Both the position numbers and the translations under genes were made by a program. Source: Anoxynatronum buryatiense (GTDB lineage: Bacteria > Bacillota > Clostridia > Peptostreptococcales > Tindalliaceae). From it: a DNA stretch of 64,000 nt. This document shows, in pieces, positions 1 to 64,000 of the stretch; the stretch's first letter is position 1; every line of letters starts with the position of its first letter. The stretch covers positions 62,001 to 126,000 of the forward strand of contig NZ_FXUF01000010.1 in assembly GCF_900182905.1 (NCBI RefSeq). The letters are read 5' to 3'. A model generated the notes under the pieces. The model worked only from the letters and a program-made list of their open reading frames with translations, was not told where the DNA came from and did no database searches.

Positions 1-1
1 A

Positions 2-706
2 AACCCCCGCACCAGTGTCATGATTCTCTGCAGCCCCCACAATCCTGTTGGACGTGTCTGGAGCCGCAGTGAAATTTCAAGGGTGGCAGAACTGTGCCTG
101 GCCCATGATGTACTGCTGATTTCAGACGAAATTCACCATGATCTGGTTTTTGCGCCCCACCGGCACCAGATTACCGCCATGCTGTCCGATGAAATTGCCC
201 ACAACACCATTACCTGCACAGCTCCCAGCAAGACCTTTAATCTGGCAGGCTTGCAGGCTTCCAACATCATTATTACCGACGAGAAAAAAAGACGCCGTTT
301 TACCCAAACACTGGAGCGCAACGGAGTCTTTGGCATTAATCCCTTTGGCAGCGCAGCCACCATTGCCGCCTATGAGTCAGGGGCCCCCTGGCTTGATGCC
401 CTGCTGGATTACCTGACGGAGAACCTGGACTATCTGGAAAACTTTGTGAAGGAACATCTGCCCGAGGTGCGTCTGTTCAGACCCGAGGGCACCTACCTGG
501 CCTGGATGGATTTCAGGGCTCTCGGCCTTGATCAGACCGCTTTGGAAGCATTGATTGAAAAGGATGCAGGCGTCGCTCTGAATCAAGGTTACATCTTTGG
601 CGATTCAGGCATTGGCTTTCAGCGGATGAATGTGGCCTGCCCACGCAGTCTGCTTGAAGAAGGCCTCAACCGCATTACCAGAGCAGTGGCTGCCCAGCGA
701 AGATAA
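2..706 (+). CDS. MalY/PatB family PLP-dependent C-S lyase or aminotransferase, 5' truncated by window edge
   Basis: The reading frame is open to the first base of the window, so only the C-terminal 234 residues are present; family members are about 390 aa. The fold-type I PLP enzyme signature is clear: CSPHNPVGR near the visible N-terminus, then SDEIHHDLVF, which holds the aspartate that contacts the PLP pyridine, then APSKTFNLAG with the PLP-binding lysine. The C-terminal half ends with RMNVACPRSLLEEGLNRI, typical of the MalY/PatB (cystathionine beta-lyase) branch. These enzymes cleave cystathionine or cysteine, or transaminate, in the cytoplasm; the substrate is not fixed by sequence. It converges on the selenoprotein gene, only 29 bases away. 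Confidence 0.88.
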   Translation, partial: NPRTSVMILCSPHNPVGRVWSRSEISRVAELCLAHDVLLISDEIHHDLVFAPHRHQITAMLSDEIAHNTITCTAPSKTFNLAGLQASNIIITDEKKRRRFTQTLERNGVFGINPFGSAATIAAYESGAPWLDALLDYLTENLDYLENFVKEHLPEVRLFRPEGTYLAWMDFRALGLDQTALEALIEKDAGVALNQGYIFGDSGIGFQRMNVACPRSLLEEGLNRITRAVAAQRR

Positions 707-735
707 GCCGCTCATTTGGCCGGAAGCCAGGAATG

Positions 736-1344
736 TCAGCGGTTCAGCTGAAGGTGCTGAAGCAGGACTGTTGCCGGATCATCAGTCACCTGCTGATAGA
801 GTCGTTCCCCCTCAGGGGAATAGATGACAACACCCCGGTGTACTGTGCTGGCCTGGGGTTGAATGATCCCCGCTTCCCGATAAAACATGATTTCAGGATC
901 GGACATCAGTGGATAGCTGAGTCCGATTTTTTCTGTCAGCGCTTCATGCGCGGCTGGTGTATCGGCACTGACGCCGTAAAGGGCGTAGCCTAAATCTTCA
1001 ATTTCTTCGATCACTTCGTTCAGCTGACCCAGCTGCTGCGTACAGATGGATCAGCCGGCGCCCAGAAAGAAAACGAAAATAGTGCCGGTGTCACCGGCAG
1101 CCAGCAGATCGCCCACACGCTGGGTTTCTCCCCGGTGATCCAACAGTGCCAGATTCTCTACAACACCGCCTGCCCCATCTGTTTCAAGAGTGGGGGCTTG
1201 TGCTGTATTCCGAAACCCCAGAATGGCAACGACAATCACCAGGATCACGGCCATAACGGCCATCCAGATCATTACCTGTCTTCCTTTTGCCGGCGTGCCC
1301 TGAGCTTTGCTGTTTTTCCGCTTGATTTTTCTAATCTGTGACAT
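736..1344 (-). CDS. Membrane-anchored redoxin (AhpC/TSA-like) selenoprotein, Sec at codon 98
   Basis: Two collinear same-frame segments are separated only by UGA at 1051-1053. Read as selenocysteine they give one 202-aa protein. It has a basic N-terminus, one membrane helix (about residues 24-43), then an extracytoplasmic thioredoxin fold. The active site reads [17 protein letters not shown], with Sec98 three residues before Cys101. Cys101 aligns with the peroxidatic Cys of peroxiredoxins and Sec98 takes the place of the conserved Thr. Downstream, [17 protein letters not shown] and [10 protein letters not shown] are normal redoxin elements and show no decay. A SECIS-like hairpin follows the UGA. 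The ribosome binding site GGGAGGGATAAGCC precedes the ATG. A thiol/selenol peroxidase or disulfide reductase role is inferred. A nonsense mutation is the alternative, but the hairpin and the Sec-x-x-Cys motif argue against it. Confidence 0.86.
1008..1053 (-). promoter_or_regulatory. SECIS-like hairpin for UGA at 1051-1053
   Basis: In the mRNA, two copies of the self-complementary hexamer CAGCUG (1035-1030 and 1026-1021) flank a GGU triplet, forming a 6-bp stem with an apical GGU. The GGU lies at nucleotides 25-27 counted from the U of UGA, inside the 16-37 nt range known for bacterial SECIS loops. GAUC at the UGA can pair with GAUC near 1013-1010 as a lower stem. The selenoprotein gene at 51249-51539 has an apical GGU at almost the same distance. 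Confidence 0.7.
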
Positions 1345-1400
1345 GGCTTATCCCTCCCGTATTGTATGGATTCACAAAAACGACTGTCGGCAGCTGCCAC

Positions 1401-2162
1401 TTAAGGCATCAACGACTGTCCGGTGTCTGTCCATGTGAAATTTTCGAGAATAACATGAGCTCTGGCTTCAAGTCCATCGCCGTATTCCCAGGGGTAATGA
1501 ATATCAATGTGAAAGAACCGACCGTCATGCTGCCCTGCATAGATGGCTCCTGTATACGCATCGTCCATGAAAAAGTATTCCCGCAGTGTCCAGTCATACA
1601 TCAGCTCTTCCGGAAGCTTTTTTTCAACCCATTCCACTTCCCGGGATACAAGAAGCCCATTATCTCCCGTCAAAAGATCAAAGAAAGCCTCAGAAGTCAC
1701 CACTGCATCGGCATGATAGAAGGTGACGGCCACATACGCTTCAGGATTTGGGTTGCCGCCATAGTTGGTGATAAAGCGAACGCCATCGGCTTCACCTGAG
1801 TCTGCTGTTTCAGCCACCATGTCTTCTGTATAATAGGTGTGGAAGGGGAGGCCTGATTCCCTGAACAAATGAATCACCACCGGTTCTTCCATTCCTTCAA
1901 TGAGAAACACCGTTTCGATGGTTTCCGGTAATTCTGCCGGTGTTTCTGCAACGGGTTCAACCGGGGCCGGTTCTTCCGCCGGCATCTCTTCGGTTGGTAT
2001 GTCTTCTGCCGGACTTTCCGCAGCACCATTGGGCCCACCAGCAGGCCTGCCACAGGCAGTAACTGCCAGCATCAATACCAGCCCCATTAATGCCAGTGCC
2101 AGCATCCATGGGCCGTGTCCTTTGTGAGTTGATTGATTTTTTTCCTCATGTCCTGTTGTCAT
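1401..2162 (-). CDS. Putative lipoprotein of unknown function
   Basis: This 253-aa protein has a basic N-terminal stretch (TGHEEKNQSTHKGHG), a hydrophobic helix and the lipobox LAVTACG, so it should be a lipoprotein on the outer face of the membrane. About 60 low-complexity residues rich in Pro, Glu and Ala follow as a linker. A globular C-terminal domain (about residues 85-253) contains FLIEGMEEPVVIHLFRE and an aromatic, acidic tail. I recognise no family. The ATG at 2162 is chosen because GGAGG lies 8 bases upstream; the ATG at 2177 has no spacing to a ribosome binding site. The gene sits between cls and the Sec-redoxin on the same strand, so a shared envelope role is possible but unproven. 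Confidence 0.75.
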   Translation of the reverse strand: MTTGHEEKNQSTHKGHGPWMLALALMGLVLMLAVTACGRPAGGPNGAAESPAEDIPTEEMPAEEPAPVEPVAETPAELPETIETVFLIEGMEEPVVIHLFRESGLPFHTYYTEDMVAETADSGEADGVRFITNYGGNPNPEAYVAVTFYHADAVVTSEAFFDLLTGDNGLLVSREVEWVEKKLPEELMYDWTLREYFFMDDAYTGAIYAGQHDGRFFHIDIHYPWEYGDGLEARAHVILENFTWTDTGQSLMP

Positions 2163-2261
2163 TATCAACGCCTCCATTTTGAATGATTCAGTGACTCATG
2201 TCCATTAACAGGTTGTGTGGATCTTTTTTGGAGTGGTTCTGTTTTGTGCAGCTGGTTTTTC

Positions 2262-3704
2262 TTACAGAATCGGCGACAGCAATCGCATGGCCGATTCTTT
2301 AAACCGGTGAATAAAAGGTCGCTGTCGATGGTGTTCCAGGCTTACCTCAATGCTGTCGGCCAAATCTTCAAAGAAATCATGGCTCATTTGACGGGTGATG
2401 GCTTCATCGTAGTAAAAGGCATTCACCTCAAAGTTCAGATCAAAGCTTCGAATATCCATGTTGGTGGTTCCCACAGAAGTAAAGTTGTCATCCACCAGCA
2501 CCACCTTGCTGTGCATGAAGCCCTTTTGATATTGAAAGATTCTGACGCCGGCTTCCAGCAACTCCTGAAAATGTGATTTGGATGCCCAGAAGACTGTTCG
2601 GTGGTCAGGGCGCCCCGGAAGCAGAATTCGAACATCGACGCCACGAAGGGCCGCGGTTTTGAGGGCGACCAGAATGCTCTCATCCGGCACCAGGTAGGGG
2701 GTGCAAATATAGACTCGCTGCATAGCCGTGGTAATGGCCATGAAGTAACCCTGATGAATGGATGCCCACAGCGAGTCAGGGCCACTGGAAACCACTTGAA
2801 TCAACTGGTCTCCCAAATGCTCCCTTCGCGGAAAAAAGATCTTGTCATCTATTTCCTGCCCGCTGACAAAATACCAGTCCCGCAGAAAGATAACCTGCAG
2901 CGCATAAACAGCTTCACCCTCAATTTGAACCTGGGTATCCCGCCAATAACCCAGTTCCGGTGATTTTCCCAGGTATTCGTCACCAATGTTCAATCCACCG
3001 GTGAAGCCCATTCGGCCATCCACCACCAACAGCTTTCGATGGTTTCGATAGTTCAGGCGATGGGCCAGGATCACCGGGTAAAGCACTTTCAGAAAGGGTT
3101 TCACCTCCACCCCTGCCTCCCGCATCTCATCAAGAAACCGGCGGCTCAGGCGCCAACTTCCCACTGCATCGTAGATAAGCCGCACCGATATGCCCTCCCT
3201 GGCTTTTTTGATCAGTGCCTGCTGAAAACGGCGGCCGATAACACTGTCTTTGATGATGAAATACTCCATGTGAACGTGGTGACTGGCTGATTCAATGGCC
3301 TTCAGCATGGTTTCAAAGGCTGTCTCTCCACTCTTTAAAAGATGGCTCCGGTTGTTTGCTGTGAGGGGAGCGTCACCGTTATTGACCATAAGGGGCAACA
3401 CTTTTCCACGAACATCATTGTAACGCCTGGTAAAGAGGTCACTATGGTCTGAAACAAAGATCTGATTATCCAGGAGACGGCGGATGATCCGGTAGTCCTG
3501 TTTTCGTTTTTTGATGAAGGTGCGTTTTTTACGGTGATTCTGACCCAAGTAAAGGTAGAGGAAGATGCCGAAAATTGGAACGAAAATGAGGATCAACAGC
3601 CAGGTCATGGTGCGGGAGGGGTTTCGGTTTTCCAGTACAATGACAAGCCCCACCACAATGGTGCTGATGGTGATCACCGCAGTAAGTATTCCCAGCGGAC
3701 TCAT
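2262..3704 (-). CDS. cls: Cardiolipin synthase
   Basis: A 480-aa member of the phospholipase D superfamily. It has two N-terminal membrane helices (MSPLGILTAVITIST... and MTWLLILIFVPIFG). Two HKD motifs follow: HRKLLVVDGRMGFTGGLN and HSKVVLVDDNFTSVGTTNMD, whose His, Lys and Asp residues are all present. The length matches bacterial Cls (about 480 aa). It condenses two phosphatidylglycerols to cardiolipin at the membrane. The start at 3704 is preferred over an upstream ATG because GAAAGGGGAATAGCG lies just before it. It is followed by the lipoprotein gene and preceded by a patatin-type lipase, forming a membrane-lipid group. Confidence 0.93.
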   Translation of the reverse strand: MSPLGILTAVITISTIVVGLVIVLENRNPSRTMTWLLILIFVPIFGIFLYLYLGQNHRKKRTFIKKRKQDYRIIRRLLDNQIFVSDHSDLFTRRYNDVRGKVLPLMVNNGDAPLTANNRSHLLKSGETAFETMLKAIESASHHVHMEYFIIKDSVIGRRFQQALIKKAREGISVRLIYDAVGSWRLSRRFLDEMREAGVEVKPFLKVLYPVILAHRLNYRNHRKLLVVDGRMGFTGGLNIGDEYLGKSPELGYWRDTQVQIEGEAVYALQVIFLRDWYFVSGQEIDDKIFFPRREHLGDQLIQVVSSGPDSLWASIHQGYFMAITTAMQRVYICTPYLVPDESILVALKTAALRGVDVRILLPGRPDHRTVFWASKSHFQELLEAGVRIFQYQKGFMHSKVVLVDDNFTSVGTTNMDIRSFDLNFEVNAFYYDEAITRQMSHDFFEDLADSIEVSLEHHRQRPFIHRFKESAMRLLSPIL

Positions 3705-3799
3705 CGCTATTCCCCTTTCTGTCTCTGCTTTAGCGTGTGCGCGTGGAATGATATTTCCGAAAGATACTTTTCCTGTTTTCGCAAGACCTGGTGGGATCA

Positions 3800-5035
3800 T
3801 CAGCCTTGAAGCATGTGCTGAAACCAGTCACGATTTTTCATGAAAGACTGGAGCAGCGCTTCTTTTTTCTTTTCTCTGCCGGGCTTAAAGAGATTTTCTG
3901 ATATTTTCAGAAATGAAGCCACCGAGTTGGCTTCGCTTTTTTCTTGCTGATGAAAGGGACAACTGGCAATCACTTGCATCCACTCATCAAACTCGTAAAC
4001 TTTCAGATAATCCACCTGGCAGGTTTCTGCCGTGGCTTCCAGCACCCGCAGCAGCAGGTCACGGTGTGTGTGGGAAGGTGTCAGCCCGGCCAGTTCCATC
4101 AACGCTGGAATGGCATCCTCAATAAAGAGACGGTTTAATGCCTTGCCAGGTTTCAGTCCCAGTATGGTGCACACTTCTTTTTTTGCTTCTTCCGGCCAGC
4201 GGAGAATCATCTGCAGGGCGGTCATTTCATCGGGAAAGGCTTTTAGGTAAAAGCGTTTGCCCTGATAATTTTTTAGAACTCGCAAGGTGTCCAGATAACC
4301 CAACATCAGGTTTCGCCGGCTTCGCCGGGTGCTGAAATCCAACATGCCTCCCAGATCACGCTCAGGTGCAATGTAATGAATGGTTGCGTCTTTCTCATTC
4401 ACCCTGATAATTCGCCCTGAACCATAAAGGCGAACAGCGTAGATTTCCCGGTAGCCTTTCTTCACCAGCATGTTGGCAGGAAGATTATTGTAAAAACCAC
4501 CGTCAAGAAACACCTTGCCGTCCAGCAGACGTTCCCTGAAAACAGGAAGGTATGAGGACGCCATGAGATAGTCTCCCATTTTCCCTTCTGGAATATCTTC
4601 TTTAAAGAGCTCCAGGGGTTTTCGATCGGTGATGGAGAAGGTGACAAATCCAAAATCCACCGGCGATCTTCTGATGGCTTCCTCGCTCAGCAGTTGCTGG
4701 ATCATGTCATAGAGTGGCGATGTGTCAATTCCGCTATTTTTGATGATGTTGCGAATTTCTTCTATGATCATTATCACGTTGGCATGATCCAATTTGCGGT
4801 CTGACAGCATTTCGTAAATATCATCGTCAAGGGTCATTACCTGCTGGGGTGTCATATGATACCACAGCTCCCATGCCGCTTCAAAGTCATCCTGAACCAT
4901 GAGCCCTCCGTTGAGAGCCCCCACAGAGGTACCTGTTATCCCCTGAAAAGTGACGCCCATTTCCCGGAAAGCTTTCCAGGCTCCAATTTGATAAGCGCCT
5001 TTGGCGCCGCCGCCCTCCAGTGTTAATCCCAGCAT
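3800..5035 (-). CDS. Patatin-like phospholipase family protein (RssA-type)
   Basis: A 411-aa protein with an N-terminal patatin domain. The oxyanion motif GGGAKGAYQIGAW is at residues 8-20, the nucleophile elbow is GTSVGALNGG, and the catalytic aspartate is in FLDGGFYNNLPA. The Ser-Asp dyad is therefore intact. No signal peptide is visible, so it should act in the cytoplasm or at the inner membrane face as an acyl hydrolase. The C-terminal third is extra and unassigned. The ribosome binding site AGGAGGATGACCC precedes the ATG. It lies 25 bases downstream of the FNR-like regulator gene, so the two are probably co-transcribed. Confidence 0.9.
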   Translation of the reverse strand: MLGLTLEGGGAKGAYQIGAWKAFREMGVTFQGITGTSVGALNGGLMVQDDFEAAWELWYHMTPQQVMTLDDDIYEMLSDRKLDHANVIMIIEEIRNIIKNSGIDTSPLYDMIQQLLSEEAIRRSPVDFGFVTFSITDRKPLELFKEDIPEGKMGDYLMASSYLPVFRERLLDGKVFLDGGFYNNLPANMLVKKGYREIYAVRLYGSGRIIRVNEKDATIHYIAPERDLGGMLDFSTRRSRRNLMLGYLDTLRVLKNYQGKRFYLKAFPDEMTALQMILRWPEEAKKEVCTILGLKPGKALNRLFIEDAIPALMELAGLTPSHTHRDLLLRVLEATAETCQVDYLKVYEFDEWMQVIASCPFHQQEKSEANSVASFLKISENLFKPGREKKKEALLQSFMKNRDWFQHMLQG

Positions 5036-5060
5036 GGGTCATCCTCCTCTTCAAGTAAGC

Positions 5061-5777
5061 TTACTCAATCAGTTCTTTCAACCGATTCATGTCACGAATG
5101 ATCACCCGGCGGCCGCTTTCCAGCAGCAGAATGCCTTCGGCCTGAAGTGCCGATAAACGTCGGCTGACGGTTTCACGGGTGAGTCCCAGATAGGCAGCCA
5201 TGTCTTCCCGGGAGAGGGGCATATTAATGGCCGTTCCTTCCAGCTCTCTCACTCCAAAACCTTCTGCCAGATTGATCAGCAAGACTGCCATGCGCACGTC
5301 AACATCTTTGCTGGTTAACACCTGCACCAGCTTTTCCAGTGATTTAATCCGGTCAAAGGCATGCGCCAGTACCTGATCTCTCACCTGGGGGCTGTCTTCC
5401 AGCACCCGGCGAAAATCTTCCTGGGCCAGCACACAAAAGGCGGTGTCTTCCAGAGCGGTTACCCGATACTCCACTGCCTCTTCTTTTAACAGGCTCAGTT
5501 CACCAAAAAAATCCCCTTCCGCCAGAATATAGAGAATCTGTTCTTTGCCATCCCGATTATAGGTATAGGCTTTGACACTTCCCTGATTAACGATGTAGAG
5601 ACTTGAAAGCAGGTCTCCTTCATGAAAGATGGTTTCGCCCTTTTTTATTTTTCGGCTGACAATCAGGCTGGAAATCTTTTCCAGCCCCGCTTCATCCAGT
5701 TGCTGAAATAAGGAAACTTTTGAAGCACAATAGCTGTTGCGGCAGGATTCACAGCCGCATCCCCGGCAAGCTTCCAT
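5061..5777 (-). CDS. Crp/Fnr-family transcriptional regulator with N-terminal cysteine cluster
   Basis: A 238-aa regulator. Residues 4-17 hold five cysteines (C4, C7, C9, C12, C17), a plausible iron-sulfur ligand set as in FNR. A cyclic-nucleotide-type beta-roll follows (GETIFHEGDLLSSLYIVNQGSVKAY, GDFFGELSLL). The C-terminal winged helix has the recognition helix LTRETVSRRL, in which the E-x-x-S-R pattern is that of FNR proteins reading TGA half-sites. The ATG at 5777 has GGGAGTG upstream; a GTG at 5807 is the alternative. It is divergent from the Ric operon with an FNR-type palindrome between them, so it probably controls NO/oxygen damage repair. Whether it binds an Fe-S cluster is inferred. 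Confidence 0.88.
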   Translation of the reverse strand: MEACRGCGCESCRNSYCASKVSLFQQLDEAGLEKISSLIVSRKIKKGETIFHEGDLLSSLYIVNQGSVKAYTYNRDGKEQILYILAEGDFFGELSLLKEEAVEYRVTALEDTAFCVLAQEDFRRVLEDSPQVRDQVLAHAFDRIKSLEKLVQVLTSKDVDVRMAVLLINLAEGFGVRELEGTAINMPLSREDMAAYLGLTRETVSRRLSALQAEGILLLESGRRVIIRDMNRLKELIE

Positions 5778-5927
5778 GTTGGTCACTCCCATTCTGTGTC
5801 TTATCACCAGTCGCTTTTCAAATGATTCATACCCACTTTTTGCTGCTTTAGCCCTTCCTTTGTCAGTTCTCTTTCTGATGTGCTGAAAGTCCCGTATGTC
5901 ATCATGTGATTTGCTTTTTTAGAGCCG

Positions 5928-5943
5928 CGTGATTCGAATCACG
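5928..5943. promoter_or_regulatory. Perfect 16-bp FNR-type palindrome
   Basis: The sequence CGTGATTCGAATCACG is its own reverse complement and contains GTGAT-N4-ATCAC, one base per half-site from the FNR consensus TTGAT-N4-ATCAA. TACACT at 5965-5970 could be the -10 of a plus-strand promoter. That would put the palindrome centre near -41.5, the class II activator position, for the ric operon. It lies between the FNR-like regulator gene and ric. Confidence 0.7.
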
Positions 5944-6058
5944 GTTTTTCTGCTTTTATCAGTGTACACTTGGGTTACTGTTGGTGATGCCACACCATCG
6001 CCCCAATGCATCTGTGGATTCCTTCACCGACGGGGTATGATACTAAGGAGTGATTCAT

Positions 6059-6760
6059 ATGATTACCACCAACGACATTCATTTGAACGAGACGCTTGGT
6101 GCCATTGTCAGCCGTTTTCCAGGCTCGATTCCCATTCTCACGAAGCATGAGATTGACTTCTGCTGCGGCGGTCACCGCACGTTGGCCACTGCCCTTGACC
6201 TTTCTTCGGATCAAAGAACGCACCCGGTGCTCACCGAACTTAATGCTGGTTATGAACGTGCTCTCACCGAAGGAGAAGACTTTCAGCAGTTTCGTTATGA
6301 GAGCCCCACCATGCTCATGGATTACATTGTTCACTGGCATCACGAGCGGCTGCGCGAAAATCTGCCGACCATCGAGAAGCTGTTGGCTAAAATAGTAGCG
6401 GTTCACGGAAGCAATCACCCGGAGCTGCTGGCTGTGGAGCAGGCGTTTACACCTCTGAAAGCTGCCATGATTGAGCACTTGTCTGAAGAAGAGACCCATA
6501 GCTTTCCTCTCATTAAAGAAGCCTCTGAAACCGTCACACTCACCAGAGAAACCATGACCGCTCTTGACAGCCTGCGAGAGGATCACGACACCGTGGGTGA
6601 TCACCTGAAAGCCATTCGCCGTCTCACCCAGGGATTCACCATACCCGAAGATGGCTGCTCCACTTACCATTTCGTGTATCAAAAATTGCTGGAGCTGGAA
6701 ACAGACACTTTCCAGCATGTGCATTTGGAAAACAATGTGCTGTTTCACATGATTGGCTAA
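6059..6760 (+). CDS. ric: Iron-sulfur cluster repair di-iron protein (Ric/ScdA/YtfE)
   Basis: A 233-aa protein. The N-terminal DUF542/ScdA_N domain carries HEIDFCCGGHRTLATAL, with the typical Cys-Cys pair. The C-terminal hemerythrin-like domain supplies His and Glu ligands for a di-iron site (VHWHHERLRENLP, MIEHLSEEETHSFPLI, LREDHDTVGDHL, HVHLENNVLFHMIG). Ric proteins repair iron-sulfur clusters damaged by nitric oxide or oxidants in the cytoplasm. The start is set by AAGGAG at 6045-6050, eight bases before the ATG. It is the first gene of a run with a DUF1858 protein and a second hemerythrin, downstream of an FNR-type palindrome, which fits induction by NO or oxygen stress. Confidence 0.94.
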   Translation: MITTNDIHLNETLGAIVSRFPGSIPILTKHEIDFCCGGHRTLATALDLSSDQRTHPVLTELNAGYERALTEGEDFQQFRYESPTMLMDYIVHWHHERLRENLPTIEKLLAKIVAVHGSNHPELLAVEQAFTPLKAAMIEHLSEEETHSFPLIKEASETVTLTRETMTALDSLREDHDTVGDHLKAIRRLTQGFTIPEDGCSTYHFVYQKLLELETDTFQHVHLENNVLFHMIG

Positions 6761-6849
6761 CCACTTTAAACTACCACCCGCCAAATTAACAACTGATTTA
6801 ACAACTGAAATTAGCAACCGAATTAACTACCTAAAAAGGAGCGATTTCA

Positions 6850-7044
6850 ATGAACATTACCAAAGACATGACCATTGCAGAAATTTTGAAGCACCAACCC
6901 AATGCCGCCGTCATTCTCATGCAGTTTGGCATGGGGTGCATCGGCTGCCCTTCCTCTCAGTCAGAAACCCTGGCAGAGGCGGCGCTGGTTCATAACATGG
7001 ATGCCGACGCCATTCTGGTAAAACTGAATGAGGGGCGTACCTAA
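6850..7044 (+). CDS. DUF1858 domain-containing small protein
   Basis: A 64-aa protein that is almost entirely one DUF1858 domain: ITKDMTIAEILKHQPNAAVIL, then FGMGCIGCPSSQSETLAEAALVH, and a C-terminal VHNMDADAILVKLN. The GMGCIGCPSS Cys-x-x-Cys motif is diagnostic. The function is not established; such domains occur beside Ric/hemerythrin proteins and hybrid-cluster proteins, which suggests nitrosative stress or a redox cofactor. The ribosome binding site AAAAGGAGCGATTTCA precedes the ATG. The gene ends with TAA followed directly by TGA. Confidence 0.9.
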   Translation: MNITKDMTIAEILKHQPNAAVILMQFGMGCIGCPSSQSETLAEAALVHNMDADAILVKLNEGRT

Positions 7045-7065
7045 TGAGCCTGTTTCTGGGAATCT

Positions 7066-7212
7066 GTGGGTGATGACGTGTTGCATTATGATGACCTTCG
7101 AAAAACCTGGATTCAGGCATTTTCAAACCAGCTGCAGCCCTCCTGGAGCTACTCGGTGTCACCGGAGGGGATTCACCAGATTCAGACTGAAGGAGGAACT
7201 TCTGCCCTATGA
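7066..7212 (+). CDS. Possible small protein between DUF1858 and hemerythrin genes
   Basis: An open frame of 48 codons from a GTG at 7066, in the same frame as the DUF1858 gene after its TAA-TGA. The predicted peptide (VGDDVLHYDDLRKTWIQAF... PSWSYSVSPEGIHQIQTE) has amphipathic, protein-like composition. Its stop overlaps the next ATG as ATGA at 7209-7212, a pattern of translational coupling. The ribosome binding site is poor (TGGGAATCT). It could be a real small protein, or the remnant of a domain once fused to DUF1858 and cut off by the stop codons. The tail resembles DUF2249-like sequences only weakly. Confidence 0.3.
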   Translation: MGDDVLHYDDLRKTWIQAFSNQLQPSWSYSVSPEGIHQIQTEGGTSAL

Positions 7213-7763
7213 ACGCCATTGAACTGATGACTTATGAACACACGTTTATTCGCCGCATGCTCACTGTCATGCGCAAGTTTGCATACCGTCTCATGAATGA
7301 TCCGCAAATGGACGTTTCTGATGCCCCCCTGATGATTGACTTTGTTCGCCAATACGCTGACAAGCATCACCACGGAAAAGAGGAAGATCTTCTCTTTAAC
7401 CGCATGGTGGCACATCTGGGTTCTGCTGCTGTGAAGCTGGTACAGCACGGCATGCTGGTGGAACACGATTTGGGACGTCTTCATATGAAACTGATGGAAG
7501 AAGGCATTGAAGCGTTTCAGGCAGGCGATGATGAAGCCCGGCTTGATATCATAGGCAATGCCATCGCTTATACCCAACTGCTTGACCGTCACATCTCCAA
7601 AGAGGATGACATGGTTTATCAGTTTGCCTGGCGTCATTTTCAGCCGGAGATGATCGAACTGATCAACCGGGAAACGGATGATTTTGAAGTCAAGGCTTCG
7701 GCAGCAGGCATTCAGCAGCATTACCTGACTCTGCTGGAGGAGATGGAAGCGAAATACCTGTAA
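7209..7763 (+). CDS. Hemerythrin domain-containing protein
   Basis: A 184-aa protein made of one hemerythrin HHE-type four-helix bundle. Candidate di-iron ligands appear in order: YEHTFIRRML (H14), DKHHHGKEEDLLF, MLVEHDLGRLH and LDRHISKEDDMVYQFA. Single-domain hemerythrins of this kind bind oxygen or react with NO or peroxide in the cytoplasm. GGAGG lies about 10 bases before the ATG. It is the last gene of the ric group and is followed by a strong hairpin terminator. Confidence 0.9.
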   Translation: MNAIELMTYEHTFIRRMLTVMRKFAYRLMNDPQMDVSDAPLMIDFVRQYADKHHHGKEEDLLFNRMVAHLGSAAVKLVQHGMLVEHDLGRLHMKLMEEGIEAFQAGDDEARLDIIGNAIAYTQLLDRHISKEDDMVYQFAWRHFQPEMIELINRETDDFEVKASAAGIQQHYLTLLEEMEAKYL

Positions 7764-7767
7764 AACG

Positions 7768-7796
7768 AAAGCTGCGGACGCATTGTCCGCAGCTTT
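7768..7796. terminator. Bidirectional rho-independent terminator
   Basis: A perfect 12-bp stem (AAAGCTGCGGAC / GTCCGCAGCTTT) with loop GCATT lies between the convergent hemerythrin and PFOR genes, followed by TTCTTC on the plus strand. Confidence 0.85.
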
Positions 7797-7843
7797 CTTC
7801 TGATGCTGATTCATTTCATTTCCAGCTTATGCCGCTGGATTTT

Positions 7844-11844
<4,001 letters not shown>

Positions 11845-12432
11845 ATGAAATGCCTGGACGATTTTATAACAGATGACATCCGCCAGCGAATGGAACACCG
11901 TTTTTTCCTCAGAGACTCAATGAGTCATGAGCAACGGGTGATTCGCTATGCCAGCATGATTTTCACCGTCCTCAGTCAGCCTTATGATCTTGGAAATAAG
12001 AAGTGCAGTCTGTTATACCATGCTGCCTTACTCCATGATATCGGGTATGAAATCAGCCCGCGTAAGCATGATGCCCATACACGCCACATCATTTTAAAGG
12101 ACTCCTTTTTTGACTTTTGGCCACAACCGGAACGCACCATGCTGGCTCTAATTGCAGGCGGCCACCGAAAAAAACTGGGGCCGGAACTGGAAACACTGAC
12201 ACCTTCCAATCAACACACCGTTAAGCAGCTGGCGGCTATTTTGCGCATTGCCGATGCCATCGACTATCCCCGCGATGAAAGACTGGCGGTGTGTGAAACG
12301 ACCTTGCTGCAACACCATTTGAATCTGACCATCCATTCGTCCGTTATTGACCAGGTGGCGGCACGGGTTGCTAAAAAGGCAGCACTTTTTGAAGCGGTTT
12401 TTCAGATTTCTGTTGTGATATCAAAAGCGTGA
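11845..12432 (+). CDS. HD domain-containing phosphohydrolase
   Basis: A 195-aa protein with an HD metal-dependent phosphohydrolase domain. The His-Asp pair is in YHAALLHDIGYEIS, a preceding His is in MSHEQRVIRYA, and a later metal-binding Asp is in LRIADAIDYPRD. The arrangement, including HDAHTRHIILKDS, resembles the HD domain at the C-terminus of Ppx/GppA exopolyphosphatases. A nucleotide or phosphate-ester substrate is likely; (p)ppGpp or polyphosphate is only a guess. GAGGAGG at 11830-11836 sets the ATG at 11845 over an in-frame upstream ATG at 11791. It is a single gene with its own promoter. Confidence 0.82.
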   Translation: MKCLDDFITDDIRQRMEHRFFLRDSMSHEQRVIRYASMIFTVLSQPYDLGNKKCSLLYHAALLHDIGYEISPRKHDAHTRHIILKDSFFDFWPQPERTMLALIAGGHRKKLGPELETLTPSNQHTVKQLAAILRIADAIDYPRDERLAVCETTLLQHHLNLTIHSSVIDQVAARVAKKAALFEAVFQISVVISKA

Positions 12433-12528
12433 CCAGCCTTCTCACATCACCTTCTTATAATGTCTTCTTTATTAAGAAGATCATCCTAAAAAAGATCATC
12501 CTAATTCTTTGTTCTTGCCTCACTCTCG

Positions 12529-12558
12529 TTGGACAAAGACTGCTGTTTCTGTTATGAT
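12529..12558 (+). promoter_or_regulatory. Promoter of parvulin gene
   Basis: TTGGAC (12529-12534) and TATGAT (12553-12558) are spaced by 18 bases. The parvulin start codon is about 30 bases downstream of the -10. Confidence 0.5.
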
Positions 12559-12588
12559 GAGGCCACAAACCTTTAAAGGAGCGATTTG

Positions 12589-13335
12589 ATGAGTCAACAT
12601 GACGTATTGGCAGTAGTGGAAGGCCGGGAAATCACCCAGGGAGATCTTGAAATGGTGATTCGCAGTCTGGACCCCCGTCAGGCTGCTCAGTTTCAGACGG
12701 AGGACGGCAAGAAAAGACTATTGCAGGAACTGGTGCATCAGGAAATGATCCTCTTGGATGCCATGGAGCAAAAAATGGAAGATAACCTGGATTATCAGCG
12801 TTCTCTAAAAAAGATGAAAGATAATTTTCTGAAGCAGTATGCCATGAACGCCATGTTCCAGCAGGCAACTGTGAACGAAGAAGAGATTTCTGCTTATTAT
12901 GAAGCCCATCCCGAGCAGTTTCAAGAGCCTGAACAGACTCAGGCCAGTCATATTCTGGTGGATTCAGAAGAAAAAGCCGCCGAAATTAAAAAAGCCCTGG
13001 ATGAAGGTGCTTCTTTTGCCGAGCAGGCACAGGCCCATTCTTCATGCCCTTCCAATGAAAAGGGCGGCGATCTGGGTTTCTTCCCCAAGGGCCGCATGGT
13101 ACCCGAGTTCGAAGCCGCTGCCAACGAACTGGCCATTGGCGAAACCAGCGAACCGGTGAAAACCCAGTTTGGCTACCATGTGATTCGGGTGATGGACCGT
13201 AAAGAAGGCAGTTCCCGTCAGCTGGACGAAGTGAAGCAGCAACTGGAGCAACACCTGTTATCCCAGAAGCAGCAGGCCGTCTATCAGGAAACCGTGGAAA
13301 AACTGACTTCAAAGTATCAATTTGAAATTCGATAA
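12589..13335 (+). CDS. Cytoplasmic peptidyl-prolyl cis-trans isomerase, parvulin type
   Basis: A 248-aa protein with a SurA/PrsA-like N-terminal helical domain ([17 protein letters not shown]) and a complete parvulin domain at about residues 113-205: [50 protein letters not shown] and [18 protein letters not shown]. It lacks a signal peptide and lipobox, unlike PrsA, so it should work inside the cell on proline peptide bonds. AAAGGAGCGATTTG precedes the ATG. The gene is monocistronic, with its own promoter and a strong terminator after it. Confidence 0.92.
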
Positions 13336-13397
13336 ACCTTTTGAATTTGATTGTCTTTAAGCCCAACCAACCTCACACCCTGTAAGCCAGAATGCGT

Positions 13398-13431
13398 GAA
13401 GCCCCGGCAGCAAGTCACATGCCGGGGCTTC
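13398..13431 (+). terminator. Terminator after parvulin gene
   Basis: An 11-bp perfect stem GAAGCCCCGGC / GCCGGGGCTTC encloses a 12-base loop, followed by AGTTTGTTT. Confidence 0.85.
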
Positions 13432-13480
13432 AGTTTGTTTAATGCCGGAATCAGTTTCCTGCATTAATTTTTCTGACAAG

Positions 13481-13518
13481 CGAACGAGAGCCCCCGGTAT
13501 GCCAGAAGCCCTCGTTCT
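13481..13518 (-). terminator. Probable terminator of the minus-strand oxidase operon
   Basis: GAACGAG (13482-13488) pairs with CTCGTTC (13511-13517); GC pairs extend the stem past single mismatches. It lies 43 bases beyond the stop of the last oxidase gene. The T-tract is weak. Confidence 0.5.
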
Positions 13519-13560
13519 TGGAGGTGCGACAACGCTCTATGGCGCGATCGGTGATGCCTG

Positions 13561-15234
13561 TTAGTCTTGTTCTTTCAGTTTTTCAGGTGTCAGTGTTCGA
13601 TAGTAGCTGCCTGTGAGTTTGTTGGGATTAAACGCTTCCCGTACTTTGTACTGATACGCAGTAACATGTGGCTGAGGCAGGTTAATGTACATTTCATCAT
13701 GTTGTTCCTGGGTGTAATTGTATCCATCGGGTCTGCGGGCATCCTCGTTCCAGCGACAGAAGTCAACACCCAATCCTTTTGAGGTCATCCACTCTTGTGT
13801 TGCATCGGCAAACAGTTTGGTGTTTTTGATGGATTCTTTGTCATAGGCATCAAACTGGGTGAAAAATTCCCATCCGGTGGCGCCGCCGCCGCCCATGACA
13901 GAAATACTTCCCATATCAGAGTCTCCGCCCACTGCAGCAATGCAATCAGACTCCAGCTCCCACTTGCGCTTCAGTGCAGAAGCCTCTTCCATCAGCGAGC
14001 TGCTGACAAACACGTTGCCCGTTAGTCCGAAAGTACCTTCATAGGCACCGCACAAGGTGTAGTTCAAATTCTTATGCCCCAGCCGAAGCAGGTACATGAG
14101 ATTCCATGCGGCAATATCCGGTTCCTGCATGAATTCAGATTTCCATCCGCCGGTCTCTTCAAGGATGGTATCCACCGCTTTTTCCTTAAAGGCCATATCC
14201 CGCTTACTCATTCCCGCCAAAATCACCTGAACGTCAATTTTCATATCTTCGTTCTGTTTTTTGGTTACCGGGTCTTCCATGAGCGCCGGCAGGTCACACA
14301 GCTGCTTGTTCTTATCATTCAGAATCTTAATCATCGCCACTTTCAGGTTTCTGCCAAACTTGTTGTACTGCCGGTGACCCAAGAACAAAATATCCGGGTT
14401 TTCGTGGAAAAGGTTCACCGCATTGGCATAGGCGCCCCAATCAGGGAAGCACAATGTATATCCTTTGAAGTTATCTGGCAACACTGCCCGATAAGCCGGT
14501 GCATCGCCCACTGAAGGTATATGGTCTGGCCCAGGCCACGGATGCAGCCGAATAGCCACTTTTGTACAGACGCCCATGGTGCCGGTGGTGCCAACGACGC
14601 CACGCAGAATTCCCCGGGTACTGGGGCCAGGCCCCTCTCCGCAAAACCAGCCGCTGCCTGCGCCAACGGATCCCGTGCGAAGGGTTTCTCCGCTGGGAAG
14701 CACCCACTCAGCTCCCAGCATGTTTTCAGTGGCACAGCCCATGAAGATGGAAGTCGGGCCAAAACCAGCCCAACCGGCAGTACTGGCAAGCGGCGAACTG
14801 CTGCAGCCAACACCGGGAATATTAAGGGTTAACCCTCTTTTCATTGCTTCAGCTTGCACAGTTGCTCCAATGGCGTAGGGTTCCACAACAGCTGTCATGT
14901 TTTTAGCATCAATTTCGATTTCCCGCATGCGTCGCATATCCAACTGAATGGCACAATCTGAACCGATGTATCCCATTGTTGCCCAAAACGTGGAGGAAGC
15001 CTTAAACTCAATTTTGTACTTGTTACACAGTTTGACAATTTGCTGCACTTCTTCAGTGCTGCCTGGCAGGATGACTGCCTGCGGCAACGGTGTTTTTTGA
15101 TCATAGGGCCCGAAGTGAGCTGATGACTGGGCTGGAATACACCGATAGGTTTCACGTATTCCAAGGTCTTCAGAGATGTTTCTGCTTCCGACGATTGATT
15201 CAAACGCTCGATAAATTTCTCGCGCTAATGCCAT
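13561..15234 (-). CDS. FAD-binding oxidoreductase, VAO/PCMH (GlcD-like), subunit 1 of oxidase module
   Basis: A 557-aa flavoprotein. The N-terminal FAD_binding_4 (PCMH) domain has LPQAVILPGSTEEVQQIVKL, then a glycine-rich segment CSSSPLASTAGWAGFGPTSI and GILRGVVGTTGTMGVCTKVAIRLHPWPG. A C-terminal FAD-linked oxidase C domain ends near GSYYRTLTPEKLKEQ. Family members oxidise 2-hydroxy acids (glycolate, lactate) or phenolic alcohols. There is no membrane segment. GGAGGGAATATC before the ATG at 15234 fixes the start. It is the distal gene of a three-gene operon with a CCG-domain Fe-S protein and a second FAD subunit, an arrangement like GlcDEF. The substrate is unknown; the linked TRAP transporter suggests an imported organic acid. 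Confidence 0.85.
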   Translation of the reverse strand: MALAREIYRAFESIVGSRNISEDLGIRETYRCIPAQSSAHFGPYDQKTPLPQAVILPGSTEEVQQIVKLCNKYKIEFKASSTFWATMGYIGSDCAIQLDMRRMREIEIDAKNMTAVVEPYAIGATVQAEAMKRGLTLNIPGVGCSSSPLASTAGWAGFGPTSIFMGCATENMLGAEWVLPSGETLRTGSVGAGSGWFCGEGPGPSTRGILRGVVGTTGTMGVCTKVAIRLHPWPGPDHIPSVGDAPAYRAVLPDNFKGYTLCFPDWGAYANAVNLFHENPDILFLGHRQYNKFGRNLKVAMIKILNDKNKQLCDLPALMEDPVTKKQNEDMKIDVQVILAGMSKRDMAFKEKAVDTILEETGGWKSEFMQEPDIAAWNLMYLLRLGHKNLNYTLCGAYEGTFGLTGNVFVSSSLMEEASALKRKWELESDCIAAVGGDSDMGSISVMGGGGATGWEFFTQFDAYDKESIKNTKLFADATQEWMTSKGLGVDFCRWNEDARRPDGYNYTQEQHDEMYINLPQPHVTAYQYKVREAFNPNKLTGSYYRTLTPEKLKEQD

Positions 15235-15248
15235 GATATTCCCTCCTT

Positions 15249-16523
15249 TCAAATTGCCTGCAGCACAAGATCAATCAGGTGAACAACCTGAATCGTGTTA
15301 CCATCTTCATCCTTCGCATTCATAAAGCTTTCTTCACACCAGGGACAGGCTGTAACCATTGCCTCTGCTCCTGTTGCGTTGGCTTCTGTGATCCGTTCAT
15401 TGGCTGTCCATGATGCAAATTCGGGGTTGGTCTGGCTGCAACCACCGCCGGCACCGCAGCACCATGTATATTCCCGAATTCGTTCCATTTCCACCAATTC
15501 AACACCAGGAATGCTTTGCAGAATTCGTCGGGGGGCATCATAAATACCATCGGCTCCATTGTAGCGGGGGCGTCTGGGTTCCCAGGTGTGCACCTGATTC
15601 AATATTTTCTTTTCTTTGCCTTCCCAGGGAACATAGGCTTCACCCAATCGGCCCAGATGACAGGGATCATGGTAGGTGACAGTCATTGGAACTCTGTTTT
15701 TCATGACCAGCTTTTCATCCTGAATCAGTTCATCCAGATACTCCACCAGATGCATCACTTTAATGTCCAGACCCAGTTTGGCGTACTGGCGCTTGAACGC
15801 ATGGTAGCAGTCTGAGCACGGTGTGACAATCACGCTGACACCACTCTTTGTAAAAACTTCCATGTTTGCCTTCGCCTGCTGCTCATAATCATTTTCAAAG
15901 CCCATTTGCAGCGCCCGGCCGGCACAGCACATGTCTGCACTGCCGAAGATACCCACATCAGCACCGGCGTTAATGAGCAATTTGAGTGCATTTGCGGCAA
16001 CCGGCTTCAATTTTTCATTGTAGCTGTATTTACAGCCCGGGTAGAAAGCAACTTCTCCCTTTTCTTTCATCAGGTCTTTCACGTCAATACCACTGGCCCA
16101 GTGCAAACGATTGCTTCTTAATTCACCGGGAAGCATGGTTTTTTCCTGTTGCAGGCTGTCCATGATGGGTTTCTGCTCTGGAAGCGCATACCCTTCTTCC
16201 ACCGCTTTGGCTTTCAGCGCCAGGTTGTGATCCAGCGGTTCCAGATTGTAACGGGTGATTTTACAGGTTGAATCACATGAACCGCAAGCTGTACAGTTGT
16301 GAATCGCTTCCACCACATCAGGTGAAAATTCGCAATCACCGTCCAATAGCGTCTGTGCCAGTTGAAAACGACCTCGAGCTGAATGCGTGTTGAAGTTATA
16401 GTAGCTTATACTTGGGCAGTTTTCGCTGAACCGCTGACTTTTTATCTTGTCAAAAGGAATCCACTTGCAGCCAGAACAGTTGCTGCAACGTTCCATCATT
16501 GCTCTGTAATCTTCCAATGCCAT
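15249..16523 (-). CDS. (Fe-S)-binding protein with two ferredoxin motifs and CCG domains (GlcF/HdrD-like)
   Basis: A 424-aa electron-transfer subunit. The N-terminus holds CSNCSGCKW with a further C in ENCPSI, and CTACGSCDSTCK, giving two [4Fe-4S] clusters. The C-terminal part has two CCG cysteine-rich domains: MCCAGRALQMG with PCSDCYHAF, then DPCHLGRLGE, WCCGAGGGCS and ACPWCEESF. This is the GlcF/LutA/HdrD architecture, which takes electrons from flavoprotein subunits and passes them to a quinone, thiol or other acceptor. AAAGGAGGCGAAAACC precedes the ATG at 16523. The gene sits between the two FAD-subunit genes with gaps of 14 and 17 bases. Confidence 0.9.
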   Translation of the reverse strand: MALEDYRAMMERCSNCSGCKWIPFDKIKSQRFSENCPSISYYNFNTHSARGRFQLAQTLLDGDCEFSPDVVEAIHNCTACGSCDSTCKITRYNLEPLDHNLALKAKAVEEGYALPEQKPIMDSLQQEKTMLPGELRSNRLHWASGIDVKDLMKEKGEVAFYPGCKYSYNEKLKPVAANALKLLINAGADVGIFGSADMCCAGRALQMGFENDYEQQAKANMEVFTKSGVSVIVTPCSDCYHAFKRQYAKLGLDIKVMHLVEYLDELIQDEKLVMKNRVPMTVTYHDPCHLGRLGEAYVPWEGKEKKILNQVHTWEPRRPRYNGADGIYDAPRRILQSIPGVELVEMERIREYTWCCGAGGGCSQTNPEFASWTANERITEANATGAEAMVTACPWCEESFMNAKDEDGNTIQVVHLIDLVLQAI

Positions 16524-16540
16524 GGTTTTCGCCTCCTTTG

Positions 16541-18010
16541 TCAAATAGTCAATTTTCCGGGATTCATGATCCCCTCGGGATCAAAAATGCGTTTCAGCTC
16601 CTGGATTGTTTTGTAAGACTGGGCATCCCGGTTCAGTTGAAGATACGCCCATGGTCCATAAGGCCGCGCAAAGAATCCGCCCATTCCCACCATGGTTTCA
16701 CTGGCCTTTTGGAACAGCCGCTTCACCTTTGCCGTTTCCTTTGGATTATTCGAATCATAGGGAAGAATGAACTCCAAATGACAGGAAGTTCCCATATGCT
16801 GAGGCTGCACATACACACCCATTTCATTGGCTGGATAACCTGCTTCTGCTGCCAGTGCCTTCATTGTTTCCACAAAGCCAGGCGCCTTGTCCTGAGTGGT
16901 CACAAAGAAGATCTCCTGATAAGCACCTTTTGCCCGCGCTTTCCATCCTGTTTCGTCGGACGAACCCGTTACCGCTGCCAATGCCTGCTCACCTGTAATG
17001 CCTGCAAGACCCGGCACCATTTTCAGTGCAAATTGCTGGGCAATCTCTTTTATGTCTTGCTCCTGGGTTTCAACACGCAGTTCTGGCAGCAAATCTCTGC
17101 CGGCGATACCCACAAGAGCTATCCATGGCGGCAGCTGCTCACGAAGCTTGGCAATCTCTTCCGGTGTTTCACCCATTAACCCTGCCAAGGCCGCTCCGTT
17201 CAACACAAACAGTTCGTCACTAAAACGCAGGCGAACCACTCGACGCACAAAATCTTCCAGTTCAGACAGCTGCTGGGCCGGCACAAAATACATGCGGTGG
17301 ATTTGAGGAAGTACTTCCAGCTTCACTGATGCCCAGGTGACAATTCCCATGGTTCCCTGCGCTGACGTCAGCATGCGGTAGAAGTCAAACATCATGGGAC
17401 CGGTACTGGCGACTTGCCATCTTTCTTTCTCCCACTGCTTCTCCAGGTCTCTGACGCCGCCACCGGCTTCACCGGTATACATTCTGACCCCGTCACCCCA
17501 GATTACTTCCATACAGCGCAGCGGATCTGAGTAGCTCCACTGATGAACGGCATTGATTCTTGGTTCAACCTCCAGCACGCTGGTGAGCACAGACTTTCCT
17601 GCACGGGGAGCCAGGGAAGTGCTCAACGCCAACCCTTTTTCAGCCAATGCTGCCTGAAGCTCTCCGTATGTGACCCCCGGCTCAATGACAGCCATGCGGT
17701 GCTGACGGTTGATACTGTGTATTTTTTTCAAGTTGCTTACATCCACAATCACTGCTTCAGGCGCACCCGGCACTGTGTCGCCCCGGGTATGTGGCCCCTG
17801 GGAACTGACCGGCACCAACGGTATGCGTGCTTTGTTCGCCCATTTGACCAGCGCCTCCACTTGATCTGCGTCTTTCGGCTTGACGACGCACCAAGGTTTC
17901 ATTTCTTTTACAAAACTCTGGTCCTTGGCATAGCCCAGCAGAATTTCAGGGCTGTCAAGCAGATTCTCTCCGCCAACAATGTTGCTTAACGACGCTTTGA
18001 CATTGTCCAC
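16541..18010 (-). CDS. FAD-binding oxidoreductase, VAO/PCMH type, subunit 2 of oxidase module
   Basis: A 489-aa flavoprotein with an N-terminal PCMH domain (WCVVKPKDADQVEALVKWANKA, SSQGPHTRGDTVPGAPEAVI, VIEPGVTYGELQAAL) and a C-terminal FAD-linked oxidase domain that ends with RIFDPEGIMNPGKLT, a classic GlcD-family tail. The GTG at 18010 is preferred because AAAGGAGG lies 6 bases upstream; an ATG at 18076 lies at the operator and likely precedes or overlaps the transcript start. It is the first gene of the operon, and its promoter is overlapped by a TetR-type palindrome. Having two full-length PCMH flavoproteins differs from GlcE, which is short. Confidence 0.85.
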   Translation of the reverse strand: MDNVKASLSNIVGGENLLDSPEILLGYAKDQSFVKEMKPWCVVKPKDADQVEALVKWANKARIPLVPVSSQGPHTRGDTVPGAPEAVIVDVSNLKKIHSINRQHRMAVIEPGVTYGELQAALAEKGLALSTSLAPRAGKSVLTSVLEVEPRINAVHQWSYSDPLRCMEVIWGDGVRMYTGEAGGGVRDLEKQWEKERWQVASTGPMMFDFYRMLTSAQGTMGIVTWASVKLEVLPQIHRMYFVPAQQLSELEDFVRRVVRLRFSDELFVLNGAALAGLMGETPEEIAKLREQLPPWIALVGIAGRDLLPELRVETQEQDIKEIAQQFALKMVPGLAGITGEQALAAVTGSSDETGWKARAKGAYQEIFFVTTQDKAPGFVETMKALAAEAGYPANEMGVYVQPQHMGTSCHLEFILPYDSNNPKETAKVKRLFQKASETMVGMGGFFARPYGPWAYLQLNRDAQSYKTIQELKRIFDPEGIMNPGKLTI

Positions 18011-18074
18011 TTTTCTACCTCCTTTTGGATCTGTTGTCACTTCATCTGTTAAATGAATTTGGTTGAATCTGTTC

Positions 18075-18090
18075 ACTGAATATATTCAGT
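18075..18090. promoter_or_regulatory. Palindromic operator, TetR site A
   Basis: ACTGAATATATTCAGT is a perfect 16-bp palindrome overlapping the -10 box of the oxidase operon promoter. Its core TGAATATATTCA recurs with small changes at the TRAP promoter and upstream of tetR. Confidence 0.75.
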
Positions 18091-18117
18091 ATATAAGCTG
18101 GTTTGTAAATTTGTCAA
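18088..18117 (-). promoter_or_regulatory. Promoter of the FAD/Fe-S oxidase operon
   Basis: On the minus strand TTGACA (18117-18112) and TATACT (18093-18088) are spaced by 18 bases. The TRAP operon promoter uses identical boxes and spacing, and both run directly into the same operator. Confidence 0.8.
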
Positions 18118-18195
18118 TATATAATTTCAAATTTTTGCTTCATTTCGTTTTTTCTGTCTTTTAACCATCCCTGTTGCCTTTCTATTTTGCGCATA

Positions 18196-18220
18196 CAAAA
18201 AAAGAGCGTCATGCGCTCTT
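18196..18220 (-). terminator. Terminator after tetR
   Basis: On the minus strand AAGAGCG-CATGA-CGCTCTT is followed by a run of T residues (A7 on the plus strand), a standard intrinsic terminator downstream of the tetR stop. Confidence 0.8.
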
Positions 18221-18354
18221 AATAAAGTCGAAGATAATGCAATTATCGAGGTGCCCGATGAGTTATTCGAGAAACTGTCTGACAAGAAAATGACTGCTGG
18301 GGCGAAGATCAAGTGAATCAAGAGAGTTAAGTGAATCAATAAGTGTCGATACGC

Positions 18355-18963
18355 TTACTGCTTGTCCTTGACCAGAACTACTTGTAACAGCTTTTTCATG
18401 TAGGCCTCTATTCTGACCTCCAAATCAAAAACGCCGTCATGCAGGCACCAATCAAACACCACACCTCTGGCAGCAATCATGCAAAAATCTGCAAGCTCTT
18501 CCGCCGTCATGGTTTCAATAATCTGACCAGACATTTGACCTTCCCAGATAACTCTAATCAACATTTTCGGCATGTACCGGTCTTTTGCAATAAACAATTT
18601 GTTTTTCGAACTGTAAAGCTGACAGGCATTGTCCAGCCCTCTGTCTTTTGTGTATTTAGCGTAATGACGAAAAAAAATGAGCAATTGATGATATGTATCC
18701 GGGCCGTTTTCAACGAGTTCTTTTTCCACCACCTCCAGAAAGTAATCGTCAGCCTTGCGGTAAATGTCCACCAGAATATCGTCTTTTGACTTGAAGTAAT
18801 TGTAAAAGGTTCCCACCGAAACGCCTGCTTTTTTACTTATTTCTTCAATCGAGGTGTTATTGAGTCCTTTGATTTCCATCAGTTCGAGAGCGGTTTTATA
18901 GACGCGGTTTCTGGTATGATTTGCCTGGATCTGCCTTTTGGTCAATCGCTGCTTCGTCTCCAC
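18355..18963 (-). CDS. TetR/AcrR family transcriptional regulator
   Basis: A 202-aa regulator with the TetR N-terminal HTH: NTSIEEISKKAGVSVGTFYNYFKSKDDILVD at about residues 36-66. The C-terminal ligand and dimerisation domain is not assigned. The GTG at 18963 is chosen for the AAAGGAGAAGGGAAT before it; an upstream ATG at 19080 would place a palindromic operator inside the coding region. It lies between the oxidase operon and the TRAP transporter, which are transcribed away from it on either side. All three upstream regions share a TGAAT-N2-RTTCA site, so it probably represses both operons and itself, and is released by the imported substrate or a metabolite. Confidence 0.88.
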   Translation of the reverse strand: METKQRLTKRQIQANHTRNRVYKTALELMEIKGLNNTSIEEISKKAGVSVGTFYNYFKSKDDILVDIYRKADDYFLEVVEKELVENGPDTYHQLLIFFRHYAKYTKDRGLDNACQLYSSKNKLFIAKDRYMPKMLIRVIWEGQMSGQIIETMTAEELADFCMIAARGVVFDWCLHDGVFDLEVRIEAYMKKLLQVVLVKDKQ

Positions 18964-19058
18964 ATTCCCTTCTCCTTTTGCAAAATGCCCATATTTCAGC
19001 TTGTTGAGAATTCTGTTTAGCTGATTATACAATTGCACTCCGATAATGTCAAACTTAA

Positions 19059-19070
19059 TGAATGCATTCA
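19059..19070. promoter_or_regulatory. TetR operator site C (autoregulatory)
   Basis: TGAATGCATTCA is a perfect palindrome (14 bp with flanks, 19058-19071), about 95 bases upstream of the tetR GTG. It matches the operators at both target promoters in eight of twelve core positions or better. Confidence 0.6.
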
Positions 19071-19178
19071 TCAAATTCATTCAGTCAAAAACCTTGCCAA
19101 ACGGGCCTTGGAGCACCATGGCGAATTTTGATAATTCGTTGATTTCGCTTTGTTTGCAATATTTTTAATCTTTTTCTA

Positions 19179-19208
19179 TTGACACCGAAGGGGTTCTCAT
19201 TTTATACT
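19179..19208 (+). promoter_or_regulatory. Promoter of TRAP transporter operon
   Basis: TTGACA (19179-19184) and TATACT (19203-19208), 18-base spacer, identical to the oxidase operon promoter in boxes and spacing. Confidence 0.8.
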
Positions 19209-19232
19209 GAATTTGTTCACTGAATATGTTCA
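19208..19232. promoter_or_regulatory. Tandem TetR operators, sites B1 and B2
   Basis: TGAATTTGTTCA (19208-19219) and TGAATATGTTCA (19221-19232) lie in tandem, with centres 13 bp apart, over the predicted transcription start of the TRAP operon. Confidence 0.7.
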
Positions 19233-19516
19233 TCTTTACCATCTTGTCCATTTCCCACAGGAAAATCAACTCAATCCGAACTACCATCGAAACGAAAGGA
19301 CCCTCGGCCACTTGATCCAGAAAGGGTGATTGTTTGTCAATATGCAACCGCCTCTCGTCTACAACTGTCTCTTGATAGCCGTCTCTTGGAAGAAAGATTT
19401 TCATGTTTAACAGTGGCAGTATGGAAATATTTTCGTCACAATCTTCACCTGATTATCCATTACCGCTTAAATGTGAAATAGGGCTGCGCCAAGAATACGT
19501 TAGGGGGAAAACGTTT

Positions 19517-20617
19517 ATGTTGAGAAAAAAGAGTTATGTCACTATCCTTATGTTGGTTCTTTTAATCCTTTCGCTTGTGGTTGCAGGATGTGGTAACGGT
19601 GGTGCCGCCAGTAGTGGCGGAGATGGCGGGAGCAGTGAAAATGCCGGCGGCAGTGAGAGCACCGGCAGCGCAGGCGGCCAGAAAGTTGAATTGGTCATGA
19701 ACCACTTTATGCCTGCTGTTCATCCAATGCATGTGAATGTGCTGGAACCATTCGCTGCTGATGTTTTCGAAAAAACAGAAGGAAGAGTCGAAATTTTTAT
19801 TCATGCAGGCAATGCACTGGCTGCACCAGGTGAAACATATGATGCCATGGAGCAGGGGATTATCGATATGGCATTCACCCTGCCGGCCTACACACCAGGT
19901 CGATTCCCACTCTCCACCATTCTGGAATTTCCTTTCATGTTTTCATCATCTCTGCAGGGCAATCTGACAGCCAGGGAATTATGGCCCATTCTACAGGAGC
20001 ATGACTATAAAGGCTCCAAACTGTTATGGTTCGGCGGCTCTGACTTAGGGCATCTCCTTTTATCCGGTTCTGTGGAAACCGTCGATGACATGGCAGGTCT
20101 GAGGTTAAGATCTCCAGGCCCTGTGTATAATGATGTTATTGAAGCACTGGGAGCCGTTCCAGTTACTACTCCAGTAAGTGATTTGTACGATTCCATTGAC
20201 CGTGGCATTGTTGATGGCACTTTCATGGCTCCTTCAGGGCTGATTTCCTTCCGATTGTCGGAAGTTGTCACTGATGTGGTGGAGCTGGATTTATATATCA
20301 CACCGTTTATCATGGCTATGAATCAAGCAAAGTGGGATTCCATTGCCCCTCAAGACCAGGCAGCTATCGAAGAACTGCTGCAAGAATTCCCGGAAATCGT
20401 TGGCAATCAATATGATTATGAGATTGAACATGCCATGGACCACGCTCACGAGGTGGGAATCAATGTGTCCACATTCTCTGACGCAGAGCTGGCAAAATTT
20501 CATGAGATCGTAGACCCGCTGGTTGAAAAATGGATCGCTGCCATGGAAGCTGCCGGTTTACCAGGGCAGGAAGCCTATGATTTGGCAGTGCAGAAGGCCA
20601 GTGAATACGAACAATAA
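19517..20617 (+). CDS. dctP: TRAP transporter substrate-binding lipoprotein (DctP family)
   Basis: A 366-aa lipoprotein. It has a basic start (MLRKKSYVTI), a hydrophobic helix, the lipobox LVVAGC, a Gly/Ser-rich linker, then a DctP-type binding domain. Typical elements are FFAADVFEKTEGRVEIFIHAG-like sequence at about residues 85-100, the DAMEQGIIDMAF segment, and the ligand-carboxylate region MAGLRLRSPGPVYNDVIEALGA followed by PVSDLYDSIDRGIVDGTFM. It captures an organic anion outside the membrane for a sodium-driven TRAP permease. AGGGGG lies before the ATG at 19517. It is the first gene of dctPQM under a TetR-operated promoter. The ligand cannot be read from the sequence. Confidence 0.93.
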   Translation: MLRKKSYVTILMLVLLILSLVVAGCGNGGAASSGGDGGSSENAGGSESTGSAGGQKVELVMNHFMPAVHPMHVNVLEPFAADVFEKTEGRVEIFIHAGNALAAPGETYDAMEQGIIDMAFTLPAYTPGRFPLSTILEFPFMFSSSLQGNLTARELWPILQEHDYKGSKLLWFGGSDLGHLLLSGSVETVDDMAGLRLRSPGPVYNDVIEALGAVPVTTPVSDLYDSIDRGIVDGTFMAPSGLISFRLSEVVTDVVELDLYITPFIMAMNQAKWDSIAPQDQAAIEELLQEFPEIVGNQYDYEIEHAMDHAHEVGINVSTFSDAELAKFHEIVDPLVEKWIAAMEAAGLPGQEAYDLAVQKASEYEQ

Positions 20618-20721
20618 ATACGGGCAACTCAGCGATTGACTAAAGCGCTACCCATTCACCTTTCCTTCCGGAGTTATCTCCTGGAGGAAAGGTGATTCTA
20701 CAATACCACGGAGGTGGTCAC

Positions 20722-21225
20722 ATGCAATCCGTCAAAAAAGCAGTTACCACTCTCACCAAAGCGGCAACGCTCATTAGTATCATTGTCATTTTTGGAACGA
20801 TGATGCTTACTGTCTTTGATGTTTTGGGGAGATTTGTTTTTAACAAACCAATTGCCGGTACGTTTGAACTAACCCGCATTGGCTTAGCCATGATCGTTTT
20901 CCCTGCACTGGGAGTTGCTCAGCTTGAAAAGGAAAACATCGGAATCACCATTGTGTATGACCGCCTTGGCCTGACTGTTCGCAAAGTACTTGATGTTTTG
21001 ATTGCAGTGGTAAGCCTGGGTTTGTTTTCCATCGTGTTTTGGCAGATGATCAAGCATGCCCAGCGTATACAGGCCTCCGGTCTCATTACCAGCGTATTAA
21101 GAATGCCTGTTCATCCATGGATATTAGCGGGAGCGGCAGGTGTTTTTGTTCTGGTGCTGGTGTTAATCATTGATTTTATAGAAACCATTCAGGCACTCAA
21201 GGGAGGGAATGCAGGCGATGAGTAA
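20722..21225 (+). CDS. dctQ: TRAP transporter small permease (DctQ family)
   Basis: A 167-aa membrane protein with four predicted helices (AATLISIIVIFGTMMLTVF, GLAMIVFPALGVAQL, VLDVLIAVVSLGLFSIVFW, ILAGAAGVFVLVLVLIID). DVLGRFVFNKPIAGTFELTR is the usual DctQ signature after helix 1. It is the small membrane subunit that docks DctP and DctM. CACGGAGGTGGTCAC precedes the ATG at 20722, and the end overlaps dctM by 8 bases. Confidence 0.92.
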   Translation: MQSVKKAVTTLTKAATLISIIVIFGTMMLTVFDVLGRFVFNKPIAGTFELTRIGLAMIVFPALGVAQLEKENIGITIVYDRLGLTVRKVLDVLIAVVSLGLFSIVFWQMIKHAQRIQASGLITSVLRMPVHPWILAGAAGVFVLVLVLIIDFIETIQALKGGNAGDE

Positions 21226-22513
21226 CGAGATGATTGGCTTACTGGGAATTGTACTACTCTTTGTCCTGATCTTGATCAAAATTCCTATTGGATTTTCCAT
21301 GATCATTGTGGGTGCATTGGGTTATGCGGTGCTGATGAGTCCGGCAGCCGCACTGGCCAAGTTGGGGGCAGACCTCTTTAATAATGCACACAGCTATTCC
21401 CTCAGCGTAATTCCCATGTTTACACTGATGGGTATGTTTATCGGTCAGTCAGGATTAGGCAGAGATCTGTTTCGGGCTTTTAACGCCTGGCTTGGCCATA
21501 TTCGCGGCGGCTTGTCAATCGCAACAGTGGTCACCTGTGCTGCTTTTGCTGCCGTATCAGGCTCAGTGATTGCAACAACGGCAACCATTGCCACCGTTGC
21601 AGTGCCTGAAATGCGTGCAATGAAATATAAAGACAGTCTGATCGCAGGATGTGTGGCCTCGGGGAGCACCCTTGGAATTTTGATTCCACCCAGCTCTGTG
21701 CTTATTATTTACGGTGTGCTCACTGAGGAATCCATTGGCCAGCTATTGATTGCCGGTATTTTGCCTGGTCTGATGACGGCATTTCTGCTGGCTCTGACAG
21801 CCTATATTATGGTCAGAATAAACCCCTCACTTGCTCCGGGGGTTGTCAAATCAACCTTCAGTGACCGTATGAACTCCTTGAAACTTGTTTGGCCCATCCC
21901 CATGATTTTCATCATCACCATGGGCGGAATCTATCGAGGCGTCTTTACACCCACCGAAGGTGGTGCCATCGGTGCATTCATGTCGTTGATTTTCTGCCTC
22001 GTTGGCAGAAGAATAAAGTGGCAAGGCTTTACAGCCTCTCTCACTGAAACAGCAAAAGTAGTGGCCATGCTGATGATTATGCTGGTTGGCGGTGTCATGT
22101 TCGGTAACTTTTTATCCATTAGCAGAATTCCGCTGTTTTTAACCAGGCACATGAGCGATTTACCGCCATTGATCCTCATGACAACGATTTTTCTTTGCTA
22201 TTTTGTTGCCGGATTTTTCATGGATGCCATGGCCATTCTTGTGATTTTCACCGGTCTATTCTATCCAATGGTTCTGGCTGCCGGTTACAATGGGATCTGG
22301 TACGGGGTTGTCACCATCCTCATGATCTTAATCGGATTCCTCACACCACCGGTCGGTGTAGTCAGTGTCATAACGGCAAGCATTTCAAAAATCAAACTGG
22401 AAACAGTGTTTAAAGGCGTGATCCCTTTCTGGATAGCTTTGATTGTTTCCACCTTTATCATTATTCTTTTCCCAGGTATTGCGACCTACCTGCCCAACTT
22501 AATGATGCGATAG
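21218..22513 (+). CDS. dctM: TRAP transporter large permease (DctM family)
   Basis: A 431-aa polytopic protein of about 12 helices. Hallmarks include IPIGFSMIIVGALGYAVL, SVIPMFTLMGMFIGQSGLGRDLF, AAFAAVSGSVIATTATIATVAVPEM, SGSTLGILIPPSSVLIIYGVLTEESI and GFLTPPVGVVSVITASISK. It translocates the DctP-bound substrate with sodium. An ATG at 21209 is too close to GGGAGGG, so the ATG at 21218 is taken. It overlaps dctQ, consistent with an operon. Confidence 0.93.
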   Translation: MSNEMIGLLGIVLLFVLILIKIPIGFSMIIVGALGYAVLMSPAAALAKLGADLFNNAHSYSLSVIPMFTLMGMFIGQSGLGRDLFRAFNAWLGHIRGGLSIATVVTCAAFAAVSGSVIATTATIATVAVPEMRAMKYKDSLIAGCVASGSTLGILIPPSSVLIIYGVLTEESIGQLLIAGILPGLMTAFLLALTAYIMVRINPSLAPGVVKSTFSDRMNSLKLVWPIPMIFIITMGGIYRGVFTPTEGGAIGAFMSLIFCLVGRRIKWQGFTASLTETAKVVAMLMIMLVGGVMFGNFLSISRIPLFLTRHMSDLPPLILMTTIFLCYFVAGFFMDAMAILVIFTGLFYPMVLAAGYNGIWYGVVTILMILIGFLTPPVGVVSVITASISKIKLETVFKGVIPFWIALIVSTFIIILFPGIATYLPNLMMR

Positions 22514-22582
22514 TCAGATCTACGTCCTATTGATCCTCGGCTCACTATATTTGAACGTATGCTCTGTTGATGGAGGGATTAG

Positions 22583-23434
22583 ATGAACACAGACAACGCT
22601 CAACCCAAGCCCCTTGAGTCCCAGGAAATTATCAATACGCTTTTGCATCTGGCACCCATGATTCAGCAATTATTTCCCTTCGACTGTATGTTGGCCGTTT
22701 CTGACAGAGACACCATTCTTAAAAATGTTCAGACAAGTACATTCACTGCAGACAGCGAAGGACTCAACGTTAAAAAAGGCAGTTCCATTGAAAAGGCCAT
22801 GCATACCGGCAAGGTGACGAAAGCACAGGTGCCGAAGGAAGTCTACGGCGTTCCCTTTAATGCCATTTCAGTACCGGTGACCGATGAAAGTGGTCTTGTC
22901 ATTGGATGCATGAGCATTGCCATCAGTCTCGAACAGCAGGAGCTCCTCAACGAGGCCTTGCAGTCTTTTTTCAGCAACTCCGCTGAAATCGTTTCCACAA
23001 CTGAAGCCTTAACGGCTTCTGCCCAGGAACTATCCGGCGAAATGACGCTTCTCAATGAAATGCAGCAGGAAATGATTCGCCAGGTTGAAGAAACCGATGC
23101 CATTCTTGGAATGATTGAAAAAATTGCTTCCAGCTCCAACATGCTGGGCCTTAATGCTTCCATTGAAGCAGCCCGGGCCGGATCTCAGGGTAAAGGATTT
23201 GCCGTTGTGGCAGGGGAAATTCGAAAAATGGCGGATCAAAGCACCAGTGCCATCTCTGAAATCAAGCGGATTACAGATCTATTAAAGCAAAAGGTTGTCA
23301 CCATCAGTCAGTCAACACAGCGAGTCTCTGAAATTGCCCTGAACCAGGCAGCCTCATCCGAAGAAATCAGTGTTGCGTTACAGCAGCTTTCAGACTCTGT
23401 TTCAGAAATGGAAAAAGCTGCCAAAATCATGTGA
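22583..23434 (+). CDS. Soluble methyl-accepting chemotaxis-type receptor
   Basis: A 283-aa protein with no membrane segment. Residues 1-125 form a small sensory domain ([41 protein letters not shown]) that resembles cytoplasmic GAF/PAS-like sensors. Residues about 130-283 form a short MCP signalling coiled coil, with the hairpin tip [35 protein letters not shown] that binds CheA/CheW. It lies 69 bases after dctM on the same strand and before a terminator, so it is probably the last gene of the TRAP operon and may report the imported compound or its breakdown. Confidence 0.88.
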
Positions 23435-23493
23435 TGGCTTTCTTTAATGATTGTTCCCTGTGCGGATTATCCATTGTTTTTATCAGTCAATCA

Positions 23494-23541
23494 GAGTGGA
23501 CACCTGTCTCCCTGGAATTTTATCAGGCGACGTGTCCACTC
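23494..23541 (+). terminator. Terminator of the TRAP-MCP operon
   Basis: A 10-bp stem GAGTGGACAC / GTGTCCACTC, followed by TCTTTATTTG. Confidence 0.8.
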
Positions 23542-23631
23542 TCTTTATTTGTTCTGTTATTCCTTGGTTTCTCCTCTAACCCACCCTTTTCACTCTTAGT
23601 CCCACCATCTCCGACCGACTTGCTATTGATC

Positions 23632-23659
23632 TTGACGCATTTTCGTGGTGTAATATGAA
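23632..23659 (+). promoter_or_regulatory. Promoter of two-component operon
   Basis: TTGACG (23632-23637) and TATGAA (23654-23659), 16-base spacer, 27 bases before the histidine kinase ATG. Confidence 0.5.
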
Positions 23660-23686
23660 TACCTCACACAGGCAGGTGATGCGCTC

Positions 23687-25096
23687 ATGTATTCAGGCAA
23701 TGCCTATATTTTTCTTTTTTTTGTTTATGGCCTGGCTTTTTTTACCATGGGAATTGCCGCCCTGCTGCAGCAAGGCACCACCCGAAGCAGCAGTTTTCCC
23801 CTGCAGCGCTCCATTGTCTACCTGGGGCTTTTCGGTGTTATCCACGGGTTCACGGAATGGATCATCATGGTACGGATCTCCGGACTGGTTCCCGGTTTTC
23901 AGCGGCATCTTTTTGCCCTGGGCACTTTTACCAATGGTATTTCTTTTGTTTTTCTGTGGGTGTTTGGCGCATGCCTGTTGCAAAACAGCAGTGAAACCAT
24001 CCGCAGAAGAATGTGCCAGATTCCCTGGTTTGTTTTCGGCGGCTGGACCCTTGCGTTTGTGGCAGCCTATGCTGTTTACGGTACCTCACAGCTGCACTGG
24101 GTTTTTCTGGAAGACATTTTCAGCCGCTACTTCATCGGTTTTCCCGGTGCCGTCATCACTGTCTATGCCCTGTTCCGCAATGCCCGGGAGCTTCATGAGC
24201 TGAAACTGACAAGAGCTGCCCTGAAAATGCGGGGGTTGGCCGTTCTATTTGCCTCTTATGGCTTTTTTGCCGGTTTAATTGTGGATAATAAAGGTTTTTT
24301 TCCCAGTAATGTTCTGAATAAAGACGCCTTTCTCCACCTCACCGGTTTTCCTGTGGAGGTGGGGCGGGCGGCCAGTGCCATTGCCATCACCTTGCTCTTT
24401 GTGAACCTGATACGTCTCTTTGAGTGGGAAAACGAGAGAAATCTGAAGCGCCTGACAGAGCAGCAAACCATTTCACAACAGCGCAGTGAGATGGGCCGGG
24501 AACTGCACGATGTGATCGTCCAGCATCTCTTTGTCACAGGCCTTAAACTGGAAGAACTGATGGAACAGGAAGACAATCCCCGGCATTTGCAGGCGCTTAC
24601 CGACATCAGGCAAGATCTCAACTGGTCGATGGATCAGATTCGCGCTTTCATCGGCCACGGCCCGGAGCCAGTGATTCAAATGGAAGATTTGCGCAGCGGG
24701 TTACGGGCTTTATTGCAACAATTTGAAAAGAGCTGGGGCATTCCTGTCTCTTTTGAGGATCAGGTGCCGGCCTTTACCTACGGAGCTCTCTCCAGGGAAA
24801 AAACGACCCATATTTATTACATTATTCAGGAAGCGCTCTGGAATGCTTTCAAACACTCAGAAGCCACCCGGCTGACCATCGTGATTCGTTCCACCATGTC
24901 CAGTTTCATTGCCAGTGTCAAGGATAATGGGAAAGGATTTTCGCCACAGGAGGTTCCTGCTGACAGTCATTTCGGCCTTCAGCATATGAAAGAACGGGCA
25001 CAGGAAATCAACGGAGTGCTGACCATTAGCAGTCATTCCAATGGCACCACTGTTATGATCAGTGTTCCCTGGGAGGAGTCGGAAAATGATGAGTGA
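23687..25096 (+). CDS. Sensor histidine kinase, NarL-type (HisKA_3)
   Basis: A 469-aa kinase. Residues 1-245 are hydrophobic with about six or seven membrane helices and no large extracellular loop, so it senses at or within the membrane. The dimerisation domain holds RELHDVIVQHLFVTGLKLEEL with phospho-acceptor His274. The ATPase domain has the N box ALWNAFKHSEATRL, the G1 box VKDNGKGF and HFGLQHMKERAQEINGVLTI. It phosphorylates the response regulator whose start overlaps its end by 11 bases. The signal is unknown. Confidence 0.9.
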   Translation: MYSGNAYIFLFFVYGLAFFTMGIAALLQQGTTRSSSFPLQRSIVYLGLFGVIHGFTEWIIMVRISGLVPGFQRHLFALGTFTNGISFVFLWVFGACLLQNSSETIRRRMCQIPWFVFGGWTLAFVAAYAVYGTSQLHWVFLEDIFSRYFIGFPGAVITVYALFRNARELHELKLTRAALKMRGLAVLFASYGFFAGLIVDNKGFFPSNVLNKDAFLHLTGFPVEVGRAASAIAITLLFVNLIRLFEWENERNLKRLTEQQTISQQRSEMGRELHDVIVQHLFVTGLKLEELMEQEDNPRHLQALTDIRQDLNWSMDQIRAFIGHGPEPVIQMEDLRSGLRALLQQFEKSWGIPVSFEDQVPAFTYGALSREKTTHIYYIIQEALWNAFKHSEATRLTIVIRSTMSSFIASVKDNGKGFSPQEVPADSHFGLQHMKERAQEINGVLTISSHSNGTTVMISVPWEESENDE

Positions 25097-25736
25097 GAAT
25101 GAAGAAAAGGTGCTGAAAATATTTCTGGTGGATGACCATGCCATTGTTCGCTCGGGGATACGTTCACTCATTGAACGGAGCGAGGGTATGACTGTCTGCG
25201 GTGAAGCCGGGACATTAAAAGAAGCTTATGCCGGTATCCCCGGGAGTTCGCCTGATATTGTTCTGCTTGACATAAAGCTGCCCGATGGGGATGGTGCTTC
25301 TGGCTGCCGTGAAATTAAAAAGCAGAATCCCCATGTGAAGGTGATGATTTTGTCAGCTTTCGCTGAGGATACCATTGTGCTGGAAGCCATTAAGTCAGGC
25401 GCAGAGGGATATCTGCTGAAAAGCGTTGACAGCAAAAGCATCATTAAAGGTCTGCGGGATGTGGCACAGGGAAACCCGGCCCTTGATCCGGTGATCATGG
25501 CAAAAGTGATGAACGCTGTGAAGGAGGGGCCTTCATCTGATGAAACACTGAGCTTGCAGGAACAGCAGATCATCGAACTGGTCAGCCAGGGAAAAACCAA
25601 CCGGGAGATCAGCGAAGTGCTGTTTATTTCCGAAAAAACCGCACGCAATAATGTGAGCCGCATTTTGAAGAAGCTGAATGCCTCCAACCGAACTGAAGCT
25701 GCCATGTACTGGCAAAAACGAAAGACACTTCGGTAG
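25086..25736 (+). CDS. Response regulator, NarL/LuxR family
   Basis: A 216-aa regulator. The receiver domain has the acidic pair D16/D17 (FLVDDHAIVRSGI), phospho-acceptor D62 (LLDIKLPDGDG) and a lysine in YLLKSVDSKS. The C-terminal LuxR-type HTH reads QQIIELVSQGKTNREISEVLFISEKTARNNVSRILKKL. GGGAGGAGTCGGAAA precedes the start, and the overlap with the kinase shows translational coupling. The targets are unknown; the FMN-binding-like lipoprotein gene downstream is one candidate. Confidence 0.92.
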   Translation: MMSENEEKVLKIFLVDDHAIVRSGIRSLIERSEGMTVCGEAGTLKEAYAGIPGSSPDIVLLDIKLPDGDGASGCREIKKQNPHVKVMILSAFAEDTIVLEAIKSGAEGYLLKSVDSKSIIKGLRDVAQGNPALDPVIMAKVMNAVKEGPSSDETLSLQEQQIIELVSQGKTNREISEVLFISEKTARNNVSRILKKLNASNRTEAAMYWQKRKTLR

Positions 25737-26037
25737 TATTACCGTTGCAAGTTCCACAAACCTCTCCATGAAGCCCTGAATCTGCGGGATGCACTGCCAT
25801 CCAAAAAGGTTCAGGGCTTTTTCATGTGGAGAGTACCCCTTGGGTTTAACAAAGCACCCCAGCAGTTCAGATTTCTAATCCCTGGGATGATTGTCCTTCA
25901 TTTAGGGACATATGCTGGTCGAGAGGTGCACCTGGCGAAACGTTTTCATGATAGATTGAGCTTAACCCATATGGTGCCAATTGTCGCCACATGTTGTGAC
26001 CATTTTAACAAACTACTTAATCTGAAAGGGAGAGATC
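25737..26037. other. Intergenic region before lipoprotein gene
   Basis: This 301-base region starts with the terminator at 25771-25823. The rest contains TGTCC-N8-GGGACA (about 25888-25906), a possible operator, and no clear promoter pair or open frame. Confidence 0.4.
25771..25823 (+). terminator. Terminator after response regulator
   Basis: AAGCCCTGAA (25771-25780) pairs with TTCAGGGCTT (25810-25819), followed by TTT. Flanking CTCTCCATG and CATGTGGAGAG can extend the stem. Confidence 0.75.
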
Positions 26038-27150
26038 ATGATGCGCAAGAAATTACTACCATTGTCACTTGTTGTCCTCTTACTCATCACCCTGGGCCTG
26101 ACCACTGCCTGTTCCCCTGCTGACACCGGAACCACCGAAGCACCGGAATCACCAGCAACAGAGCAGCCGGCAACTCCTGCACCACCGTCTCTGGCAGGCC
26201 ATTATGTGGGATATTCCTGGCGGGGTGAAGCTGACGGCGGTTCTTTTGAAGAATCCGACCAGTATGTTGAAACCATTCTGGAACTGGATGATGACGGGAT
26301 CATCACCGATGCCACCATGCGTTTTTTTGTACTGATGGACGGATACTGGACCACCCGCCAAAGCGGCAATGCCTATTTGAAAGCTGACTTTTCCGTTGAA
26401 CCCGTTGCCGCCGTCCCAGGCGACGATTACAAACGCGGCACTTCCATGTTCACCGTTTATACTGCTGACATGATGTCTTTTTACGCCGTGGCTGCTGATG
26501 ACAACGGCACTGTCATTGTGGGAATGGTGGATCCGGTCACCCGTTACCTGTACGAGTCTAAATTTGAAGCTGACTTTGATTTTTCAATGCCTGTGGGCGA
26601 TGTGACCATCGGCAGCGGCTTGCTGATTCCCACTGTTCGCACCTCCAGCGGCGGTCTGATGAAGCCTGCCTCATGGGATGAGCTGGCTGACAAGAATTTC
26701 TTCAATATTGATATATGGTCTCATGTGGTGAATGATATGGGTATTCTGGCAGAAATTGATGAAAGCTCCAGTATTCAGGAATTCCTGGAAGCAATGGGAG
26801 TTGAATTTGCCGATGGTGTTCCCCAATCCAAAGACGCTTCCTATGGTTACTTCGGTTTGGGTGGTTGGGCAGGTAACTACGATGCCATTGCCCAGAATCT
26901 GATTGGTCAGGATGCCACTCAGATGACATCACTGGTTGACTGGTCAGTCTCACGATATGCGGGAGCTGTCAACGACGATAACATCTTTGGGGTGGATGTT
27001 GAATCCGGTGCCACCCGAACGGTGCAAAATTCAATTGATGGCATCTCTGGTGCAACAGTGCGCATTTCACGGGAATCCACTTCGTTCCAGCGTGCCTTGG
27101 TGGATGCCGGTATTCTCAGTGAAGATGAAGTGATCATCGGTCGCTTCTAA
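26038..27150 (+). CDS. Lipoprotein with FMN-binding-like C-terminal motif
   Basis: A 370-aa protein. Its signal peptide ends in the lipobox LTTACS, followed by a Pro/Thr/Glu-rich linker and two repeat-like halves. The end of each chain region reads NSIDGISGATVRISRES, which matches the D-x-x-SGAT-x motif where ApbE attaches FMN to Thr in NqrC/RnfG/NosR-type FMN-binding domains. GGWAGNYDAIAQNLIGQDATQMTSL before it is consistent with such a domain. An extracytoplasmic electron-transfer role is inferred. AAAGGGAGAGATC precedes tandem ATGs. Downstream is a terminator; upstream is a two-component pair. The FMN assignment rests on the motif only. Confidence 0.7.
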   Translation: MMRKKLLPLSLVVLLLITLGLTTACSPADTGTTEAPESPATEQPATPAPPSLAGHYVGYSWRGEADGGSFEESDQYVETILELDDDGIITDATMRFFVLMDGYWTTRQSGNAYLKADFSVEPVAAVPGDDYKRGTSMFTVYTADMMSFYAVAADDNGTVIVGMVDPVTRYLYESKFEADFDFSMPVGDVTIGSGLLIPTVRTSSGGLMKPASWDELADKNFFNIDIWSHVVNDMGILAEIDESSSIQEFLEAMGVEFADGVPQSKDASYGYFGLGGWAGNYDAIAQNLIGQDATQMTSLVDWSVSRYAGAVNDDNIFGVDVESGATRTVQNSIDGISGATVRISRESTSFQRALVDAGILSEDEVIIGRF

Positions 27151-27195
27151 TTTTAAAACGGCAATCCCCTTCCCCTCCCATCAATTTGTTTCAAA

Positions 27196-27234
27196 CAAAG
27201 AAGTCTTCTGCCATCTGTGCAGGAGGCTTCTTTG
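27196..27234 (+). terminator. Terminator after lipoprotein gene
   Basis: CAAAGAAG-CT-CTGC pairs with GCAG-AG-CTTCTTTG across a short loop, with two mismatches. The descending arm is tandemly repeated just downstream. Confidence 0.6.
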
Positions 27235-27259
27235 TCTGTGCAGAAAGCTTCTTTGTCTG
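27219..27259 (+). repeat. Tandem repeat of terminator arm
   Basis: GCAGGAGGCTTCTTTGTCTG (27219-27238) is repeated as GCAGAAAGCTTCTTTGTCTG (27240-27259), two mismatches, period 21 bases. Confidence 0.7.
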
Positions 27260-27391
27260 CTCCATAATGAAGCGTGCATTGACCGGCAGCATTCATTCAA
27301 CGGTTACTGACTTGCAGTGCCTTGAAAACTGTGGTATATTGTTATTGACGATTTCCGATATCGTATTTCGATTATGTTAAAGGAGGGTGTC

Positions 27392-27718
27392 ATGATGGAA
27401 GACCGAGTACTCCGAAAACTGTTTCTTGGTTTTATTCAGATCCATTTGCTGCATCATGCTTCCAAGGAGCCCATCTATGGTTCATGGATGATGGATGAAC
27501 TGCGTCACCACGGCTACGACATCAGCCCCGGTACCCTTTATCCGATATTTCACTCCCTTGAAAAAGAGGGACATCTTGTTCATGAAACGCGGGTGGATGA
27601 TGGTCGAATGAGAAAGTACTATCGAACCACTCCCAAGGGCGATGCCTTACTGGCGGCTGCCAGGGATAAAGCCCTGGAACTGGTTCGGGAAACGGAGGGA
27701 AAGCATGTTTCAGATTAA
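27392..27718 (+). CDS. PadR family transcriptional regulator
   Basis: A 108-aa regulator with the PadR winged helix: IQIHLLHHASKEPIYGSWMMDELRHHGYDISPGTLYPIFHSLEKEGHLVHETRVDDGRMRKYYRTTPKG. The G-T-L-Y-P and Y-Y-x-T-x-x-G patterns are diagnostic. AAAGGAGGGTGTC precedes the ATG at 27392. It overlaps the ABC ATPase gene by 14 bases, so it is the first gene of an exporter operon and probably its repressor. ACGAT-N7-ATCGT lies at about 27349-27365 near the likely promoter and is a candidate operator. Confidence 0.9.
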   Translation: MMEDRVLRKLFLGFIQIHLLHHASKEPIYGSWMMDELRHHGYDISPGTLYPIFHSLEKEGHLVHETRVDDGRMRKYYRTTPKGDALLAAARDKALELVRETEGKHVSD

Positions 27719-28355
27719 TCAGCTGCGTGTTGGTTCCATATTGGATATTCCTGCCCTGACCATTGAACCACAAACCATCACCTGTATCAACGGCGAAAGC
27801 GGCAGCGGAAAGAGTACTTTTTTGCGTCTGCTGAATCGAATGATCTCTCCTGATACTGGAACAATCAACTACCAGGGAACCCCCCTTGAAGAGATTGATC
27901 CGGTTACCCTGCGTCGCCAGGTGGTGATGATGTCTCAGGAGCCATTGCTTTTCCCCGGCAGCATTGCCGATAATCTGCAGATGGGCCTGCGCTTTTCAGA
28001 AAAACCGGATGCCTCGGGAACGGAACTGGCTGAGATGCTTCGGTTTGTCAAGCTGCAACAACCACTGGATAAAGATCCCTTCAAACTTTCCGGCGGTGAA
28101 AAACAGCGCCTGGCCCTTGGCCGGGTGCTGCTGATGAACCCCGATGTTTTGCTGCTGGATGAACCTTCTGCTTCCCTTGACGATGAAACCGAAAGCTTCG
28201 TTTTGCAGCGTGTGGTGGAGCGTGTGCATCAGCAGCAGAAAACATTGCTGCTGGTCACCCATTCAAAAACCCTGGCGGCCTCCATGGGCGAAAAACATCT
28301 TGTTTTTGCCCATGGAACACCCCGAGATGTCACAGGAGGTATCTCCCATGAATGA
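27705..28355 (+). CDS. ABC transporter ATP-binding protein (FetA/YbbL-like)
   Basis: A 216-aa ATPase with Walker A GESGSGKSTFL, the Q-loop in VVMMSQEPLLFPGSI, the signature LSGGEKQRLALGR, Walker B VLLLDEPSASLD and the switch histidine in LVTHSK. The compact size and the UPF0014-type permease encoded next place it with FetA/YbbL, the ATPase of an iron-export system in E. coli. The substrate here is inferred to be a metal ion or a toxic compound. GGAGGGAAAGC precedes the ATG; it overlaps both neighbours. Confidence 0.9.
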   Translation: MFQINQLRVGSILDIPALTIEPQTITCINGESGSGKSTFLRLLNRMISPDTGTINYQGTPLEEIDPVTLRRQVVMMSQEPLLFPGSIADNLQMGLRFSEKPDASGTELAEMLRFVKLQQPLDKDPFKLSGGEKQRLALGRVLLMNPDVLLLDEPSASLDDETESFVLQRVVERVHQQQKTLLLVTHSKTLAASMGEKHLVFAHGTPRDVTGGISHE

Positions 28356-29148
28356 GATTATTCAGCTTCAATTATGGCAGCTGGCTGCCGCCTATCTTTT
28401 TGTGGTTCTGCTCATACTGCTGGTGAAAGCCAGGGGTATTCCCAGGGAAAAAGAAATCTTTCTGGCCAGTGTCCGTATGACGCTGCAGCTCATTGTAACC
28501 GGATACGTGCTGGTGCTGATTTTCGATAACCCTCACCCCGCCATCACGCTGTTCACATTGATGGTGATGCAGGCTTTTGCCGTTTTCAACATTTACCAGC
28601 GGATTAAATCGCCCTTGACACCCGCCCTTAAAAGGATCATTGCCCTTGCCATGATTCTGGGAACAGGTGCCAGCCTCTTCTTCTTTATTCTGGTGGTAAT
28701 TCGCCTGGTTCCCTGGTACCACCCCCAGTATTTCATTCCTCTGGGGGGGATGATCATTGGCAATTCCATGACTGGAATTGCACTGGGAGCCGGAAAGCTT
28801 ATCGACGGTGTTCACCAACAGCGCCAGTTGGTGGAAGGTGCCTTGATGCTGGGAGCCACCCCCGCCGCAGCTGTCCGCCCTCTTGCCAACAGCGCCTTTG
28901 ACGCTGCCATTCTACCCACCATCAACTCCATGCTGGGGATGGGAATCGTCTTTCTACCCGGAATGATGACTGGTCAGATTCTTTCAGGCGTTTCTCCCGT
29001 AACCGCCATTGAATACCAGATTGCCATAATGCTGGGGATCACCGGCAGTGTCACGCTGACAGTGTTTCTCATGGTTTTTTATGGCTCACGAAGTTTTTTC
29101 AACCAGCAACAACAACTGGAGCTGCCCGCTGAACCGCCCCGTTCCTGA
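28348..29148 (+). CDS. ABC transporter permease, UPF0014 family (FetB/YbbM-like)
   Basis: A 266-aa membrane protein with about seven helices. It has ARGIPREKEIFLASVRMTLQLIVTGYVLVLIF at the N-terminus, FIPLGGMIIGNSMTGIALG in the middle and GALMLGATPAAAVRPLANSAFDAAILPTINSMLGMGIVFLPGMMTGQILSG, the family's most conserved block. It forms the membrane half of the exporter with the upstream ATPase. CAGGAGGTATCTCCC precedes the ATG. It is the last gene of the PadR operon, before a bidirectional terminator. Confidence 0.92.
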   Translation: MNEIIQLQLWQLAAAYLFVVLLILLVKARGIPREKEIFLASVRMTLQLIVTGYVLVLIFDNPHPAITLFTLMVMQAFAVFNIYQRIKSPLTPALKRIIALAMILGTGASLFFFILVVIRLVPWYHPQYFIPLGGMIIGNSMTGIALGAGKLIDGVHQQRQLVEGALMLGATPAAAVRPLANSAFDAAILPTINSMLGMGIVFLPGMMTGQILSGVSPVTAIEYQIAIMLGITGSVTLTVFLMVFYGSRSFFNQQQQLELPAEPPRS

Positions 29149-29208
29149 ATTATCCCCCTGACACAAGAAGTTCTTTCAGTGATCTCTTTTTTGCTGCTTC
29201 GGGAAAAT

Positions 29209-29253
29209 AATAAGGCTGTCCCCGACGGAAGATCGTCTGAGGACAGCCTTATT
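29209..29253. terminator. Bidirectional terminator
   Basis: A perfect 13-bp stem AATAAGGCTGTCC / GGACAGCCTTATT between the convergent permease and flavodoxin genes, with flanking A/T tracts. Confidence 0.88.
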
Positions 29254-29265
29254 GATTTTCATCCT

Positions 29266-29727
29266 TTAAAAACATCGCACCATTGAATCCACACATGCGG
29301 CCACACTTTTTTCCTGTTTTGATGCTGCCCAGAAAGCCACGGCACTGCCGGCCACCTGAGCGTTCTTGTCTTTGCAGATTTGCTTCATGGTATTCAGGGC
29401 CCGGTTGCCGCCTGTCCAGGCAAAAGGCAGCTGCTTGGTGACCATAACAGCCGTCTTTTTACCTGCCAGTGAGGGCAGCTGCTCCAAATAGGTTTTCATC
29501 ACCGCACTGAGGGAAAAACCCTGCACCGGTGACCCGAAGATCAGCCCTTCATAACCGTCCACTGTCGGCGTTGCCGCCAGCTGAAACTTCCCTTCTGCCG
29601 GTTCACCGGTAATGGTCACCTGCTCCAGGACGGCTTCGTGGCCGGCTTCTCCCAGTTTCTCCCTGATTTTTTCCGCCACCGACAGGGTATGGCCGGTTTG
29701 AGAGTACACAATGATTCCAATTTTCAT
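29266..29727 (-). CDS. Flavodoxin family protein
   Basis: A 153-aa flavodoxin-fold protein. The FMN phosphate loop is IVYSQTGHTLSVAEKI at residues 6-21, with GLIFGSPVQGFSLSAVMKTYLEQL (the 50s/60s loop) and a C-terminal AVAFWAASKQEKSVAACV. It probably carries electrons or acts as an NAD(P)H-linked flavoprotein in the cytoplasm. It is a single gene ended by the shared terminator. It could serve as a PFOR electron acceptor, but nothing in the context proves that. Confidence 0.85.
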   Translation of the reverse strand: MKIGIIVYSQTGHTLSVAEKIREKLGEAGHEAVLEQVTITGEPAEGKFQLAATPTVDGYEGLIFGSPVQGFSLSAVMKTYLEQLPSLAGKKTAVMVTKQLPFAWTGGNRALNTMKQICKDKNAQVAGSAVAFWAASKQEKSVAACVDSMVRCF

Positions 29728-29869
29728 GCTTCATCTGCCACCTTTCTCATCCATCTTCACACTACCTTCGCGCCATTTGGGGTTTTTCTGATTTTCCGAT
29801 TCCAAGTTATCACCTTAAATGACGCAAAACATCGCCGGATGTCTGTGGATAACCAATTTAATGTTCACA

Positions 29870-31621
29870 TCAGCTAACCGAAACGATCATATGATGTTTT
29901 CTTTGACGATGTCTTTCATGATGGTTCCCATCATCACATTGATGACGGTGGTGAATGTGCGGATGCAACAGTTCGCTGGCCGGGCCTTCCTGAATGATGG
30001 TCGCGTGCTCCATGATGTAGACCCAATCTGCCACTTTTCGTGTCAGATCGATGTCATGGGAAATATAAAGCATGGCAAACCCATTTTGATTCTGCAAGCC
30101 TTTTAGAAGCCTGATGAGATTTGCCTGGGTGGATGGATCCAGCATTGAAGTGATCTCGTCTGCAATTAAGAGTTTCGGCTTCATGGTTAGACTTCGGGCA
30201 ATGGCGATTCGCTGGCGTTGCCCGCCACTCAAGGCGAAAGCAGGACTGTTAAGAAAATCTTCCGACTGTGGCATCTGCACGTCTTTCAACGCTTGCTTCA
30301 CCGCCTGCCGCCGTTCGTCTTTAGTCCCAACTTTCATGATGGTGAGTGGTTCTGCCACCACATCTTCAATGGACATTTGTTCATTGGTGGCAGAGAGCGG
30401 GTCTTGAAAAACAATCTGCATGCCGCCAATTTTAGCAGTTTCCCGATTGCGCCGCACCTTTCTCCCTTCAAAGAATACTTCTCCTTCATCAGGTTCAATG
30501 ATTCCCGCCAAAACTTCTGCCAGTGTTGATTTGCCAGAACCAGACATTCCCATTAATGCCACTGTTTCGCCTGCTCTCACTTTCAGATGGCAATCCCGAC
30601 AGGCGGTAATGGTTTCTTTGCCATCACCGAAGGTTTTATTAATTCCCCTACCTTCCAAAAGAGTGACAATTCCGCCTCTCAGACAGGCCACCTGTCGCCG
30701 GGGAGCCACATCAGTCAATACCGGGCATTGTTGTTCACAGGCTTCTACCCGCTGGTTGCACCGTTGGTAAAAGGGACACTGTTTTGGATCGATGTGTTCC
30801 TGGATTCCCGGAATGCCCCAGAGATCCCGGTAAGGATTGATTGCCGGTGATGATCCGATGAGGCCTCTGGTGTAGGGGTGCCCGGGATGTCTGATCACCT
30901 CTTTGGTGTTACCCTGTTCAAAGATCATACCCTGGTACATAACCATGATTTTTTCTGTCAGTTCCAGCATCACCGGCATTTCGTGGGAAATGACCAGCAT
31001 GGCAAATTGCTGCTGCTGTTGAAGTCTTTGAAACAATTGAACCATCTCTTTTTTCGCCGGGGTATCCAGCGCAGTTGTCGGTTCATCCACGATAAGCAGC
31101 CTGGGTTCGCAAGACAGCGCCATGGCCACCAGCACTCTTTGCCTCATTCCCCCCGACAGTTCATGGGGATAACGGCTTAACCATTTGGGGTCAAGTTTGA
31201 CCATTTCCATATACTTAACGGCCCTCATGCGAGATTCTTTCCGGCTGAGTGCAAGATGCCGTCCGACGGTTTCCTGTATCTGCTCACCCACTGACAAAAC
31301 CGGGTTAAGCACTTCAAGGCTGTTTTGAAAGACAACGGCGCCTTTGCGCCATCGGTAGTGATGCCAGCTGTTTTCTTCTCCATGAATGAGCCGCTTGCCC
31401 TGAAACTCAATGTCGCCTGTCACCCGGGCATGATCATGGTGCAGCAATCCCATGAGAGCCATGGCCAGTGTGCTTTTGCCGCTGCCAGATTCACCGATGA
31501 TGCCCATGCTTTCCCCTGGCTTCAGGTGCAGATTCACATTTTTGACTGCCTGAACAGTCTGCCGGTATTCAGATTCATAACAAACTGACAATTGTCTCAC
31601 TTCTAAAAGACTCTCTGACAT
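29870..31621 (-). CDS. Fused double ABC ATPase of nickel/peptide importer with His-rich tail
   Basis: A 583-aa fusion of two Opp/Dpp/Nik-type ATPase domains. Domain 1 has GESGSGKSTLAMAL, LSGGMRQRVLVAMAL and LLIVDEPTTALD, and ends with the Opp_C cysteine cluster QCPFYQRCNQRVEACEQQCP. Domain 2 has GMSGSGKSTLAEVL, LSGGQRQRIAIARSL and LLIADEITSMLD. The last 30 residues contain ten histidines (HPHIHHRHQ, NHHERH, RKHH), which suggests a divalent-metal cargo such as nickel. AAAGGGAGAGCACTG precedes the ATG. It is distal in the SBP-permease-permease operon and powers uptake. Confidence 0.9.
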   Translation of the reverse strand: MSESLLEVRQLSVCYESEYRQTVQAVKNVNLHLKPGESMGIIGESGSGKSTLAMALMGLLHHDHARVTGDIEFQGKRLIHGEENSWHHYRWRKGAVVFQNSLEVLNPVLSVGEQIQETVGRHLALSRKESRMRAVKYMEMVKLDPKWLSRYPHELSGGMRQRVLVAMALSCEPRLLIVDEPTTALDTPAKKEMVQLFQRLQQQQQFAMLVISHEMPVMLELTEKIMVMYQGMIFEQGNTKEVIRHPGHPYTRGLIGSSPAINPYRDLWGIPGIQEHIDPKQCPFYQRCNQRVEACEQQCPVLTDVAPRRQVACLRGGIVTLLEGRGINKTFGDGKETITACRDCHLKVRAGETVALMGMSGSGKSTLAEVLAGIIEPDEGEVFFEGRKVRRNRETAKIGGMQIVFQDPLSATNEQMSIEDVVAEPLTIMKVGTKDERRQAVKQALKDVQMPQSEDFLNSPAFALSGGQRQRIAIARSLTMKPKLLIADEITSMLDPSTQANLIRLLKGLQNQNGFAMLYISHDIDLTRKVADWVYIMEHATIIQEGPASELLHPHIHHRHQCDDGNHHERHRQRKHHMIVSVS

Positions 31622-31671
31622 CAGTGCTCTCCCTTTCTCTTTGAGTGGGTCTCTTTCCTTTAAAGTGATTG

Positions 31672-32511
31672 CTATCGTTTCCTGTTAACGACCCTTTCCA
31701 AATCTCTTCCCACCATCGCCAGCGCCAGCATCAGAGAGATTAAAAAAGCCACCGGAGCAACAACCCACCATTTCCAGTATGCAGTGAAGTAGATCCCCGG
31801 GAAATTCAACGATCGGTTCAGAATCATACCCCAACTCTTCGCAATAGGATCTCCCAGTCCAATAAAAGCAAGCCCCGCTTCAGCCACGATGGCATGGCTG
31901 AAGATACGCATCAGGTTCACCACGACCAGTGGCAGGATTCCAGGGAGAAAATGAGTTTTAAGCAAGTGGAAAAAACCGGCACCATAACTGCTGGCAGCTA
32001 CAATGTACTTATCATGTTTCATAGAGCGTATTTTGGAGCGGACAATTCGGGCCGGAGCTGCCCATGCAAAAATGGCAATGATCATTATCATGTTGCTTCT
32101 ACCGGCACCGAAGAAGGCTCCCAGCACAATCATTGACGGAAGCTGAGGAACCACCATCATCATGTCACAGATACCCATGATCAGTTGATCCAGTTTGCCG
32201 CCGTGATAGCCTGCCAGCACTCCCAACAGACTGCCGCCGACACCTGCCAACAATGCAGTTCCTATGCCTATTTGCAGGCTGGCTCCAGCCCCATGGCAAA
32301 GCTGTGCCCACAAATCAATGCCCAAGTCGTCTGTCCCCAGCCAATGCACTGCACTGGGTGCTTCCAGCACCGGGCCCGAAGGAATGCGATGGGAGTGTCG
32401 GGCAACCATCGGTGAAAGCATCCACATGGCTGCAATGCCTATGATGATTGCCAGACTCACTTTACCCCCAAGGGTAAACCGGTGCCATATCGTTTTTATT
32501 TTTGCAGCCAT
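31672..32511 (-). CDS. ABC transporter permease (DppC/NikC-like)
   Basis: A 279-aa membrane permease. It has the N-terminal pattern APSAVHWLGTDDLGIDLWAQLCHGAG, characteristic of the DppC/NikC subfamily, and the EAA-type motif MRIFSHAIVAEAGLAFIGLGDPIAKSWG near the C-terminus. It pairs with the adjacent DppB-like permease to form the channel. Its start directly follows the stop of that gene, so they are translated together. Confidence 0.92.
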   Translation of the reverse strand: MAAKIKTIWHRFTLGGKVSLAIIIGIAAMWMLSPMVARHSHRIPSGPVLEAPSAVHWLGTDDLGIDLWAQLCHGAGASLQIGIGTALLAGVGGSLLGVLAGYHGGKLDQLIMGICDMMMVVPQLPSMIVLGAFFGAGRSNMIMIIAIFAWAAPARIVRSKIRSMKHDKYIVAASSYGAGFFHLLKTHFLPGILPLVVVNLMRIFSHAIVAEAGLAFIGLGDPIAKSWGMILNRSLNFPGIYFTAYWKWWVVAPVAFLISLMLALAMVGRDLERVVNRKR

Positions 32512-33474
32512 TCAACTCACCCTCGGGTCAAGTTTTTTTGACAACAGGTCGGCCAATAGGTTCATTAACAACACAGAGACTGCCATTAACAGAAAAACAC
32601 CTTGCAGCAATACGTAATCCCGGGTCATTACCGCTTCTTGCATGAGCCGCCCTATTCCCGGGTATCGAAATACATTTTCCACAAGCACAGCACTTCCAAA
32701 TACCATTCCAAGACTCATGAAGTATCGGGTTAAAATAGGTGGCAATGCGTTGCGCAATGCGTGCCTAAAAAGTCGTCTTGCTGTTGTCAGTCCTTTTCCT
32801 TTTGCTGTTTTCATATACTCCTTGTCAAAAACCATCACCAGACTGTTTCGAGTGATCAGGTAAAAGCCGCCCAGTCTGGTGAGCACCAAGGTCGTCACCG
32901 GCAATGCCCCATACCAGAGAAGTTCTTTCAGATATGCACCCGCGTTTGATAACGAAAACTCATTGAAGGGACTGATCCCTCCTGACAGGGGAAACCACTG
33001 CCATTTTGCCGCCATAAAATACAGCAAAAAAGCACCTGCCAGGTAAGGTGGGATTTCTGACAAAATGATCATCGTCGTATATAGAATTTCATCGCTTCGC
33101 CGATTTCTAAACCAGACTGACAGGCTCCCCAACAGAACGCCCAGCAGACAGCTAAGCGTCATCGACACCAGTACCAACGCCAATGTCCAGGGAAATCGGG
33201 CGGCCAGCAGGCTGACAACACTGACGTTGTGATAAATGCTGGTGCCCAGATCACCCTGCATCAGATTGTTGATGTAGCGGATATATTGGTTCAAAAGGCT
33301 CTGGTCAAGTCCATAATAGGAACGGTAGTACGCTGTCTGTTCCTCTGAAAAACTGGTGTTTACCTGCCCGTCTTCCACAGAGAGATAGAGGAAGGGATCC
33401 CCAGGCATGAGCCTGGGGATCAAAAAGTTAACTGTGACAATAAAAACAAATGTGATGACGTACCGTCTGATCAT
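32512..33474 (-). CDS. ABC transporter permease (DppB/NikB-like)
   Basis: A 320-aa membrane permease. The N-terminus has FIVTVNFLIPRLMPGDPF, the DppB/NikB signature, followed by QYIRYINNLMQGDLGTSIYHNVSV. The cytoplasmic loop is TAKGKGLTTARRLFRHALRNALPPIL, and the C-terminus is VFRYPGIGRLMQEAVMTRDYVLLQGVFLLMAVSVLLMNLLADLL. GGAGCGGAATGATCA precedes the ATG, which overlaps the substrate-binding protein gene by 4 bases. Confidence 0.93.
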   Translation of the reverse strand: MIRRYVITFVFIVTVNFLIPRLMPGDPFLYLSVEDGQVNTSFSEEQTAYYRSYYGLDQSLLNQYIRYINNLMQGDLGTSIYHNVSVVSLLAARFPWTLALVLVSMTLSCLLGVLLGSLSVWFRNRRSDEILYTTMIILSEIPPYLAGAFLLYFMAAKWQWFPLSGGISPFNEFSLSNAGAYLKELLWYGALPVTTLVLTRLGGFYLITRNSLVMVFDKEYMKTAKGKGLTTARRLFRHALRNALPPILTRYFMSLGMVFGSAVLVENVFRYPGIGRLMQEAVMTRDYVLLQGVFLLMAVSVLLMNLLADLLSKKLDPRVS

Positions 33475-35090
33475 TGATCATTCCGCTCCAGGTATGACAG
33501 CTTGTTATGATCTGTTTTGTTATGGTCATACCGGTACATCCAACCATCGTATTCTGCCGGTCGGTAAAGATGATTATCAACTGCTCCATAAAGCAGAATC
33601 ATGGGCACTTCTTCTGCAATCATTTCCTGTAACTGATCGATTAACTCTTTTCGTTTTGCTTCATCCATTTCTGTCCGCTGTACTGTTGCCAACCGGTTAA
33701 TTGCTTCGTTGGCGTACCCGGGAATGGTACTGGCCAAACCAGTTGCCTGCTCGTCTGCATAGGTTACCCGCAGGTAATCAGGGTCGCCCCCCAGTCCTCC
33801 CGTATTAATGAGGGCCAGTTCATAATTCTCTTTTTGAACGGCTTCGTCTCGCGATTTGCTGTCGACGCTTTCGATGTTGAGTGTGATTCCCACCTGATCA
33901 AGATCAATTTTCATCAACTCGGCAATTCTCACTTCTTTAGGATCATTGCCGATGATAAGACTGAATGTATGGGATGCCTCTCCAATGAGTGCTTTGGCTT
34001 TTTCAATGTCATAATCATATTGTTTCACATTGGGGTTGTACCACTTGTTTGCTTCTGGTATGTAACCCATGCTGCCAATGGCCCCTGACCCTCTTTCCAC
34101 CTTTTCAATCAGTCCTTCCCGATCAATGGCATAAGCCAATGCCTGACGCAGTTCAATGGCCTGAAACTCACTGCGCCGCTCCATGTTCATCATGAGTCGG
34201 TAGTTGTGGAAAGAGTGTTTTGAGTCAATTGTGAAGTCTGGCTGATTTTCATAACGGGCCAGCACATCTGTCGACGCATTAATGAGGCTGATCTCGTTGT
34301 TTTCAAAGGCCAGTACAGCATCGCTCACCGGTACCCATTCGATGGCAGCCACCCGCGGGTTTGCCCCCCAATAATCCTGAAAAGCCAGAAATCGATAGGT
34401 TCCCTGTTGCGGATTGTAGGAGTCCATCACAAATGGGCCGCTGCCCACGACAGCATCCTCTCCTTCGTAGGCGGCAGGGTCTTCCACTGTTTCCCAAATG
34501 TGCTTTGGTAAAATTCTCATGAAACCGATGTTTGCCAAGTGGGTGGCACTTGGCTGCCGGACTGTCATTTGAACCGTTTTGCTATCAGGCGCTTTGACAC
34601 TTTCGATGATATAGCCTCCGTCTGCCATCAAACTGTTGCTCACCGGCGGATGCTTTTGATAATACTCATAGGTAAACACCACATCTTCAGCTGTCAGGGG
34701 TTCTCCGTCATGCCACACAGCTCCCTCAACCAGGGAAAAAGTGATCACTTTTCCATCTTCACTCATTTTCCAGTCTGCTGCCAGCCAGGGAATTAACCCT
34801 TCTTCATTTTTTTCAAGCAATGAATCGTACAGCAGTTGCATTTTCGCCATTCCAGGTCCTCTGGGATGATGCCTGAAGGGATTTGGCAGTCCGGTATCTC
34901 CACCGGCCAGGCGAAGAACTGTGTTTTTCGGCTGTTCCTCCTGTGTCTTCTGATCGGTTGGTGTTTCTTGCTCGGTTTGTGTTTCCTGAGCCTGCCCTGC
35001 TGCCGCATCCGACACATTAGACTGCTGGCAGCCCGCAAGCACCAGTGCGCACATCAACACCCCTGCCACAAACCATTTTTTCACATGCAT
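33471..35090 (-). CDS. ABC transporter substrate-binding lipoprotein, family 5
   Basis: A 539-aa lipoprotein with basic MHVKKW, a hydrophobic helix and the lipobox LVLAGCQQS, then a Gln/Thr-rich linker. The SBP_bac_5 fold is shown by LLYDSLLEKNEEGLIPWLAADWKMSEDGKVITFSL-type sequence (broken here by residue limits), VWHDGEPLTAEDVVFTYEY and the DREGLIEKV segment. Such proteins bind peptides, nickel or heme. GGAGGCACACAC precedes the ATG at 35090; an upstream ATG at 35183 would hide the signal peptide. The genes downstream are the permeases and the His-tailed ATPase. Confidence 0.92.
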   Translation of the reverse strand: MHVKKWFVAGVLMCALVLAGCQQSNVSDAAAGQAQETQTEQETPTDQKTQEEQPKNTVLRLAGGDTGLPNPFRHHPRGPGMAKMQLLYDSLLEKNEEGLIPWLAADWKMSEDGKVITFSLVEGAVWHDGEPLTAEDVVFTYEYYQKHPPVSNSLMADGGYIIESVKAPDSKTVQMTVRQPSATHLANIGFMRILPKHIWETVEDPAAYEGEDAVVGSGPFVMDSYNPQQGTYRFLAFQDYWGANPRVAAIEWVPVSDAVLAFENNEISLINASTDVLARYENQPDFTIDSKHSFHNYRLMMNMERRSEFQAIELRQALAYAIDREGLIEKVERGSGAIGSMGYIPEANKWYNPNVKQYDYDIEKAKALIGEASHTFSLIIGNDPKEVRIAELMKIDLDQVGITLNIESVDSKSRDEAVQKENYELALINTGGLGGDPDYLRVTYADEQATGLASTIPGYANEAINRLATVQRTEMDEAKRKELIDQLQEMIAEEVPMILLYGAVDNHLYRPAEYDGWMYRYDHNKTDHNKLSYLERNDQ

Positions 35091-35140
35091 GTGTGTGCCT
35101 CCACGAAATTCTTCTCTTGTTGTCATTTTGCCGACTCCTT

Positions 35141-35974
35141 TCATGCTCGATTCGATTGCTGTGTGTTCCAAAGAATCCAACACATTTTGGAACAGGAACG
35201 ACTTTGAATTTCACCGTCGACTTGGCGTTGTGACACGAATGATTCAATCGCTTCCAATGTGGCTTTGTCGGCATCTTTCAACCGATGGGCATATCCTTCA
35301 ATCGTATCAACAACAGAACGTTTCACCTGCTGCGATTCTTCTGTGTAAAAAATTTCAGGATCATAACCCAGCAACCAAAGTATATTCAGCATGGCGTAGG
35401 GGATTTGCCGGTCGTTGTGCGGGTCATACGGGCGTGACAATTTTAACTGCTGCATCACTTCCGTTTCGACATCGTTCTTTGATTCAATCATTCTTCCAAC
35501 AAGGCAATACCCACTGCTGGCTTCAGACATTTTTTCAATTTCTTTCAAAGATTGAATGGCCGGGGACATTGATGCAAAGACCAATTGAAACTTATTCTTC
35601 CAACCCAGTTCACTGATTGCTGTCGCTGACCAGTCCTGCTTAACGCACTGTACGTTGACAAGACCCGCTGCCTGACAGCTTTCTGCCGTGTATCGGAGCA
35701 TTTCCGACGATATATCTGATGCATACACCTGCTGTCCCTGCTCGGCGAAGGCCATGGCGTATCTTCCTGTGCCACAGCCAATGTCCAGTACTTCTCCTTT
35801 CTGTTTCAATACCTTTCGATACATGAGCGCTTCCATCATTTTTACGACATGCTCGCTTTTCTTCGCTTTTGTGTTGCGATGAAAGATTTTGGCTCGTTTG
35901 TCCCAAAAGGCTTCCTGATCGTCCGCTTCTCTGGTTGGTTTTGTAAGCAGTCTTTCATAATCTTTGGTTGTCAT
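35141..35974 (-). CDS. Class I SAM-dependent methyltransferase
   Basis: A 277-aa protein. The SAM-binding motif I is VLDIGCGTGRYAMAFAEQG, motif II includes VYASDISSEMLRYTAES and motif III QDWSATAISELGWKNKFQLVFASMSPAIQSL. The C-terminal region has no assigned domain. The substrate is unknown. It is the first gene of the operon with the metal/peptide ABC importer, 50 bases before the SBP gene, and follows a strong promoter with a palindromic operator. Such an arrangement might modify a metal chelator or a compound handled by the importer; that is inference. GGAGGCAGAGCAGATC precedes the ATG at 35974. Confidence 0.87.
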   Translation of the reverse strand: MTTKDYERLLTKPTREADDQEAFWDKRAKIFHRNTKAKKSEHVVKMMEALMYRKVLKQKGEVLDIGCGTGRYAMAFAEQGQQVYASDISSEMLRYTAESCQAAGLVNVQCVKQDWSATAISELGWKNKFQLVFASMSPAIQSLKEIEKMSEASSGYCLVGRMIESKNDVETEVMQQLKLSRPYDPHNDRQIPYAMLNILWLLGYDPEIFYTEESQQVKRSVVDTIEGYAHRLKDADKATLEAIESFVSQRQVDGEIQSRSCSKMCWILWNTQQSNRA

Positions 35975-36069
35975 GATCTGCTCTGCCTCCTTCAGGTGCT
36001 GGTTTATGATTTTGATTATCTTTATCATTTGGCGCTTAAAAAAAATGACGAGCGCTGTCTTTGTGACTG

Positions 36070-36086
36070 TACTGTCAAAAACAGTA
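36070..36086. promoter_or_regulatory. Palindromic operator at methyltransferase-ABC promoter
   Basis: TACTGT-CAAAA-ACAGTA is a perfect 6-bp inverted repeat that overlaps the -10 box of the minus-strand promoter. The PadR gene encoded just upstream (36196-36570) is the likely source of its repressor. Confidence 0.65.
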
Positions 36087-36111
36087 TAGTGTTAGTCGCA
36101 TCGCTTGTCAA
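36083..36111 (-). promoter_or_regulatory. Promoter of methyltransferase-ABC importer operon
   Basis: On the minus strand TTGACA (36111-36106) and TATACT (36088-36083) with a 17-base spacer, close to consensus. Confidence 0.8.
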
Positions 36112-36195
36112 TCATCTTTTTATCATTTTTCTGCCTCTTTCTGTTCTCATTTCATTTCTCTTGTTCGGTATCCGTTTTATTCAGAAGTGCCCTGA

Positions 36196-36570
36196 TTAAC
36201 GCTCTTTTTGACGCTGCAGTGAATGGCGTTTTTCCGTGAACGCTTCATATTCACGCAGAAAAAACTGTAAGTTTTCCAACCTGGTTTCAATGTCTTTTTT
36301 CCATTCATCCAATTCTGTTAATCCGGTTTCTGATATTTCATACACTTTTCTTGCCGGTCCTGACTCCTCCGTATGCCAGCTTGATTTAACGGCCTGGTCT
36401 TTCTCAAGTTCCTGCAAACAGCGATAAATTGCTCCTGTATCTGTGTTGAAATTCGGTAGTTTTTCCCGCAAAGTTGTATGAATTGCCCCGCCGTGCATCG
36501 ACTCCTGGGCCAGCACCAGCAGTATAAAAGCTGTCAGATGGCGTTGGTTGCGCCCTTTCATCACTGACAT
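36196..36570 (-). CDS. PadR family transcriptional regulator
   Basis: A 124-aa PadR protein: FILLVLAQESMHGGAIHTTLREKLPNFNTDTGAIYRCLQELEKDQAV, then ARKVYEISETGLTELDEWKKDIETRLENLQFFLREYEAF. The winged helix is followed by a longer C-terminal helix than in short PadR proteins. AAGGAGTGGTGAT precedes the ATG. It follows the response regulator gene by one base on the same strand, yet its likely target is the methyltransferase-ABC promoter just downstream, where a TACTGT inverted repeat covers the -10 box. Confidence 0.88.
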   Translation of the reverse strand: MSVMKGRNQRHLTAFILLVLAQESMHGGAIHTTLREKLPNFNTDTGAIYRCLQELEKDQAVKSSWHTEESGPARKVYEISETGLTELDEWKKDIETRLENLQFFLREYEAFTEKRHSLQRQKER

Positions 36571-36571
36571 A

Positions 36572-37339
36572 TCACCACTCCTTCATGATTTTTTTGGCAG
36601 TTCTCTTGGGTCGGTTAACACTCTGGTTCACCCATCGCTCATTGGCTTTTGCCGTTATTCCGCCCCGTTTCTTAATTAACTGGTTTTCAACAGCATAGGC
36701 GATGACCTGTGTGCGGTTCTTCAGATTCAGCTTGATCATAATTCGTTCCATGTGATACTTCACCGTTCTGCCGCTGACGCCCAGCAGCCTGCCTGTTTGC
36801 TGGTAGGTGTTTCCTTCAGCCACCAATGTGAGAATTTCCCGCTGCTGTCGTGACAGTCTGCGATGCACCGCCAGAGCCGCTTTCTTGCCGGTCGCTTCAC
36901 TTTCCATTTCCAGGCTTGCCATCTTGTCCGATATGTCACCACTGCGAACCACCATGTCACCCGGAGCATTTCCCTTGCAGCCTTCCAGTTCATTCAAAAA
37001 ATCAATGAGATCTGTCCCTGCCGTGTCTTTCAACAGGTATCCGGAAGCCCCATAGGCCATCGCTCTGGAAATATCCGGTGCGTCTTCTGATGTGGTCAGC
37101 ATCACCACCGGCACCTGTGGAAAAAGGGTTTTCATTTCCCGCAGGGTTTCCAGTCCACCCCTCACCGGCATTTTGATATCCATGAGCACCAGGTCCGGTT
37201 GCAACTGCACCATTTTTTCCATGGCTTCAATGCCATTGCGAGCCTCCCCCGCCACCTGTATGTCGTAGGTTTCCAGCAAGTACTTCAATCCCTCCATAAA
37301 GAGGGTATGATCATCAACCAGTAAGACTCGACGTTGCAT
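36572..37339 (-). CDS. Response regulator, NarL/LuxR family
   Basis: A 255-aa regulator. The receiver has LLVDDHTLFMEGL, phospho-acceptor D54 (LMDIKMPVRGG) and YLLKDTAGTD with its conserved lysine. The LuxR-type HTH reads REILTLVAEGNTYQQTGRLLGVSGRTVKYHMERIMIKLNLKNRTQVIAYA. A basic C-terminal tail (RPKRTAKKIMKEW) is unusual. AAAAGGAGTGGTTCA precedes the ATG at 37339, inside the end of the kinase gene, so the pair is translationally coupled. Confidence 0.92.
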   Translation of the reverse strand: MQRRVLLVDDHTLFMEGLKYLLETYDIQVAGEARNGIEAMEKMVQLQPDLVLMDIKMPVRGGLETLREMKTLFPQVPVVMLTTSEDAPDISRAMAYGASGYLLKDTAGTDLIDFLNELEGCKGNAPGDMVVRSGDISDKMASLEMESEATGKKAALAVHRRLSRQQREILTLVAEGNTYQQTGRLLGVSGRTVKYHMERIMIKLNLKNRTQVIAYAVENQLIKKRGGITAKANERWVNQSVNRPKRTAKKIMKEW

Positions 37340-39059
37340 TGAACCACTCCTTTTGGGCAGGTACGTTAATTCGCACGGTTGTTCCTTGACCGGTGGCAGA
37401 CCGAATAACCAGATTGGCTCCAATCTCCCGGGCTCTTTCTTCGAGAATGGTCAGGCCAAAACTCTCTTTCGCAGCTACTCTGCGTTTTGCTTCTGTCGGA
37501 TCAAATCCTATTCCGTCATCTTCAATGATGATTGTCAGCTGCTGTTCTTCAACGGATGCCTCCAGCCTGAGGTTTACGTTGGCAGCGGCAGCATGCTTGC
37601 GAATGTTGTTGAGAGCTTCCCTTATCATGTTAAGCAGCTGTAGTTGCATAGACGCGGCCATCTGTTGAAAGAAGTGGGCAGCGGGTGTTTCCAAATGGCA
37701 GGCAATGGCTGTCGCCTGTTGAAGGCGCGCCGTTTCATTTTCAATGGCTTTCAAAAAGTGTTGGCGATGATCTGCTGTTCCTCTCACACTGCGTATGTAT
37801 GCCCTGATTTCACCGTGAGCCAGACGGGTGGTGTCTGCCAGCTGCTGTAAGCGTCCATGGACGTTTTCAACACCCATTTGGGTTAGTTCCCGCTGAATTC
37901 CCTGGGCCTGCATATTAATAAACCCCAGTACCTGACCCAGATTATCGTGGAGATCACGGGCCATGCGTTCTTTTTCTTCCGCCACCGCCAGCCTGCGCTG
38001 TTGTTCCAAATGGACTGCGGCAATTTTTCTTTTGTCGGTCACATCGTGAATCACCATGAGTTTGCCAATGGGAACCGGCGCTTTTTCATACAGCATCGAG
38101 AAGAAAGCCTCGTAATAGCGGTCTTCAGTCCCTGTGTTGATGGAAAACTCCCGGCTGCCAATCTGGTTGTCCAGCGAGGCGGTCAAAAGTGGCAGCTGAT
38201 CAGAGAAGACTGCTTCGGCCGGCTGATTTTTGGCAATGGATGACAGCTTAAACATGCTTTGAGCCGCCGGGTTCATGTCCACGATTCGATGATCCATATC
38301 CATCACCACCATCGCTGCCCCCATGGTTTCAACCACTCTGTTTCTGGCAATGGGCATCAGATCAAAAAGGCGGTGGTAGAAGATTCCAATGCTGATAATC
38401 AGGCCGCAGGGTCCAATGAGGGCCGGGGTGATGTCATAGGCTTCTATGGGGCTCATTCCAAAAGTGTAAAGAATATTTGACAACACCAGAATGCCAACAC
38501 CTGCCAGCACAAATCCCAGTTGCTTGCGGGTAATCCCCTTGCCGGTGACACCTGCATGAATAAAAATCAACAGAGCGGTTAACATGAGGGTGTAGGCATA
38601 AAAAACCAGCAGATAAAACCCTGGCCCATAGGTTTTATGAATGACTGGAAAAGCATGTGCCATCACCAGGTATTCGTTGTTTCTGATCAGTCCATGATGC
38701 TGATTGGTCCAGACCAGTCCCATCAGAATCGATGGCATCAGGCTGAAGACCGCCAGCCGTCGCCGGCTGATCCAATTGGCATGACCGGTCACACTGACAC
38801 TCAGGGCCAAGAGCACCACAGGGAGGTAACAGAAGGTGATGTACTGGACCTGCACCCAGAATATCTTGACAGACAAAGAAGCGCCTACCGTCTCAAAGAG
38901 GGTGCCGCCGGTCCATAAAATAACCAGGAACAGCATCATGAGAAAGTAAGGCGCTCCTTTTGCCTTTCGGCTTTTAAACAGTAGATAGCTTCCCACGCAG
39001 GTGGTCACCAGGAGGGAGAGAATCAGGGCAGCGATGTAGATGCCGTATTCATAAGCCAT
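37314..39059 (-). CDS. Sensor histidine kinase with 7TM N-terminus, PAS and HisKA_3
   Basis: A 581-aa kinase. Residues 1-230 contain seven hydrophobic helices of the 'histidine kinase N-terminal 7TM' type. A PAS domain covers about 240-345 (AAMVVMDMDHRIVDMNPAAQSMF). The dimerisation region ERMARDLHDNLGQVLGFINMQ holds phospho-acceptor His371. The ATPase region has REALNNIRKHAAAANVNL (N box) and IIIEDDGIGFDPTEAKR (G1). The ligand is unknown. The start at 39059 has a weak ribosome binding site (GGCATGG); nearby ATGs at 39068 and 39092 are possible. It is coupled to the downstream regulator gene. Confidence 0.9.
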   Translation of the reverse strand: MAYEYGIYIAALILSLLVTTCVGSYLLFKSRKAKGAPYFLMMLFLVILWTGGTLFETVGASLSVKIFWVQVQYITFCYLPVVLLALSVSVTGHANWISRRRLAVFSLMPSILMGLVWTNQHHGLIRNNEYLVMAHAFPVIHKTYGPGFYLLVFYAYTLMLTALLIFIHAGVTGKGITRKQLGFVLAGVGILVLSNILYTFGMSPIEAYDITPALIGPCGLIISIGIFYHRLFDLMPIARNRVVETMGAAMVVMDMDHRIVDMNPAAQSMFKLSSIAKNQPAEAVFSDQLPLLTASLDNQIGSREFSINTGTEDRYYEAFFSMLYEKAPVPIGKLMVIHDVTDKRKIAAVHLEQQRRLAVAEEKERMARDLHDNLGQVLGFINMQAQGIQRELTQMGVENVHGRLQQLADTTRLAHGEIRAYIRSVRGTADHRQHFLKAIENETARLQQATAIACHLETPAAHFFQQMAASMQLQLLNMIREALNNIRKHAAAANVNLRLEASVEEQQLTIIIEDDGIGFDPTEAKRRVAAKESFGLTILEERAREIGANLVIRSATGQGTTVRINVPAQKEWFNATSSLTG

Positions 39060-39177
39060 GATGACCATGCCTTTCGTGCTGTCTGTTGGCATTGACCGGT
39101 CTCATGGTCGCCCAGCCGTTGTTCGGAATATTGGCCCATGATAGACTGCCGGTAACAGCAAAGTGATGTTACCAGCA

Positions 39178-41511
39178 TTATACCTGAAAATGACGAAGAG
39201 CGGAAGTCTGCTGCAGTTGGCAAAACACTTTTTCCGGTGTGGCGGGCAGTTCCCGGATTCGTACACCGCAGGCATTGTAAATGGCGTCGGTGATAGCAGG
39301 GGCTACGGTGTTCACCACCACTTCACCAATGGATTTGGCGCCATAGGGGCCGGTGTCGTCGAAGCCGTCCAGGAGCTCCACCCGAATGGTGCCCACATCG
39401 GTGCGTCCCGGCAGCTTGTATTGCATGAAGGTATCCTGAATCAGCTTGCCGGTGGTGGTATAAGCGGCTTCCTCGTAAAGGGCCAGTCCGATGCCCTGGG
39501 CAATGCCGCCTTCGGCCTGCACTTTGGCCAGCATGGGGTTAATGGGAGTGCCGCAGTCCACCACGCCCACAAAATCTTCCAGGGTGACCTGGCCGGTCTC
39601 CAGATCCACTTCCACCTGAGCGAAGCCGGCCATGAAGGGCGGCGCCGCCTTTTTAGGCACATAGGAGCCAGTGACAGACAGTTGTTCATGAATGACGCTG
39701 TAGGTGATTTTTTGGGAAAACGCAGCCAGGCTGATGGTTTCATAGGGCTGGCGACGAATCACCTGTTCACCGTCGAAATCAATGTTTTCTTCCACTGTAT
39801 CGAAATAGGCGGCACCGGTTTTCTGAATGGCTGCCAACATTTTGCCGGCGGCGTCCAGAATGGCATTGCCGGTGGTATAGGTGGTGCTGGAAGCGTAGGC
39901 CCCACTGTCAAAGGGGGTCAGGTCGGTATCGGCGGTGTAGAGAACGATGCGATCCATGGGAACTCCCAGTGCTTCCGCGGCTATCTGGGCGAGAATGGTG
40001 TCGGCACCGGTACCGATGTCGGTGGATCCCAGGGTCAGGCTGAAAAAACCGTCGTCATTGAGTTTCAAGCTGGCAGCCGCCATATCAATGTTGGGCAGCC
40101 CTGAACCCTGCTGGGAGATGGCCATGCCTACCCCCCGCACCCGGTTACTGCTCACCTGCTGCCGGGGATATTTGCTTTCCCATCCGATGAGGGCTTTGCC
40201 CCGGGTCACACAGGCTTCCAACAGGCAGCTGTCCATGAGCATGGGTGCCTCGCCGGCGCCTTTGGTGACCATGTTGTAAAGGGGAGTGGTTTCCCCCTGG
40301 CGAATCATATTTTTTTCCCGGACCACCGCCGGATCAAGCCCCAGTTCATGGGCCAGCTCGTTGATGGCCGATTCCAGTGCAAAGATGCCCTGGGTCACAC
40401 CGTAACCCCGCAGAGCACCGCCGGGCACATGGTTGGTGTAGACTGCCTTGCCCCGAAACCGACAGGCTTCCACCCGGTTGTAAAGGGTAAGGACTTTCTT
40501 CCCGGCACTGCCCAGGGTGGTGGCCGCATGCTCCCCGTAAGCACCTGTATCCCAGATGCCGTTCATGTCGATGGCCTTGAGAGTGCCATCCCGGGAGGCT
40601 CCCAGGGTGATGGTAAACGTCATGGCGTGACGTGAGGTGGTACCCCGAAATACTTCCCGGCGGGTGTAGACAATTTTTGCCGGCCGGCCGGTTTTCAGGG
40701 TGATCAGGGCAGGATAAAACTCTGAGTGGACCGTTTGTTTGGAGCCAAAGCCGCCGCCAATTCGGGGTTTGATCACCCGTATGCGGGAGGCGGGTAGGTC
40801 CAGGGCATTGGCCAGTATGCGCCGCACATGGAAGGGAATTTGTGTGGAGCTGACCACCACCAGACGCCCGTAAACATCCAGATAAGTGAAGGTGCGCTGG
40901 GTTTCCATCATGGCCTGGGCCTGGCCCTGGGTGCGGTAGGTATGGGTCGTCACCAGGTCACAGTCCGGCAGCACTTCATCCACCTGTCCCAGTTCAAAGG
41001 CAACGGTGCCGGCGATGTTTTGCTGGGGGTCAAACCCGAAGCTGGCTTTTGCCAGTATTTCCGGTTCGGGATGGATAGGTGGCTGGCTGTCGGCGCTTTC
41101 CATGTCCAGCACCAGGGGCAGGGGCTCGTAGGTCACTTTGATGAGCTTCATGGCTTTTTCCGCCGCCTGGAGAGTCTCTGCTGCCACGATGGCCACATCG
41201 TCCCCCACGTGACGCACAGTGGCATCCAACAGAAACTTGTCGTGGGGCGACAGTTCCGGGTAGCTTTGCCCTGCCCGGGTGAAGGGCTTTCGAATCACGT
41301 CTTCATGGGTGAGGACACAGACCACTCCTGGCACTTTTTCTGCCCGGGATTTATCGATGCGGGATATGCGGGCATGGGCATGGGGACTGCGCAACACCCG
41401 CACCACCAGTGCATCCCGGGGAGTCAGGTCGTCGGTATACACGCCTTTGCCGGTGACCAGGCTCATGCCGTCCATTTTTGGAAGGCTTTGTTTCACAATT
41501 TTCAGCGTCAT
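39178..41511 (-). CDS. Molybdenum hydroxylase large subunit, xanthine dehydrogenase type
   Basis: A 777-aa molybdopterin subunit. Cofactor and catalytic elements in order: GKGVYTDDLTP at the N-terminus, RGGFGSKQ-type loop RIGGGFGSKQTVHSEF, GGALRGYGVTQGIFALES, LGSTDIGTGADTILAQIAAEALG and the C-terminal GAKSIGEVVVNTVAPAITDAIYNA, whose Glu is the catalytic base of the family. With the 2Fe-2S and FAD subunits it hydroxylates a purine or another N-heterocycle. The gene next to a purine permease favours xanthine or hypoxanthine. In clostridia some relatives need labile selenium; this cannot be read from the sequence. It overlaps the 2Fe-2S gene by 4 bases. Confidence 0.9.
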   Translation of the reverse strand: MTLKIVKQSLPKMDGMSLVTGKGVYTDDLTPRDALVVRVLRSPHAHARISRIDKSRAEKVPGVVCVLTHEDVIRKPFTRAGQSYPELSPHDKFLLDATVRHVGDDVAIVAAETLQAAEKAMKLIKVTYEPLPLVLDMESADSQPPIHPEPEILAKASFGFDPQQNIAGTVAFELGQVDEVLPDCDLVTTHTYRTQGQAQAMMETQRTFTYLDVYGRLVVVSSTQIPFHVRRILANALDLPASRIRVIKPRIGGGFGSKQTVHSEFYPALITLKTGRPAKIVYTRREVFRGTTSRHAMTFTITLGASRDGTLKAIDMNGIWDTGAYGEHAATTLGSAGKKVLTLYNRVEACRFRGKAVYTNHVPGGALRGYGVTQGIFALESAINELAHELGLDPAVVREKNMIRQGETTPLYNMVTKGAGEAPMLMDSCLLEACVTRGKALIGWESKYPRQQVSSNRVRGVGMAISQQGSGLPNIDMAAASLKLNDDGFFSLTLGSTDIGTGADTILAQIAAEALGVPMDRIVLYTADTDLTPFDSGAYASSTTYTTGNAILDAAGKMLAAIQKTGAAYFDTVEENIDFDGEQVIRRQPYETISLAAFSQKITYSVIHEQLSVTGSYVPKKAAPPFMAGFAQVEVDLETGQVTLEDFVGVVDCGTPINPMLAKVQAEGGIAQGIGLALYEEAAYTTTGKLIQDTFMQYKLPGRTDVGTIRVELLDGFDDTGPYGAKSIGEVVVNTVAPAITDAIYNACGVRIRELPATPEKVFCQLQQTSALRHFQV

Positions 41512-42083
41512 GGGGCCACCTTCCCTTCTCCAGAAATCGGGCGTGCTGCCCCTGGCACATTGTCGGCAGTCGTAGCGCCGGTGTTTTCAAGATGTTTGGC
41601 AGCGGCTTCATCTGGCAGCAGGTCTTCTCTGCCGGCTTTGGCTGCGAAGTAGGCCTTGATGGCCCGCAGCTGACTGGCGTAGCCGGTACAGCGGCACAAG
41701 TTTCCTTTTAGATGGTGCATGATCTCTGCTTCTGTGGGCTGTGCCACCAGAGCTTCCAGATAGAGGATATTCATCACGGTGCCACTGGTGCAATAACCGC
41801 ACTGATCTGCCCCTTCTGCCACAAAACAGCGGGCAATGGCGACGGCTGCCTCAGGCACGCCTTCTATGGTGGTGATTTCCCGCCCTTCCGCTTTCACTGC
41901 CAGCAACACACAGGAGAGCACCGCCCGGCCATCCAGATGCACGGTACAGACACCGCAGTTGCCGGTGTCACAGGCCTGGCGCACTCCCAGGCAGCCGTTT
42001 TCCCTTAGCACATCCACCAGATAGGCATCGGGGGAGATTTCAAGGATTTTGGCAACACCGTTGATGGTGGTATTCAATTTCAT
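41508..42083 (-). CDS. Molybdenum hydroxylase 2Fe-2S subunit
   Basis: A 191-aa subunit. The plant-type [2Fe-2S] motif is GCLGVRQACDTGNCGVCTVHLDG with a fourth Cys in VLSC. The second [2Fe-2S] site is CGYCTSGTVMN and GNLCRCTGYASQLRAI. It passes electrons from the molybdenum centre to the FAD subunit. The last 40 residues (from about 152) are an Ala/Glu-rich extension beyond the usual 150-160 aa. AAGGAGGTGGTCGGTC precedes the ATG; both ends overlap neighbours by 4 bases. Confidence 0.95.
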   Translation of the reverse strand: MKLNTTINGVAKILEISPDAYLVDVLRENGCLGVRQACDTGNCGVCTVHLDGRAVLSCVLLAVKAEGREITTIEGVPEAAVAIARCFVAEGADQCGYCTSGTVMNILYLEALVAQPTEAEIMHHLKGNLCRCTGYASQLRAIKAYFAAKAGREDLLPDEAAAKHLENTGATTADNVPGAARPISGEGKVAP

Positions 42084-42919
42084 GACCGACCACCTCCTTC
42101 ATTGCAAGCCCTAAGCACCCGGGCCACCAGTACCCGGCAAAGATGCTGCCGGTATGCACTGCTGCTCCGGCTGTTGGTACCGAAAACCAGCTCCCCGGCG
42201 GCGGTTTCTGCGGCCTGCTGAATGACTTCTTCAGTCCAGATCATCTGTGAAGATTCGTTGAGGGTCACCGCTGCCTCTTGCAAAAGGGACATGGCACTGT
42301 GGGCCAGCGCTGCCCGGCGAGGCCGGGCTCCCACACTGATGCGCAGCTTTCCATTGACCACCGCTGCCGCCGCATTGAGAAGGGCGTAATCTCCAGCCGT
42401 TTTGCGAAGAGACACATAACCGCCCTTACAAACTCCTTTTTCAATAATAACGGCTTCCAGCAAATCTTTCCCGCCGGCTCCCTGCTCTAAAAAAGTCTCC
42501 AGTGGCATTTCCCCTGCCTGATGCAGCCGCACCTTCACCGGCAGCGCCAAGAGGCCAGTGATCAGATCGGAAAATCCGTACCGGGCGTAGACACTGGCAC
42601 CCACCGTCACCACATTGCGCAGCTGCACTCCCACAATTTCTCTGACGGCGGCGGCCGGGAGGCCGGCGTACTGCCGGTTCAGCTCCCGGTGCTGTTCCAG
42701 TTCACCCAAAGTCACCGCGGCACCGATTTCCCAGTGGTCATCATGTTCTGTGATGCAGTGCAACCCACACCGGGAGAGGTCAATGAGGGTGGTGATGTTC
42801 TTGCTGCCCATCCGCAGAAAGGCACCGCCCCCCAACAGCGTGGCGAAACGGTTCTGCTGCAGGGCTTCAAAGGCTTCAGCCGTTGTTGAGGGGGTTATCA
42901 CGTTTTTAACGGTGATCAT
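42080..42919 (-). CDS. Molybdenum hydroxylase FAD subunit
   Basis: A 279-aa subunit of the CoxM/XdhB type with TLLGGGAFLRMGSKNITTLIDLSRC (FAD pyrophosphate binding), EIGAAVTLGELEQH, and VGVQLRNVVTVGASVYARYGFSDLITGLLAL, followed by the C-terminal CO-dehydrogenase flavoprotein domain (GDYALLNAAAAVVNGKLRISVG). It transfers electrons to NAD+ or another acceptor. GGAGGGATAGTGT precedes the ATG. It is directly downstream of the purine permease gene, with a 3-base gap. Confidence 0.92.
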   Translation of the reverse strand: MITVKNVITPSTTAEAFEALQQNRFATLLGGGAFLRMGSKNITTLIDLSRCGLHCITEHDDHWEIGAAVTLGELEQHRELNRQYAGLPAAAVREIVGVQLRNVVTVGASVYARYGFSDLITGLLALPVKVRLHQAGEMPLETFLEQGAGGKDLLEAVIIEKGVCKGGYVSLRKTAGDYALLNAAAAVVNGKLRISVGARPRRAALAHSAMSLLQEAAVTLNESSQMIWTEEVIQQAAETAAGELVFGTNSRSSSAYRQHLCRVLVARVLRACNEGGGRS

Positions 42920-42922
42920 ACA

Positions 42923-44287
42923 CTATCCCTCCTGTTCCATCTCTTTTCTTTCCTGTTGTTCGTCTGCCAGGGTTTTTTGGGGCAAAATCAGGTTCAGAGT
43001 AAAGGCCACGATGGTGGCGATGACGACGGCTGAACGCCCAAAGACCATCATCACCCAGTCAGGAAAGAGTTCCAGTGACTGGGGCACTTGGGTGATGCCA
43101 ATGCCCAGGGCCACTGCCAGGCCCACAATGGCCATGTTCCGGCCAGATAGTTCATCCTGAATAATCAGTTTGATACCTGTCATGGTGATCATGGCAAAAA
43201 CGGTGATGGTGGCACCTCCCAGCACGCTCTGGGGAATGGTGGTCATCACGGCTCCAAATTTGGGCACAAATCCTGCCAGCAGGATGAAGGCAGCGGCAAT
43301 GCCCAGAACGAAACGACTGACCACTTTCGTCATGGCTACAATACCCACGTTCTGGCTGTAGGTGGCTGTGGGCAGCCCCCCGAAGAAAGAAGCCACTATG
43401 CTGGAAACCCCGTTACCCACAATCCCGCCGGAAAGTTCTCTGTCGGTGACTTCCCGACCCATGCCACCCACAGTGGTGGCTGAAAGATCGCCCACGGCCT
43501 GAACCGAGTTGACAATGTACATGATGACCATGCTGAGAATGGCCGGCGGATAAAACTCAATGCCAAAGTGAAGGGGGCGGGGAAGGGCAAACCAGGCTGC
43601 TTCGGCCACAGGGGCAAAGCTCACCAGGTTCAGTAAAATGGCGATGACATAGCCTACAGCGATGCCCACCAAAATGGAAGCCAATTTGAAATATCCCTTT
43701 GCAAACTGATTGCAAAACAGTACCACTGACAGGGTGATGATGGCCACTGCCCAGTTGGTGTAAGAGCCATAAGTGGGGGATCCAACGCCTCCGGCGATGT
43801 AGTTGATGGCGATGGGGTAGAGGGACAGGCCAATGGTGAACACCACAGTTCCAGCCACCAGGGGAGGAAAATATTTGCGCACATGCTTGATGAAGATCCC
43901 CACCAGAACGGCGACACATCCGCCCACCAGCTGGGCACCAAAAATACCGGCAATGCCGTACTGGGAACCAATGGCGATGATGGTGGGCACGTAAGCAAAG
44001 CTGACGCCCATAATCACCGGAAGACCTGAACCCACTTTGCCAATGGGGTACAGCTGCAGCAGGGTGGCAATACCCGCAATGAACATGGCACACTGCACCA
44101 GCAGCGTGCGGTCGGCAGAATTCAGACCCACCACACCGGCAATGATGATGGCCGGGGTCACGTTACCCACAATCATGGCCAGTACGTGCTGAAGACCCAG
44201 GGGAACGGCTTTTCCCAAAGCAGGGACACCGTTCAGATCAAAAACAGAGGTGCTGCGGGGCGCTGCGTTGTTGACGGCTTTTTCCAT
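42923..44287 (-). CDS. Nucleobase:cation symporter 2 (uracil/xanthine permease family)
   Basis: A 454-aa permease with 12-14 helices. NCS2 signatures include LGLQHVLAMIVGNVTPAIIIAGV near residue 30, the helix-3 motif VGSGLPVIMGVSFAYVPTI, and AVGDLSATTVGGMGREVTDRELSGGIVGNG followed by FFGGLPTATYSQNVGIVAMTKVVSR, which carry the substrate-binding Gln/Glu/Thr positions. Xanthine or uric acid with a cation is the likely cargo. GGAGGAGCAACAA precedes the ATG at 44287, rather than the upstream ATG at 44314. It is the first gene of the hydroxylase operon, behind a leader with an intrinsic terminator. Confidence 0.93.
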   Translation of the reverse strand: MEKAVNNAAPRSTSVFDLNGVPALGKAVPLGLQHVLAMIVGNVTPAIIIAGVVGLNSADRTLLVQCAMFIAGIATLLQLYPIGKVGSGLPVIMGVSFAYVPTIIAIGSQYGIAGIFGAQLVGGCVAVLVGIFIKHVRKYFPPLVAGTVVFTIGLSLYPIAINYIAGGVGSPTYGSYTNWAVAIITLSVVLFCNQFAKGYFKLASILVGIAVGYVIAILLNLVSFAPVAEAAWFALPRPLHFGIEFYPPAILSMVIMYIVNSVQAVGDLSATTVGGMGREVTDRELSGGIVGNGVSSIVASFFGGLPTATYSQNVGIVAMTKVVSRFVLGIAAAFILLAGFVPKFGAVMTTIPQSVLGGATITVFAMITMTGIKLIIQDELSGRNMAIVGLAVALGIGITQVPQSLELFPDWVMMVFGRSAVVIATIVAFTLNLILPQKTLADEQQERKEMEQEG

Positions 44288-44390
44288 TTGTTGCTCCTCC
44301 TTTTTTTCATGCATGTTTTTTCACGCGTCGCTTCTTTCCTTCTTCCATGACTGCTGGCTTGTGCCGCCTCAAGCGCTGGAATCCAGGCAA

Positions 44391-44437
44391 ATAAAAAGGC
44401 CAGCACAAAACGAGGGTTTCCCCTCCTCGTGCCGGCC
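44391..44437 (-). terminator. Intrinsic terminator inside the permease leader
   Basis: On the minus strand GGCCGGCAC (44437-44429) pairs with GTGCTGGCC (44406-44398) around an inner GAGGG/CCCTC stem, followed by TTTTTAT. It lies after the promoter and before the permease ribosome binding site, so it should attenuate the operon. Confidence 0.8.
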
Positions 44438-44560
44438 ACCTGGAGCGTCATGTTTTCTGATCTCCGGTCACTGCCGTCCGCATGTTCAGTTGTAATTACC
44501 TGGGAGATTCATTGCCCGCAACAGGCTTGGTGTCCTGCCGGGGTGAATTTTCTTAAGTTT
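44438..44560 (-). ncRNA. Candidate cis-regulatory leader RNA (attenuator), class not recognised
   Basis: The transcript can form a 5' arm (AUUCA/UGAAU enclosing CCCG...CGGG and GCAGG...CCUGU), then a second stem CUCCCAGGU (44506-44498) with ACCGGAG (44468-44462). The same ACCGGAG can instead pair with CUCCAGGU (44445-44438), which abuts the terminator's 5' arm. These two near-identical partners make mutually exclusive structures, as in riboswitches. It does not match the guanine riboswitch core, and I could not assign it to any class I know. Confidence 0.5.
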
Positions 44561-44568
44561 CCAAATAC

Positions 44569-44597
44569 ATTTTATCATAACCCAAACCATGATGCAA
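44569..44597 (-). promoter_or_regulatory. Promoter of permease-hydroxylase operon
   Basis: On the minus strand TTGCAT (44597-44592) and TAAAAT (44574-44569), 17-base spacer. Transcription would start near 44562, about 275 bases before the permease ATG. Confidence 0.6.
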
Positions 44598-44660
44598 TAT
44601 TAACAACAGTGTCTCCTGCTCTAAAAAAATCTACACATCTACTTTTACGAAATTCGCTGG

Positions 44661-45449
44661 CTACAGGATGGCAAAAACCAGTTTTTCCTGGTCTTTTCGG
44701 CTGTCGCAGACCACTTCGTCAAGACGCAGTGAACAGCCGGCCACCTGCGACAGGCTTTTCACCAGCGTTTGCTGGTTTTCGGTGTAAAAAAGGCGCCGGT
44801 GATAGTCCACCAGGCTGTGATGCCGTCGATTCACCAAGATTCCCTCTTCCAGACGGGTGAGACATCCCCTGGCACGAATCTCAATACTGCCGGCGGTCAG
44901 AGAAACGTGAAGATCCCGGGGGCCTTTGCCGGTGTTTTGTTTCATGAACCGGGCCATTTCCCCTTTGATTTTCATCTCCATTTCTGCCAGCTCGTCACCG
45001 TTGGCCAGACACCTTTCCCCCAGCACCACCAGGCAGTTTTCTTTTTTGATGATCTCCCGAGCCACCTGATGCATCTGCTCCAGCAGTTCTTCCAGCTGAA
45101 TGGGTTTCACCACGTACCGGACAATGCCCACACCGACGGCTTCAATGATGGTGTCGCTGTCTGAAAGGGCCGAGGTGATGATCACCGGGATCTCCAGCCC
45201 CATCCGGCGGAGCCGCCGCACCATGGCCAGCCCATCCATTTCAGGCATTTTTAGGTCGGTGATGATCAGTTGTGGCGGCTGCTCTTCCACCGCCTTTAAG
45301 GCTTCCAAACCATTGGCAGCCAGTCGAAGACGGCCCACTCGCCGTTTCAGGTAGAGGGCCAGTTCCTGGCGGGTATCACTGTCATCTTCCACATAGAGCA
45401 CATGGAGCCGGTTTAAGGCTGCCGGTGAGGCTGATTTCTCAGTTGTCAT
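44661..45449 (-). CDS. Response regulator with C-terminal DUF2294-like domain
   Basis: A 262-aa protein. The receiver (residues 15-125) has VLYVEDDSDTR, phospho-acceptor D65 (IITDLKMPEMDG) and K115 (RYVVKPIQ). No DNA-binding domain follows. Instead residues about 155-262 read EMEMKIKGEMARFMKQNTGKGPRDLHVSL, IRARGCLTRLEEGIL and a C-terminal VAGCSLRLDEVVCDSRKDQEKLVFAIL, the pattern of DUF2294, a small domain usually found alone. The fusion is unusual, and the output is probably not direct DNA binding. The ATG overlaps the kinase stop by 4 bases. Confidence 0.82.
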   Translation of the reverse strand: MTTEKSASPAALNRLHVLYVEDDSDTRQELALYLKRRVGRLRLAANGLEALKAVEEQPPQLIITDLKMPEMDGLAMVRRLRRMGLEIPVIITSALSDSDTIIEAVGVGIVRYVVKPIQLEELLEQMHQVAREIIKKENCLVVLGERCLANGDELAEMEMKIKGEMARFMKQNTGKGPRDLHVSLTAGSIEIRARGCLTRLEEGILVNRRHHSLVDYHRRLFYTENQQTLVKSLSQVAGCSLRLDEVVCDSRKDQEKLVFAIL

Positions 45450-47419
45450 GCGTTAACTGCTCCCTTCTCTTCAGGAATTCGGATGGTCATGACGGCTCCC
45501 TGGGTGCTGTTTTCCCAGCGGAGGGTGCCTTTGAGGCTGTTCTCCACAATGGTTTTGGTCATGTAGAGACCCAGACCGGTTCCCTGCTTTTGAGGTTTGG
45601 TACTGAAGTAGGGCTCAAAAATACGGTCGGCGATGGTTGCTGGAATGCCGCCGCCAGTGTCGGCAATACTCACGGCCACCCAGGGGGTATCGTTGTCAAT
45701 GGTGATGTGGATTTTTCGCTGAGAGATCTGTTTTTCCACCAAAGCATCCACCGCATTGGCAATGAGGTTGAACGCCGCCTGAGAAAACTGATTTCGGTAT
45801 CCACAGGCACGTAGATTTTCATCGGCCTCTGTGGTCACCTGAATTTTGTGAAGCAGGAAACGGTCTTCCATCAGATCAAGCACTTCCTCCACCGCTTCCA
45901 TCACCCGAAATGCCTCCCGCTGTGTGGTGGGATTGGCAAATTGCATAAAATCGTCAATGGTGCCGGACATGCGGCCAATGAGTTTACGGCTTTTATCCAT
46001 GGATTGAATCATGTGACTTTCATCCAGTTCGCCGTGCCAGAAAGCATCTTCCAGATTGCCCAGCACCAGTCCCAGGTTATTCAGCGGCTGCCGCCACTGG
46101 TGGGCAATGTGCGTCACCATTTCCCCCATGGCAGCCATGCGGGCCTGGTAGAGCATAAAAGCTTCTTTACGCCGGTTCTCCTCCCGTTCCTGTTGGAACA
46201 GCTTTTCAAGACGGCGGGCGGCACTGCGGGAAGTGATGGTCACCAGCAAAAATCCGGTGAGTACCAGAAACCCCACCAGTGTGAGTACCCGGAGCAATTG
46301 TTGCTGGTGTTCCTGCTTTTCCTGTTGCAAACGGCTGTAGTCGAAAATAAACTGAGACAGGTCAAGGGGTTCTGAGAGGAGCCCCAGCCTGGTGAGGGCC
46401 TGATGGGTCTGTTCCCATCGAAAGGGATGAAGGTTGCCCACTTCCACCACCGGATAATAGGTGAGTTCCAGCACCTGTTGGGCCTGAAAACGGTTATAAG
46501 CCAACAGTTCACTAGCATGAAAAAACCGATGATCGCCGGCCGCATCATCATTGCCCGCCAGGGAGTTCTGGAAAACATCCGTCATGGCTTTTGCCATTTC
46601 TTCAGGATTATCCAGGGCATGGCGCCATCCTTTCAGCGTGGCCTGGCGAAAAGCCTCCACCAGCTCCGGATCGTCCCGGGTGAGCCGGGTGGTGGTAAAA
46701 AGCGAATCACCATAAAAATCGATGCCGTAATCCAGCGGGCGCAGCACTGCCACAGGGACACCGGCTCTGCGGGCTTCCATCAGAAGACTGCCCAGGTATA
46801 CGGGTACCACCTCATAGCGACCAGTAGTGAGGTCTTCAAGGGTAAAACTGCCGCTTTTTTCTGTGTAGGGGAGTTGGCCGGGATCGATCCCTTCTGCAAT
46901 GAGCATGGCCTGCAGCTCCACATCCAGCAGGTCGTGGTGTCGGCGGGCGACGGCAAGATCCAGTAAATCCACCAGCGTGGTCATGGGAGTATCTTCCAAA
47001 CGGTAATAAGCCACGGCACTTCGCTGAAAAATGGCTGCCACCACCGAAAGAGATTCGCCCTGTTCATTGGCCATCAATATGTCCACTGCTCCCACGCCAA
47101 AATCAGCCCTGCCGGCCTGCACTTCTTCTGTGGCCTGCCGTACTTCTCCTTTTTCATCAAAGGCAGAGCGTATGGTGACATCCAGCCCGGCATCGGCGTA
47201 ATATCCCTGCCACAAAGCAGCGTAATATCCCGCAAACTGAAACTGGGGTTCCCAGCGCAGCTGCAGGGTCACCGGCCTGAGAGGGGTCGCCTGGGGCGGT
47301 GTTCCCGCAGTATCGTTACCAGGCAGGGCATGACTGAAGGCAGCTGCATTGACCATCGTCATGTTCAGCAGGCACACCAGCCATAAAACAACTGCTAGCA
47401 TGATTGGTTTTAGGCGCAT
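45446..47419 (-). CDS. Histidine kinase with extracytoplasmic NMT1-type substrate-binding domain
   Basis: A 657-aa kinase. It has a signal peptide (MRLKPIMLAVVLWLVCLLNM), then an NMT1/THI5-like periplasmic-binding domain at about residues 48-330: VTLQLRWEPQFQFAGYYAALWQGYYADAGLDV is the family's signature. Then come a coiled segment, one membrane helix (377-397), the phospho-acceptor region MGEMVTHIAHQWRQPLNNLG with His440, and an ATPase domain (FNLIANAVDALVEK, VSIADTGGGIP, STKPQKQGTGLGLYMTKTIVENS). NMT1 domains bind thiamine-pyrimidine or other small heterocycles, so a nucleobase-like ligand is plausible beside the purine locus. GGAGGCAGCGATTTC precedes the ATG at 47419. Confidence 0.9.
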   Translation of the reverse strand: MRLKPIMLAVVLWLVCLLNMTMVNAAAFSHALPGNDTAGTPPQATPLRPVTLQLRWEPQFQFAGYYAALWQGYYADAGLDVTIRSAFDEKGEVRQATEEVQAGRADFGVGAVDILMANEQGESLSVVAAIFQRSAVAYYRLEDTPMTTLVDLLDLAVARRHHDLLDVELQAMLIAEGIDPGQLPYTEKSGSFTLEDLTTGRYEVVPVYLGSLLMEARRAGVPVAVLRPLDYGIDFYGDSLFTTTRLTRDDPELVEAFRQATLKGWRHALDNPEEMAKAMTDVFQNSLAGNDDAAGDHRFFHASELLAYNRFQAQQVLELTYYPVVEVGNLHPFRWEQTHQALTRLGLLSEPLDLSQFIFDYSRLQQEKQEHQQQLLRVLTLVGFLVLTGFLLVTITSRSAARRLEKLFQQEREENRRKEAFMLYQARMAAMGEMVTHIAHQWRQPLNNLGLVLGNLEDAFWHGELDESHMIQSMDKSRKLIGRMSGTIDDFMQFANPTTQREAFRVMEAVEEVLDLMEDRFLLHKIQVTTEADENLRACGYRNQFSQAAFNLIANAVDALVEKQISQRKIHITIDNDTPWVAVSIADTGGGIPATIADRIFEPYFSTKPQKQGTGLGLYMTKTIVENSLKGTLRWENSTQGAVMTIRIPEEKGAVNA

Positions 47420-47455
47420 GAAATCGCTGCCTCCATTTCGCAAGCGGCAGGCCTG

Positions 47456-47680
47456 TTAATCCAGATCCAGTTGGTTCAGCAACTCCCGCAGTGATTTGAC
47501 TTCCTCTTGTGTCAGGGTGATGCCTTTGCCCATTTTGGCATGCTCAGGGGCCCAGTCCCGCAGGTCATACTTGGGGGATCGGTCATTCCAGCTCACCAAA
47601 TTCAGTTCTTTTGCCCAGCCTTTACTGCCCTCTCCGATCAGTCCCAGATGTTCCGTAATCTCATATTTGATTTCTGCCAT
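47456..47680 (-). CDS. YdbC family small protein (PC4-like)
   Basis: A 74-aa protein: IKYEITEHLGLIGEGSKGWAKELNLVSWNDRSPKYDLRDWAPEHAKMGKGITLTQEEVKSLRELL. This matches the YdbC family of Firmicutes, which adopts the PC4 single-stranded nucleic-acid-binding fold. The W-N-x-R-x-P-K-Y-D-x-R-D-W core and M-G-K-G-I-T-L are intact. It is expected to bind ssDNA or RNA in the cytoplasm; its physiological role is not known. A GGAGGAAAAACA ribosome binding site precedes the ATG. It lies 36 bases upstream of the NMT1 kinase on the same strand. Confidence 0.85.
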   Translation of the reverse strand: MAEIKYEITEHLGLIGEGSKGWAKELNLVSWNDRSPKYDLRDWAPEHAKMGKGITLTQEEVKSLRELLNQLDLD

Positions 47681-48039
47681 TGTTTTTCCTCCTTCACGGG
47701 TTTTCCATTCACCCGTTTCCTTATGAACCCATTTGATTTTCCTTCAAATCTGGTTGACAGCTGTTATTGTAATAGCTGTTATCCGGTACCGTCTGAGGTC
47801 TTTGATACAAACTCTCATCTCTAATCATTTCGACATAAACTGTTAAAGTCCTTCCTGACCAGGGAAATATTTGTAATTGGGATACCTCTGTTACTTTTTT
47901 AAGACTTTCATTTGATTGCAGGATAATGGTAAACGTGTTAGGCTTTTTCTGAGAGCATCCCTCAAGTGCCAACAAATAACGAACGAGTTGCCGGAGAATA
48001 TCTGTGGCCACTCTAAAGACATCATGGAAGGAGCATTTC
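47681..48039. other. Divergent intergenic region, YdbC-like / DUF2812
   Basis: This 359-base region contains a plus-strand promoter with an embedded palindrome (47754-47782). An overlapping open frame on the minus strand (to 47721) has no ribosome binding site or recognisable domain and is not called. Confidence 0.4.
47754..47782 (+). promoter_or_regulatory. Promoter with palindromic operator in the spacer
   Basis: TTGACA (47754-47759) and TGTTAT (47777-47782), 17-base spacer. The spacer is filled by AGCTGTTATTGTAATAGCT (47759-47777), an imperfect palindrome of the form AGCT-N-TTA-N3-TAA-N-AGCT. Repressor binding there would block the promoter, probably of the DUF2812 gene. Confidence 0.55.
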
Positions 48040-49395
48040 ATGGACACCAAATTTCAACTTTTTCCCCTCGGGATAACCGACTGGGCACAAATGGAAGATT
48101 TTTTCGCCCGGATGGCTGGTCAGGGATGGATGATTCATCGGATTATCGGCGGCATGGCCATTTATCGAAAAATGTCTCCCTGCCTGCTCACCTTTGGCAT
48201 TGCCATATACCCGGAATCACGGGTATTTGAGGGTTTTGACAAGAGTAAAACCCAGGCTTACATTCACCAGGCGGAAGCAGAGGGTTGGCAGTTGGCCCTC
48301 TCAAGACATAACCTGCAGGTCTTTTACCGACAGACTGAAGACGGCGCCGTAACCGCCCCAACAGCCAGTGACACCCGCGCCCACACCGCCGATTCACTCC
48401 AGCGCTCATTCCAAATGGGTCACGTTGCGTCTCAGCTGAAGCTGGAAACCTTCAGTCTGAGCGTGTTGTTTCTGCTGACACTGTTCAATGCCTCCCGTAT
48501 GCTGCCACTGTCTTCCTGGGTGTTACGCACCAATGTGGGGCTGCTGATCATGGTATGGTTTCCGTTGTTCCTGTTGTTTTTTACAACCCAGATAACAGCC
48601 AATCTGTTGTCTCTCCGCAGCCTTCGTCAAAGACTCACCGTAACCTCCTACCCCCGGCGGCGACCACCACTGCAGGCGTTCCTGCGGAACACCGCCTATG
48701 GGACGGCCACTCTGGTGGTTTTTTCGGTGGTGCTGACGCTTCTGGCACAGATACTTCAGAAGGATGGTCGCCAAATTCTTTTGGGACTGCTTCCCCTGTT
48801 CCTTGCCATGGGTGCTGCTTTGGGGATGCGCCGGTATTTTACCGGCAAAAACATGGATCAGGCACTCAAAACGGTGCTGGTTGTTGTTACTGTTTTTCTG
48901 GTGGTGACAGTCACTTCCCACCTGACCCTTCACCGCACTTTTCCTGCTGCCACATCATCACTTCCTCCCGAGGATTTGCCGCTGCTCACGCTGAAAGATT
49001 TTGGAGTTGCCGGCACCGTCACCCATGCTGAGTATCACCAGCAAGCAAGTCTGCTGGTGCCCCATCATCAACAGTATTACGAGACGAGTGTGCAACTGAA
49101 CATGCACCTGACTGTGTCGGAAGCCCGCAGTCCCAGTATTGCAGCACAACTTTACCGCCTGACCCTGAACGATGATCGCATCTTTAACCCTCGCCTGGTA
49201 TCTGCAGAGGTGGATTTTCCCGAGGCCTGTCACGCCGCTTATTTTATCCCAGTTTATCATGCCTCTGACGGATCCACCGGAGGCACCATCATCATTCATC
49301 AGGGAGCTTATGTGGTGCAGCTGACGTTGAACAGAGACTTAAGAGATCCCCATGTTCATGAAATATTGGAAACCTATTTAAAAACACTTGTTTGA
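48040..49395 (+). CDS. DUF2812 domain-containing membrane protein
   Basis: A 451-aa protein. Residues 1-105 resemble DUF2812 (FPLGITDWAQMEDFFARMAGQGWMIHRI, then CLLTFGIAIYPESRVFEGF and AEAEGWQLALSRHNLQVFYR). About six helices follow between residues 150 and 300 (VLFLLTLFNASRMLPL, VGLLIMVWFPLFLLFF, LVVFSVVLTLLAQIL, LLGLLPLFLAMGAALG, VVVTVFLVVTVTSHLTLH). A C-terminal extracytoplasmic domain ends the protein. DUF2812 proteins often accompany PadR-type repressors, but none is adjacent here. GGAAGGAGCATTTC precedes the ATG at 48040. The function is unknown. Confidence 0.82.
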   Translation: MDTKFQLFPLGITDWAQMEDFFARMAGQGWMIHRIIGGMAIYRKMSPCLLTFGIAIYPESRVFEGFDKSKTQAYIHQAEAEGWQLALSRHNLQVFYRQTEDGAVTAPTASDTRAHTADSLQRSFQMGHVASQLKLETFSLSVLFLLTLFNASRMLPLSSWVLRTNVGLLIMVWFPLFLLFFTTQITANLLSLRSLRQRLTVTSYPRRRPPLQAFLRNTAYGTATLVVFSVVLTLLAQILQKDGRQILLGLLPLFLAMGAALGMRRYFTGKNMDQALKTVLVVVTVFLVVTVTSHLTLHRTFPAATSSLPPEDLPLLTLKDFGVAGTVTHAEYHQQASLLVPHHQQYYETSVQLNMHLTVSEARSPSIAAQLYRLTLNDDRIFNPRLVSAEVDFPEACHAAYFIPVYHASDGSTGGTIIIHQGAYVVQLTLNRDLRDPHVHEILETYLKTLV

Positions 49396-49431
49396 TCCAA
49401 TTCTAACACCGAATCACAACTGAACCATTCA

Positions 49432-49465
49432 GCGCAGAAGCATTCCACCCTGTTTCTGCGTTTTT
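49432..49465 (+). terminator. Terminator after DUF2812 gene
   Basis: CGCAGAA (49433-49439) pairs with TTCTGCG (49454-49460), followed by TTTTT. Confidence 0.75.
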
Positions 49466-49677
49466 GTGTTTTTGGGAATATCTCAAACAAGTGACCATGG
49501 AGCCGCATCTGTGTGAGCCGCCGGATCACCGAGAGGTCTGCTTTGCTTGCATCGGGAATTACTGTATGGTACATTTTAAGAAACTAAACAGGTATCACCA
49601 TCAGGGTTGTTCAGCAATGCATGCCTGTGTCCATGGGTGGTTAACATTAGTGTTAACCCAGATAAAGGAGCTTATCC

Positions 49678-51093
49678 ATGTGGAATTTACGGAAGCATGA
49701 CCCGACACGACACGCTTCAGTGAAGCTGAAATTCTTGATAACCCTTACTTTGTTGCTTTCTTTGTTGTTCTTATGGGGCATTCAGCTTCAAATCAGTGCC
49801 CATCCCGAAGACGTTGATTTTTTCGATCTCTCTTTGTCAGCTTACCACCAGCAAAAAAACATCATCATTTTTATGGCAGTGGCAGCAGCAGTGCTTTTTT
49901 TCCTGCTTTCCGTCATCCTTATTCGACAAAACCAAAAGATCAAGAAATCACTTCGCCAGGCCAGGGATTCTCATCACCTGATGACATATACCGTCAATCA
50001 TTCACCCAGCTCCATTGTGGTGCTCGACAAAAATATGGACCACCTCTATGCCAGCAATCAGTTTAAGCAGGATTATGACGTGAGCAGCCAGGAGATCATC
50101 GGCAAGTGTCACTACGATGTTTTTCCGGATATTCCGGAAAAATGGCGTGCTGTACATCAGCAGGCCCTGCAGGGTGATATTGTTGGCGCAGAAGATGATT
50201 TGTTTCAGCGTGCCGATGGAAGTTTGAAGTATTCTCAGTGGGAATGCCGCCCCTGGTATTATGAAGACAACTCCATTGGCGGTATTATTATCTACACACA
50301 ATTGATACATGAACGAAAAATGGCAGAGCTGAAACTTCAGGAAGAAAAGGAAAAAGCCGAGGCTGCCAGCAGGTCCAAGTCCCTGTTTCTGGCCAATATG
50401 AGTCATGAGCTTCGCACCCCTCTTAACGGAATGATGGGAATGAGCCAGCTGATGCAGTTAACGCCCCTTAACCATGAACAGCAGGAATACATGCGGATCT
50501 TTCAACACTCCTGCAGTGCTCTGGTGAATGTGGTGAATGAAATCCTGAATTACTCCAGTTTGGATCAGGGCTTTGAAAGCCATGAGTTGAAATCGTTTCG
50601 GTTTAACCAACTGCTGGATGAAGTGAAAAATCTGCATATGATCACCGCCAGCGCCAAAAAACTGGTGATTCATACGACCATGGGCAGCGATGTTCCGCAT
50701 CAGGTGGTGGGAGACAGTTACAAGCTCAAGCAAGTGCTGCACAATCTGGTTGGCAATGCTGTCAAGTTCACGGAAAAAGGTGTTATTACTCTGTCATGCG
50801 AAATGACTGATGAGCATGTAGCTCATGATACTGTTTTCCTGGAATTTCGAATCAGAGATACCGGTATTGGTATTTCAGCAGATCACCTCACTACCATTTA
50901 CGAGGCTTTTCAGCAGGTGGATAACTCAAACACACGAAAGCATGGCGGTCTGGGGCTGGGGCTGACCATCACAAAAAAGCTGGTGCACATGATGAACGGC
51001 ACCATTGATGTGGAAAGTGAAGAACACACGGGCAGCTGCTTCATACTGACTCTTCCTTTTCAGCTATGCCATGACCACCCTGACAGTACTTAA
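49678..51093 (+). CDS. Membrane sensor histidine kinase with PAS domain (HisKA type)
   Basis: A 471-aa kinase. Two membrane helices (about 18-36 and 61-82) flank a short extracellular loop. A PAS domain follows at 98-212 (NHSPSSIVVLDKNMDHLYASNQF, GRADGSLKYSQWECRPWYY-like region) and a coiled coil. The HisKA region SLFLANMSHELRTPLNGMMGMSQLM holds phospho-acceptor His243. The ATPase domain has VLHNLVGNAVKFTEKGVITL, FRIRDTGIGIS and KHGGLGLGLTITKKLVHMM. There is no receiver domain, and no response regulator gene is adjacent, so the kinase is an orphan in this window. AAAGGAGCTTATCC precedes the ATG. Confidence 0.92.
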   Translation: MWNLRKHDPTRHASVKLKFLITLTLLLSLLFLWGIQLQISAHPEDVDFFDLSLSAYHQQKNIIIFMAVAAAVLFFLLSVILIRQNQKIKKSLRQARDSHHLMTYTVNHSPSSIVVLDKNMDHLYASNQFKQDYDVSSQEIIGKCHYDVFPDIPEKWRAVHQQALQGDIVGAEDDLFQRADGSLKYSQWECRPWYYEDNSIGGIIIYTQLIHERKMAELKLQEEKEKAEAASRSKSLFLANMSHELRTPLNGMMGMSQLMQLTPLNHEQQEYMRIFQHSCSALVNVVNEILNYSSLDQGFESHELKSFRFNQLLDEVKNLHMITASAKKLVIHTTMGSDVPHQVVGDSYKLKQVLHNLVGNAVKFTEKGVITLSCEMTDEHVAHDTVFLEFRIRDTGIGISADHLTTIYEAFQQVDNSNTRKHGGLGLGLTITKKLVHMMNGTIDVESEEHTGSCFILTLPFQLCHDHPDST

Positions 51094-51137
51094 TTCACAG
51101 TTTACCATCATCTTCTTTACCATCCTTCAAAAAAGAC

Positions 51138-51171
51138 AAAATGCCGTGCACCTATGTGTGAACGGCATTTT
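51138..51171. terminator. Bidirectional terminator
   Basis: AAAATGCCGT / ACGGCATTTT, a perfect 10-bp stem between the convergent kinase and CC/Se selenoprotein genes. Confidence 0.85.
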
Positions 51172-51248
51172 ATTATTTCATCAGTCATATCCATATCATC
51201 AGTGGAATCAGCATTTCAGAGATCACCACCATCGAAAATCCCGTCATC

Positions 51249-51539
51249 TCAATAGGCAATGTCCACACCTTCCACAAAAATTTCATGGGTGAACAGATAG
51301 CGGCGTATATCCAATGTGACAATTTCTTTGTTGAAGACAATGTTGCGATTAAAATAGACAGTGATTCCGTCGACGTTGAATATGTTAAATTTGGATGAAT
51401 CCTGGGGTTCGCCTTCACTCACCGAGGGAAGATTGGGCGCCAGTCAGCAGTTTTTCACTTCCACCTGCTGTACCGTCAGGGCATTGATATGCTTCTTTTT
51501 TATATAGGCTGCCAGTTTGTCAGAAATGACCAGATTCAT
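51249..51539 (-). CDS. CC/Se-motif family selenoprotein, Sec at codon 32
   Basis: A 96-aa protein read through UGA at 51446-51444. The start ATG has a strong GGAGGTGAAAACCC ribosome binding site. Upstream of the UGA: ISDKLAAYIKKKHINALTVQQVEVKNC; then Sec32; downstream: LAPNLPSVSEGEP and a beta-rich tail INVDGITVYFNRNIVF-like with RRYLFTHEIFVEGVDIAY. The Cys31-Sec32 pair in a VEVKNC-U context matches the small family annotated as CC/Se motif (seleno)proteins, whose non-seleno members have Cys-Cys. They resemble HesB-like proteins, so metal or selenium handling is possible but untested. A SECIS-like hairpin follows the UGA. The gene lies 58 bases after a COG2509 flavoprotein gene on the same strand. 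Confidence 0.85.
51408..51446 (-). promoter_or_regulatory. SECIS-like hairpin for UGA at 51446-51444
   Basis: After the UGA, CUUC-C-CUC pairs with GAG-U-GAAG (51431-51413) with one mismatch, capped by GGU. The GGU is at nucleotides 24-26 from the U of UGA, and GCG/CGC can extend the stem. Loop and distance match the hairpin in the Sec-redoxin gene. Confidence 0.7.
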
Positions 51540-51597
51540 GGGTTTTCACCTCCGCGATTTACTATAATTGATTCATACCCTCTCAATGGAAAAATGC

Positions 51598-53196
51598 TCA
51601 TTCAATTGACGTATGATATCGCTTCATTACAGCTTCTGCGGTTTTCAGACCATCCACCGCCGCCGACATAATACCCCCGGCGTAGCCACAGCCCTCTCCT
51701 GCCGGGTAGAGGCCCCCCACTGCACTTTCATGGTCTTCGCCCCGTAATACACGGACAGGGGAAGAACTTCGGGTTTCAACACCGGTGAGCAGGGCATCTG
51801 CCAGGGCAAAGCCTTTCATAGAGCGATCCCACGCCTTCAGAGCTTCCTGAAGTACTGTGGTTACATAGTCTGGCAGGCACTGGCTCAGATCAGCCATCAC
51901 CACACCGGGTCGGTAGGTGGGGCGCACACTCCCCGGTTCCCGGGAGACACGGCCCGCCATAAAATCCTCCACCCGCTGGGCCGGTGCTCGATAAGTGCCG
52001 CCTCCCATTTCAAAGGCTTTGGCTTCCCAGTGCCGCTGAAAGGCAATGCCAGCCAACGGATGGGTTTCATGAAAATCGGCGGGGGTCACCGACACCAGCA
52101 GGGCGCTGTTGGCATTCTTGCCTTTTCGCCCATGGGCGCTCATGCCATTGGTGACCACGCCGCCGATTTCAGAGGCAGAGGCCACCACCTGGCCGCCGGG
52201 ACACATGCAAAAGCTGTACGCTCCGCGGCCCTGGGGGTGGTGCCAGGACAAACGGTAATCGGCAGCCCCCAAAACAGGTAGATCTGCAGCCTCAGGCCCG
52301 TACTGAATGGCATTGATGAAGGCCTGGGGATGTTCAATGCGCACGCCAATGGAAAAAGGCTTGGCCTCCATGGGAACACCCTGTTGGAAAAGACTTTGGA
52401 ACAGGTTACGGGCACTGTGGCCCATGGCAGCGATGACGACAGTGGCTTCCACCGGCTCCCTGTTTTTCAGCGTGACGCCTGTGACCCTGCCGGATTTCAT
52501 TAGCAGGCCATCCACTTCATGGTCAAAAAGTACCCTGCCTCCCAGGCTTTCGATGTTTTTACGAATGTTCACCACCACCTGCCTCAGCTGATCGGTGCCA
52601 ATATGGGGCTTGCTGTCATAGAGAATCTCTTCAGGTGCCCCGTTTGCTGCCAGGGCCTGCAGCACCCAGCGGCACCGGGGATCGTTGATGCGGGTGGTGA
52701 GTTTGCCGTCGGAAAAGGTACCGGCACCTCCCTCACCAAACTGAACATTGGAATGGGGGTTGAGAACCCCCTCTTTCCAGAAACGGTATACATCCTGTAC
52801 CCGCTCCGGTACGGGCCGGCCCTTTTCCAGCACCAGGGGCTGATAGCCCTGTTGTGCCAGCATAAGAGCAGCGAAAAGTCCGGCAGGGCCGGCCCCAATA
52901 ATCACCGGGGGGTGATCCAACCGGTGATTTCCCTCCACCACCGCCAGCTCAGGTGACGGCGGGCAGGGGATGACAGTGGATTGGGGCGACCGCTTTAACA
53001 CCTTCTTTTCATCGGTCACTTCAATGTCCACCTGATACACCAGCTGAATACGGTCTTTTCGCCGGGCATCCACAGAGCGCTTGTGGATACGCCAGCTGAT
53101 CAGGTCTTTTTCAGAAAGGCGGAGCAGTTTCAGAATGGTCTTTTTCAGATCCTGAGACTGCTTCGCCGGGATTTTCAGGTTTTGAATACGCAGCAT
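51598..53196 (-). CDS. NAD(P)/FAD-dependent oxidoreductase (COG2509-type)
   Basis: A 532-aa flavoprotein. The N-terminal 85 residues form a small domain (LKIPAKQSQDLKKTILKLLRLS). The Rossmann FAD site is PPVIIGAGPAGLFAALMLAQQGYQPLVLEKG, followed by FGEGGAGTFSDGKLTTRI and a second GGQVVASASEIGGVVTNGMS block. The C-terminal FAD contact is LYPAGEGCGYAGGIMSAAVDGLKTAEAV. The family is widespread and poorly characterised; the reaction is unknown. GGAAAGGAATGAAACC precedes the ATG at 53196. The selenoprotein gene lies 58 bases downstream with no terminator between, so the two may be co-expressed and act together. Confidence 0.88.
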   Translation of the reverse strand: MLRIQNLKIPAKQSQDLKKTILKLLRLSEKDLISWRIHKRSVDARRKDRIQLVYQVDIEVTDEKKVLKRSPQSTVIPCPPSPELAVVEGNHRLDHPPVIIGAGPAGLFAALMLAQQGYQPLVLEKGRPVPERVQDVYRFWKEGVLNPHSNVQFGEGGAGTFSDGKLTTRINDPRCRWVLQALAANGAPEEILYDSKPHIGTDQLRQVVVNIRKNIESLGGRVLFDHEVDGLLMKSGRVTGVTLKNREPVEATVVIAAMGHSARNLFQSLFQQGVPMEAKPFSIGVRIEHPQAFINAIQYGPEAADLPVLGAADYRLSWHHPQGRGAYSFCMCPGGQVVASASEIGGVVTNGMSAHGRKGKNANSALLVSVTPADFHETHPLAGIAFQRHWEAKAFEMGGGTYRAPAQRVEDFMAGRVSREPGSVRPTYRPGVVMADLSQCLPDYVTTVLQEALKAWDRSMKGFALADALLTGVETRSSSPVRVLRGEDHESAVGGLYPAGEGCGYAGGIMSAAVDGLKTAEAVMKRYHTSIE

Positions 53197-53325
53197 GGTT
53201 TCATTCCTTTCCAGAGCGGCGTGGTATGAATGGAATGCATGAAATGTCAAGTCACTACTGTTTTTATTGTAAGTGTTTTTAATCGACAGTCAAGGGAAAC
53301 ATTCATCAGGCGCAAGTATTAAAAA

Positions 53326-53357
53326 AGGAACGCCAGTATTGATCACCGGCTGTTCCT
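53326..53357. terminator. Bidirectional-looking terminator after leuD-like gene
   Basis: AGGAAC-GCC (53326-53334) pairs with GGC-TGTTCCT (53348-53357), with A6 on the left and T6 on the right, so it can end minus-strand transcripts of the leuCD-like operon. Confidence 0.75.
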
Positions 53358-53374
53358 CTTTTTTGATCTGGGTA

Positions 53375-53881
53375 TCAGTCATTTTTTTCCAACAGTCTTT
53401 TCCGAAAAAGCGGTTTGATTCCGCCACTTGATAATATTTCCATCACATACGTTGAAAGTTGTTCACATTTCAGTGTTTCTCCGGTGTTGTGATTGATCAG
53501 CAGGCCTTCGGCAACGTCCAGCGATATTTCATCCCCCTCGGTCACCTTTTGAAAAACACCTGGACAGACAATAACCGGCAGCCCCAGATTAATAGCGTTC
53601 CGATAAAAAATCCGAGCAAATGATTCCGCCACCACTGCTCCTACGCCTGCATGAAGCAGGGTGATGGCCGCATGCTCCCGGCTGGAGCCGCAGCCAAAAT
53701 TCTGACCAGCCACCACAAAGTCTCCCGGCTTCATGCGCCCTCGCAGGGCCGGGTCCACCCCTTCCAGACAATGGTCGGCGATCTCAGCCGGGTTGGTAAT
53801 TTCAATGTATCGCCCGGGGTAAATCTGGTCTGTGTCAATGTGGTCACCCACTACGTGCACGGTGCCTTTGTCAATCTTCAT
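53375..53881 (-). CDS. LeuD-like hydro-lyase small subunit (aconitase superfamily)
   Basis: A 168-aa swivel-domain subunit of the short (archaeal/clostridial) type. It has GDHIDTDQIYPGRYIEITNP, AGQNFGCGSSREHAAITLLHAGVGAVVAESFARIFYRNAINLGLPVI and the C-terminal tail. The substrate-specificity loop after P-G-R reads YIEI. In known LeuD it is YLRT, and in homoaconitase YLVY, so the substrate may be neither isopropylmalate nor homocitrate. Together with the LeuC-like subunit it dehydrates and rehydrates a 2-hydroxycarboxylate. The ATG overlaps leuC by 4 bases. Confidence 0.9.
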   Translation of the reverse strand: MKIDKGTVHVVGDHIDTDQIYPGRYIEITNPAEIADHCLEGVDPALRGRMKPGDFVVAGQNFGCGSSREHAAITLLHAGVGAVVAESFARIFYRNAINLGLPVIVCPGVFQKVTEGDEISLDVAEGLLINHNTGETLKCEQLSTYVMEILSSGGIKPLFRKRLLEKND

Positions 53882-55143
53882 ACAGACTCACCTCCCCAGT
53901 ATTTTCGCGGGTCTGTCAGTTTGCCCGTAAGAGCCGAAACAGCTGCCACGGCCGGAGATCCCAGGTAAATGGCACCGCCGGTGCTGCCCATGCGGCCAGG
54001 GAAATTCCGGTTGGTAGCAGAGATACACACCTCTCCCTCGGCAATAACCCCTTCATGCGCTCCCAGGCAGGGCCCGCAGCCTGGAGTGGAGATGGTGGCA
54101 CCGGCTTTCATCAGGTCCTCAATGTAGCCTTTTTGATTGGCCTCCAGGAACACTTCGCTGGAGGCAGGAATCAGCACCAGACGGCAATCGGGATGAATCT
54201 GTTTTCCACGAAGCAGATCAGCTGCAACGGCGATGTCTTCCAGCCGTCCTCCGGTACAGGAACCTATAAAAGCCTGGTGAACCGGCACTTCCTCCACCTG
54301 GTCAATGGGCATTACATGATCCACCCGGTGAGGCACTGCCACCTGTGGCGGCAGGTCGCTTACATCAAACACATGGCTCAAAGGATATTCAAAATCGTCA
54401 TCGGTGACAGGTACTTCAAAGTCGGTACCGTAGCGCTGGTTCACATAGCTGAGGACGGCTTCGTTGGGTACCATGAAAGCGGTTTTGGCGCCCATTTCCA
54501 CCGCCATGTTGCACAGTACCATCCGATCGCTGACGCCTAAGCCTTCCACATAAGTGCCGCAAAACTCAATCGCCTTGTACACAGCGGCGCTGGCTCCCAG
54601 TTGGCCCATCACATGAAGTATCACGTCTTTGGCCAAAGTACCCTGTGGCAGGGTGCCGTTGATTTCTATCTTCATCACTTCCGGCACCCGCATCCACATT
54701 TCTCCAGAAATGAGAATGGTGGCCATGTCTGTGGCCCCCACCCCGGTGCCGAAAGCGCCAAAAGCGCCATGGGTGGTGGTATGGGAGTCTGTAGCCACCA
54801 AAATCATTCCCGGCCGCACAATGCCGGCCTCTGGCATCACCTGGTGACAAACACCCGTGTTGATGTCGAAATGGTGAGTGAGCCCTTGTTCTTTGACAAA
54901 CCCCCGCATTTCCTTGTGAATCTGGGCGGATCGAATGGTGGGCGCAGGAGCATAATGATCAAAGACAAAACAAATTTTTTCCGGATCCCATACACTGGTG
55001 CCCCCCATTTCCCTGAAGGAGTAGATCGTCTGGAGGTAGAGGTCGTTCACTTCGGCAAAATCCACCTTCACCGTCACAATCTCACCTGCCCCGACCCGGG
55101 GTACTCCCGCAGCCCGGGCCATGATTTTTTCAATGGCATGCAT
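53878..55143 (-). CDS. LeuC-like hydro-lyase large subunit (aconitase superfamily)
   Basis: A 421-aa subunit with the [4Fe-4S] ligands: one Cys in FIGSCTGGRLEDI and two in TPGCGPCLGAHEGVIAEGE. Other hallmarks are LVATDSHTTTHGAFGAFGTGVGATDMA and CISATNRNFPGRMGS. The length matches the 420-aa LeuC/HacA branch. No leuA or leuB lies nearby. The neighbours are a 2-hydroxycarboxylate transporter, PrpR-type activators and malic enzyme, so a catabolic substrate (malate, maleate, citramalate or similar) is likelier than leucine synthesis. The ATG at 55143 is chosen for its distance from GAGAGG; the ATG at 55152 abuts it. Confidence 0.9.
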   Translation of the reverse strand: MHAIEKIMARAAGVPRVGAGEIVTVKVDFAEVNDLYLQTIYSFREMGGTSVWDPEKICFVFDHYAPAPTIRSAQIHKEMRGFVKEQGLTHHFDINTGVCHQVMPEAGIVRPGMILVATDSHTTTHGAFGAFGTGVGATDMATILISGEMWMRVPEVMKIEINGTLPQGTLAKDVILHVMGQLGASAAVYKAIEFCGTYVEGLGVSDRMVLCNMAVEMGAKTAFMVPNEAVLSYVNQRYGTDFEVPVTDDDFEYPLSHVFDVSDLPPQVAVPHRVDHVMPIDQVEEVPVHQAFIGSCTGGRLEDIAVAADLLRGKQIHPDCRLVLIPASSEVFLEANQKGYIEDLMKAGATISTPGCGPCLGAHEGVIAEGEVCISATNRNFPGRMGSTGGAIYLGSPAVAAVSALTGKLTDPRKYWGGESV

Positions 55144-55175
55144 GTGATTCATCCTCTCAACTCGTTAGTAGGTTC

Positions 55176-55181
55176 ATTATA
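55176..55181 (-). promoter_or_regulatory. Possible extended -10 promoter before leuC-like gene
   Basis: Minus-strand TG-A-TATAAT (TATAAT at 55181-55176) lies 33 bases before the start with no -35 box. It could give basal leuCD transcription independent of the sigma-54 promoter. Confidence 0.35.
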
Positions 55182-55196
55182 TCAAAGAAAATGCCG

Positions 55197-55234
55197 GACC
55201 CGGCCTTTCACTTCTTCTGGTCATCTGCCGGGTC
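55197..55234 (-). terminator. Hairpin between transporter and leuC-like gene
   Basis: GACCCGGC / GCCGGGTC, an 8-bp perfect stem with a 22-base loop, followed on the minus strand by CGGCATTTTCTTT. It may be a partial terminator or an mRNA-processing element. Confidence 0.45.
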
Positions 55235-55251
55235 TCAGCCTATGGGATTGA

Positions 55252-56592
55252 TTAGCGGAGGAATAAATTTATGAGGAAACTGGCCAAAATCAGCATGAAG
55301 GCCCCGCCGATACGGGATGAAATCTGCGCAAAAGGCATCAGCACCATTCGATCTGCTGCTGAGAGAACAGCCACATCTCCTGTTCCGCCCATATTGGCCA
55401 TGCAAAGGCCTGCAGTGATGGAAGACTCGATGGGATAGAAACCCATAAGGCGACCCACAAAACCAGATCCTAAAATAGCAGCAATAACGACAACCACCAC
55501 CAGAATAATGTACTGAATGGTAAACGCTTCAATGATCTGTCCCAGATTTGTGAAAGCAATTCCAATACCCACTAAAAGAGCACCCGTTGTATAACCCATG
55601 ATAAAACGAAACCACTGGTTGGCGGCGGATTCAAACTTATGGGGAAGCCATCCAAAAGCCTTGAAAACAGCAACTGTAATAATCATTAATGCGTAGGGGT
55701 GAATAGCCGGAACAAACTGACCCAGAAAATTTCCCCATGTGAAAAACACGGTGGCCATGAGCATTCCCATACCCATTAGTTTGATATCAAGCGGCAGTTC
55801 TTTTTCCGGAACAATTTCTTTTTCTGCCACATCATTTTTTGCGATCATTAACTCGCCTTCTCCTGACAAGCCAGGTTTGTTTTTGCCCAGTTTGTTCAGC
55901 AGGCCCGCAGCCACAATGGAAACCGCATTTCCCATCGCAAGTGCCGGCACCATGATTGACAGCACACCTTCAGGTTCCAGATTCAGCGGCTGGGCAAAGA
56001 TCTGAGATAATGGCACAGCACCTGCTCCCATACCACCACCCATGATGGGAAGAGCGATGAAAAGCATGGCCTCTTTAGCTCCAAATCCGATGGCAGCTCC
56101 CACCACAGCAGCGGCTCCCATGGCAGCAATGACACCTCCCAAGATGGCCGGCAGATACCGGACAGAGGCTTTGATGAGGAGTTTTCGGTTCATTCCCAAA
56201 ATACTACCTGTGATGAGAGCAGCAATGTAGAAGTCCAAGAAGCCGCCGCCGCGCATGAAGGTGGACATGATCTCCACTGTTGCCTCGGGAAGAATATTAT
56301 AGTGGACCAGCGCAGCACTGCCGAAGATACAGACAATAGCACCACCTCCCAAGTAGGTATTAATAATGGGAGTGTGTGTGCCAATTTCAAAAAAGATGGC
56401 CCCAAGAATAATCATCGACGCAAAGGCACCGATCATTCCGCCGGGCAGCTTACCTGTCATAATAGCTGCAAGGGTCACAGCAGCCAGTACTGCAAAGAGG
56501 GGCACGGGAAAACCTATAATGGTGTAGGCTTTCTTTTCAGATTGCATCATTTCTCGAGCGGTGTTTTCATTGACAACTACCTGTTCATTCAT
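55252..56592 (-). CDS. 2-hydroxycarboxylate transporter family protein (CitS/MaeN-like)
   Basis: A 446-aa membrane protein of the 2HCT family with about 11 helices. The two GGxG re-entrant loop motifs occur as PIMGGGMGAGAVPLSQIFAQ and SSITAGLCMANMGGTGDVAVLSAADRM, which is the family's hallmark. The N-terminal PVPLFAVLAAVTLAAIMTGKLPGGMIGAFA and HTPIINTYLGGGAIVCIF are typical. It takes up a 2-hydroxycarboxylate (malate, citrate, lactate or citramalate) with sodium or protons, or by exchange. It follows a perfect sigma-54 promoter and is the first gene of a likely operon with leuCD-like genes. Confidence 0.93.
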   Translation of the reverse strand: MNEQVVVNENTAREMMQSEKKAYTIIGFPVPLFAVLAAVTLAAIMTGKLPGGMIGAFASMIILGAIFFEIGTHTPIINTYLGGGAIVCIFGSAALVHYNILPEATVEIMSTFMRGGGFLDFYIAALITGSILGMNRKLLIKASVRYLPAILGGVIAAMGAAAVVGAAIGFGAKEAMLFIALPIMGGGMGAGAVPLSQIFAQPLNLEPEGVLSIMVPALAMGNAVSIVAAGLLNKLGKNKPGLSGEGELMIAKNDVAEKEIVPEKELPLDIKLMGMGMLMATVFFTWGNFLGQFVPAIHPYALMIITVAVFKAFGWLPHKFESAANQWFRFIMGYTTGALLVGIGIAFTNLGQIIEAFTIQYIILVVVVVIAAILGSGFVGRLMGFYPIESSITAGLCMANMGGTGDVAVLSAADRMVLMPFAQISSRIGGAFMLILASFLINLFLR

Positions 56593-56767
56593 TATTCATC
56601 ATCCTCCTTTTCATTGTTTCTTTCATTGGGTTCGGTTGCATCAAGTGCTGTGTTACAGCATTGACACGTTACTGGCACATTGATTTGCGCTTCTCCCTCC
56701 TTTCCTTTTTCTTTCGTTTTCAACTCACGTGATGACGTTTATCGTTTTCTGTGTTATTCTCCTAATT

Positions 56768-56783
56768 TGCAAGTCCCGTGCCA
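56768..56783 (-). promoter_or_regulatory. Sigma-54 (-24/-12) promoter of transporter-leuCD operon
   Basis: On the minus strand TGGCAC-GGGAC-TTGCA matches the sigma-54 consensus TGGCAC-N5-TTGCA at every fixed base. Transcription should start near 56757, 165 bases before the transporter ATG. Two sigma-54 activator genes lie immediately upstream. Confidence 0.88.
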
Positions 56784-56838
56784 ACTTCACCTTTGTCTCC
56801 ATTGGCGGGTTTCAGCCGTCGGTTTGACCAAAAATAAG

Positions 56839-56862
56839 AAAAAGGGCTACATTTTGTAACCC
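56839..56862 (-). terminator. Terminator after the PrpR-type activator genes
   Basis: On the minus strand GGGTTACA-AAA-TGTAGCCC is followed by TTTTTCTT, 32 bases after the stop of the regulator gene. Confidence 0.7.
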
Positions 56863-56871
56863 TCTGTTACA
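56855..56871. promoter_or_regulatory. Candidate upstream activator site
   Basis: TGTAAC-CCTCT-GTTACA is a perfect 6-bp inverted repeat, centred about 88 bases upstream of the sigma-54 promoter, a usual distance for an enhancer site. It overlaps the terminator, so the two roles cannot be separated by eye. Confidence 0.45.
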
Positions 56872-56893
56872 TTCTGTTGATATGCGGATACGC

Positions 56894-58834
56894 TCACATA
56901 TCCATCTCTTTCAGCAGTCGTGACAGATGAACTGGAGAAATCTCCAGCCGTTCAGCCGTCTTTTTTCGGTGGCCGCAACACTGGAGCAGTGTTTCTTGAA
57001 TGATACGCCTCTTCAGGTCAGCCAGCGATCCATCCAGAGGAAGGGCGACGTGATTCTTTTCATTTTCCCAGCTGTCACTCCCTTCCATGGCTTCTGCAAC
57101 CAGTTCCGGGGTAATAAGACCATCCTTTGGCATCAGGGCAATCAGACGCTCTATGGTGTTTTCCAACTCACGCACATTGCCCTCCCACTGTAAATTTTTC
57201 AAGATCTCCAGGGCTCCAGCGCTAATGTCACAGACGGCGGTTGCCGGTTCTTTTGTCTTGACAACTGAAATTCTCTGGGACTCAACCTGGTTTCGGCCAT
57301 GTTTCTTCAAAAAGAAATCCACCAGTAGGGGAATGTCTTCGCGCCGGTTACGCAATGGCGGCATTTCAATTTCCAGCGTATTGAGACGGTAATAAAGATC
57401 TCCTTGGAACTGCCCCTGGCGAACCCGTTCCCCCATGTGAGAGTTGGTAGCAGCAATCACCCGCACATCCACAGGAAGAATTTTGGAGCTTCCAACCGGC
57501 CGAATCTCCCGCTCCTGCAGCACCCTTAGGAGGCGCAGCTGAATCTGTTTGCTAATGCCGTCAATTTCATCCAGGAATATGGTCCCCCCATGAGCCAGTG
57601 CAAAGAGCCCCTTCTTGCCTCCTTTGACGGCACCTGTGAAGGCTCCTTCCTCATAGCCGAAAAACTCGCTTTCCATAAGGTTTTCCTGAATAGTTGCGCA
57701 GTTAACGGCCACAAAGGGCCCCTTGGCTCTTTCGCTCAACTGATGCAGGCAGTGGGCCGCCAGCTCTTTGCCTGTGCCGCTTTCCCCAGAGATCAGCACT
57801 GTTGCCTTGGAGGCTGCGTAGAGGCGAATCTTGGTGATTACTTCCCGAATGCGCTCTGACTGGCCGATAATGTCCTCCAGTGCATACCTGGCATAATGGC
57901 CCTTCAGATAAAGGCTTGATCGGATCTGCTTTTCCAGCTCCTGAAAACGAGTAACATCCTTAAAAGTTGACACAGCCCCTTTGGCTGAACCGTTGTGAAG
58001 AATTGGTACACGGTTCACTAAAATGGTCCGCCCGTCATCGATTTTCTGCAACTTTCCCAGCTCCGACACTTTGCTCCTGATGACTTGGTCCATGCGGGTA
58101 TTAGGCAGATGATCCACCGCCTTTCCCCCTATTACATGCTGCACCTCAATACCCAGCACCGCTGCCGCTACCGGATTCACCGCTGTAATGCAACCCTTTT
58201 CGTCCACAGCGATAATGCCTTCCTGAGCATAGTTCAACACTGCACTCACGTATTCTTTCTGGTACTGTTCTTTACGTCGCAGTTCTATTGCTTTAGCCGC
58301 TTCTTTCAGGCCCTTCTCCAACGCTTTAATGCCGCAGTGATATGTCGATACCTGAAAACCGAACTGCCTTGCTTCCCGGACATGGCATTCTTCAGTGACA
58401 ATCAGCTCCACCCGGTGGGCGGCCATCGTTCGAAAAAGCAACTCCCTGTTGATCCCCTTCCGGATGAGCACCTCCCGGAACTGGATTCCCAGCAGTTCTT
58501 CGATTAAATCAACTGCCAAGTGTCTTTTACGGTCAAAGACCATGGCAATTGAACCAGCCCTCTGACTCGCCTTGTACAGTTCCTGCATGATAGTACAGTC
58601 ATCCACCTGAAGTTGTATCACAGGAATACTGAAGTACTGCTGAATGTCTTCCACATCGGACCCTTCGTACAAAATAGCCTCCCATTTTGAGGGGTGATCC
58701 ATCATCTCTTTGGGTACATGCCCCTTTTGTTGGATTAGGAACGGCTGGATGTGAATGTCCGAAAGCGAAACCTGTTGGCAGATCAGTTCCATAAAATCTG
58801 GGCTGGTGGCCAGTAGTGCAAGGTGTTTATTCAT
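56894..58834 (-). CDS. Sigma-54-dependent transcriptional activator with PrpR_N and PAS domains (distal copy)
   Basis: A 646-aa activator. Residues 1-190 resemble the PrpR_N sensory domain, followed by a PAS domain ([28 protein letters not shown]) and a linker helix. The AAA+ domain has Walker [15 protein letters not shown], the sigma-54 contact loop GAFTGA, Walker [13 protein letters not shown] and the R-finger region [22 protein letters not shown]. The Fis-type HTH is the last 40 residues ([31 protein letters not shown]). AGGAGGGTGTACTGC precedes the ATG at 58834, which overlaps the first activator gene by 8 bases. It likely activates the transporter-leuCD operon. Confidence 0.92.
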
Positions 58835-60752
58835 GCAGTACACCCTCCTGACTTTCCTTAACACTGCGCCATATATTGGTTCGGCTGGTACTCAGTCGCT
58901 TAGCCGTCTGCGTGGCACTGCCGCCCTCCCGTGCCAGTACGGTGCAGATAATCTGGCGTTCCATTTCTTTCAATGAGCCGGTGAGTTGTATCATTTCGTT
59001 GCTGGATAACGCACGCAAAGCAACCTGTGGTGATTCCATCACCAGACTCAGCACCTGCTCGTCCACTGCGAGATCATGGGAACTGTAAAGAAGCAGCCGC
59101 TCCACAATATTTTCCAGCTCACGGATATTGCCCGGCCAGTCGTGTTCCTTTAAAAGCCGAAGGGCTTCTTGACTCAGCCTTTCTGCAAGAGTCGGGCCTG
59201 TGATAATACGACCGCTATGTTTTTTCTCCATTGCTGTCATCAGAGTTTCCAGGTCTTCCAATCGTTGACGCAAGGAAGGTAGTTGCAGGTGTAGGACATT
59301 CAGGCGGTAATACAGATCCTGGCGAAAACAACCCTCTCTGACCAACGCCTTCAGATCCCGGTTACTGGCGGCGATCACCCTCACCTTCACCGGCTTTACC
59401 CGGGTACCACCCACAGGCCGCACCTCTTTTTCCTGCAACACTCGCAGAAGCTGCATTTGCAAAGATGGGGGAACTTCCGAAATTTCATCCAGAAAAATGG
59501 TACCCCCATCAGCCTGGCAGAAAAGACCTTTTTGTCCACCTTTTCTGGCACCGGTAAAGGCACCTTCTTCGTAGCCGAAAAGCTCGCTCTCCAGCAGAGA
59601 AGCAGGTAAAGCGGCACAGTTAACTGCTACAAAGGGCCCTATCCTGTGACGACTTTCCTGATGGATAGCCTGGGCAACCATTTCCTTACCGGTGCCGGTT
59701 TCTCCCAAAATCAGCACATTGGCATCTGAACAGGCATACTTTTGAGCCTTTTGAATCACGCGACGAATCACTTCGCTGTTGCCTGCCACATCTTCAAAGG
59801 TGAACTTGGCCGCGTTGGACCGATGTCTAAGCTCTTCCCGGATCATTTCTTCATACTCCAGAATTTTGGTCACATCCTGAAAAGTGGAGACAGCTCCTGC
59901 CACTTCCTCACCCAGAATGATGGGCACATGGTTGGTCAGTACCTGGGCCTGGTTCATTTTGGTCATGACCCCAAGTTTCATCTGCTTACTTTTTATGACT
60001 TCCTGAATTACGATGCCGTCACTGAACTCCGAAGCGTATCTTCCGATAATTTCATACGGTTTCAAACCAATGATGTCCGCGGCGGCACGATTGCAGATGG
60101 CCACCTTTCCATGGGGATCTACCGTCATGATCCCTTCATTGGCACAGTCCATGATAGCGCGAATCTGTTGGTTGCCTGCTTCTTCCCTTCGCTTAATTTC
60201 CGAGAGTCGCAGTGCCTCAAGACCCGCCGAAAGAATAGCTTCTTTCCCTGTTTTAATCAGAAAACTGGGGATTCCCCGCCGTGTAGCTTCTTTACAGCAA
60301 ATCACACCGCCTACCAGCACATTAAGACTTTTCTGGTGAATCACCTCAAAAGCCCCATCGATGTCTTCTTCCACTTGCAGGGGCAGTACTTCAAAAGTCA
60401 CATCCAAGGTAGATTCCACCACATCCAGCTGGCAAAACATGCCAGGAAAACCCACTAAGCCAATACGCCGGTCAATGTTTCGCGCTTCCATGGCTGCACG
60501 GATCACGTCAAAAATGGAAATCTGCATCTCCACGATTGGATTGTTGATTCCTTCAGATTTTAGAAGGTTTGCAGTCCCGCCCCTGGCAATGAACACATCG
60601 GCCTTACTCATACGCTCCAATTCCATAGCTTTTACAAGCCCTTGGGAAAGAAGCCCATGGATGATTTCAATGCTCGGGTACTCCCGCAACACCTCTTTTG
60701 CCAACGTGATCATTTCTTCATAGGGGGCAAGGTAATAGATTTTCCTGTTCAT
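58827..60752 (-). CDS. Sigma-54-dependent transcriptional activator with PrpR_N and PAS domains (proximal copy)
   Basis: A 641-aa activator with the same plan as its downstream neighbour: PrpR_N-like domain (about 1-190, with [16 protein letters not shown] and [16 protein letters not shown]), PAS ([30 protein letters not shown]), AAA+ domain ([55 protein letters not shown]) and a C-terminal HTH ([28 protein letters not shown]). All catalytic elements are intact. The two proteins diverge clearly in the sensor, so they may respond to different effectors. GTGGAGGCATTC precedes the ATG at 60752. The malic enzyme gene is upstream on the same strand. Confidence 0.92.
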
Positions 60753-60867
60753 GAATGCCTCCACTTTCAAAACATGTACTTCTGTCAAGATCTTCGAACC
60801 ATTCCTGAAATCGTGCATGTTATCCCTGGGATATGCAGCGTCAGCTAAAGGTATGCTTCATTTGACC

Positions 60868-62037
60868 TTATATGCGGGCCACACCAGACTCTATGGCAGC
60901 CTGCTTCACGGCTTGAGCCACCTGCTCCATATACCCTGTGTCAAAGGCCAGAGGTAGAATCATATCAACACTCAGTTTATCTCCCACAGCATCTGCCAAG
61001 GCTTTGGCGGCGGCAATTTTCATGGCTTCATTGATGTCTGATGCCCGGACATCCAAGGCTCCGCGAAATACCCCGGGAAAAGCCAGTACATTGTTCACCT
61101 GGTTGGGGAAGTCAGAGCGCCCCGTACCGATGATGTAGGCCCCTGCTTCCCTGGCTTCTTCCGGCATAATCTCTGGTATGGGGTTGGCCATGGGCAGCAC
61201 AATGGCTTTGTCATTCATGGACCTGACCATATCTTTGGTTACCACACCAGGCGCTGATACGCCAATGAAAATGTCTGCGCCCTTCATGGCATCTGCCAGA
61301 GCACCCTCCAGATTGGCTTTATTAGTTGTCAGCGAGAGTTTCTTTTTGTATGGGTCAAGGTCTTGTCGGTTTCGCGAAATGATTCCCTTGCGATCGCACA
61401 TCAGGAGATCTCCGATGCCCATTTCTGTCAGCATTCCGGCAATCGAATTGCCGGCAGCACCGGAACCGTTGATCACTGCTGTGATGTCACTTATCTTTTT
61501 ACCGGTCAGCTTCAGGGCATTCACCACTGCCGCCACGGTAACGATGGCAGTACCATGTTGATCGTCATGGAAAACCGGGATGTTCAGCATTTTTTTCAGC
61601 TTTTCTTCGATTTCAAAGCAGGCGGGGGCTGCAATGTCTTCCAGATTAATGCCTCCGAAAACAGGCTCCATCGCTTTCACTATACGCACCACTTCATCCG
61701 GGTCTTGTGTGTCAAGACAAATGGGAAAAGCCTCCACATTTCCGAACTCCTTAAACAGCACACATTTTCCTTCCATCACTGGAATAGAAGCGGCAGCACC
61801 AATATTTCCAAGACCCAGCACCGCTGTTCCATTACTGACAACAGCAATGAGGTTGGATTTGGCCGTATAACGATACACATCTTCAGGATTGGCTTCAATT
61901 CTTTTGCAGGGTTCTGCCACGCCCGGTGTATAGGCGATTGATAAATCTTCCTTAGTTTTGACAGGCGCTTTACTGATGACAGCAATTTTTCCAACCAGTT
62001 TCTCGTGCATCTCCAGCGATAGTTGATTGTAATCCAC
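60868..62037 (-). CDS. NAD(P)-dependent malic enzyme, short type
   Basis: A 389-aa enzyme of the short bacterial class. It has the catalytic Tyr in [14 protein letters not shown], the catalytic Lys in [16 protein letters not shown]-adjacent [16 protein letters not shown], metal ligands in [20 protein letters not shown] and FHDDQHGTA, and a Rossmann NAD site [20 protein letters not shown]. It decarboxylates malate to pyruvate in the cytoplasm, feeding PFOR. The usual phosphotransacetylase fusion is absent. It sits 115 bases upstream of the PrpR-type activators and 35 bases after the YhiN-like gene, as part of the carboxylate module. Confidence 0.95.
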
Positions 62038-62072
62038 GTCAATACCTCCATTCTTTTTCGATTATATCTTAA

Positions 62073-63305
62073 CTATCCCATAGCAGCGTTACGTCCGGCC
62101 AGCAAACCGGTGGCCCAGGCCCAGTATAGGTTAAAGCCGCCGCAGTCACCGTCCACATCCATGAGCTCCCCGGTGATATAGCAGTTCGGTGCTTTGGTGG
62201 ATGCCATGGTGACTGGGTGTATTTCACGGGTATCCACACCGCCGGCGGTCACCTGGGCCTGTTGCCAGGATAGGGTACCGGTGATGGGTACTGACCACGA
62301 CCGGCAAACTTCCGCCAGTTTTTTAATGGCAGTTGCGCTCACCTGCTGGGCTGGCAGGTGGGGCGGCCAGATGCCTGCGGCTTTAAGCAGTGTCGGCACC
62401 AGCCGCTTGTGAAAAAGCCCCAGCAGGCATAGGTCAGCCGGTTTGTCCGGGTTGATATGAAAACGGTTCATGAGTTCATCCATGATGGTTTCGGAGTCCC
62501 ACTCAGGTAACAGGTGAATCCTCAGCTCTTTTGGGGAAGATGCGTCATCATTGGCAGATGTATGTGCCTGTCGTGAAAGCTGTAGAATGGGGGGGCCTGA
62601 AATGCCGTAATCGGTGATCAGAAGTTCTCCCGCCTCACGACGCAGCACGATGCCCTGCTCCACCACCGATGCGGCTCCCTGCCACTTCACACCCTTCAGG
62701 GCTTTCAGCCAGTCGGCCTCCAGTCGAAGCTGCACCAGGGCCGGCCAAAGGGGAGTGATGTGGTGTCCCAGGCTTTCTGCCAGGCGGTATCCACTGTCAT
62801 CGGCCCCAAACTGACTGCCGGCGCGGCCACCGGTGGCCAAAATCACCCGGTGTGCCGTGAGACTTTCTCCTTTTTCTGAGTGAATCAGCCAATCCTTTTG
62901 ATGATGACGCAGGCTTGTCACCTTCCAGTCAACCAGGGTTTTCACCCCTGCCTGCTCCAGTTCATAGCGGAGAAGGTCCAACACATTGGAGCCCTGTTCT
63001 GAGTAGGGGATGATTTTGCCGTCACTTTCTTCTTTGGGGGTAACCCCCAGCAGCTGAAAGAAAGTGAGCACTTCATCAACAGGCACTGCCTGCAGCACCT
63101 CATGGATGATCTCCCGACACTGCCCATGAAAACGACTTGGTTCAACGAACCGGTTAGCGTAGTTGCAGCGGCCGTTCCCTGTGGCCAGCAGCTTTTTACC
63201 CACGCGGTTTTCTTTTTCCACCAGAGTGACCTGACCGCCGTACCGGGCAGCCTCCAGAGCCGCCGCCATTCCCGATGCACCACCGCCAATCACCACAATT
63301 TCCAT
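62073..63305 (-). CDS. NAD(P)/FAD-dependent oxidoreductase, HI0933/YhiN family
   Basis: A 410-aa flavoprotein. It has the N-terminal Rossmann site VVIGGGASGMAAALEAARYGGQVTLVEKENRVGKKLLATGNGRCNYAN, where GNGRCNYAN is the HI0933 signature, then VILATGGRAGSQFGADDSGYRLAESLGH, the family's insertion domain, and the C-terminal AGGVDTREIHPVTMASTKAPNCYITGELMDVDGDCGGFNLYWAWATGLLAG. The family is widespread, and its substrate is not established. AGGAGTGAGTAAA precedes the ATG at 63305. It may be the first gene of the transcript running into the malic enzyme gene. Confidence 0.9.
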   Translation of the reverse strand: MEIVVIGGGASGMAAALEAARYGGQVTLVEKENRVGKKLLATGNGRCNYANRFVEPSRFHGQCREIIHEVLQAVPVDEVLTFFQLLGVTPKEESDGKIIPYSEQGSNVLDLLRYELEQAGVKTLVDWKVTSLRHHQKDWLIHSEKGESLTAHRVILATGGRAGSQFGADDSGYRLAESLGHHITPLWPALVQLRLEADWLKALKGVKWQGAASVVEQGIVLRREAGELLITDYGISGPPILQLSRQAHTSANDDASSPKELRIHLLPEWDSETIMDELMNRFHINPDKPADLCLLGLFHKRLVPTLLKAAGIWPPHLPAQQVSATAIKKLAEVCRSWSVPITGTLSWQQAQVTAGGVDTREIHPVTMASTKAPNCYITGELMDVDGDCGGFNLYWAWATGLLAGRNAAMG

Positions 63306-63730
63306 TTTACTCACTCCTATCCCACTGCCGTTAAATAAAACTTAATATCTTCATCTCAATGATGCTCATCCACTTATCCATTTTGATTCTGTTCTCATTC
63401 TAAAGGAAGTGTCTGTGATCCTGCAAGCAGTATTAAATAAATCAGGCAGTTTTCTTAAAAATTTCGCATTTAAAAGCAGCATTCCTTGAATGATCTGGAG
63501 GAATGCTGCCCGCCCTTTGTCCCCGTTGAAAGATCCTGCGATTCAGTCTTTGACATGGCAGTCTTCTGATCTTTCAGAAAGAAATTAGTTCCATGTGTTT
63601 TCGTGGTGAAAATTCAACAAACTCTTCAAAGGATAATCGGATTTTTTGTCGAATATACAGTGAGAGTTCAACATTCTATATTGGAGTGTCTTTGTTTTGC
63701 CACTCCATGACAAACTCCATGGGGGAAATT
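63306..63730. other. Intergenic region before YkvI-like gene
   Basis: This 425-base region contains two inverted repeats. GCAGCATTCCT / AGGAATGCTGC (63476-63509) is a long hairpin with weak T-tracts, possibly a terminator or operator. TGGAGTG / CACTCCA (63682-63707) lies just before the YkvI-like start. I find no open frame or clear promoter pair. Confidence 0.45.
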
Positions 63731-64000
63731 ATGAAAAAAGATAAACTGGTGTTTAAATCAGTATTGTTAACAAGTGCCTCTTTTGCAGGTTACAACATCG
63801 GTTCTGGCTTTGCGACAGGAGTGGAAGCACTCCAGTTTTTCGCTGCCTGGGGTGGCAAGTTTGCATTTTCAGGTATTTTCCTTGCATTATTAACCTCTAT
63901 GGCGGTGTTAATCGCAATCTATGTGATCGGCTTTGAACAGCGTTTTGTTAAAAGCAGCGATGTTTATCATTATTTCTGTGGCAAGTATTTCGGTATTGTG
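63731..64000 (+). CDS. YkvI-family membrane protein, 3' truncated by window edge
   Basis: The frame is open to the last base and gives 90 residues. Residues 8-31 form a helix SVLLTSASFAGYNIGSGFATGVEALQFF, whose IGSGFATG-x-E motif is that of YkvI-type transporters (usually IGAGFATGQE) in the amino-acid/polyamine/sodium-symporter group. A second helix is FAFSGIFLALLTSMAVLIAIYVIG. The protein is therefore an inner-membrane transporter of unknown substrate. GGGGGAAATT precedes the ATG at 63731. An in-frame ATG at 63719 is less likely because the ribosome binding site overlaps it. Confidence 0.82.
   Translation, partial: MKKDKLVFKSVLLTSASFAGYNIGSGFATGVEALQFFAAWGGKFAFSGIFLALLTSMAVLIAIYVIGFEQRFVKSSDVYHYFCGKYFGIV

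Follow-up and report, generated by a model that had tools for sequence, protein, structure and literature searches.

A UxxC selenoprotein redoxin with a predicted membrane anchor in Anoxynatronum buryatiense and its relatives in another bacterial order

The locus and its predicted product

The stretch of DNA analysed here (hereafter the window, 64,000 nucleotides of the Anoxynatronum buryatiense genome) contains at positions 736..1344 a selenoprotein gene for a membrane-anchored redoxin of the AhpC/TSA fold, comprising 202 codons and a TGA stop. The coordinates given in an earlier note on this DNA proved correct; the gene is encoded on the minus strand, a point which that note had left unsaid, with its ATG starting at 1344, its TGA stop at 738-736 and, by sequence reading alone, a candidate ribosome-binding site (GGGAGGG; 1352..1358, minus strand) 7 nt 5' of the ATG. 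If TGA is taken to encode Sec, the frame runs from 1344 to 736, and its only interruption is a single UGA (1051..1053, minus strand), corresponding to Sec98, as had been proposed. Under the standard code (table 11) the gene falls into two fragments, also as anticipated, of 97 aa (1344-1051) and 92 aa starting from a GTG (1014-736). The only redox residues of the protein are Sec98 and Cys101 (codon at 1042..1044, minus strand), the sole cysteine and the predicted partner of Sec98 in a U-S-I-C motif.

The whole protein matches the Pfam model PF00578 (AhpC-TSA) with an E-value of 2.2e-18 and 66.8 bits against a gathering cut-off of 26, which places it in the AhpC/TSA family, and all 11 further members scanned also exceeded this cut-off. 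The part after the UGA alone retains the match (5e-14), and the part before it, scanned alone against Pfam, gave no redoxin match; the earlier statement that both halves carry family sequence is therefore limited to the whole protein and the second half. A transmembrane helix was identified at residues 24-42 (1219..1275, minus strand; mean hydropathy 3.2). Because the very basic residues 1-23 hold eight Lys/Arg and no Asp/Glu, the N-terminus is predicted to lie inside and the domain outside the cell, in agreement with the external active site suggested before. In an AlphaFold2 model built from four sequences, the mean pLDDT per ten-residue block was 89-97 over residues 61-200, except for 161-170 (75). 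Sec98 stands immediately before helix 99-110 of this model, with a mean pLDDT there above 90, and the anchor helix spans 19-45 in a region of low confidence. The best PDB matches of the model were yeast thiol peroxidase, PrxQ/Bcp and AhpC (2a4v, 5iiz, 5y63). Arg170 (835..837, minus strand), which belongs to an Arg-Gly pair, is kept in the relatives and aligns with an Arg of AhpC.

Relatives and the selenocysteine machinery

The A. buryatiense genome (4.16 Mb, 99.8% complete) encodes a full set of Sec genes. A tRNA-Sec gene (selC; 73 bits, cut-off 47, anticodon TCA) was found on contig C3, which also carries selB (390 bits), the adjacent selA (600 bits) and, approximately 3.4 kb beyond selB, selD (390 bits). 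The earlier note had asked for these four genes and regarded their absence as grounds for giving up the selenocysteine reading; since selA, selB, tRNA-Sec and selD are all present on contig C3, that objection falls away. The selD gene (G000:C3:350937-351857, L090) is a selenoprotein gene too, with an in-frame TGA in the motif KSAGUAAK, and GrdA with a CFVU motif is also present in this genome.

A search of 60 related genomes revealed full-length homologs with one TGA in the window genome and three others, which are, in the named collection, one Clostridiaceae MAG and two Tindallia MAGs. Identity to the window protein ranges overall from 43 to 54% (53% for L018, from the same genus as the window genome, 44% for L019 and 43% for L020). 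The UGA occupies the aligned codon, in the same frame, in all four full-length genes found in the bacterial family, so that the suggested check for homologs with Cys or Sec at this position turned up Sec, and chance or sequencing error can be dismissed because three other genomes keep it. Downstream of the UGA, dN was 0.21 and dS 1.36 (NG86; L019/L020, the sole pair for which they could be computed). Moreover, in codons +6 to +13 after the UGA the codon itself was kept at 6 of 6 invariant amino acids versus 7 of 55 elsewhere (Fisher 3e-5), a range picked post hoc, and codons +1 to +15 give 6 of 7 versus 7 of 54 (p 2e-4). No further full-length member was found in 393 genomes of the order (4/393 in total), and a class-level search of 391 genomes yielded no additional UxxC member at E 1e-9; this rarity in its own order counts against the best explanation offered below.

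The surroundings of the gene are partly conserved. A PatB-like C-S lyase gene facing the redoxin gene and a patatin-like gene beyond it are common to the window and the three relatives; for the part of the former that lies inside the window, the PatB model scored 282 bits, below its cut-off of 340. Between those flanking genes the three relatives encode a short protein, with a LapA domain by Pfam in L018, and the window has a lipoprotein-like gene and a cardiolipin synthase gene there instead. A 258-aa protein, lipoprotein-like by eye, is encoded on the same strand 56 nt upstream of the redoxin (1401-2177, minus strand); scans against Pfam and NCBIfam gave it no match with an E-value up to 1, and it was not seen at this place in the ORF lists of L018, L019 and L020. 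In two other genomes (G003 and G004), the first 47 codons of the redoxin gene are all that remains: the redoxin domain is lost and the remnants end well short of the Sec codon, at a locus that also carries the patatin-like gene. These remnants (L053 and L054, minus strand, around 1495-1656) consist of the basic tail and membrane helix, directly followed by a stop. Viral contigs held no relative of the redoxin. Plasmids gave 37 matches to the window protein, all below 60% identity, and those annotated among the 20 listed were AhpC or redoxin-domain proteins; no plasmid matched a member from the other order described next.

When 398 genomes of the phylum were searched, another class yielded a lipoprotein-like redoxin with the motif GVGUDFC (L086). 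A profile including this sequence was then run on 348 genomes of its order, which appears to be Bacilli-like, and the best 30 loci plus 40 more were examined. UxxC was present in 30 of the best 30 and 34 of the further 40, i.e., 64 UxxC loci, and the remaining six carry CxxC of the W-C-P-x-C type. Among the 63 members extracted (L119, from the first 30, is not one of them), 61 have a lipobox pattern before the domain, and all have an Arg-Gly pair 70-78 residues after Sec, which is also found in the four Clostridia genes. A single Cys follows Sec in 62 of the 63; the exception, L136, is a UxxC redoxin gene whose frame is broken upstream of the Sec codon. It belongs to a selB-positive genome (G1427), and the related genome G1448 has an unbroken copy (L140).

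A UGA redoxin of this kind occurs in at least 65 of the 348 genomes, where a genome was counted if it had a listed match with E <=5.6e-15 and a TGA at this domain (61 read directly, and four, G1255, G1294, G1405 and G1467, from the list of matches). This number is a lower bound because weaker or unlisted matches were dropped, together with second copies, G1480 (L169, CxxC), G1418 (three stops in the match) and the frame-broken G1427. By a profile that was positive only for E. coli and M. jannaschii among 14 controls, selB was present in 157 of the 348 genomes. All 65 UGA-redoxin genomes possess selB and none of the 191 selB-negative genomes is among them (Fisher 3.5e-27, computed on related genomes, so that the events are not independent). 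Thus, at least these 65 genomes, approximately 41% of the selB genomes and one-fifth of the sampled order, have the UGA redoxin. The other 92 selB genomes had no UxxC redoxin among the listed matches counted, and other selenoproteins therefore probably maintain the Sec machinery in them.

The hairpin following the UGA

A SECIS region was located at 1006..1053 (minus strand) by a covariance model trained on 59 sequences from the other order, with the window and its three relatives held out. The match scored 34.6 bits (E 1.3e-5 in 64 kb), and the next best match within the window had an E-value of 3.4; the same model gave E-values from 2.4e-7 to 7.4e-4 on L018, L019 and L020. Part of this signal stems from a conserved Q-L-x-x-L peptide. 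The upper stem-loop (1020..1036, minus strand; CAGCU, loop, AGCUG) has five pairs and lies 17-33 nt downstream of the UGA's first base. At the bottom of the stem, where a sixth pair would form, the window has a G-A mismatch. In the four Clostridia sequences an apical loop lies 20-21 nt after the UGA, with a G among the first two loop bases.

Further support came from pairing across the wider group. After four of 67 extracted sequences were left out as repeats, the 48 nt from the UGA could be aligned without gaps in 63 sequences (62 distinct), and a six-pair hairpin in columns 18-34 had 98.4% of its cells paired in the distinct set. Four of the pairs are invariant; one is G-C in 41, A-U in 17 and G-U in four sequences, and another is G-C in 39, U-A in 14, C-G in three and unpaired in six. 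Double changes were found in 34 cells, compared with 10.8 after shuffling (none of 500 shuffles was as high) and four or fewer in slid controls, and RNAalifold recovered the same hairpin without guidance. At the Gln and Leu codons involved, the 63 sequences use CAG..CTG in 41 cases, CAA..TTG in 18 and CAG..TTG in four: the A-U form of the stem has CAA plus TTG in place of CAG plus CTG, with both codons synonymous, and the combination that would break the pairing, CAA plus CTG, never occurs. Single-sequence folding was significant for the window (z about -3), whereas the three relatives gave z-scores of -0.46, -2.31 and -0.22, two of them no better than shuffles; the minimum-energy fold of the window is a longer hairpin that includes the UGA. 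The Rfam model SECIS_1 (RF00031) matched neither the window's own genome nor any of 14 controls, a null result that is uninformative because this model describes the eukaryotic element.

The SECIS-like hairpin noted earlier is thus conserved across relatives, shows compensatory changes and is recognised by a held-out model. Taken with the full sel set, the conserved UGA and the way the UGA redoxin tracks with selB over 348 genomes, these computations make Sec insertion at residue 98 near certain, in line with the original proposal.

Placement and proposed function of the redoxin

An alignment to other redoxins from relatives, 51 rows in which some loci occur twice, paired Sec98 with the Thr of TxxC peroxiredoxins and Cys101 with their peroxidatic Cys, which confirmed that Sec takes the place of the conserved Thr and not of the peroxidatic residue. 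Redoxins of this fold with a CxxC motif (L072, L087, L088, L133-L135 and others) have a Cys in the column of Sec98. The alignment also covers six TxxU loci, whose Sec lies three residues further on, and a single UxxU protein (L038, from G049), a redoxin with two in-frame TGAs and the motif UGAU, which forms its own long branch. The six loci (L026, L041, L042, L044, L073 and L076), TGA-bearing weak matches, were rejected as UxxC members since they are TxxU peroxiredoxins, and L079-L085 and L087-L089 were set aside as PrxQ, CxxC or AhpC types.

The earlier view that this Sec-x-x-Cys position is unusual did not hold, and novelty on this ground was rejected, as UxxC Prx-like selenoproteins with the same motif have been in print since 2005. 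An excerpt of PMC1088965 describes Prx-like proteins in 22 sequences with "UXXC instead of TXXU", the corresponding part of PMC2398784 assigns Prx-like 1 to PF00578 with UxxC in 225 sequences, and tables in PMC9312934 and PMC13188914 include Prx-like UxxC entries. A Prx-like family is also named in a passage of PMC1794560 and reported for 28 organisms in one of PMC5029168, passages that make no mention of the motif. The first of these studies, according to the same excerpt, applied a Cys-homolog criterion in its selenoprotein search; a Cys homolog at the Sec position is a usual search criterion for selenoproteins and not a defining one. For Bacillales, the passage of PMC1794560 lists three selenoproteins in three families. 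The words Bacilli, Bacillota, Bacillus and lipoprotein never occur in the main text of the 2026 review PMC13188914, and no description of such a lipoprotein family was found in the openly licensed literature as covered by titles and the starts of abstracts, with most subscription journals outside.

A tree of 92 rows, in which L072 and L136 were not placed, put the 66 UxxC rows on one side of a branch with support 99/92 and the CxxC, UxxU, TxxU, TxxC, PrxQ and AhpC rows on the other. No Cys form was found inside the UxxC branch, which hints at a step that Cys performs poorly. The four rows from Clostridia cluster with 14 from the other order (98/88), yet keeping the 62 other-order rows together was not rejected (p-AU 0.29), and the tree program warned of long branches meeting. 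The nesting of Clostridia within the other order was therefore not accepted as a sign of the direction of transfer. None of 13 members scanned (the window protein, L086, L107 and ten others) reached any NCBIfam cut-off, and the Sec-linked models matched weakly, below cut-off. The gene belongs to a larger group, one that escapes the annotation models tested. It is a real selenoprotein with a known type of motif; what appears to be new is that it is membrane-anchored and apparently Sec-only.

Whether this anchored group is anything distinct can be debated. With a PF00578 domain and UxxC, the window protein fits the definition of the Prx-like UxxC thiol:disulfide oxidoreductases, and the Pfam family and motif are those given in Table 1 of PMC13188914 and in the part of PMC2398784 mentioned above; it could be an ordinary member of that published family, a reading that deserves serious attention and that we nevertheless hold to be the less probable outcome. 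Against it stand the absence of any NCBIfam match at cut-off among the 13 members and the 99/92 branch that sets the 66 UxxC rows apart from the CxxC, UxxU, TxxU and TxxC rows of the tree. The fuller alternative, a separate Sec-only anchored UxxC family that occurs in part of Bacilli and a few Clostridia, shares one SECIS, is restricted to selB genomes, has gone unnoticed because the UGA divides each gene and acts as the selenium-dependent reductant of Sco1/CuA in part of Bacilli, is a tentative proposal that, taken jointly, we regard as doubtful.

Gene neighbours offered some clues to function. With 1.5-kb flanks, clustering placed a Sco1/SenC-like gene upstream of the redoxin in 12 of 29 loci and, in ten of those 12, a CtaG-like gene, of a type concerned with copper-oxidase assembly, upstream of the Sco1-like gene. 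Pfam confirmed Sco1 in all five loci scanned (L106, L113, L114, L115 and L118) and CtaG in four (L106, L113, L114 and, as an 89-aa piece outside the ten, L118). A YtkA-like gene lies in between in two of the twelve (L115 and L118, by Pfam), and L177, from another clade, has a gene matching these by blastp; in another group, a cupredoxin-like gene adjoins the redoxin in L122 (Pfam) and in L126 and L127 (clustering). A general link to Sco1 was rejected, and the association was limited to one clade, because 20 further loci outside the Sco1-linked clade (3-kb flanks) had no Sco1 or CtaG, whether proteins were clustered by blastp (E 1e-10) or Sco1- and CtaG-type queries were run by blastp (E 1e-3). 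These 20 include two re-fetched members of the first 30 (L189 and L191) and one locus (L190) whose anchor fell on a chance match, the real redoxin lying elsewhere in the stretch. By eye, no Sco1 or CtaG was recognised among the ORFs of window positions 1-8000. Moreover, since GrdA and pyruvate:ferredoxin oxidoreductase are both present in the A. buryatiense genome and suggest an anaerobe, Sco1 and CuA clients are unlikely in the window organism, where the neighbours of the gene point to no client.

Based on these data, the reading that we favour, with a probability of roughly 0.8 for the whole explanation, is that the selenoprotein plays a role like that of TlpA, as a Sec/Cys thiol-disulfide reductase tethered to the membrane. 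The UGA would be decoded as Sec by the organism's own SelA, SelB, tRNA-Sec and SelD, with the hairpin 17-33 nt downstream directing the insertion. The basic N-terminus would remain inside the cell, and one transmembrane helix would hold the AhpC/TSA domain, of thioredoxin fold, outside. Sec98, at the N-terminus of the active-site helix, may be the attacking residue, and Cys101 may resolve it as a Sec-Cys selenosulfide. The protein might then work as TlpA or ResA do and be recharged by an electron donor in the membrane. Its probable clients, in part of the other order, would be Sco1 and, in cytochrome c oxidase, the CuA subunit: according to an excerpt of PMC6696091, ScoI and COX II are reduced in Bradyrhizobium by TlpA, itself a redoxin anchored in the membrane, and this model is adopted, as probable, for the Sco1-linked clade only. 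We infer the substrate and clients, and likewise the topology, the nucleophile, the selenosulfide and the choice of reductase over peroxidase.

The main rival accepts the same selenoprotein and gives it the destruction of peroxides outside the membrane as its main job, with either Sec98 or Cys101 attacking and the other resolving. Peroxiredoxins have the active-site motif PxxxTxxC, and an Arg is one of their active-site residues. The AhpC/TSA fold, the thiol peroxidases as best structural matches and the Arg-Gly pair retained in 63 of 63 members checked are compatible with such an activity, and peroxide defence would be sensible for an anaerobe. On the other hand, the window sequence L-G-A-G-U-S-I-C departs from PxxxTxxC and TxxU, with no Pro in its column and Sec in that of Thr, a UxxC without another redox residue is the layout of a thiol-disulfide redoxin, and Sco1 and CtaG adjoin the gene in one clade; we hold a peroxidase to be the less likely reading. 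That the UGA is a true stop in a decaying pseudogene or a sequencing error (gene loss does happen, as in G003 and G004, and L136 is frame-broken), or that it is read through with another amino acid such as Trp, for which no support was found, is extremely improbable, and both were rejected: four genomes and 64 UxxC loci of another order carry the UGA at this codon, codon-level and pairing constraints follow it directly, the gene's own stop is TGA, and tRNA-Sec and SelB are present in the genome, as selB is in every other-order genome counted.

What could not be seen at this locus at first is that the gene belongs to a wider set of anchored redoxins, many of them from another order of the phylum. 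If the family is as it seems, about one-fifth of the genomes sampled in one order (at least 65 of 348) have a selenoprotein that matches no current NCBIfam model at cut-off (13 members scanned). The presence of this protein would help explain the retention of the Sec machinery in these genomes, and its SECIS would be one whose compensatory changes are synonymous at both codons. Through the Sco1/CtaG clade, the family would also raise a possible connection of selenium with the assembly of copper sites in cytochrome c oxidase; were it the selenium-dependent reductant of Sco1/CuA there, selenium would be tied to the making of an enzyme of aerobic respiration.

Several known systems resemble the window protein in part. 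The published Prx-like thiol:disulfide oxidoreductases (UxxC/UxxU; WP_010940744.1) share, as far as their descriptions go, its Pfam family, Sec position, UxxC motif and presumed thiol-disulfide chemistry; compared with those descriptions, the domain here is anchored outside the membrane, by a helix in the window protein or a lipoprotein signal in the other order, showed no Cys form and is encoded with a shared SECIS signature. Selenocysteine peroxiredoxins (Prx, TxxU) have the same fold and Sec in the same active-site region, but there it replaces the peroxidatic Cys, three residues later, and the six TxxU loci and the UxxU protein L038 lie outside the UxxC branch. A weak profile similarity over the domain links the protein to the SelL-related model (NF040769; 36.9 bits for the window and 24-32 bits for other matching members, cut-off 120). 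The TUGYCR redoxin model (NF053656) takes its name from the motif T-U-G-Y-C-R, another UxxC, of a thioredoxin-fold (seleno)protein, and it gave 18.0 bits for the window and 16-26 bits (maximum 26.3) for other matching members, against a cut-off of 100. AhpC and PrxQ/Bcp have in common with the window protein the fold (2a4v, 5iiz and 5y63) and the aligned Arg, whereas it lacks their Pro-x-x-x-Thr-x-x-Cys and scores 38 bits with the AhpC model (cut-off 272). Finally, TlpA, ResA and StoA are likewise redoxins tethered on the outer side of the membrane, with two residues between the partners of the redox pair, and TlpA works on ScoI and COX II according to the excerpt cited above; in comparison, the window protein has Sec in place of the first Cys and is by profile of the AhpC type rather than the ResA type (24.4 bits with the ResA model, cut-off 170).
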